DNA of 29,202 nt, from positions 1-29,202 of IMG/VR virus record IMGVR_UViG_3300031746_000122; one strand, written 5' to 3'. Source of the stretch: a virus. Position 1 is the first letter of the stretch. Every line of letters begins with the position of its first letter. The notes below the pieces were generated by a model that saw nothing but the letters and a program-made list of their open reading frames with translations, was not told the origin of the DNA and made no database searches. Shown here piece after piece: positions 1-29,202 of the stretch. The position numbers and the translations under genes were made by a program.

Positions 1-2
1 AT

Positions 3-86
3 CGTATTGGCGTCACGGCCAGGACAGTCCAGAGATGGCTTAGCGGACAGCACCCGATACCCAAGTGGCTTGACTTGATCAAATGA
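3..86 (+). CDS. C-terminal end of a helix-turn-helix DNA-binding protein (partial)
   Basis: The plus-strand frame open from base 3 encodes 27 residues before a TGA at 84-86. The peptide begins RIGVTARTVQRWLSGQHPIP, which reads as the end of a helix-turn-helix: a turn (GVT), then the recognition helix (ARTVQRWLSG) and a proline-containing linker, as in small phage or plasmid HTH proteins of the XRE/Cro-like type. The other two frames give nothing recognisable. The start lies outside the window. A strong plus-strand terminator begins 6 bases after the stop, as expected for the last gene of a transcript. It points toward the convergent primase operon. Whether it is a repressor cannot be judged from this fragment. 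Confidence 0.6.
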   Translation, partial: RIGVTARTVQRWLSGQHPIPKWLDLIK

Positions 87-91
87 CAATT

Positions 92-122
92 AACCCCATC
101 GGATACGTCCGATGGGGTTTTT
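92..122 (+). terminator. Intrinsic terminator after the HTH gene
   Basis: CCCCATCGGA (94-103) pairs perfectly with TCCGATGGGG (108-117) around a TACG tetraloop. AA/TT pairs extend the stem, and TTTTT runs from 118 to 122. This is a textbook rho-independent terminator for plus-strand transcription. Read on the minus strand, the hairpin is followed only by AATTGTCATTTG, so it should stop the convergent primase transcript poorly. Confidence 0.9.
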
Positions 123-126
123 ATTT

Positions 127-226
127 GGCGATTATTCCGGCGATTTATTCCGGCGATTTATGGCGATTTATGGCGATTTATTTCGGCGATTTATTTTGGC
201 GATTTATGGCGATTTATCTGGCGACC
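127..226. repeat. Tandem iteron-like repeats, GGCGATTTAT core
   Basis: The core GGCGATT starts at 127, 139, 152, 162, 172, 185, 198 and 208, with a degenerate ninth copy (GGCGACC) at 220. Spacings are 12, 13, 10, 10, 13, 13, 10 and 12. The units are therefore a 10-mer, GGCGATTTAT, or a 13-mer carrying an extra TCC, TTC or TTT. On the minus strand they read ATAAATCGCC. The first minus-strand copies contain the TAA stop of the primase gene. Near-helical spacing and a position next to a primase would suit iterons or protein-binding sites, but replication slippage without function is also possible. Confidence 0.8.
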
Positions 227-1155
227 TGAGCCTTGGCCTCGACCGTCCCGTAGATCGTCAAGATATCATTCCAATCTGCACCCTTTGGCTTTGGGATGCA
301 GACCTCGACCGACTCATATTGATTTGACTTCATTAAACTGTGAGCCAAGCGGTAAGCGGACAGTTGACCCGCAAAGCCCTTGTCGTTGTCCCCAAACACC
401 CAAACCTTCTTAATCACGGTCGGCGGCTTCCATTTCTCCATCCCGACCGCACTCACGGACGACCATGTTGGAATGCCAAAGATTATGTACGCGCTGATTG
501 CCGTCTCGATGCCTTCAGCTATCCCGATTTCTTCCTCAAACGGGGACAACCTGATTGCGGAGCCTTCAGGCATCTTTCCGATTAGCATCTTGTTCTTTTC
601 CAGATTGGCCTTGCTACCATCGTCATTCAGGTATGTACGGTGAATGGCAACGGGGCGATTATCGTAATCCGTCACCTTGGCGACCATCGCTTGCAAATTG
701 CCATTCGTCTCGGCATTCCAAAGAGCCGGATGATAGTGCAATGTCTTGGGCGGCGTCAGCATCCCCGTCCTTGTGTGTATGTATTTCCCCGCCGCATCAC
801 CCTCTACAATCGGACGGCTTTTCTGCCACGTCTCATTGAGCATCCTTTTTTGCTCTTTGTCGTCCATCTCTGGCTGAACAGTCATTTGTGCAATCCTCCC
901 TACTATCTTGCGTACTTCACCCATCGCTCTTGATTGCGACCACCCTTTCCAAGCGGATAGAAGCTTGAACCCAGTACCGGAGCCGCAACCTCGGCAAATG
1001 TACGTTCCAAGCCCTTGCTTGTCGTCAAACATGAAGCGATCAACGCCACCGCACATTGGACAAGCCACGCTCTTCTTTACGCGGACTTCCAGACCAAAGT
1101 GGGCGAGCAATCCAACCCATCGACCACGGGCGTCCTCGACAATGCTACCGTTCAA
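214..1155 (-). CDS. DNA primase, zinc-finger/Toprim type
   Basis: This protein probably makes RNA primers for phage replication. From the chosen start, residues 32-57 carry a zinc ribbon (CPMC ... CRGC) like that of P4-type and TraC-type primases. A central linker region follows, then a C-terminal Toprim-like half with EGIETAISA (the catalytic Glu stretch) and VWVFGDNDKG (the DxD-type metal site). At about 313 residues it is a stand-alone primase without a fused helicase; the SF2 helicase gene lies immediately upstream. The start is chosen as the TTG at 1155, which overlaps the helicase stop by four bases (TTGA) and has GGGAG seven bases upstream. A TTG at 1203 would add 16 residues but has no clear ribosome-binding site. 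The stop lies inside the repeat block. Confidence 0.85.
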   Translation of the reverse strand: MNGSIVEDARGRWVGLLAHFGLEVRVKKSVACPMCGGVDRFMFDDKQGLGTYICRGCGSGTGFKLLSAWKGWSQSRAMGEVRKIVGRIAQMTVQPEMDDKEQKRMLNETWQKSRPIVEGDAAGKYIHTRTGMLTPPKTLHYHPALWNAETNGNLQAMVAKVTDYDNRPVAIHRTYLNDDGSKANLEKNKMLIGKMPEGSAIRLSPFEEEIGIAEGIETAISAYIIFGIPTWSSVSAVGMEKWKPPTVIKKVWVFGDNDKGFAGQLSAYRLAHSLMKSNQYESVEVCIPKPKGADWNDILTIYGTVEAKAQVAR

Positions 1156-2657
1156 TGGAACACTCCCATGCTCTTGTTTTGTGCCGCCTTTTTCTTGATC
1201 CAAGTGTGTTTAACCCAGTTAATCGTCTTAGTTGTAGGTATTGCAGGGCTATGAACAAACTTTTTATCGGGCTTGTCTTTATATTTTGATATGTAGGTAT
1301 GGTAGACCCAACCCGACTTGTACCCCCGCTCTTGTGCCATCCCGATAAGTTCACGATAGAAATTCTCTCTTTCCTCAAACGGAGATGCAACATCAAAATA
1401 TGACTTTGTTTTTCCCCTGCCTCTGACCTCATTGAGGACGCCATCAGCGACAAACACATTTGACTTTGGTTTGGATTCAAACCCGCAATTAGGGCATACC
1501 CTTGTACGCGGCGGCTTTAGGTAAGTGCAGGACGGGCATTCTTTAGGAAGCAGCTCGTCGTCCTTTTTCTTTGCCCCGCCACCAACCTTCTTCTTGCCAT
1601 TATCAAGGTCGGTATGGTGAATGTCAGTGACAAACCCCAGACGGGCAGTGGTGTCGGAATGATCAAGGATAAGGCAATCAGTCTTGCCTTCCGATATTCT
1701 CAGGCCACGTCCGACAATCTGGCAATACAGCATCTCGCTCTTGGTCGGTCGTGCAAGTATCAAACAAGATACAAACGGCAGATCAACACCCGTTGTCATT
1801 ACGCCCACGTTGCAAATGATCTTGTAATCGCCATTGCGGAATTGCTTTGCCAGATCGTCGCGCTCATCGAGCGGAGTTTCTCCATCAACATAGGCGGCGT
1901 TTATCCCTGCACGGTTAAACTCGTCACAGATATTGGCGGCGTGGGCGCGATTAACCGCAAAGCACAATGTCGGCCTGTCTTGACCTAATTCAATCCACGT
2001 CTTCACTAAGTCAGCAGTGATCTTTTTTTGGTTCATGGCTGTCTCAAGCCCTGCCAGATCGTAATCCCCTGCAACCGTCTTAACCCCCGTTAAGTCCGGC
2101 TTGGACGGGGCAAACACTCTGAACGGAGACAGGTATCCCTTGTCGATCAGTTCCTGCGTTGTCGTCGCCACAACCAATCCCTGATACAGCTTCCCCAAAC
2201 CTTTCGTCCAAGGTGTCGCGGACAGTCCTATTATCGGCACGTTTGACCATGCAGGGTCGTCAAACCACTTCTTGTAGGTATCGTAAACAACATGAGCCTC
2301 GTCCACGATGACAATGTGAGCCTCTGGTATTTTGCGTCTCGCAAGCGTTTGGATTGAGCAGACTTGCACGGGCTGATTAGCATCGCTCATCCAATGCTGT
2401 CCCTGCATGACGCCGACATCGGTAATGCCATCGCGCTCAAAACTATCAATCGTTTGGGTAATCAGGCTGAGAGCGGGGACGGTAAAGATTGCCTTCCTCT
2501 CCTTGCCAAGAGCGGAGCGGATGATTGCACCCGCGATTGCAGTCTTCCCGCCTCCCGTAGGGCATTGCAGGACTATCCTGCGCTTCCCTGCCGCCAGTTC
2601 TGCGCGGAGTTTTGATATGGCCTCTGCCTGATAGTCTCTGAGTTCATGCGCTGACAT
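1152..2657 (-). CDS. SF2 DEAD/DEAH-box helicase
   Basis: An ATP-dependent superfamily 2 helicase of about 501 residues, presumably used in phage DNA replication or recombination. Visible in order are a Q-like motif (LRDYQAEAI), Walker A PTGGGKT at residues 33-39, Walker B/motif II IVDEAH, motif III LSATPWT, motif IV-V elements in the second RecA domain, and motif VI QIVGRGLRISEG. Near the C-terminus two CxxC pairs (CPSC ... CPNCGFE) form a small zinc ribbon. The architecture resembles phage helicases of the RapA/RecG-like UvsW group and Res-domain proteins. The start is ATG 2657, which overlaps the upstream TGA (TGATG) and has GAGG seven bases before it; an upstream in-frame start at 2687 would lie inside the previous gene. 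The gene is coupled to the primase downstream. Confidence 0.9.
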   Translation of the reverse strand: MSAHELRDYQAEAISKLRAELAAGKRRIVLQCPTGGGKTAIAGAIIRSALGKERKAIFTVPALSLITQTIDSFERDGITDVGVMQGQHWMSDANQPVQVCSIQTLARRKIPEAHIVIVDEAHVVYDTYKKWFDDPAWSNVPIIGLSATPWTKGLGKLYQGLVVATTTQELIDKGYLSPFRVFAPSKPDLTGVKTVAGDYDLAGLETAMNQKKITADLVKTWIELGQDRPTLCFAVNRAHAANICDEFNRAGINAAYVDGETPLDERDDLAKQFRNGDYKIICNVGVMTTGVDLPFVSCLILARPTKSEMLYCQIVGRGLRISEGKTDCLILDHSDTTARLGFVTDIHHTDLDNGKKKVGGGAKKKDDELLPKECPSCTYLKPPRTRVCPNCGFESKPKSNVFVADGVLNEVRGRGKTKSYFDVASPFEERENFYRELIGMAQERGYKSGWVYHTYISKYKDKPDKKFVHSPAIPTTKTINWVKHTWIKKKAAQNKSMGVFH

Positions 2658-3040
2658 CAGAAATCCTCGTATCTCTTTGGGCCACATCCAAGTTTTTTGA
2701 GCAGGACGTGAACCCTCGCACCACTTATCCCGTGCTTGATTGCAATATCCTTCTTGCGCATCCCAGACTTATAATCATTCACCATCTCTTCATCGCGGTT
2801 TTTCTTGCTATGCAGAACAACATCCCACGATATTTTTCCGGCAGCTGCACGGGATACGGATTTTGATGTTTCTTCAATTTTGATATCCTTGCTCTTAATC
2901 ATTTCCGACAATCCGATAACGACATGGACACTTTGATGGAGCAGATACAAAGCCCTGCTAACAAAGGCATCGTTGAACGGCGGTTTCTGGTTGGTAAGTT
3001 CTCTCACTTCCTTGAGGAAGTATTCCATTCCTGAGTTCAT
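2657..3040 (-). CDS. Unknown protein with C-terminal helix-turn-helix
   Basis: 127 residues, not recognised as a named family. The last third has the pattern of a small HTH: DYKSGMRKKDIAIKHGISGA followed by a second helix ending LLKKLG. Many phage proteins have this 'short basic HTH at the end' layout. The N-terminal part is helical and contains a lysine-rich stretch near residue 50. The ATG at 3040 has AAGGAG nine bases upstream and overlaps the stop of the preceding gene (ATGA), so the two are translationally coupled. Its place just before helicase and primase suggests a replication accessory or regulatory role; this is inference only. Confidence 0.75.
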   Translation of the reverse strand: MNSGMEYFLKEVRELTNQKPPFNDAFVSRALYLLHQSVHVVIGLSEMIKSKDIKIEETSKSVSRAAAGKISWDVVLHSKKNRDEEMVNDYKSGMRKKDIAIKHGISGARVHVLLKKLGCGPKRYEDF

Positions 3041-3624
3041 TTGCTTATTCTCCTTGGATTAACGCCATGCCGATCAAGCGCGGCTTTCAACCCATCGCCT
3101 GTAAGGCCCATGTTGAATGCCGCCCTCTTCATTGATAAACCATTGTTCAAATGATCCACAGCATCCTTGAGACGCTCTTCAGTCCATTTGCCTCTGGGAT
3201 GAACGAGTGGCTCGCGTACCCATGCTTGTCTCCCCTTTTTCCTTCCCTTTTTGATTTTTTTAGTGGCGTTTTCCTGCAAAGCACTGACCAAATCAAATGC
3301 TGATGCAAACATTTTGTAATACGCTCTTTCCACAGCGTTTCTCTCTGCTTCCGGCTTAGTTGACGCCCTGTACGCGATAAACAACGGCTGTCGCTTTTCT
3401 TCCTCGGTCATATTCTCTTCTGCGGCGGCTATGAACGCTTTGTCGTCAAACACCGCTAAAATACTTGCCCTCCTCTCGTTCCAAATTTTATCAAATTTCG
3501 CGTGGAGTTCTGGTTCATGTTCCCATACTTTTTTGTTGTTTAGTGAATGTTCCGGTATCGCCTCATCCAAAATTTTATCAACTAAATCCTTGTATTCTGC
3601 GTTTATCCCTGTTTTTTTTACCAT
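3037..3624 (-). CDS. Unknown protein with basic patch and C-terminal HTH
   Basis: 195 residues, family not recognised. The N-terminal two thirds are helical and acidic, followed by a basic stretch (KKIKKGRKKGRQ, near residues 120-131). The C-terminal HTH-like segment reads KDAVDHLNNGLSMKRAAFNM and onward to LDRHGV. The same 'C-terminal HTH' layout occurs in the next gene. The start is ATG 3624 because GGAGG sits five bases upstream. A longer in-frame reading back to 3762 has composition unlike the rest and no ribosome-binding site, so it is excluded. This is the first gene after the long non-coding gap and probably the first of a replication transcript. Confidence 0.75.
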   Translation of the reverse strand: MVKKTGINAEYKDLVDKILDEAIPEHSLNNKKVWEHEPELHAKFDKIWNERRASILAVFDDKAFIAAAEENMTEEEKRQPLFIAYRASTKPEAERNAVERAYYKMFASAFDLVSALQENATKKIKKGRKKGRQAWVREPLVHPRGKWTEERLKDAVDHLNNGLSMKRAAFNMGLTGDGLKAALDRHGVNPRRISK

Positions 3625-3911
3625 AAAATCCTCCATTTCCAATTTAGTCACAATTCCGCTTCCGCTATCCCCCTGTCCTGTGGAGCATTCACTTGCTCTA
3701 ACAGGCCAGATGCGGACTGAGGGAGGGTTTTGAGCCACTGTATACCCGCACATACCCGTCAAGCTCGGTGGGCCAGTCCGTCCCCCTTGCTGAAGTTACA
3801 GCAATCATTGGGGTGTCTATGTGTGCAGCTTTCCCCTAGTTAACCCAACATCGGGGGCGTCGGAATATCCCACCGCCTCCAGTGGGGAAAAAACCGCCAG
3901 CAGTCCATCCG

Positions 3912-4049
3912 GTTTGAAACTCCGGCTCGTCGCCATTCTTTTTATGGGGGAATAGTCAAAGCCCCATTGAACCTGAGTACACAAACTGCTCAGTCGATTG
4001 TACCAATCGGGCAGTTTGGTATAATCGTTTCAATGGGAGAGTTTCAAAC
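3912..4049. repeat. Nested inverted repeats (large potential cruciform)
   Basis: Four perfectly matched arm pairs are nested in order. The outer pair is GTTTGAAACTC (3912-3922) with GAGTTTCAAAC (4039-4049). The next is CCCATTGAA (3963-3971) with TTCAATGGG (4029-4037). The third is CAAACTGC (3982-3989) with GCAGTTTG (4011-4018). The innermost is CGATTG (3995-4000) with CAATCG (4004-4009) around a TAC loop. The three inner pairs can form one long arm. Such an element could be a structured RNA on either strand, a binding site for a dimeric protein, or part of an origin. Confidence 0.75.
4018..4047 (-). promoter_or_regulatory. Candidate minus-strand promoter for the replication genes
   Basis: On the minus strand TTGAAA (4047-4042) is followed after 18 bases by TATACC (4023-4018), giving 5/6 and 4/6 matches to sigma70. 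Transcription would begin near 4011, inside the inner hairpin, and produce a leader of nearly 390 bases before the gene at 3624. The elements overlap the inverted-repeat arms, so structure or a bound protein could control them. The match is moderate. Confidence 0.35.
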
Positions 4050-4053
4050 GGGG

Positions 4054-4082
4054 TTGTCAAAATGCCTACACGCATTTATAAC
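4054..4082 (+). promoter_or_regulatory. Strong sigma70-type promoter of the small RNA
   Basis: TTGTCA (4054-4059) and TATAAC (4077-4082) each match consensus at 5/6 positions and are separated by exactly 17 bases. The expected start, seven bases after the -10, is G4089, which is the first base of a hairpin. It is the best-looking promoter noticed in the window and points against the flanking minus-strand operon. Confidence 0.75.
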
Positions 4083-4088
4083 TTTCTC

Positions 4089-4171
4089 GTCTGAACCGTT
4101 TCTCTGCCAAGTGAAACTGTCGGTTCAGATGGGCCTCGGTTTGGGATATCCTACCGAGGCCATCTTTTTTT
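4089..4171 (+). ncRNA. Candidate phage small RNA, two stem-loops, about 83 nt
   Basis: This unit begins at the predicted start of a near-consensus promoter and ends in a U-tract. Hairpin 1 pairs TCTGAACCG (4090-4098) with CGGTTCAGA (4121-4129); TTTC/GAAA (4099-4102 with 4113-4116) pairs inside it, leaving a ten-base loop TCTGCCAAGT. Hairpin 2 pairs GGCCTCGGT (4132-4140) with ACCGAGGCC (4153-4161), and its loop contains the palindrome GGATATCC. Seven T residues follow (4165-4171). It lies antisense to the spacer between the SSB-like gene and the HTH-protein gene, so it could act on that transcript or on targets elsewhere. No known family is recognised. Confidence 0.65.
4132..4171 (+). terminator. 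Intrinsic terminator of the small RNA
   Basis: A nine-base-pair GC-rich stem (4132-4140 with 4153-4161) is followed by ATC and seven T residues. Read on the minus strand the hairpin is preceded, not followed, by the homopolymer, so it should terminate only plus-strand transcription. Confidence 0.85.
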
Positions 4172-4362
4172 AGGATACAACTTACTTACTCGTTGTCAAT
4201 AGCAACTTGCACGGTTTCACTGGTGAGGTACGATACCCAAAGTGAAATCCAGAACCATGCCTTGTATTGCCTCCACCATGTTGAGAAATGCAGAAACTTA
4301 ACATGACTTCACAATCGCCCGTTGTTGCTGCGGCTGCGGGGGACCACCTTCACTTTGGTAGA

Positions 4363-4596
4363 TCAGAAGGGAATTTCGTCGTCCAAGTCCGGCGACGACG
4401 ACGAATTCCCTGATTGCGATTTAGCCTCTTTAGGTTTGAATGCCAGAGAGTAGAAACTACTGCCGTCCTTCTCTTTTTTCCACCCAGATACCCAATACTC
4501 GACGCCATCAACAGTTGCCTGACCTTGAATGTCAGGGTGTTTATCTAATTCTTTCCGTTTGTTCTTGCCGATAATCCCGCTATTGTCGTAAGCCAT
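4363..4596 (-). CDS. Small SSB-like phage protein with DDEIPF tail
   Basis: 77 residues. The N-terminal body (about residues 1-57) has the beta-rich pattern of small phage proteins beginning MAYDNSGIIGKN, with HPDIQGQATVDGVEYWVSGW in the middle. It is followed by a Ser/Gln/Asn-rich linker and the C-terminal tip DLDDEIPF. That acidic tip with terminal Pro-Phe is the hallmark by which bacterial and phage single-stranded DNA-binding proteins recruit partners, so a role on ssDNA at the replication fork is likely, although it is shorter than a normal OB-fold SSB. The ATG overlaps the preceding TAA by one base, and GGAG lies seven bases upstream. The codons of the acidic tail also form a strong hairpin (4369-4410). 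Confidence 0.75.
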   Translation of the reverse strand: MAYDNSGIIGKNKRKELDKHPDIQGQATVDGVEYWVSGWKKEKDGSSFYSLAFKPKEAKSQSGNSSSSPDLDDEIPF

Positions 4597-4835
4597 TAGT
4601 ATTCTCCCTCTTCACAATCGTCCACAATGGACAAAATAACCGCGATTATTAACCCCATTACCTCTTTGCGTACTTTACGATCAGGGCTGTTAACATCTTT
4701 ACAGGCTTCAAGTACTGTCAAAAGAACTTTCCGCAACTTAACGATCTCGGCGGCAGCCTCAAACGCGACAGGGCTAATCACTGGCCCATCCATGATAAAT
4801 ACTTCTGGCGACCGCAACCGTTCAACAATATCCAT
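4596..4835 (-). CDS. Small helical protein of the 'MDIVERL' type, copy 1
   Basis: 79 residues. It starts MDIVERLRSPEV and contains AFEAAAEIVKLRKVL, the usual pattern of short phage proteins with a DIVERL head, an Ala-rich AADEI segment and a coiled-coil leucine stretch. The C-terminal part (VMGLIIAVILSIVDDCEEGEY) is hydrophobic and may be a buried helix or a membrane-touching segment. The function of this group is unknown. The start is ATG 4835, directly on the preceding stop (TGATG) with AAGGG seven bases upstream; a longer reading to 4898 would overlap the upstream gene. It is a paralogue of the gene at 5208-5447. Confidence 0.7.
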   Translation of the reverse strand: MDIVERLRSPEVFIMDGPVISPVAFEAAAEIVKLRKVLLTVLEACKDVNSPDRKVRKEVMGLIIAVILSIVDDCEEGEY

Positions 4836-5044
4836 CACTGTACCCTTCTGCTGTTCAACACCTTTTGTGCAATGGCCCGACCACGATCTGCCGTCCACTT
4901 GCCGGATGCAAGTCGTTCCAAAGCATCCTTGAACGCTGCATGATCTAATTCGTACTTCAACGCTTCCTTGTAGCGTTCATGCCATTCTGAAGCCTGTGTC
5001 TGCCAATATTCCGCTGGTATCATTTCTTTATAGTCTTCCATCAC
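4835..5044 (-). CDS. Small hypothetical helical protein
   Basis: 69 residues, or 68 if ATG 5041 is used. Tyr/Trp-rich N-terminus (EYWQTQASEWHERYKEALKY), then a basic helical C-terminus. No family is recognised. The first codon can be GTG at 5044 or the adjacent ATG at 5041; both follow AAGGAGAAAGA, and the TGA of the previous gene overlaps the ATG. It belongs to the string of tightly coupled small early genes. Confidence 0.65.
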   Translation of the reverse strand: MMEDYKEMIPAEYWQTQASEWHERYKEALKYELDHAAFKDALERLASGKWTADRGRAIAQKVLNSRRVQ

Positions 5045-5208
5045 TCTTTCTCCTTCAGTGCTTCACGGGCTATTTCCTGCATGGTGTCCCCGTCTTCATA
5101 CGGATTTATAATGTTGGCGATATCAGCCAACGCTTCCCGCAACCGCTCATTCTCCGCTTTTAATTTGTTGTAATTAAAATAAATATTAATTGTCCCAATG
5201 GCATCCAT
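5041..5208 (-). CDS. Small coiled-coil protein
   Basis: 55 residues, beginning MDAIGTINIYFNYNKLKAEN and ending AREALKEKE. The middle (KLKAENERLREALADIANII) is a clear leucine-heptad coiled coil. It fits exactly between two genes: its ATG overlaps the upstream TGA (TGATG), and its own TGA overlaps the next start. AAGGAG lies upstream of the start. The last residues match those of the neighbouring paralogue (ALKEKE), and the nucleotide junctions are nearly identical, indicating local duplication. It may be an adaptor or structural partner of the adjacent helical proteins; the function is unknown. Confidence 0.7.
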   Translation of the reverse strand: MDAIGTINIYFNYNKLKAENERLREALADIANIINPYEDGDTMQEIAREALKEKE

Positions 5209-5447
5209 CACTCTTTCTCCTTGAGTGCGGCGTACGCAAGAGCCTGACCATGGCCCGAGCCTTCCTCTGCAATTTGTTGCAGGACTTGCTTCAACCTATT
5301 GATCTCTTCTACAAATTTGTCCATCCATTCAAACGCTAGTTGTTTGTCTTTCCTCAGTTGCTCGATCTCGTCGGCTGCCTCGGCACATAACTCACCTTCA
5401 TAGTTCCAACTTATTTCAACGGTTTTTAGTCGCTCAACTATGTCCAT
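5208..5447 (-). CDS. Small helical protein of the 'MDIVERL' type, copy 2
   Basis: 79 residues, beginning MDIVERLKTVEISWNYEGEL, then CAEAADEIEQLRKDKQ and a long heptad-rich helix (FVEEINRLKQVLQQIAEEG), ending YAALKEKE. The DIVERL and AADEIEQLR elements define a common group of uncharacterised short phage proteins. The start at ATG 5447 is chosen because GGGAGG precedes it and the codon overlaps the previous TGA. A longer frame to 5477 overlaps the neighbouring gene and lacks a ribosome-binding site. Confidence 0.7.
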   Translation of the reverse strand: MDIVERLKTVEISWNYEGELCAEAADEIEQLRKDKQLAFEWMDKFVEEINRLKQVLQQIAEEGSGHGQALAYAALKEKE

Positions 5448-5641
5448 CACTCTTCCTCCCAATATTTGCTTTCCCAACCTTCATTCCAGTAACCCCGTCT
5501 TGGGTCATCTGGAGGCCAAGGATTAGCGTCTATAAGATACCCATCCCTAAATGCCATCCTGCCTTCTGCCCGTGTTGTGTCTGGGTGGGCAACGAGGTCG
5601 AGAAAAGCATCTAACGACATCTTCATTGTGCTGTCAGTCAT
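5447..5641 (-). CDS. Rmf/CrpP-like small protein
   Basis: 64 residues. The core EGRMAFRDGYLIDANPWPPD followed by YWNEGWESKY fits the small Rmf/CrpP-type pattern: a helix containing A..DG, an NPW/NPY turn, and a second helix with W..GW. Ribosome modulation factor dimerises and inactivates ribosomes in bacteria; phage members of this group have no established role. The assignment rests on the pattern only. ATG 5641 overlaps the preceding TGA (ATGA), with AAGGTGA upstream; internal Met residues at 6 and 8 are alternative starts. The glutamate-rich end (EEE) encodes the ribosome-binding site of the next gene. Confidence 0.6.
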   Translation of the reverse strand: MTDSTMKMSLDAFLDLVAHPDTTRAEGRMAFRDGYLIDANPWPPDDPRRGYWNEGWESKYWEEE

Positions 5642-5979
5642 CTGATAATCACCTTGATCTTGATACCGTGAAACAACTCCGCTGCCTTCTTCCTGAGACG
5701 GTACGCGGCATCCTTTGCCGTCCCTGTAGACTTTAACTCCTCAATGATCCGTTCACCCTTTAGCGTGTAGGCAAAGTCTGCCGTGTAGGTGCAGTAGTGT
5801 TGGTCATTGATAGAAACACGGAACTCAGGTTGCAGTTCAAGATCAGAGATTTCTTTGGCCCTGACCCACAGCTTGAGTTCCGCATATCGCTTCATCTCCT
5901 TCTTGGACGCAAACGCAATACCATCTAGCGTCCTCTCGTCGATTGGCGACACTGCAAATCTATTTTTATTTTTTATCAA
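5638..5979 (-). CDS. DUF1064-family phage nuclease-like protein
   Basis: About 113 residues. The pattern matches DUF1064: DGIAFASKKEMKRYAELK near the N-terminus, then LQPEFRV, YTADFAY and IEELKSTGTAKDAAYRLRKK. The Glu in the first helix, Asp of TADF and E-L-K form a PD-(D/E)XK-type active site, so it probably cuts branched or damaged DNA during replication and recombination. The start is the TTG at 5979, with GGGGG seven bases upstream and about 16 bases downstream of a predicted transcription start. A TTG at 5997 is possible but would fall at or before that start. It is the first gene of the minus-strand early operon. Confidence 0.75.
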   Translation of the reverse strand: MIKNKNRFAVSPIDERTLDGIAFASKKEMKRYAELKLWVRAKEISDLELQPEFRVSINDQHYCTYTADFAYTLKGERIIEELKSTGTAKDAAYRLRKKAAELFHGIKIKVIIR

Positions 5980-5991
5980 CGTCAAGCCCCC

Positions 5992-6019
5992 TTGCAATAT
6001 TATTTTTTTGGGTTATGTT
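5992..6019 (+). promoter_or_regulatory. Candidate promoter of the plus-strand recombination operon
   Basis: TTGCAA (5992-5997) and TATGTT (6014-6019), spaced by 16 bases, are each 4/6 matches. They would start a transcript near 6026, about 28 bases before the first ATG. This element overlaps the opposing minus-strand promoter almost completely. The match is modest, and another promoter is possible. Confidence 0.3.
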
Positions 6020-6030
6020 TCTGTTGTCAA
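6002..6030 (-). promoter_or_regulatory. Candidate promoter of the minus-strand early operon
   Basis: On the minus strand a perfect TTGACA (6030-6025) is followed after 17 bases by AAAAAT (6007-6002, 4/6). Transcription would start near 5995, just before the GGGGG ribosome-binding site of the DUF1064-like gene. The -10 is weak, but the position between two divergent operons supports it. Confidence 0.45.
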
Positions 6031-6053
6031 ACAACGCCACAGGGAGATTAGGA

Positions 6054-6278
6054 ATGGCAACATCGTTTTTCAATGACATTGAAGACTTCAGTATTACCTT
6101 CACATATTCTGATCAGGCAAACAAGACTGCAATGCACATTCTGATCAACACTGCACCTCGGATTGAGGGCCAAGCAGTGTCTCATGAAGAGGCTGTTCTC
6201 ATGTATCGTGGGACACCTTCTCAGCTGCGTGAGAAGCTCGACGCCGAGCTTAAACACTTCATGGCTGCAAATGTATGA
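6054..6278 (+). CDS. Hypothetical early protein
   Basis: 74 residues beginning MATSFFNDIEDFSITFTYSD. The family is not recognised. It looks like a small alpha/beta protein with a helical C-terminus (PSQLREKLDAELKHFMAANV). The start is ATG 6054, with GGAG seven bases upstream (AGGGAGATTAGGA). An upstream frame would run through the promoter region and encode an implausible hydrophobic extension. It is the first gene of the plus-strand operon and overlaps the next gene by eight bases. Confidence 0.7.
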   Translation: MATSFFNDIEDFSITFTYSDQANKTAMHILINTAPRIEGQAVSHEEAVLMYRGTPSQLREKLDAELKHFMAANV

Positions 6279-6432
6279 GGACTACATCACAGGTCATGAA
6301 TGGGGATGGATATTCATGGCCTGTTGGGTGTCTGGGACTCTGCTTATCTACTTTGCATTCTTGCAGGTTCGGAAGTGGAGAAAGAAAGACAATGATCCAT
6401 ATCGTGATGAAGACAACTTTGGGAGACACTAA
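6271..6432 (+). CDS. Small single-pass membrane protein
   Basis: 53 residues: a short N-terminal segment (MYEDYITGHEWG), a strongly hydrophobic helix (WIFMACWVSGTLLIYFAFL) and a basic then acidic tail (RKWRKKDNDPYRDEDN). By the positive-inside rule the C-terminal tail should face the cytoplasm. The function is unknown; small early phage membrane proteins can act in exclusion or inhibition. The start ATG lies within the last codons of the previous gene, and no strong ribosome-binding site is seen, so translation is probably coupled. The stop overlaps the start of the exonuclease gene by one base (TAATG). Confidence 0.65.
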   Translation: MYEDYITGHEWGWIFMACWVSGTLLIYFAFLQVRKWRKKDNDPYRDEDNFGRH

Positions 6433-7229
6433 TGAGCATACTCGATAAACTTGGTCTGACGCCTGAGCAGAAGGCATTCAGACGCAATAGCCTTGGCGGC
6501 TCAGATGCCAATATCATCATGTCCGGCAACGATGAGAGAATACTTCAGCTGTGGAAGGAAAAGAGCGGCAAGGCAGAGGGTGAAGACCTGTCTGAAGTTC
6601 TTCAGGTCATGCTTGGCTCATTCACCGAGTCATTCAACCGTGCATGGTACGAGAAGAAGCATAAAAAGACCGTCACAAATGTAGGCGACCAGATGATCTG
6701 TCTGGATTATCCATTCATGGCCTGTACGCTTGATGGAATGGTAGCTGGTGGCGTGTGGGAAGCAAAGCACGTCTCAGCCTTTGCCAAGGAAGATGAAATC
6801 CTTGAGAAGTATATGCCACAGCTGACCCATAACATGATTGTCTGTGGGGTTAATTTTGCTATTCTTTCAGTCATCTTTGGCAATCACAAGCATGAGACAT
6901 ACGGTGTTTCTTTTGACTCTGATTATGCTGCAAAGCTGATTGCCGCCGAGGAAAACTTCTGGAACTGCATCCATAACGATATTCAACCAGTTATCGTACA
7001 TACAAAATATCAAGGCCCAGTCGAGCGTAAGGTTGATATGTCGGGGAACAACAGTTGGAGCGCAGCTGCCGCTGACTTCCTTGGCTCCCTTGACCTAGCA
7101 AAGCAACATGACAAGGCTAAGTCCATACTGAAAGAATTGGTTGAGGACGATGTTGTCGAGGCTTCCGGCCACGGCATTATCGCAAAACGATCAAAGACTG
7201 GCGCTATAACCATAAAGGAAACCAAATGA
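6432..7229 (+). CDS. YqaJ-family recombination exonuclease
   Basis: 265 residues. A lambda-exonuclease-like (YqaJ viral recombinase) nuclease that would resect double-stranded ends to give single strands for annealing. Recognisable elements are RRNSLGGSDANIIM near residues 18-31 (the usual IGGSDA start), a Glu in the helix after it, YPFMACTLDGMV with the metal-binding Asp near residue 100, WEAKH carrying the E-x-K of the PD-(D/E)XK site, and the YMPQLTHNM helix. The gene overlaps the ERF annealase by four bases (ATGA); exonuclease plus single-strand annealing protein is the standard phage two-component recombination pair. Confidence 0.9.
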   Translation: MSILDKLGLTPEQKAFRRNSLGGSDANIIMSGNDERILQLWKEKSGKAEGEDLSEVLQVMLGSFTESFNRAWYEKKHKKTVTNVGDQMICLDYPFMACTLDGMVAGGVWEAKHVSAFAKEDEILEKYMPQLTHNMIVCGVNFAILSVIFGNHKHETYGVSFDSDYAAKLIAAEENFWNCIHNDIQPVIVHTKYQGPVERKVDMSGNNSWSAAAADFLGSLDLAKQHDKAKSILKELVEDDVVEASGHGIIAKRSKTGAITIKETK

Positions 7230-7855
7230 AGACCTCAGAACAGATCAATGAAATCGCGACCGCTCTTGCCAAGGCACAGGGTGAGGTTGCAAATCCTGTT
7301 TTCAACAAGACCAACCCGCACTTCAAATCATCCTACGCAGACCTGTCGTCTGTCCTGAATGCTGTGCGTCCAGTGCTATCCAAGAACAATATCTCGATCA
7401 TGCAGATGACTAACTTAGAAGAAGCCGGAGTTGTTCTCTACACGCGCTTAACCCATGCCAGTGGGCAGTGGATTGAGTCGGCTTATCCAGTGACAGCATC
7501 TGGGAAGCATCAAGAGATTGCAGCTGCCTTGACCTATGCCAAGCGACTAAGTTTGTCGGCAATTGTCGGCGTTGCAGGAGAAGACGATGACGACGGCAAC
7601 GAGGCTAACAAGGCTCCTGTCGCCGCCAAAGCAACTCCCAAAGCACCGCCTCTTCCAAAGATGAGCGTAGCAGACAGCAACAAGACCATGAACGATATGC
7701 TTCTTGATCTTGATGGCTGTACAACCAAAGAAAACCTTCAAGAGTGGGCGCAACGCAATTCCAAGAAGAAGGGTGAACTCTGGGAAGAGCATCAAGAAAA
7801 AATCACTCAAGAGTTCCAAAAGTCTCAAACCCGTATCAGGGAAGCCGCTCAATGA
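7226..7855 (+). CDS. ERF-family single-strand annealing protein
   Basis: 209 residues. The first 130 or so match the ERF superfamily of P22-type annealing proteins: INEIATALAKAQGEV, NPHFKSSYADLSSVLNAVRP, LTHASGQWIES and AAALTYAKRLSLSAIVGVAG. These proteins form rings or filaments on ssDNA and promote strand annealing. After an acidic turn (EDDDDGNEA) and an Ala/Pro/Lys linker, a helical C-terminal tail (about residues 150-209) probably mediates partner contacts. It is coupled to the YqaJ exonuclease upstream and to the DUF1367-like gene downstream by ATGA overlaps. Confidence 0.92.
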   Translation: MKTSEQINEIATALAKAQGEVANPVFNKTNPHFKSSYADLSSVLNAVRPVLSKNNISIMQMTNLEEAGVVLYTRLTHASGQWIESAYPVTASGKHQEIAAALTYAKRLSLSAIVGVAGEDDDDGNEANKAPVAAKATPKAPPLPKMSVADSNKTMNDMLLDLDGCTTKENLQEWAQRNSKKKGELWEEHQEKITQEFQKSQTRIREAAQ

Positions 7856-8307
7856 GCGTCCCGACACTCATCATGCGACGGAGCGGGGACAAGCTAGTCC
7901 CCGTTACGGAGTGGGATAGGGAGCATTTGCTTGAAATCCCTGAAGGGAAAGACCTGTCGGTCAAGACATCACGGTCGCGCAGTTCCAAGCAACACAGATT
8001 ATTTTGGTCGTTAATGAAAATAGTTGTGGATAACCATCCCTACTATTTAAGGCCGGAACAGTTGGTTGAATGGCTCAAAGTGCGGCTTGGATACGTTGAA
8101 GAAGTCATGTTCCATGATGGGGGAATGATGACAAAGGTATCATCCATATCGTTCTCTTCTATGGGGCAGGATGATTTTCAAAAGTTCTTTAATCTGGCTC
8201 TGCACGTCATCATATCCGAGGTTGCCCCGATTGATCGGGAACAGCTTCTTAGAGAGGTTGAGGCTGTTTTAGGGGAGAAAATGGAGTCATGGGTAGTGCA
8301 GCAATGA
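7852..8307 (+). CDS. DUF1367-like phage protein
   Basis: 151 residues. The layout resembles DUF1367: an opening with GDKLVPVTEWDREHL, then SRSSKQHRLFWSLMKIV (the conserved basic RxxxxHRxFW helix), a middle region around GYVEEVMFHDG, then SISFSSMGQDDFQKFFNLAL. In lambdoid phages this family sits among recombination genes next to ninB-like functions, which matches its place after ERF. The biochemical role is not established. It overlaps ERF upstream and the GcrA-like gene downstream. Confidence 0.7.
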   Translation: MSVPTLIMRRSGDKLVPVTEWDREHLLEIPEGKDLSVKTSRSRSSKQHRLFWSLMKIVVDNHPYYLRPEQLVEWLKVRLGYVEEVMFHDGGMMTKVSSISFSSMGQDDFQKFFNLALHVIISEVAPIDREQLLREVEAVLGEKMESWVVQQ

Positions 8308-8774
8308 CAAAAGGTTGGACTAAGGAAGAACTCGATATCGTTGTCCGCATGGCAAACGACGGCAGGTCTGCATCTCAGATTGCTATTGTTTTGAAAACTG
8401 GGAGAACGCGCAATGCTGTTATCGGCGTCATCAATCGACGCAAGATATCCTTGCAGATCAAACGCCCACAACCGCCTCCGAGAAAGCCAAGGAAGACTGT
8501 TGTTCTTAGCATTGTGAATGTCAGGGTTCCTCGTAGCAATCCTGAGCCTCCAATGGCTGTGGCGGCGGTAGAGAAGTTTGTCGCCCCGCTGAAGCGTCCA
8601 GACGTGGAGTATGGGCCTACTCTCTTTACTGAAACTGAACGTGACCAATGCAGGTTCATCATTGGGAGGAAAGACCACGACTCCATCGTTTGTGGAGAGC
8701 CAGTCTTCAAGAGAAGTTGGTGCAAGCATCATTACAAAATTGTTTATGTCCCGCCTGAAAGGAGAGCTAAATGA
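8304..8774 (+). CDS. GcrA-family transcription regulator homologue
   Basis: About 156 residues. The N-terminal domain has the GcrA pattern: a tryptophan (GWTKEELDIVVRM), then GRSASQIAIVL and GRTRNAVIGVINRR. This is the helix-turn-helix by which alphaproteobacterial GcrA binds CcrM-methylated promoters and sigma70. A Pro/Arg-rich linker follows. The C-terminal part has spaced Cys/His residues (DQCRFI ... IVCGEPV ... WCKHHY), like the sigma70-contacting end of GcrA. The start is ATG 8304, overlapping the previous TGA; an ATG at 8289 adds five residues. The homologue suggests the phage taps host cell-cycle transcription, and it supports an alphaproteobacterial host. Confidence 0.8.
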   Translation: MTKGWTKEELDIVVRMANDGRSASQIAIVLKTGRTRNAVIGVINRRKISLQIKRPQPPPRKPRKTVVLSIVNVRVPRSNPEPPMAVAAVEKFVAPLKRPDVEYGPTLFTETERDQCRFIIGRKDHDSIVCGEPVFKRSWCKHHYKIVYVPPERRAK

Positions 8775-9241
8775 CTATTGAAGTAATATTGACGCCTCAC
8801 GATCTTTCCATCTGCCGTATGCTTGGAAACATGAGAACGATGGTCGCCCGTGGTGCGGCTGTAAAAGACACGCAGATGGGCAAGCAAGACCCGTTAGACA
8901 TTGATGAGAATGGAGTGATCGGAGAGTATGCTTTTTGCAAACACTGGAACATCTTCTTTGACCCGACTGCTTACCCCAGAAGCGGAAGCCCAGACTGCAT
9001 ACTTCACAATCGTCGTTTTGATATAAAAACAACGACGTATGAAAATGGCCGACTGACCGCGACGTTAAAAAGAAATAGTGACATTGATTGCTACGCCTTG
9101 GCAATTTTGAAAAATGACAAAGTCATATTTCCCGGATGGGTTTTTGCTGACGAATTATGCACAGAAAAAAACATTATTAATTTGGGGCATGGCGATGGGT
9201 ATGCTTTGGAGCAATCTGCATTTACGGCGTGGAAGCAATGA
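8771..9241 (+). CDS. PD-(D/E)XK-like nuclease or related protein
   Basis: 156 residues, no named family assigned. The central part shows a restriction-endonuclease-fold signature: a conserved Glu in GVIGEYAF (E52), Asp in SGSPDC (D75) and D-I-K in RRFDIKTT (84-86), with a helix and strand order that fits. Phage proteins of this size with GE...DIK motifs are usually left as hypothetical. It could cut DNA during recombination or packaging, or act on host DNA. It overlaps the GcrA-like gene by four bases and the HNH gene by four bases. Confidence 0.6.
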   Translation: MTIEVILTPHDLSICRMLGNMRTMVARGAAVKDTQMGKQDPLDIDENGVIGEYAFCKHWNIFFDPTAYPRSGSPDCILHNRRFDIKTTTYENGRLTATLKRNSDIDCYALAILKNDKVIFPGWVFADELCTEKNIINLGHGDGYALEQSAFTAWKQ

Positions 9242-9600
9242 TTGAGGACATGGGAACCACTAAACGTGGAGGTCTATCAACGAGGAGAAAGCTAAAGATA
9301 TGGGAACGAGAATCAGGAAAGTGCGCGATCTGCTCCGCAAAGCTAATGGCGGGTCAGTTCATATACGAGCATATGAGGGCGTTGGAACTGGGGGGGACGG
9401 ACACGGACGAGAACATCAGGCTGACTTGCCTGACTTGTGCAAAGGAGAAGACCAAGAAGGACCATCAGATTACGGCCAAGGCCAAATCCCAAAAATCGTC
9501 ATATTTGGGCCTAAAGACCGTCAAAGCACCGCTACCTTGCGGGAAGAAGTCAAAGTGGAAGAAGAAACTGAACGGACAAGTAGTCCTAAGAGGAGAATGA
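9238..9600 (+). CDS. HNH endonuclease
   Basis: 120 residues. The HNH core includes KIWERESGKCAICSAKL with CxxC at 29/32, YEHMRALELGGTDTDENIRL (general-base His45 and Asn59), then CLTC at 64/67 and the lysine-rich KEKTKKD. The zinc site is intact. The last H of the classical motif is replaced by Ala (CAK rather than CHK), a common variation. Stand-alone HNH proteins in tailed phages often assist terminase or act in replication; here it sits in the recombination operon. The ATG at 9238 overlaps the preceding TGA (ATGA); a start at 9229 is also possible. A basic tail follows. Confidence 0.8.
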   Translation: MIEDMGTTKRGGLSTRRKLKIWERESGKCAICSAKLMAGQFIYEHMRALELGGTDTDENIRLTCLTCAKEKTKKDHQITAKAKSQKSSYLGLKTVKAPLPCGKKSKWKKKLNGQVVLRGE

Positions 9601-9602
9601 TT

Positions 9603-9959
9603 ATGAATAGAAGTGATTTGCGTCATGCACTGGACAGCACAACAGCAGCCTTTGCAATCATAGATGAAACGTATGGGTTTGCAGACCTTTTGAATAAAAC
9701 AAAAGACCTAGCGACTATCAGGCTCGGCACAGAAGTCGATGACCGTATGATTGGCATCATCATGGCGGCGTTTGCAGATGCCAAGTACAGCATCCTGCCA
9801 GAGCGCATGGACGCCTATCGTGAGTCGGCAATGTGGATGGCTGTCGTTGCTAACAGCTTGGACGACAAGGGCAATCAAATGCCTCGCATACACAAGGGAC
9901 TTGAGGCGGCGATGCTTGGAATAACCAATGAAGCCAATGAGGAAACTGGCGATGAGTAA
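9603..9959 (+). CDS. Hypothetical helical protein
   Basis: 118 residues beginning MNRSDLRHALDSTTAAFAII. Mostly alpha-helical, with acidic and alanine-rich segments and no recognised motif. ATG 9603 is preceded by AGGAG seven bases upstream; ATG 9597, overlapping the HNH stop, is the alternative. A much longer frame back to 9300 overlaps the HNH gene completely and is not credible. The role is unknown; the gene is co-transcribed with recombination genes. Confidence 0.65.
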   Translation: MNRSDLRHALDSTTAAFAIIDETYGFADLLNKTKDLATIRLGTEVDDRMIGIIMAAFADAKYSILPERMDAYRESAMWMAVVANSLDDKGNQMPRIHKGLEAAMLGITNEANEETGDE

Positions 9960-10233
9960 GTACAGCAAGGCAGTAGACGCTATCCTGAGTCGAGATTTGC
10001 ACTACGGCATAATGATTGACTACATGAGGATCGCCAAGAACATTGGCAGCAAGAAGTTCATGTCTACAGACGAAGAACTTATTGAAGCCCTCAAGTGCAA
10101 GAACAAGTCTCTATCGTCTTTGAAACTTGGGACACTATGGAACCTTGGGCTTGTGACAAGGGAGCCAAAGCCATCCAATGTTAAACACAAAGGTAGGTTA
10201 GGCTTTATCTATACGATCAATTGGATTGAGTAA
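9952..10233 (+). CDS. Small winged-helix-like protein
   Basis: 93 residues. The pattern TDEELIEALKCKNKSLSSLK followed by LGTLWNLGLVTREPKPS and a strand (GRLGFIYTINWIE) reads as a winged helix-turn-helix with its beta wing, resembling small MarR-like or phage regulatory domains. This is fold inference from pattern only. ATG 9952 overlaps the preceding TAA, with GAGG nine bases upstream. It is the last gene of the plus-strand operon, seven bases before the terminator hairpin. Confidence 0.6.
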   Translation: MSKYSKAVDAILSRDLHYGIMIDYMRIAKNIGSKKFMSTDEELIEALKCKNKSLSSLKLGTLWNLGLVTREPKPSNVKHKGRLGFIYTINWIE

Positions 10234-10239
10234 TAAATT

Positions 10240-10271
10240 GCCCCCAGACCATAAATCTGGGGGCTTTTTTT
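10240..10271 (+). terminator. Terminator at the convergent operon boundary
   Basis: GCCCCCAGA (10240-10248) pairs with TCTGGGGGC (10256-10264) around a seven-base loop and is followed by seven T residues (10265-10271). It ends the plus-strand operon. The T-run contains the stop codon of the giant minus-strand gene. Read the other way the hairpin is followed by AATTTATTA, so it may weakly stop the late transcript too. Confidence 0.9.
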
Positions 10272-13200
10272 ATTGCCCAAACAACAGCATCAATGGGGAC
10301 TCAGGCGGGGGCTTAATCTTTTCATTAATTTCCCGCATCGTTTTCATTTTTTTATCAATCATCTTTTGAGTAAGAGGAGCGATTTTGTCTTCCTTCATAT
10401 CATCAGGGATTTTGCTGTTATTCTTGATGTCGTCGATCTGGTTCTTAAGAGAATCAAGTTCTTTTTCTGATTTTTTCAAAATGCCCGGAACGCTACCCCT
10501 TTGGGTTTGAATTTCTTTCCCACGAAGGTTCACGTCAAGTTTTTCTGCAAGCCTAAACGCCGTCTCCTTTGCTTCAGCATCTTTGTTATTCTTTACATAA
10601 TGCTGATAGGCATTGCTCATCTGACGTTCCATAGCGGTCACTTCAGATTTGGTTTCAAAATACTTGTTGTCAGATATCTTATCTGTGTTTGTCAGGAACC
10701 TGCGGAAAAATGGCATTTTCTGATAAGGAGTGTCTATTCCTTCCCATGTGTTCTCAAGGGCTTTATAGCCGCCCTTTACAAACGACCCTATGCCTTGTGT
10801 CAAGTTCTGCGCCCAGTAATCAATAGTCCCCGGATAGATATCCAACCAACCCTTGTTATAGGCATCACCATTAGTCGCACGGCTCAACCAATCCGCAATG
10901 CTTTTGCTTTCATCGCTTGTTGAAGGGAACGCTTCTTGGGCGGCGGGGAAATTCTCCTGACCCGGATATACTTCCGGATGAATTTTCTGCCCCTTCCAAT
11001 CACGGTTAACAGATGTTTCAACAAGCTGTTGAAACCCAAATGGAAGGATTGAATGCACCATTGAGCCATTGCCTAATGGATTGAATGAGTCAGTCCAAGA
11101 CGTAACCATATTTACAGCAGCATTGATTGGCTCGATTTGCCCAAATGATACTGCAACCAAGTTGTCTGCCATAACAGCAATAGGGTTCAATATGAATCCG
11201 TAAGGAATTTTGTAGTAATTTCCTTCAGAATTTGTAAACGGAAGAATCAAATGGGTAAGGCGTTCATAACCCTTAACCTGTGTAAAGTACTTCTTCTTGC
11301 CGGGTTCATTCTCATCGTCTTCAGACATAAAGAATGCCATCAAAGAGTTAAGCAAACACGCGGCAAACAAAGCTGCAAGCAATTGCCTGCCTCTCTTGCC
11401 TCCTTTATAAAGCCTAACCATGCTTCTGATGCCACCAATTCTGGCAGCAAGGAATGGCTTCAATGCGTTTATCCAAGGCATCCATGCACCCTTGGCACGA
11501 AAATCAACTGTCGCTCTACGAGACAGCTGAGCGGCTTTGGCAGTGGTGTATCCATTTTTGCGAGCCGCACGATATACAGCAAATCTAATCGTATCTTCAA
11601 ACAGCTGATTAACTTTTTCCATTGCTTCAAGAGTGGTAAGACCACCCTTTTTAAGCAATCGCACCATTTCTTCAGGGTTGCTGTCTTTTACTTTGAAGGC
11701 TTCACGCATGGCGTCGTTAATTTTTTCTTGCGCTCTTTCAATAGTCTCAAACCCACCAAAGTCCATCTTGCCGCCAGAAAGAATCCATTCATTATAAATA
11801 GACTTTTCTTGATTGGACAATGTTTGACCAGTCACCACTTTAAAAATAGTTTTAGCTGAACTGGAAAACTCTTTAACAAACTCCGTGTTTAATCCTTTTT
11901 TGCTGCCATACATATTGATCATGGCATCTTGGATATCGCGTGGGAAGTTGACCAAGAAGAAGTCTGGAACCCATGTTGTGTTGATCTTTGACATAAAACG
12001 TCCAACTGTCATTATGTGTTTCATAACTTCAGTTGTGTTCTCATTCATATTCTTTAGAGCTTTAACAAGCCTAACCATGTTTGGGTTATCATCGTTAAAG
12101 ACAATGTAATGCTGCTTGCCATCAATCTTTACAGGCAATGATACATCTAAGTTCAACATACCAAAGTCAGGAACTTCAACAACTGTTCCATCAGACGCCA
12201 AAATACGGCGTTTAGGAACATTAAAAGGGTTCATAATTTTAGCAAGCTCTTCATTTGGGTTGTTCTTGACCAACTCATAAAGAGCCTTATCAACTTTTGC
12301 CTTCTCAGCCCTAACAATACCGTCCATCCGTTTCTGGATAGCGTTTATGAGAGGATTGCGGGCGCGAGACTTACGACCAGTTGCACTCTTGAATTCTTTA
12401 CCGCGTAAAGAAAACCCGCGCCCAACCTGTGGAGGTGCGCTATTTGGTTGCGCTTCATCTTCCGCAAACCCAGTCAGCGGAACATAATACTGATAACCTT
12501 TTGTGTATTGGTCGTACTGCTCTGAAGTGAGCAAACCAGCGTTGAAACGATCCCGGAGGTCGCGCTTTAGCATTGGATAGACAAACCTGTTTGCCAACAA
12601 ATTCATTGTATTAAATGTTCCATCGCGACGGAATTCGTCAAGAATCCTGTCTGCCTCGTCCGTTTTCATGCCGGAGCCACCAACGGGGAACTTAATAGCA
12701 TCTCGCTTTGCCATCTCTGCGTTACGCTCTTCTGCATGACGAGCGTACAAGAACTCAGAAAAATCAGTGTCAGCGATTTTATTTTCCTGAAGTGCTTTGA
12801 GAAGCGGCTTTACCTCTGAATCCCATGCAACCTTTTGACGGTTGATTGCACGATCATTGTAAAGCTGGAGTGCTAGATAAGCATCCATGCTTTCCGGCAA
12901 CGGAGAGCCACGGAATTCCTCAATAACTTTTTGAACCTCACGCAAGTCATTGTATTTCTCAACAAGACCGTAAAGAAGTTCTTTGCCAAAGTTAGAGCTT
13001 GGCATTTCAAAGTTTGTGCTTTGAGGGGCAGCGTTCCTTCTCCGGCCCATTGCCATGAAAGACAGCTTCAATTCTGGCAGTCCAATCCTAGACGCCATAT
13101 CCTCTGCCGTTTGCTCAATGCGGTCGCTCATTGATCCAAAATAGAAATCAGTGAAGACCGTGCTTGCATCACGGAAGCCCATAAACTTTTTGACTGCATT

Positions 13201-16200
13201 GCGGAACCTCTTCCACATGAGCCATCCCTTGTGGAATGTTTCATAGGTAGAGCGAGACAGAGAACCTTCTGGCAATTTAATGCCAGCATCCATCATCGCA
13301 CCAAACATACCCATAGCGTATGCGTCTTGCTCACCTATTGGGAGAGAAAGGATTTTCTCAGGCGTAACGCCATAGAACTTGGCAACGGCAACAGCATTTC
13401 TTTCGCGGTTCTTTTCCAAAGAAGACCGCTCATCACTGGTTAAGAACTTGTCAATGACGTGCCATGCTTCATGGTAGACAGCATCTCCCGGAGAAGCGCC
13501 GCTCTCAAGGTCAGTAGCCAAGTAAATAATGCCAGCAACATCGTCATATGCTCCAGCAGCATTGCCTTTGGCAACGCCACCAGACCGTTCTGCGGCTGTT
13601 GCATCTTCCATGCTGATTGTGTTCATGAACTCGACGCCAGCCTTGTCTCCGACTAGACGCTCAACAATACCACGCAGTTCATCATACAATGGCTGGGCAT
13701 CGGCTTTAGCCTTTGGCTCCAGTTGTTGCATTGCAGCATATTGTGCAGCTGGTTTCTTACCTTCAACTTCAAACCGAGCGCCAAGTTTAATCAAACGATC
13801 AAATACCGCTTCAAACTTTTCACTGCTTTTACTTATCGAGGCTTCCATTGCCGACCTGCCGGATGAAGTAAAATCAGTTCCCAACATTTCAAGTAGGGTT
13901 CTATCAAGATAGTATTTGCCACCTTTGTTTTTAGCTTTTGGAACAACAATTTTAACCAAATTATTCCAAGTATTAACATTAATCATAACATCTTGTGTTG
14001 GAGTAACCAAAGTTGTGGGAAGTTTATCACCTTGAAAAAAGTGATCTCTAAATTCTTTGCCTGTTTTTAGAATAACTTTAGACGAGCCAAAGGCTTGATC
14101 AAGCGTCTTAACACCGACAGGGAGCATGATGCCTTGCTTCAATTCACCATCATCTGTCGTGAAGTTAATGATTGTCCCTTTGCCATTGATCAAATCAAAC
14201 CCGGCAAGGATATTACCCGTAGCTATAACGCGCTTGTCACGAATATCTGATTTAGCAAGATCGTTAAAAATTTTGACAGTCATTTTCTCTTCATCAGCCC
14301 AACTTGGATTGCTGATAACAGTTCTTTGACCATATTCACCATCAATCTGAAGTTGGGAAAACGGCATTGTTAACATTGGCTGTGCTGACGGAAGAGCAAA
14401 TGTTACTCGCCAATCTCCAAGAGCAAGCGGGTTTTTAGTTTTGCCACCACGGGCAACACTAACAACCAAGCCAACACTTGTTTCCCCATTAGGCCCAGTT
14501 ACACGAACGCGCCGACCGGGAACCAGCATATCTGATGCGACGTTAAACGCAGAACGGATAGCCCAGAGACGGTCGCTTTCCTTAGTTTGTTTATTGGATT
14601 CTGTCTCATCAAGGATTGCTCTTTCATAGAGTTTAAAATCCTTCACAGCCTCGGAATAAAAATTTTGCGATTTATCTCGCAGAAGCTTGCTTATTCTAAG
14701 GTATTTTAAAGCCTCGATATCATCTGGTGGAATTTCCTTAATGTCATTGGCATCGACAACTTTATCTATCGCATCTCGCATAGATATTGGCTTGCCTTGA
14801 CGTTTTACGTCATAATGTCCGTAGACAACAGGTTTTGTAAATGGGCTATCCCCTTCACCTGCTTGCGCTACTTTTTCTTCAATTAATTTTGCGTCAAGAT
14901 CGAGAGTTTTGGCTTCAAGAGTATTAACCCCTTGAGCTTCAAGTTGTTCCATTAAATCTTTATAACGAGCTTCAAGCTCGACATAAATTTCTTCCTGTTC
15001 TTTAAGACGCAATAGAACAAGACGACCCGTTAGCTTCCGCATTAAATCAAAGTTATCAGCTTTGCTATCTTTTCTATCCACACTAATTTCTACATTAAGG
15101 CGATCTTGTAATTCAGGATTATCTTCCATGAAAGCAACTGCTACCTGATCACCATATTCATTCATAAAGTCTGGAGCATTTTCAGCTGACAATGCTCCTT
15201 TACGAGCGCCAGTTGTATTGGCGGCAAGTGAGGCCATTTTTTTGGACAACACGGCAGCCGGACGTTTTTCAGCCGGGATATTGGCAATCATCTGAATGTA
15301 TTCAGGCAGCACAACTTGGCCCGTCCGGTGAACACGGCCAAGCATCTGCATATGCGTATCAATATTGGCTTCCGGTTGGACAAGAATCATTTGGCGTTTT
15401 TGTTGATTTTTGAACTTTTCACTTGCGTGGATTGAAAGACCAGTCGCCCCCGCTTGGTTTAAGACGATAACGTCCATATCAAGGTTGTTGAAAGCATTGA
15501 TCGTATTACGACGACCCTTGACGTTTAATTCTGAAGCTGGGCGAGAAGAAAGAACTGGTTTTTTACCAGAGTAATCAATGGTTAAACCACGGCCAGTTAT
15601 TTCTCCAACCTTATATCCTTTCTTCTGAAGTTCATTTTTCATGTAGTCGATTGGAGATATTGGAAGTTTTGAAAGGTCTAAATTAGAAATGTAATCTTTG
15701 ATGGCGTGAAACATTCTAACGCCACCTTCTCCAAGTTGTTCATTTGTTAATAAAACTTTTTCAGCTTTTTCACCTTTGAACATAAATGGTCTTTTTATTG
15801 TGATATATCTGTTGCGTTCTAAATAACGCATCAAAAGATCGTTAAAATCCATATCAATTATGTCACCATTTTCTAATGGTTTAATTTTTATAGACCCTGT
15901 ACTTGAACGTACAAACTCTGTTGAATTTGCATCTCCTTGTTCTTGAATTTCTTTTAAAAACGCTCCCATTGTATTGGCAACGGTGAGAACTGGTTTCTTG
16001 CCGTTTTTAAGAGATTCTATAGCCAAATCTACAGCTGGCTTAACTTTCATGGCTAAGAGCATTTGGCTTACAATGTTGTGCATAAGAGCAGTAAAGTTAA
16101 TAGATTCAGCCCCAGCTCCACCTGTTGAACTATCTGGCGATATAGATTTAGCTTCTGCTTTAATATCTTTTGAAATTTCACTTGTAATGTTAGCAACATA

Positions 16201-19200
16201 GTCAGAGAACCTTTGAATTTGTGATAAAGCATCACAAAAATCATCATAGGTTTTTAAATCAACACTTACTTCACGGGCATCATACGTTACACCAGCAAAC
16301 GACCGTTCACGCCGGATGTACTGCCCAGCATCCGCAAGCATGGATGCAACAACTTGCTGCATCGGGATGCCACCATTTTGGATAGCTTCTGCTAGAGCTT
16401 CAGGGCTACTAACCGCTTTGCTCATATCGGTCTTGTAATAAAGGTCCATAACGTCTGGACGCTTGGCATACGTTGCCGACGAGTAAAAAACAGCCTTAGC
16501 CTCTCCAACTAAATTGCGGACAAATTGAGCGCGGCTCATTCCTTCATCATTATCTGCATTAGCTGAGCCGCCAGCATTATGACTTTCATCCAGAATTAAT
16601 AAAGATTTAGAAGCAATAGCTTCTAAGAAAGTTTGACGCTCTGTTTGTTTTCCCTTAACCGTTTGCATCTGGTTATAAGTTGTAAAAACAATATTGTAAT
16701 CCCCAATGCTACCTTGGGTTGCAAGCTGTTTAAGAAGATCATTATGTTTAGCACCCGTCTTCAGGGTAACTTCACCATCCTCATCTAATGGGACAGACTC
16801 ATTTGAGTTGGTCATTAAAATTCTTGGGTTTTTGCCGCCCAAGATATCTTGAATGCCAATATCATTCATATCACGATACATATCGCCATAAAGGTTTGGC
16901 TTTTCTGTTGTGAAAATTGGGATCATCTTATTCTTCAACGCATACCGGATAACACCCGCATTAACGCGACCTTTACCAATGCCTGTTTGATCTCCAATGA
17001 TAAAGCCAGCGCCCTTTTCAAAATTGTCAATGGCCATGCCAAGGGCATCAACTTGCTCAGCAGAAAAGTATTTTGCAAGGTCATCAATCTTGTAGCCTAA
17101 TTTTTCAGCAACAAATTTATCAATGCTACCATGTTTAGTTTCTATTTTATTCAAAGCATTTTGAGTCGCTGTTTTCATATTAATTGGAACAAGTGTTCCC
17201 AAGCCTTGAGTCTTGGTAGACTTAGGTTCATATGAAACTTGTCCAGCAGTTTCTTGTTCACGCTGTTTTGGTTCTATTTTTTTTGTTGGTAATTCTTCCG
17301 GCTGTGAAGGAGGGGTTACAGATTCCTCTGTTGTAGTACTTTTATTTAATCCTGATTCCCCATCAGGAGCCAACTGATCGAGTCGCTTGGTGTTTCCCCG
17401 TTCAGTGCTTGTTTCAGGCTCTGATGGTTTAACACTTGATCCAAGTTGGGGTTGCTCGACACTAGGTTGTTTAGAAATTCCTCCAGTGGTTGAAACGCCG
17501 GATTTCCCCCCAGAAGGTCGTTGTCCGACATCATCCTCACCACCTCCACTTGTTGTTGCACTCTTTCCTTTGGAGTCAGGCTGCTGAATTGTTTCCACAG
17601 GTGGTCGTACAGGGCGTTTTTCATTTGAAATGTGTTCATTTGCCAACTTTTCCTTTAACTGATCCCAAGACGTAATTATTTCAGGAGCCTTTACAGCAGG
17701 AAGGCTACGGCCTTCTGTCTTACCCCTGCCATTAATAACAATCACATCGACAGGCCAACTTGCTCCCTGTTTGGAGTAGAGTTTTCCATCGACTGTAAAG
17801 TGATCCGTAACTTTATATTTGTTATAAAGGGTGTAATAAAATTCTCTCTTAGACTTTATGTTGTAAGCGTCTTCACGTTCATCTGCTTGATAAGCGTTTA
17901 GAATGTCTGCATTTTTGCCAGTAAAAGGATTTACGCTTCCAACAATTAAAACTGCACGACCATCATCGTCCATTTCTTCAAGAGCTTTTAATGAAATGGC
18001 ATGATCAATCTCTTTTGTCTTGTAACCTTCTTGAGCAAAATCAAGATTGAACACTTTGTTATTGCCATTTTCATCCTTAACCGTTCCAAATGGGGGGTTA
18101 GCAATGATTACATTGGCAGACTTGTTAGGCGTTATCTGGTTGATTGTTGCGGCATCATGCCCAGTTGCCTTAAACCCTTGCTTTTCAAGGTTACGGCGAC
18201 GAACGGCATTAAGCTCATTAGCATGAGATTTGTTCTGATCTGCCCCAATAAGCAACGCGCCGTTGCCAGCTGTAGGTTCAAGAACTGTTGTGCCTTTGTC
18301 AATTCCAGCAAGGCGGGATGCGACATAAGCCAACGGAACTGGAGTCGAGTAGGCTTGTTGAAGGATACTGGTAGATGTACGAGTTGATAGGGTTGGTTGT
18401 TTATTATAAAGATTTACTAAATTGTCATAGGTATCAACTGTAGAATTTCCTTCATCTACAATCTTCCTTGCCTTCCTAACGATAGCAAGCTCCATAGCTT
18501 CTTCAACTAGCTTATCGTCCTCAGTGCCTACTGTTTCTTTGGCAATTTTACGAGCTTGGAGAATGTTTTTAAAACCATCTGATCCAAGGACAGGCTCAAA
18601 AGCATTAGATAACTTATCAATATTGTCCTCTTCCTTCAAAGGAGGGGCAACATTTTCAGTGATTGCTTCTTCTGTGTTGATTGGAGACTCAGATGTTGGT
18701 TTAGTTAAATTGCCTTCTTCCAGAGGCGCTTCATCTGCATTCCCAAAAGGAGACTGATAATTAGGTTTTGCACCAATCAAATCTGCAAAATCGCGGTTTT
18801 GTCGGTTATGCTCTTCCTCGCTTATGGTAGGAATATCGGAAACAGGAGCTTCAGCATCAGGAGTAGAAACAGGAGGAGGAGCTAGAAAATTAGGATTTAG
18901 CGGCGGCCCTGCAAATGGAGCAACAGTTTCAGGAGCTACTGCGACTTCCGGCTGTGGAAGAGGGGCTATAGCTTCCTCAACAGACTTTATTGGAAGTTGT
19001 GCAGGTGCTTCTATAATAGGCGTCTCAATAGGAGAAGCGGCTGCTTCTTTGATTGCAGTAAGAGGTGATGCACCTTCTTCAACAAGCTGTTCAGCTTTTG
19101 CAGATGGAGCTTGAGTTTCTGGAGCCAAGGCTGGTGGCTTTTGTCCCATTGCCTGTTCAATTGCAGAATTGACTGTGTTTTGAAGGTCAGCAATTCTCTC

Positions 19201-20814
19201 TGGTGATATTGAATTAACAATGTTCTCTGCTTCAACAAGTTCATTTCTGGAGAAGCCTGTTGCAGTTTCACTAGATTGATAATCTTCCAACAGTTTTTTA
19301 GCGTTATTAACAGTGGTTAAAGTATCAATAGCCTGCTGAACTTCAGGAGGAATATTTACTACTGGGGCTTCAGGAGCCGGAATTACTTCCGGCCCCCGCG
19401 CCTCAACAACACCAGCCGGGGAAGGCGGCTGTGCCGGAGCTGGCTTTGGTGCATTGCCAAATATCTGATCAAAACTCATATTTATAATTTGTTCTGGAGA
19501 ATAACCTTCAGCCTCCAGCTTAGATTCCAATTCTTTTTGTGTTAAATTTTTTGGCTTAACAGATGTAGAGGCAGACGGTTTAACAGGAGCAGCAGGGCCA
19601 CCCGGACCCGGAAGCAATGGGCGAGGGCCAGTTAACAATGAAGTTCCTGCTGGGCCAGCACCAGATGAAGCCTGACTAGATGGCGTCGGCGTTGACCTCA
19701 TTGCAGCCAATAGTGCAACTGGAATACCCATAGCCGCGCTTTGAGCAGTAAGATCAGCCCATTCAGCCGCCGTCATAGGAGGCGCGTCTTGCATCACAAC
19801 TTTGCCACTAGCATCGGTTAGTGGAGCGCCTGTGTTTGTATTAATTACTGGTATCTGATCAAGATAGCGTTGAGTCGCGCCCTGACCAACCATAATGCCA
19901 GTGCCTAAAATAGCGACTGCAACACCTTCTTTAATATTTGATGGTCCCGGAAGAGCGCCTAATGCAGCATTAAATGCACCAGAAACTGCGCCTTTTTGTT
20001 TAGCAGCAGTTAAAATTTCATCTTTATTGGCACGATAGACCTGCATAAACTGGTCTTTATCGGTTAATTTGCCGCCACGTTTTTCTATTTCATCAAGAAC
20101 AGATTGATTATAGGTTGTAGTAGCACCATAAAGACCAGCGCCAACAGGGCCACCAAAAACAGTAGAAAAAATCATAGGTGCGCTTTGAACAACCATTCCG
20201 GTCATACTTTTAGCCGCACCCATAGGATCATCTTCAATTGCTGCAAGAGTTTCAGATGTCCAGTCTTTCAAAGTACCAGACTCAACAGCCTTTTTATATT
20301 TTTTGCTAAATTCTGATTTTGGAAGAGCTGCAATCTCTGCTTTAGTTTTATCTATCGCTGCCAATTCTGGAGCAAGATTTTCAGGAGCTTTAAATACTTT
20401 ATAACCTACCAATGCACGTTGATATGCTTCAATTTTATCATTGTTGGACCCGTCTTGATTATTTGCTTGAAGTTCATTAATGCGATTTTGGATATTATCT
20501 ATTTGGTCAGCAGTATTAAAACCTTGACCAGCGGCCATAACCTGCGCTTGCTTTTTAAGCTCCAATGCACCCGGAATTTCAGCTTCTGACAATGTTTTAA
20601 AACCGGGGACATATTCGTCAACAACGCCAAGGACTGTATTGGCAGCACTTTCCAACCGGGGCATACCTGTCCCCGTAAAGATATTTTTTGGTGCTACTTC
20701 TTCTGGTCGTGGCGTCGGCTCCGGGATTGAAGTTATTGGGTCATTTTCCCAAAATTTACCACCGCCACCAGCACCTTGAGATACCAATGGATCGTCTTCC
20801 CAGAATTTTGCCAT
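10270..20814 (-). CDS. Giant polyvalent virion protein: methylase, SNO helicase, metallopeptidase-like, LPD38
   Basis: 3514 residues, more than a third of the window. The N-terminus repeats a FWExDP motif twice (KFWEDDPLV, KFWENDPIT), followed by helical and small-residue-rich segments. A Pro/Ala-rich disordered stretch covers about 370-720. An N6-adenine methylase follows, with motif I LEPTAGNGA (845-853) and motif IV NPPFG (906-910). After a Ser/Gly/Pro linker (about 1060-1200) comes a strawberry-notch-type SF2 helicase: GDQTGIGKGR (1274-1283), DESH (1409-1412), YSSATY, GATGLSIHA near 1790 and GRVHRTGQ (1826-1833). A coiled coil lies near 1935-1980. HEAWH at 2448-2452 marks a zinc-peptidase-like domain. 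The last 600 residues fit LPD38, including a hydrophobic segment near 3150-3170, and the end is lysine-rich. P1 DarB and Bcep22-group giant proteins have similar methylase-helicase cores and travel in the virion, so an injected anti-restriction role is the best inference. It is the last gene of the late operon. Confidence 0.9.
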   Translation of the reverse strand: MAKFWEDDPLVSQGAGGGGKFWENDPITSIPEPTPRPEEVAPKNIFTGTGMPRLESAANTVLGVVDEYVPGFKTLSEAEIPGALELKKQAQVMAAGQGFNTADQIDNIQNRINELQANNQDGSNNDKIEAYQRALVGYKVFKAPENLAPELAAIDKTKAEIAALPKSEFSKKYKKAVESGTLKDWTSETLAAIEDDPMGAAKSMTGMVVQSAPMIFSTVFGGPVGAGLYGATTTYNQSVLDEIEKRGGKLTDKDQFMQVYRANKDEILTAAKQKGAVSGAFNAALGALPGPSNIKEGVAVAILGTGIMVGQGATQRYLDQIPVINTNTGAPLTDASGKVVMQDAPPMTAAEWADLTAQSAAMGIPVALLAAMRSTPTPSSQASSGAGPAGTSLLTGPRPLLPGPGGPAAPVKPSASTSVKPKNLTQKELESKLEAEGYSPEQIINMSFDQIFGNAPKPAPAQPPSPAGVVEARGPEVIPAPEAPVVNIPPEVQQAIDTLTTVNNAKKLLEDYQSSETATGFSRNELVEAENIVNSISPERIADLQNTVNSAIEQAMGQKPPALAPETQAPSAKAEQLVEEGASPLTAIKEAAASPIETPIIEAPAQLPIKSVEEAIAPLPQPEVAVAPETVAPFAGPPLNPNFLAPPPVSTPDAEAPVSDIPTISEEEHNRQNRDFADLIGAKPNYQSPFGNADEAPLEEGNLTKPTSESPINTEEAITENVAPPLKEEDNIDKLSNAFEPVLGSDGFKNILQARKIAKETVGTEDDKLVEEAMELAIVRKARKIVDEGNSTVDTYDNLVNLYNKQPTLSTRTSTSILQQAYSTPVPLAYVASRLAGIDKGTTVLEPTAGNGALLIGADQNKSHANELNAVRRRNLEKQGFKATGHDAATINQITPNKSANVIIANPPFGTVKDENGNNKVFNLDFAQEGYKTKEIDHAISLKALEEMDDDGRAVLIVGSVNPFTGKNADILNAYQADEREDAYNIKSKREFYYTLYNKYKVTDHFTVDGKLYSKQGASWPVDVIVINGRGKTEGRSLPAVKAPEIITSWDQLKEKLANEHISNEKRPVRPPVETIQQPDSKGKSATTSGGGEDDVGQRPSGGKSGVSTTGGISKQPSVEQPQLGSSVKPSEPETSTERGNTKRLDQLAPDGESGLNKSTTTEESVTPPSQPEELPTKKIEPKQREQETAGQVSYEPKSTKTQGLGTLVPINMKTATQNALNKIETKHGSIDKFVAEKLGYKIDDLAKYFSAEQVDALGMAIDNFEKGAGFIIGDQTGIGKGRVNAGVIRYALKNKMIPIFTTEKPNLYGDMYRDMNDIGIQDILGGKNPRILMTNSNESVPLDEDGEVTLKTGAKHNDLLKQLATQGSIGDYNIVFTTYNQMQTVKGKQTERQTFLEAIASKSLLILDESHNAGGSANADNDEGMSRAQFVRNLVGEAKAVFYSSATYAKRPDVMDLYYKTDMSKAVSSPEALAEAIQNGGIPMQQVVASMLADAGQYIRRERSFAGVTYDAREVSVDLKTYDDFCDALSQIQRFSDYVANITSEISKDIKAEAKSISPDSSTGGAGAESINFTALMHNIVSQMLLAMKVKPAVDLAIESLKNGKKPVLTVANTMGAFLKEIQEQGDANSTEFVRSSTGSIKIKPLENGDIIDMDFNDLLMRYLERNRYITIKRPFMFKGEKAEKVLLTNEQLGEGGVRMFHAIKDYISNLDLSKLPISPIDYMKNELQKKGYKVGEITGRGLTIDYSGKKPVLSSRPASELNVKGRRNTINAFNNLDMDVIVLNQAGATGLSIHASEKFKNQQKRQMILVQPEANIDTHMQMLGRVHRTGQVVLPEYIQMIANIPAEKRPAAVLSKKMASLAANTTGARKGALSAENAPDFMNEYGDQVAVAFMEDNPELQDRLNVEISVDRKDSKADNFDLMRKLTGRLVLLRLKEQEEIYVELEARYKDLMEQLEAQGVNTLEAKTLDLDAKLIEEKVAQAGEGDSPFTKPVVYGHYDVKRQGKPISMRDAIDKVVDANDIKEIPPDDIEALKYLRISKLLRDKSQNFYSEAVKDFKLYERAILDETESNKQTKESDRLWAIRSAFNVASDMLVPGRRVRVTGPNGETSVGLVVSVARGGKTKNPLALGDWRVTFALPSAQPMLTMPFSQLQIDGEYGQRTVISNPSWADEEKMTVKIFNDLAKSDIRDKRVIATGNILAGFDLINGKGTIINFTTDDGELKQGIMLPVGVKTLDQAFGSSKVILKTGKEFRDHFFQGDKLPTTLVTPTQDVMINVNTWNNLVKIVVPKAKNKGGKYYLDRTLLEMLGTDFTSSGRSAMEASISKSSEKFEAVFDRLIKLGARFEVEGKKPAAQYAAMQQLEPKAKADAQPLYDELRGIVERLVGDKAGVEFMNTISMEDATAAERSGGVAKGNAAGAYDDVAGIIYLATDLESGASPGDAVYHEAWHVIDKFLTSDERSSLEKNRERNAVAVAKFYGVTPEKILSLPIGEQDAYAMGMFGAMMDAGIKLPEGSLSRSTYETFHKGWLMWKRFRNAVKKFMGFRDASTVFTDFYFGSMSDRIEQTAEDMASRIGLPELKLSFMAMGRRRNAAPQSTNFEMPSSNFGKELLYGLVEKYNDLREVQKVIEEFRGSPLPESMDAYLALQLYNDRAINRQKVAWDSEVKPLLKALQENKIADTDFSEFLYARHAEERNAEMAKRDAIKFPVGGSGMKTDEADRILDEFRRDGTFNTMNLLANRFVYPMLKRDLRDRFNAGLLTSEQYDQYTKGYQYYVPLTGFAEDEAQPNSAPPQVGRGFSLRGKEFKSATGRKSRARNPLINAIQKRMDGIVRAEKAKVDKALYELVKNNPNEELAKIMNPFNVPKRRILASDGTVVEVPDFGMLNLDVSLPVKIDGKQHYIVFNDDNPNMVRLVKALKNMNENTTEVMKHIMTVGRFMSKINTTWVPDFFLVNFPRDIQDAMINMYGSKKGLNTEFVKEFSSSAKTIFKVVTGQTLSNQEKSIYNEWILSGGKMDFGGFETIERAQEKINDAMREAFKVKDSNPEEMVRLLKKGGLTTLEAMEKVNQLFEDTIRFAVYRAARKNGYTTAKAAQLSRRATVDFRAKGAWMPWINALKPFLAARIGGIRSMVRLYKGGKRGRQLLAALFAACLLNSLMAFFMSEDDENEPGKKKYFTQVKGYERLTHLILPFTNSEGNYYKIPYGFILNPIAVMADNLVAVSFGQIEPINAAVNMVTSWTDSFNPLGNGSMVHSILPFGFQQLVETSVNRDWKGQKIHPEVYPGQENFPAAQEAFPSTSDESKSIADWLSRATNGDAYNKGWLDIYPGTIDYWAQNLTQGIGSFVKGGYKALENTWEGIDTPYQKMPFFRRFLTNTDKISDNKYFETKSEVTAMERQMSNAYQHYVKNNKDAEAKETAFRLAEKLDVNLRGKEIQTQRGSVPGILKKSEKELDSLKNQIDDIKNNSKIPDDMKEDKIAPLTQKMIDKKMKTMREINEKIKPPPESPLMLLFGQ

Positions 20815-20819
20815 TTTAA

Positions 20820-21530
20820 TTATCCACGTTCACCGGGGCCAGCAGGTTTTGTACGCACATTGCCTTCAGGGTCTATATAAATTGACCCCGGACTTAGCTT
20901 ATCATAAGCATCCCTAGTTGTGATAGTTGGAAATGCACCGCTACCACTACCGCCACCACCGCCAACATCACCGTTAGCACCACCGCCAGAAGCATTACCA
21001 CCTCTCATTGTCTTACGGATTGCCGACATTTGAGACACAATTGCTGCAATTTCTGCCCTTTGATCAAATCCTTCTGCTGCCGCTGCTGCTTCAATTTCTT
21101 CATCCGTCATGTTTACGATAGCTTTTAATTGGGTGTTCAAAGCTGACATTTGTGAATAAGGAGTTCCTTCACCTGTGCCAGTTCTGCCATACCTTTCAGC
21201 GCGAGCCGCCATATACGGGGCTTCCATTGCAAGTTTAGCGCGAGCAAGCTGAAGCTCATCAATCTTGCCTTGAGCGTCTAGTTTTTGCTTCTGCATTGCA
21301 GCAAGAGGAGCTTGAATGCTGTTGGCTGCGATGCCCAGACTCTCGCCAAACCCACCTGTCTTTGTCGGGGACAACAAGCCCTGAGCAAGAGACAACATAA
21401 TAGGGTCAACATTTGACAATGGTGATGTTGGAGCAGCGTTCAGCCTTGCCTGATTGTCAGCAACAGCCTTAGCAAGCAAATCATCATACTGCTTATACCC
21501 AGTAGCAAAAGAGAGTGGACCGTCAGCCAT
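20820..21530 (-). CDS. Probable virion/ejection protein
   Basis: 236 residues, family not named. Helical, alanine- and glutamine-rich N-terminal two thirds (LAAMQKQKLDAQGKIDELQL is amphipathic). A glycine/serine-rich linker covers about residues 175-200. The C-terminal FPTITTRDAYDKLSPGSIYI, then a D-P-E-G-N turn and basic KP, is an ending common to podophage structural proteins encoded near internal virion proteins. GAGGAAG precedes the ATG. The gene sits five bases before the giant gene and two bases after the next virion gene, so all are probably co-expressed late. Confidence 0.7.
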   Translation of the reverse strand: MADGPLSFATGYKQYDDLLAKAVADNQARLNAAPTSPLSNVDPIMLSLAQGLLSPTKTGGFGESLGIAANSIQAPLAAMQKQKLDAQGKIDELQLARAKLAMEAPYMAARAERYGRTGTGEGTPYSQMSALNTQLKAIVNMTDEEIEAAAAAEGFDQRAEIAAIVSQMSAIRKTMRGGNASGGGANGDVGGGGGSGSGAFPTITTRDAYDKLSPGSIYIDPEGNVRTKPAGPGERG

Positions 21531-21532
21531 AA

Positions 21533-22579
21533 TTACTTCCTCTTTTTGCCGCGAGATGAACGACGGTTAGGGTTACGCTTTACCTCGCCGCCCTCTTTAT
21601 ACAATTTCAACCCGCTACCAAGAGCCGCTGCCCCAGCAAGCTGAGCCAATGGTGATGCTTGATAGGAAGCTGCTGGCCCAGTAGCTGTTGTATTTGTAGT
21701 TGTTGAATACGGCAAGCCACGGATAAGATTGTTCATCATAACCAATTGCTCTTTTGGATAATTTTTTTGAGCAACAAAGTCTTGATATGCCAAATCAAGG
21801 TTCTTTTGATTTAAACCTTGTTTTGTAAGGCCAACAGTTTCTTGAGCAGCAATGTCCTTCATGTTCATTGTCTGACCCATCTGGCCAAGCGTACCCATCT
21901 GGCTACCCGCAGTAAGCCTATTGGCAGCTTCATTCTGGGCAATGTTTCCAGCAGTTTTGGCAAGGTCACTCTGGCGGCTAAGGTCTTCCTGAGCTGCTCT
22001 TGTAGATGCTTCATAACCTTCTTGAAGAGCCTTAGACTGAGCAGCAAGTGCGCTTTCTTGAGTATCACGCAATGCGTTGCCAATAGCAGACTGTTGTCCG
22101 GCAGAACCAAACTGGCCAGCACGGATAAAGTTTGCGTTGACGTTTGGCATCAGGTTTTCACGCAAGTTACGCCCGGCAAGAGAACCAATCCGGTCAACAA
22201 CAGCGTTCTCATACGGGTTCATGTATTGCCCGATAACGCTAGGAGCTGTGCGTGATGCGGACTTCATATAAGGCTGCGCTGCACCTCTTATATTGTACTC
22301 GCCACCTTCCTGCGTCATATCAATCGCAGAATTAAGAGTGGGCTGATACATCCCCATTGACTTATCTGTTAGTTTGAACGCTTCTTTTTGTTCCGGCGTA
22401 AAATTAGCCAATCTTGGGCCGCCATATTCCTGATACTTTTCACCTGCTACAGCATTACCCTTGCTAAGAAGGCCAAGGATGTAATCATTCATATACTGTG
22501 GGATGTTTTCAGTTTTTGTCCCGTATGTTGTTGTCGCTGGAGGCGGCTTCCCTTGAAAGAGAAAATCAAGAACACCCAT
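21533..22579 (-). CDS. Probable virion/ejection protein
   Basis: 348 residues. The N-terminus (MGVLDFLFQGKPPPATTTYG, then YGGPRLANFTPEQKEAF) and a long Gln/Ala-rich helical middle (RDTQESALAAQSKALQEGYE) are typical of uncharacterised podophage structural proteins encoded between tail genes and internal virion proteins. Near the end is a small-residue hydrophobic stretch (AQLAGAAALGSGLKLY), then a very basic tail (NRRSSRGKKRK) that could contact DNA. The start overlaps the previous stop (TAATG) and GGGGG lies seven bases upstream. A role in DNA ejection is inferred from position and composition. Confidence 0.7.
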   Translation of the reverse strand: MGVLDFLFQGKPPPATTTYGTKTENIPQYMNDYILGLLSKGNAVAGEKYQEYGGPRLANFTPEQKEAFKLTDKSMGMYQPTLNSAIDMTQEGGEYNIRGAAQPYMKSASRTAPSVIGQYMNPYENAVVDRIGSLAGRNLRENLMPNVNANFIRAGQFGSAGQQSAIGNALRDTQESALAAQSKALQEGYEASTRAAQEDLSRQSDLAKTAGNIAQNEAANRLTAGSQMGTLGQMGQTMNMKDIAAQETVGLTKQGLNQKNLDLAYQDFVAQKNYPKEQLVMMNNLIRGLPYSTTTNTTATGPAASYQASPLAQLAGAAALGSGLKLYKEGGEVKRNPNRRSSRGKKRK

Positions 22580-23652
22580 TATTTTGCCCCCTTCATATAA
22601 GATAGCGGCCCTCTGGCATCAGGAGCAAACTTGCCTTTTGCCAAAGCGGAACCTTTTTGTTTTCTAATTTGTTTGCGCATATGGTCCAGCTTCTTGGCTC
22701 CGGCATCAGATGACCCGTTACCAAGCATTGAAACAGTCTGTGCATCCATAACATACTCGCCGTCAGACAGCACGGCAGGAATTGAGTCAGACGTGCCAGT
22801 CCCGCCACCCCTTACATATCGCCCTTGAGCGGCAGCAACTGGGAGCTGGTTATTCTCAAAGAAAGCCATTTCAGGGCCAAAACCGTAATCTGTATAAATA
22901 TCTGGTCTTGTCTGTTTACGCTTGAATTCCATTTCTTGCAGGCCCGGATCATCTTCAGGGTCAATCTCTGGACGAGATGGTTTATTGTCATCGCCGCCAC
23001 TTCCACCAAGAGCAGAAGCGGCCAGCAAGAGTGGCGCAGCTTTCATGATCTGGGACATTACGCCAGACGAACCTGCTCCGATCTTGGACATATAGTCTCC
23101 GCTACCCCCTGCAACATTTGCGGGATTTGTAGGGTTTAATATCGCAGACGCCGGATCAGCGGACGGATACATATTCAAACCAGACAACGCACCATTGGAC
23201 CCTGTAAGACCAAGACTGTTCAAAGCGTATGGCGTAATTGCACCAAGGGCCGCTCCACCAAGGGCGTTGCCGGAAAATGAACCAAGACTACCACCAATTA
23301 AACCGCTTCCAATAGCTGCTTGGATTGCCGGGTTTGTCACGCCAAATACGTTACCAACTGTAGAGCCAATTGCGCTACCAACGCCGGGAGCAAATATGTT
23401 TGCCGCAGCTGTGGCAACGGGGGCAAACCAATCCTGTTCATAGAATGGTTTAAACTGATGAAGGCCAGTGTCGGGATTAACGCTCCCCGGACCAAGATTG
23501 TCCTTCATCCATTCAAATTCTTCTTCATTGACGTGGATAAGCATATTGTCGCTACCCTTGCCAGCACTGCGGACTTGCTCTGCTTTAGAGGCCAGACCGC
23601 CTTGTTTGTACTGATTAGGAGGATCAAAGTTGATAACGACCTGTCTCATCAT
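22579..23652 (-). CDS. Probable virion/ejection protein with glycine-rich hydrophobic core
   Basis: About 357 residues. The N-terminus has MLIHVNEEEFEWMKDN and GPGSVNPDTGLHQF, common in podophage virion proteins. Residues about 75-170 are Gly/Ala-rich with repeated G-xxx-G spacing (FAPGVGSAIGSTVGNVFGV), as in membrane-inserting ejection proteins. The C-terminal DSIPAVLSDGEYVMDAQTVS followed by a basic KQIRKQKG segment is a widespread phage ending. The start is ATG 23652, overlapping the preceding TGA; a TTG at 23694 would overlap the upstream gene by 46 bases. The function is inferred, not recognised. Confidence 0.7.
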   Translation of the reverse strand: MMRQVVINFDPPNQYKQGGLASKAEQVRSAGKGSDNMLIHVNEEEFEWMKDNLGPGSVNPDTGLHQFKPFYEQDWFAPVATAAANIFAPGVGSAIGSTVGNVFGVTNPAIQAAIGSGLIGGSLGSFSGNALGGAALGAITPYALNSLGLTGSNGALSGLNMYPSADPASAILNPTNPANVAGGSGDYMSKIGAGSSGVMSQIMKAAPLLLAASALGGSGGDDNKPSRPEIDPEDDPGLQEMEFKRKQTRPDIYTDYGFGPEMAFFENNQLPVAAAQGRYVRGGGTGTSDSIPAVLSDGEYVMDAQTVSMLGNGSSDAGAKKLDHMRKQIRKQKGSALAKGKFAPDARGPLSYMKGAK

Positions 23653-23891
23653 GTCACCATAATCTGCAAAAACCGCTCGGCCCAAAGACGCCAATCGGTG
23701 AATTGATACGGGTTAGGAGCCGTGCTTTGCCAATTGGTATTAGATAGAATAACACCTCTTGCCCATTCTTGCCAGTTTGACTCATCATCTAGTCGGCCAA
23801 TATCGCCACTTGCACCTTCATTTATAATGATAGGCGTCATTCTATCAGCCCACTCAATCACTTCCATGCCAGCAGGGTTAATTCCAATCAT
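23649..23891 (-). CDS. Small hypothetical virion-region protein
   Basis: 80 residues, tryptophan-rich (seven Trp, including WADR, NWQEWARG and DWRLWAERF). No family is recognised. Proteins of this size and composition often lie between the gp10-like gene and ejection proteins in podophages. ATG 23891 overlaps the preceding TGA by four bases (ATGA) and has GGGGG seven bases upstream. Confidence 0.65.
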   Translation of the reverse strand: MIGINPAGMEVIEWADRMTPIIINEGASGDIGRLDDESNWQEWARGVILSNTNWQSTAPNPYQFTDWRLWAERFLQIMVT

Positions 23892-25684
23892 GGAACAGCC
23901 CCCAGCAAAGTACCGTCAGCTGCCTCAATGTGGGCCAAACACATACCCATTTGATAGTCGCCACCAATTGTATTGCTGCGGAATGTGAACCGCATTTCAC
24001 GCCGTATTTCCTTGAAGAACACCACCTGCTCCGGAGGAGAAGTAGCCGTCTCAGGAAATTCCATAACCTCGCTTTGGACTTCCTTGGCTCTGGCGTTTGA
24101 TCTGCCAGTAATAGATAGAGTCATTGGTCCAGACTGGACAAAATCAGGTTCAACGATAGTAACACGGAGGCTTTTGTTTTGTGACTGATCAGCCGCGACA
24201 AGGGATATATCACTGGTTTCAAAATATGATTCAATTGGATTGAAGGTTGAGCCAGTCAATTCATCCAATCCAAATTCATGCTGCCACAAGGTATACCCTG
24301 CAAGCGTAGCAACAGTTATCGTAAACCCGCTTCCTGTCCCACCAATCAATGTATTGCTTACAGTAAGAACATCACCAACTGCATACCCGCTTCCGGGGAT
24401 TACAAGCGTCACAGCGGTAACCACGTTTCCGGCAACGGTGACGTTTACCGTTGCACCGAAACCTGCAATCGAGGTCGTGTTTGTAGTCGCTACATTGTAA
24501 TACGTTCCATCAACGTAAGACGTGCCTGCAAGAAGACTTCCAAGAGTTCTGATTGAATTAATGCTTGTTGAGCCAACCATCAATGGATATTGGAAAACAC
24601 GCGGGTATTGCCCATTTGTACGGCCTGAATTTGGAAGTTGTGTGTCATACCATGTTCCTTCACGGACATTGTAAATGACAGCATGAGTGCATTCAGTTGC
24701 GTCCCCAAATGGAAAACACCACCAAATTTCACCAAAACGAGGGACTTTGATAGCAAAAACCTTCTGCCTTTGGTCATAGTTTAAATTATCAAAAAACCAA
24801 TTTAGGTTAAGATCATTGGGAACTTCCCTTACAACGCCGTTGTACAACAGGAATCGGTCCAAACCGCACCAGTAGTAGATGCCATCATACTCAATGACAG
24901 ACTGGGACGACAAGATAGACGATTCATCCGATATTGTATCAAACGAGAATACAGGGTCGCCGCCAATGTAAGACATCCTGATAACGCTATCCAGACTCCA
25001 AAGGAGTGCGGATGGAGAGTTGCCAGCACCACCACGGGTATTGATAGCAGCAACAATCTTTTGGGCTGTTACAGACGCCTCTCCGGGGCCAGCCGCGACT
25101 GGCGTCCAATCTGTAGGGTCGCCCGGTGCTGACCATGCAACAAGCCCATTATTGCCATATGCAATAAGATATGGGTGCAAAGCCAATATCCCGCCTGAAA
25201 CTTGCGGAGCGCCAGAAAGAACAGCTAAAGCAGACGAGGCTGTAATATCTCCAACATAAATATCTGTGTTTGCGCTGGCCGAGATATCTAAAAGGTTAGG
25301 CGCTGCATGAGCAAATATGGCTGTATATCCTGACGCTGTATCATACAGCGCATCCATGCCCCACATATTTACAGCATTGTCTGCAAAACCGGATGGAGTT
25401 CTGTCATATGGGGCAGAGCCAATGCCTTGATTATCAATTGTTACCATTTCAAACAGGCTACGGCTTCCGGAAAATGTGTAAATTAACCCGTTAAACGGAT
25501 AAGTATACATCCCGCGAGATGCCCCACCCAAAGAATTTGTAATCTGCCGATAGCCCCACATTTTGCGGGGAAGCCCACGTTGAAATCGTACCCACTGGCC
25601 ATCAACGTAAAAATCGCCTTCAAAAACGGTTCCGTCACGTTTAATGCCCGGCTTTGATTGAATGTGGACTGGCCTAGTTGTCAT
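23888..25684 (-). CDS. P22 gp10-like tail/packaged-DNA stabilisation protein
   Basis: 598 residues. The order of beta-rich segments fits P22 gp10-like tail accessory proteins: GDFYVDGQWVRFQRGLPRKM, then GLIYTFSG, ALHPYLIAYGNNGLVAWSAP with DPTDWTP, YDGIYYWCGLDRFLLYNG, GEIWWCFPFGDATECTHAVI and VREGTWYDT. Such proteins form the propeller-like plug of the short tail and keep DNA in the capsid. Residues about 382-465 are an extra glycine-rich beta module closely similar to one in the neighbouring fibre protein. The start overlaps the fibre-gene stop by one base. Confidence 0.75.
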   Translation of the reverse strand: MTTRPVHIQSKPGIKRDGTVFEGDFYVDGQWVRFQRGLPRKMWGYRQITNSLGGASRGMYTYPFNGLIYTFSGSRSLFEMVTIDNQGIGSAPYDRTPSGFADNAVNMWGMDALYDTASGYTAIFAHAAPNLLDISASANTDIYVGDITASSALAVLSGAPQVSGGILALHPYLIAYGNNGLVAWSAPGDPTDWTPVAAGPGEASVTAQKIVAAINTRGGAGNSPSALLWSLDSVIRMSYIGGDPVFSFDTISDESSILSSQSVIEYDGIYYWCGLDRFLLYNGVVREVPNDLNLNWFFDNLNYDQRQKVFAIKVPRFGEIWWCFPFGDATECTHAVIYNVREGTWYDTQLPNSGRTNGQYPRVFQYPLMVGSTSINSIRTLGSLLAGTSYVDGTYYNVATTNTTSIAGFGATVNVTVAGNVVTAVTLVIPGSGYAVGDVLTVSNTLIGGTGSGFTITVATLAGYTLWQHEFGLDELTGSTFNPIESYFETSDISLVAADQSQNKSLRVTIVEPDFVQSGPMTLSITGRSNARAKEVQSEVMEFPETATSPPEQVVFFKEIRREMRFTFRSNTIGGDYQMGMCLAHIEAADGTLLGAVP

Positions 25685-27240
25685 TATCCAAGGCTCACTG
25701 CATATGCGAGGGCGTCTGATTGGGTCTGAGTAATGAGGGAATCAACCTGATCAATAGAGTAAACCTCAAGGGTTGCTCTGGCGGCGGTAGCGGTAATTGT
25801 AGCTACGCTGATCTGGAACCCAGCACCAATTCCACCAAGCGACGTATTGAATGCTGACAACGTGTCACCGACCTCATAGCCAAGACCGCCATTAAGTAAT
25901 GTAACAACTGTTACCGCATTTCCGGCTACCGTAATATCTGCAAGAGCGCCAATGCCGGAGCCGTTAATAAGCGTTACGCTGGCATAATTGCCGTTAACAT
26001 ATCCTGACCCGCCGACTAGGGTGCTAAGACTGTTAATGGTTGCTAAAGTAGTAAAGAGAGCCTGGCCAATCGTTGACCCGCCGATAGCTGTTCTGCCTTG
26101 GGCTTGAGTCGATGACTGAAATACTGCAATACCAGCTGAGCCACCACCGAGATTGATAAGCGCACCATTAGCTGTAGTGGCTCCAGTGCCACCATTTGCA
26201 ATAGCGATTGGTGTTGAAATGCCAGCCGTTGCCGCATTTACAACGTCCGTCCCATCACAATACAAGATAGCGCGGGAGGCTTGAGGAACTGCGTACCCAG
26301 TGCCAGCAGATGTTTTAATGGTTAGGCTATAGGCGTTGGTTGTCGAGTTATCGACCCAATACTGCTGGACAGTTGGAGGGACAATAATCACTCGGTTACC
26401 CGTCAAAGCTCCAGTAAACCGATAGGCAATTTTGTTCTGCTCAGCCGTTGAGAGGGTATAGTTCCCTGTTCCTGCTACTGCAATAGAGGTGTAGTTGAAC
26501 GCAAAATTTACGTTCTGGCCAAACCCTACTGTGTAATATGCAAGGCCGTCGCAAATAATAAAGCATGAATTGGTTGGGGGGATTTCTTTGGTCAAGCCAC
26601 CATCAATCAAAAATGCTCCTGATGGATCAATCACAAGGCTACCAGTACCCTGATTCCGAATACTCATAAACCAGTCGTTACCAACCGTTGCTGGTAGCGG
26701 CAGAGTTAATGTGCCTGTGCCGCCAGTCCAAAGCAGTAGTTGGGAGCGGTTGCTGTTGCCAGAAGTAAAATTGGAATTGAACTCGACAACTTCCTGAGAC
26801 TGGTTAAGCGTTGATGCAATTGCTTTGATACCAAGCCCGGCAAGAGCGCCAGCTGTGGCAGATGATACACCAACGCCATACTGGAGAACCTGCCAGCTAC
26901 CGTTAAGTGTCGTATTGTCCGTGATGTAAACTTGCCATAGCTCACCGGAAGCCAGACTTACAATCGTGTTTCCGCTGGTATCTACCACCGTAAAAGAGTT
27001 TGTTCCTGTGTTATTGAACAGGATGGTCTGCCCTGTCGATGCCAGATTGGCGGCGGGAAGAAATATATTGAAGCCACCAACCGTGCAGTTAACGTCAATA
27101 ATGTTTGCGGCAATATCAACTGTCCCGTTATTGTCCAAAGGCCATGTTAGGACAATATCGACCGTATCAAGGTCAATGGAAAGATAGGATACTTGGCTGG
27201 GGTAGATGGTTGATCCACCAAAGACACTGGTAAAGCTCAT
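25684..27240 (-). CDS. Tail fibre / receptor-binding-type protein
   Basis: 518 residues, Ser/Thr/Gly/Asn-rich and almost free of Lys and Arg, as in beta-helical fibres. The segment IAIANGGTGATTANGALINL is a phage fibre motif. Residues about 402-485 are the GYVNGNY ... GLGYEVGDTLS ... GGIGAGF module also found in the gp10-like protein. The C-terminal end (YSIDQVDSLITQTQSDALAY) is helical, perhaps for trimerisation or chaperone contact. A separate receptor-binding tip could be encoded outside the window. GGGG lies seven bases before the ATG. Confidence 0.75.
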   Translation of the reverse strand: MSFTSVFGGSTIYPSQVSYLSIDLDTVDIVLTWPLDNNGTVDIAANIIDVNCTVGGFNIFLPAANLASTGQTILFNNTGTNSFTVVDTSGNTIVSLASGELWQVYITDNTTLNGSWQVLQYGVGVSSATAGALAGLGIKAIASTLNQSQEVVEFNSNFTSGNSNRSQLLLWTGGTGTLTLPLPATVGNDWFMSIRNQGTGSLVIDPSGAFLIDGGLTKEIPPTNSCFIICDGLAYYTVGFGQNVNFAFNYTSIAVAGTGNYTLSTAEQNKIAYRFTGALTGNRVIIVPPTVQQYWVDNSTTNAYSLTIKTSAGTGYAVPQASRAILYCDGTDVVNAATAGISTPIAIANGGTGATTANGALINLGGGSAGIAVFQSSTQAQGRTAIGGSTIGQALFTTLATINSLSTLVGGSGYVNGNYASVTLINGSGIGALADITVAGNAVTVVTLLNGGLGYEVGDTLSAFNTSLGGIGAGFQISVATITATAARATLEVYSIDQVDSLITQTQSDALAYAVSLG

Positions 27241-27242
27241 AG

Positions 27243-27902
27243 TTATGCCCCATCTCGCGTTGTGCTGCGGTCAACAATTCTCTTGAGGTCTTCTTTATTA
27301 ATGGCCTGTAAAGACGTGTCATAGAAATTTTGCCAAACCGGAATGCGTTCATCATTCTTCAAGAATGGCGTTGCCTCAAGCAATGAACCATACAGAATAA
27401 GCTGTGGGGCGTATTCTGTAAGCCAGTTTGTCTGAACAACGTCGCTGAGAAGAGCTGGAATTTCATAATAAAGAATCTCGGCTGGCGTGTCCTCGTTAGG
27501 CGTAGGACCAATTAGCCAGTTATTATAGTTGTAGTCAGCGTAAAATTTAGGCTGGTCAGTCAGTGCCTCGTTGGGCCAATAGCTTCTGATGTACTCATAG
27601 CTACGCGGAAATAAGAAAGTTCTGATTGCGTTTGTTGCGCCAGTTCCAAAGTTGATAGAGATAGTCCTTCTCCACCTATCCGGTTTTGGATAGACAGAAA
27701 CACCATTTTGAAAATTTGTAGTGACGGCAACGATAAAGCCTTCAATCTTCAAATCTGCTGAAATGCGGCGTTCAGCAAGGGTGATTAACCGTGGAATCTG
27801 TTGGTAAACAATGGGATCGACAGCAGATGAAGCACCGCGTTCCAGATAGTTCTGGATGTCGGTCTGCAATTCACTGAAGGTCATCCCGGTCTGTGAAGTC
27901 AT
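27243..27902 (-). CDS. Head-tail adaptor protein
   Basis: About 219 residues. The N-terminal helix set (MTFSELQTDIQNYLERGAS, then PRLITLAERRISADLKIEG), a beta-rich middle with a WRRTISINFG strand, and the C-terminal half (WLTEYAPQLILYGSLLEATP, then WQNFYDTSLQAI) match podophage adaptor proteins (P22 gp4/SU10 type) that sit under the portal ring. The start is ATG 27902, one base after the endolysin stop; a longer frame to 27935 would overlap that gene. Its place next to the tail genes supports the call. Confidence 0.75.
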   Translation of the reverse strand: MTSQTGMTFSELQTDIQNYLERGASSAVDPIVYQQIPRLITLAERRISADLKIEGFIVAVTTNFQNGVSVYPKPDRWRRTISINFGTGATNAIRTFLFPRSYEYIRSYWPNEALTDQPKFYADYNYNNWLIGPTPNEDTPAEILYYEIPALLSDVVQTNWLTEYAPQLILYGSLLEATPFLKNDERIPVWQNFYDTSLQAINKEDLKRIVDRSTTRDGA

Positions 27903-27903
27903 T

Positions 27904-28416
27904 TTATCCAACCATTTTTGCAGAGGTCTGAGCAACCTCTGCTACGCGACGCCCCCAACCTTTTCCAAATGTACTCCAAGTGGGCAACCCTTGCAAGAAA
28001 ACCAATCTGGCATCGCAAATTTTAGCTGCCAGTTCACTGGAGTCCATCTTTGCTACCGCTGCAAGTGTAGCAGGTCCGATAGCCCCATCAGCGACCACAT
28101 TACAAGCAGCTTGAAGAAACTTGGCGGCGCGAGAAGGACCAGAATTAATAGCAATGTCAAAAACAGCAAAATCCACCCCATGCGGGAGGTCGTCGCAGCG
28201 GCACTTGTCCCAGTACCGCGTTTTGTAGAGCGGGGCGACATCGGAGACTGTGAGGGCTTTAATGTCATCTTTTGCTACCTCATGCCCAACCCACTCTTCC
28301 CAGACTTTCTTGGTGCAGCCGAGGTTGGTAGCGCCGCCGGGGTCTTTGGGATGATCAACATAACCGCCTTCATGCTTGAGAACATGAGCAAGGGATTCTT
28401 CAAAATTCTGTTTCAT
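27904..28416 (-). CDS. GH108-family endolysin (N-acetylmuramidase)
   Basis: 170 residues. The N-terminal domain has the GH108 signature: Glu16 in HEGGYVDHPKDPGGATNLG is the catalytic acid, followed by YWDKCRCDDLPHGVDFAVFD and NSGPSRAAKFLQ. This is the zliS/N-acetylmuramidase family that cleaves peptidoglycan glycan strands. The C-terminal part (VADGAIGPATLAAVAKMD and onward) is the small substrate-binding region found in this family. No signal peptide or signal anchor is visible, so release depends on the holin encoded just upstream. Confidence 0.92.
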   Translation of the reverse strand: MKQNFEESLAHVLKHEGGYVDHPKDPGGATNLGCTKKVWEEWVGHEVAKDDIKALTVSDVAPLYKTRYWDKCRCDDLPHGVDFAVFDIAINSGPSRAAKFLQAACNVVADGAIGPATLAAVAKMDSSELAAKICDARLVFLQGLPTWSTFGKGWGRRVAEVAQTSAKMVG

Positions 28417-28419
28417 GAA

Positions 28420-28947
28420 TTACTCCTTTGGCGTCGAGTTGTAGATCATCTGGTCTTTCTTCTGCGAGCCAGACGAAGACCCAAAATAAAATGCGATGAT
28501 GCCGCCCCACGCTGTTTGCAAAGCACCCAAAAGCAGAAGCAACGCCTCGTTGCCAGATGTCGGCAGGCCGTAGACGAGCATATAAATTAGAATGGCAAAG
28601 AACCCAAATGTCACGCTGATTGCAAGGGCGCGTGGAATCCAGTCTTTAGTTTCTTTTTGCATCTCACGGGCAGACTTACGGTCGTCCACCGCAAGCGCCT
28701 CCAGATCAATATCAAGACTCTTCATCTGGACTTTGAAATCGGCGTCGATCTTCTTGACCGTTGCAAGCTGTTCAGGCGAGGCAGTGCGGAGGGCCGTTTG
28801 CAGATCATCCTCAGAGCCGTCCTCATTCCCCAACAGTGCCTGAGACAGTGCCTTTGTTGCCATGCCAGCTAATGGCCCCCCCAAGGCTGTTGCCAGAGTT
28901 GGTGCAACAGACCCAATCAGGCTTCCAAAATTTTTAAGTAGGTCCAT
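28420..28947 (-). CDS. Holin of the three-TM (gene-transfer-agent) type
   Basis: 175 residues. The order fits the 3TM holin family first described for gene transfer agents: an N-terminal amphipathic segment (VAPTLATALGGPLAGMATKA), an acidic linker, a coiled middle around DDRKSAREMQKETKDW, a first TM (RALAISVTFGFFAILIYMLV), a second hydrophobic segment (ALLLLLGALQTAWGGIIAFY), then FGSSSGSQKK. It would form the lesion that releases the endolysin encoded directly downstream. The family is common in alphaproteobacterial phages and transfer agents. The gene overlaps the upstream small membrane protein gene by 14 bases. Confidence 0.85.
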   Translation of the reverse strand: MDLLKNFGSLIGSVAPTLATALGGPLAGMATKALSQALLGNEDGSEDDLQTALRTASPEQLATVKKIDADFKVQMKSLDIDLEALAVDDRKSAREMQKETKDWIPRALAISVTFGFFAILIYMLVYGLPTSGNEALLLLLGALQTAWGGIIAFYFGSSSGSQKKDQMIYNSTPKE

Positions 28948-29191
28948 CGTCTTTACCTCCTGTAGATTTTGATCCTAACATAATTCCTGAAAGAGTTCCC
29001 GTCAGGAACGTAGCAATAGGCGCAATTAACTTGAAAAATTCTTGGTCGTTTGGTGCTTGTCCGTCAATTGGTTGCACAACAAAAATCAGACTGTATAGCA
29101 CTGCAAACACCGTCCCTGTAAGCGTCAAGCACAGGCTGATGCCAATGATAAATTGAAGAAGCGCGTGGAGTTCATCTTCTCTGATCCTCAT
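28934..29191 (-). CDS. Small two-TM membrane protein, possible second lysis protein
   Basis: 85 residues with two hydrophobic helices: about residues 14-39 (FIIGISLCLTLTGTVFAVLY onward) and about 52-74 (FKLIAPIATFLTGTLSGIML). A short loop containing PIDGQAPNDQ separates them, and both ends are charged. It could be a second holin-like protein or an antiholin, judged only by its place before the holin and endolysin. The ATG at 29191 is the first start seen. The frame stays open to the window edge, so a longer start outside the window cannot be excluded. Confidence 0.65.
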   Translation of the reverse strand: MRIREDELHALLQFIIGISLCLTLTGTVFAVLYSLIFVVQPIDGQAPNDQEFFKLIAPIATFLTGTLSGIMLGSKSTGGKDDGPT

Positions 29192-29202
29192 CTCGGCACG
29201 GC

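Follow-up and report, generated by a model that had tools for sequence, protein, structure and literature searches.

A predicted antisense RNA pair with a structured leader and plasmid-like layout in podovirus-like phage genomes

The stretch of viral DNA analysed here, referred to as the window, is 29,202 nucleotides long (positions 1 to 29,202 of IMG/VR record IMGVR_UViG_3300031746_000122). Around the locus under study its minus strand carries genes for phage replication, namely those for a single-strand DNA binding protein (SSB), an HTH-like protein recognised by eye, a helicase, and a primase. The SSB gene and the gene for the HTH-like protein, a 195-aa product with no Pfam match, are separated by a non-coding stretch of 738 bp (3625-4362), and the segment 3640-4175 is unusually structured as a whole (z = -7.2 on the plus strand and -5.7 on the minus strand). 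A sequence-only reading of the window had described 118 non-coding bases (4054-4171) holding a small RNA; the parts of this RNA do lie within these bases, but the non-coding DNA around them is much longer. The features are listed in Table 1. In a near relative (L002), the copy of the 195-aa gene is without the HTH-like C-terminal part and ends near the start of the next gene. Also on the minus strand of the window are short genes with related starts (MMDIVERLR...AADEIERLRE; about 5000-6300), which occur in L021, L025, L057, and L059 as well, often in overlapping stop-start order, and look like diverging paralogues. A giant polyvalent protein of 3514 aa (10270-20814, minus strand) contains a Strawberry-notch-type helicase (AAA_34, Helicase_C_4), an N6-methylase-like stretch, and LPD38.

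Table 1. Features of the RNA I/RNA II locus and its flanking genes, in window coordinates.
Feature	Position	Strand	Details
RNA I promoter, TTGTCA-17-TATAAC	4054..4082	+	-35 at 4054-4059, -10 at 4077-4082; 10/12 consensus positions
RNA I, predicted 83-nt antisense RNA	4089..4171	+	Hairpin 1, terminator hairpin, U7; from fold, covariance model, and pair counts
Hairpin 1	4089..4130	+	Loop TCTGCCAAGT; outer stem GUCUGAACC/GGUUCAGAU
Predicted RNA I intrinsic terminator, hairpin 2 and U-run	4132..4171	+	Hairpin 4132-4161; T7 4165-4171
RNA II promoter, TTGACA-16-TATCCT	4172..4199	-	Abuts RNA I terminator; start expected near 4166-4164
RNA II, predicted ~540-nt structured leader, class A body	3625..4166	-	From convergent promoter to ATG at 3624
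Gamma arm of RNA II, CCCAUUGAA	4029..4037	-	100% complementary to 3963-3971
Delta arm of RNA II, GGUUCAAUGGG	3963..3973	-	Pairs with gamma; GGUUCA can alternatively pair with hairpin 1 5' arm
Class A body 3' end: G run, GCGGAAGCGGA, TAAATT	3641..3680	-	Conserved in class A
First gene behind RNA II, 195-aa protein	3037..3624	-	HTH-like C-terminus by eye
Single-strand DNA binding protein gene, upstream side of RNA II	4363..4596	-	phrog_7364, E 1e-16

The plus-strand RNA, here called RNA I, is predicted to start with the G at 4089, and a promoter as good as the one spaced to this G was seen in 0.2% of shuffles only. Its minimum free energy is -39.2 kcal/mol against -20.1 +/- 2.9 kcal/mol for shuffled sequences (z = -6.5), a value reached by 0 of 200 shuffles. 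Hairpin 2 has a palindromic loop, GGATATCC, and it was omitted by the terminator scan because this loop is longer than the 8 nt allowed. All parts listed in the earlier reading, from the promoter with its 17-base spacer and the start G to the two hairpins, the palindromic loop, the seven U residues, and the length of about 83 nt, were recovered where it had placed them. An inverted repeat, AAATGC-CTACAC-GCATTT, occupies 4060-4077 between the -35 and -10 elements, and one base breaks it in L002. No tRNA or tmRNA was found in the region.

Homologous loci were collected from IMG/VR contigs by pattern searches with the hairpin and the leader, which also gave distant loci, and with a covariance model (R1) built from nine sequences, the window among them. 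After duplicate removal there are about twenty distinct RNA I homologues, 78-88 nt in length, to which the L119-L123 group was added; the homologues keep the U-run. The model recovers 20 loci, of which L012 is new relative to the patterns, and scores the window RNA I, itself one of the nine sequences, at 91 bits. In the 20-pair structure of RNA I, 99.7% of the cells are standard pairs among the homologues. Two-sided changes occur in 6 pairs and 30 cells, against 6.4 +/- 2.0 cells after shuffling, and in 1 pair when slid. The compensatory stem changes in relatives that had been proposed as a check are thus present, and all six of these pairs belong to the outer stem of the terminator, where they make up 6 of 9 pairs. 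In hairpin 1 the inner stem is variable, whereas the outer one hardly changes at all and therefore speaks neither for nor against its own pairing. The 17-bp spacer of the RNA I promoter is kept across divergent homologues; in L071 and L075 the scorer chose a 15-bp alternative, yet TTGACC-17-TAAGTT is present in the sequence. Overall, the comparison supports RNA I as a real small RNA.

A second promoter, on the minus strand, abuts the RNA I terminator in every locus tested. In the homologues it mostly reads TTGACA/T/G-16 to 18-TATNNT, with TTGACA-18-TAGCTT in L025 and a weak TTGAAC-17-TAGATT in L083 and L087 as exceptions. Promoters of this quality appear in 0-6% of shuffles for 17 of 19 loci, and in 23-26% for L083 and L087. 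The transcript predicted from it, RNA II, has RNA I as the exact complement of its first ~80 nt. This part is followed by a conserved body, about 350-400 nt long, which falls into two classes: class A (the window, L002, L012, L080, L082-L084, L086, L087, L096, L097, L102, and L119-L123) and class B (L019, L020, L025, L057-L060, and L071), whose leaders have long nearly invariant stretches. A pattern made from the far (3') part of the class A leaders matched 14 loci, and RNA I is found about 450 nt upstream in 14 of 14. Therefore, the proposal that the RNA stands alone did not hold, as it is half of a pair. The proposal that it is antisense to the surrounding transcript was borne out more exactly than it had been worded, since RNA I is the complement of the beginning of a dedicated leader whose convergent promoter is conserved in the homologues.

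The same hairpins could be read as an inter-operon terminator that merely stops transcription, the promoters being due to chance or background antisense activity, and such hairpins are common in the window. This explanation is very improbable, since the 17-bp spacing and both promoters are kept in divergent loci, hairpin 1 lies outside the terminator, and the window and L002 share a conserved leader body.

For body helices that are predicted on both strands, the asymmetry of G-U against A-C cells indicates which strand may be under selection. In these helices, G-U cells on the RNA II strand and on the RNA I strand stand at 17:3 in class A and 27:4 in class B; these tallies come from related sequences, so that the independent events are fewer than the cells. 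Due to this excess, the body looks selected as a minus-strand RNA. The wobbles of the terminator stem, in contrast, fall on the RNA I strand. It appears, from these strand-specific wobbles, that both strands bear functional RNA. Comparison of the homologues thus supports both promoters, the RNA I terminator, the complementarity of the two RNAs, their constant linkage, and selection on each strand for an RNA fold.

In nearly all homologues the RNA II strand gives the better fold of hairpin 1; the window is the exception. On RNA I the loop of this hairpin is CYGCCAAG in most homologues, with few changes, and the opposite-strand loop is CUUGGCRG, which includes a YUNR motif. The inside of this hairpin changes fast: the near relative L002/L021 is highly identical to the window here, yet the hairpin 1 interior is replaced, and between the window and L002 11 of 24 sites differ inside hairpin 1 as compared to 21 of 546 elsewhere (p = 4e-9). 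The conserved loop, together with its own promoter and terminator, could suggest a stand-alone small RNA acting in trans on host or phage mRNAs through TCTGCCAAGT, as had been proposed. There is, however, little likelihood of this: the RNA II promoter and leader body are always alongside, hairpin 1 is mostly better folded on the opposite strand, and RNA II already offers a perfect match to the loop; action on other mRNAs through it is unsupported.

Known families do not account for the locus. Rfam 15 gave no relevant match for the window at gathering and lax thresholds or for four homologue loci at lax thresholds, in agreement with the earlier view of an undescribed RNA; the sole Rfam match in the region, mir-84, is unrelated. 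No DNA match was found in 50,697 phage records, and none in 72,556 plasmids for the window RNA I and the L102 module. In samples of bacterial genomes searched with the covariance model, with no positive control, 385 genomes of one class gave nothing and 369 of another gave a single match (L118), a chance terminator; pattern matches in bacterial genomes (L026-L056) were judged by inspection to be due to chance. A coding reading of the region was rejected, as indels break the frames between homologues and no short open reading frame is common to the divergent loci. A type I toxin-antitoxin system was likewise rejected, since no short open reading frame in RNA II is shared across divergent loci. 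A limited search of the open-access literature returned no description of the module. The kind of control, cis-antisense on a long 5' RNA, is already known, while this family, with its two classes of structured leader and its occurrence in phages, was unmatched in Rfam and in the phage and plasmid collections searched.

The genes next to the module vary. In the window, L002, L012, and L025 the module lies within the ssb-helicase region, in L083 and L087 it precedes terminase-type genes identified by eye, and in most loci the portal gene follows it immediately or, in some cases, after a single small gene. The earlier description of an early operon is therefore not general. The L060 portal protein shares 60% identity with its counterpart in phage record MW202675 and has more remote relatives among the portals of Pelagibacter, Roseobacter, and Caulobacter phages. 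One module was found per record. Where the record includes the following gene, this gene has the same orientation as RNA II and lies about 460-850 nt from the start of that RNA. Homing endonuclease genes lie directly behind RNA II in two different contexts (L025, 2390-2791, HNH; L084, 3397-4047, NUMOD3, and GIY-YIG by eye). Many portal-type loci also have a gene for a 309-310-aa protein, directed as RNA I, with HTH and metallophosphoesterase domains (Pfam, L084 copy); it lies about 270-1200 nt past the RNA I terminator in L071, L075, L080, L084, L086, L102, and L104.

L080 (class A) and L071 (class B) have their modules at one and the same portal locus, between identical neighbours, and either body class can be accompanied by the same terminator hairpin. 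Since the classes swap at one locus and share the terminator hairpin, it appears that the 5' part and the body of RNA II recombine and that the classes are exchangeable. Two interchangeable classes at one portal locus, the long near-invariant stretches of class B, and a complex fold conserved on the RNA II strand would also be consistent with an RNA II that is itself trans-acting or catalytic, such as a ribozyme or a particle RNA, with RNA I adjusting its amount and the downstream gene as a passenger. This is considered improbable because RNA II has no Rfam match, and because no terminator is recognised at the body end in most loci and the RNA runs into a same-strand gene. A U-run behind the final hairpin occurs only in L083 and L087, and RNA II otherwise has no obvious intrinsic terminator.

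In class A, the leader may adopt two folds. Normally the gamma and delta arms would pair, and the letters of this helix co-vary by lineage (CCCAUUGAA/UUCAAUGGG in the window, CCGUCUGA/UCAGACGG in L083). Delta also holds GGUUCA, complementary to UGAACC in the hairpin 1 5' arm (4122-4127), so that this arm, UCUGAACC, is able to pair with GGUUCAGACGG about 140 nt downstream. Of 14 class A sequences, 13 have GGTTCA at RNA II position 183-198, and it is retained in L012 and L119 despite a changed normal partner arm. The alternative pairing of the hairpin 1 arm (alpha) with delta has only 6 bp in the window, and its single-sequence p is mostly no better than chance; it was not found in the class B leaders. 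Overall, the class A pairing suggests a fold switch resembling that of ColE1 RNA II.

Judged by its sequence, RNA I has the marks of a cis-antisense RNA, namely its own promoter, a terminator, and full complementarity to a transcript predicted from the other strand. It is therefore highly probable that RNA I and RNA II form an antisense pair, and, at a lower level of confidence, likely that they make up a plasmid-like antisense control module with RNA II favoured as an operon leader. A proposed mechanism can be described as follows. RNA I, if transcribed, would be a cis-encoded antisense RNA whose pairing partner is the initial ~80 nt of RNA II. First contact would be made through the hairpin 1 loops, CYGCCAAG with CUUGGCRG and its YUNR motif, after which the two RNAs would form a duplex that removes the hairpin 1 5' arm from RNA II. 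Since in class A this arm is otherwise free for delta, RNA I binding would refold the leader and lower its output. RNA II would then most likely serve as a leader that controls the operon downstream, which begins with the portal gene in most phages and comprises the HTH-like protein, helicase, and primase in the window, and repression would extend to these downstream genes.

Given an antisense pair, RNA II has about an even chance of being an operon leader; a replication primer is a possible but weaker candidate, and a trans-acting RNA would be a rather unlikely one. The leader is ranked above the primer with low certainty. In its favour, RNA II has the direction of the next gene and runs into it in all records that include this gene. 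Against it, no obvious intrinsic terminator that could be attenuated is seen outside L083 and L087, the ribosome binding site of the next gene lies beyond the conserved body, so that the route to downstream expression is not visible, and the downstream genes vary by locus, which is unusual for an operon-specific regulator.

Antisense RNA I/RNA II pairs are textbook plasmid copy control. In ColE1, RNA I has 108 nt and RNA II roughly 550 nt, and the phage module resembles this system in its short stem-loop antisense RNA, which matches the start of a long structured RNA, its convergent promoters, the closeness of the RNA I end to the RNA II start, and a fast-changing recognition hairpin. It differs in its setting in phage genomes without visible plasmid genes, in having two hairpins where ColE1 has three, in the lack of detectable sequence similarity, and in an RNA II that runs into phage operons; of the ColE1 features, a primer function, an RNase H site, and Rom would be hypothetical in the phage module. 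Some of the ColE1 details are given in PMC9978351.

The likeness raises the alternative of a ColE1-like origin, in which RNA II would be a preprimer whose 3' end hybridises to the template and is cut to prime synthesis, and RNA I would limit priming and set copy number and incompatibility. The similar layout and sizes (78-88 nt against 108 nt for RNA I, and a leader of about 540 nt), the G-rich 3' stretch of class A, and a single module per record at varied genome positions with no fixed downstream gene are consistent with such an origin, and there are precedents in mycobacteriophages (PMC7157519) and a cyanobacterial plasmid with an RNA I/II-like system (PMC9978351). It is nevertheless unlikely on the whole. 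GC skew, examined as an origin signal, is unchanged at the module and tracks gene direction; several class B leaders have a weak G run or none, so that it fails as a general feature; and the covariance model detects no module in the related phage records L005, L008, and MW202675. Furthermore, the phages encode their own primase and helicase, partition genes were not noticed in records of 33 and 38 kb, and copy control is without evident use to virulent phages. One related scheme, for which the likelihood is slightly lower still, proposes a mobile, RNA-only, replicon-like cassette of podovirus-like phages, in which RNA II primes or licenses DNA replication, RNA I is a diversifying incompatibility determinant that brings plasmid-style copy control to an apparently virulent phage, and the working part is a pair of interchangeable large structured RNAs not described before.

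Other comparable systems are known. The rep leaders of pT181, pIP501, and IncI plasmids are similarly controlled by an antisense RNA against an mRNA 5' leader with a YUNR-type loop, and YUNR loops accelerate pairing of sense and antisense RNAs (PMC6562991). Unlike in those plasmids, no known initiator family is encoded downstream here, where portal, terminase-type, homing endonuclease, or HTH-like/helicase genes are found instead, and no intrinsic terminator or SD-sequestering hairpin is recognised in the phage RNA II. Among phages, lambda OOP, P22 sar (PMC12197685), and P4 CI RNAs act in lysogeny control against mRNA segments. They are like RNA I in being small phage RNAs against an operon transcript, but RNA I would be directed at the initial 80 nt of a long, structured leader, and the pair is found at several genome sites. 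Cluster A mycobacteriophages likewise have a non-coding RNA module, with RNA-based prophage origins proposed to work without an initiator protein (PMC7157519); those origins are linked to parABS in temperate phages, whereas here no parABS or integrase was noticed.

Since RNA I would be made from every genome copy and may act in trans, leader control by RNA I could serve as a gene-dosage sensor and cause incompatibility between related co-infecting phages, which would explain the fast change inside hairpin 1. The module would be a conserved version of RNA I/RNA II at several sites in apparently virulent phages, and, if RNA I does act in trans, it would let RNA measure the copy number of a phage and would make phages incompatible with one another. 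The module gives a testable prediction for co-infection, and it yields two new structured RNA families with sequences enough for covariance models.

Another structured RNA was observed in L021, outside the part shared with the window. Three elements like type II hammerhead ribozymes lie on its plus strand (2180-2243, 3055-3111, and 4126-4185), with scores of 27.8-29.7 bits as compared to the Rfam gathering score of 37. Each is near a gap between short genes, and the two that were displayed have the hammerhead-like core CUGACGA, CGAAAC, and GUC.
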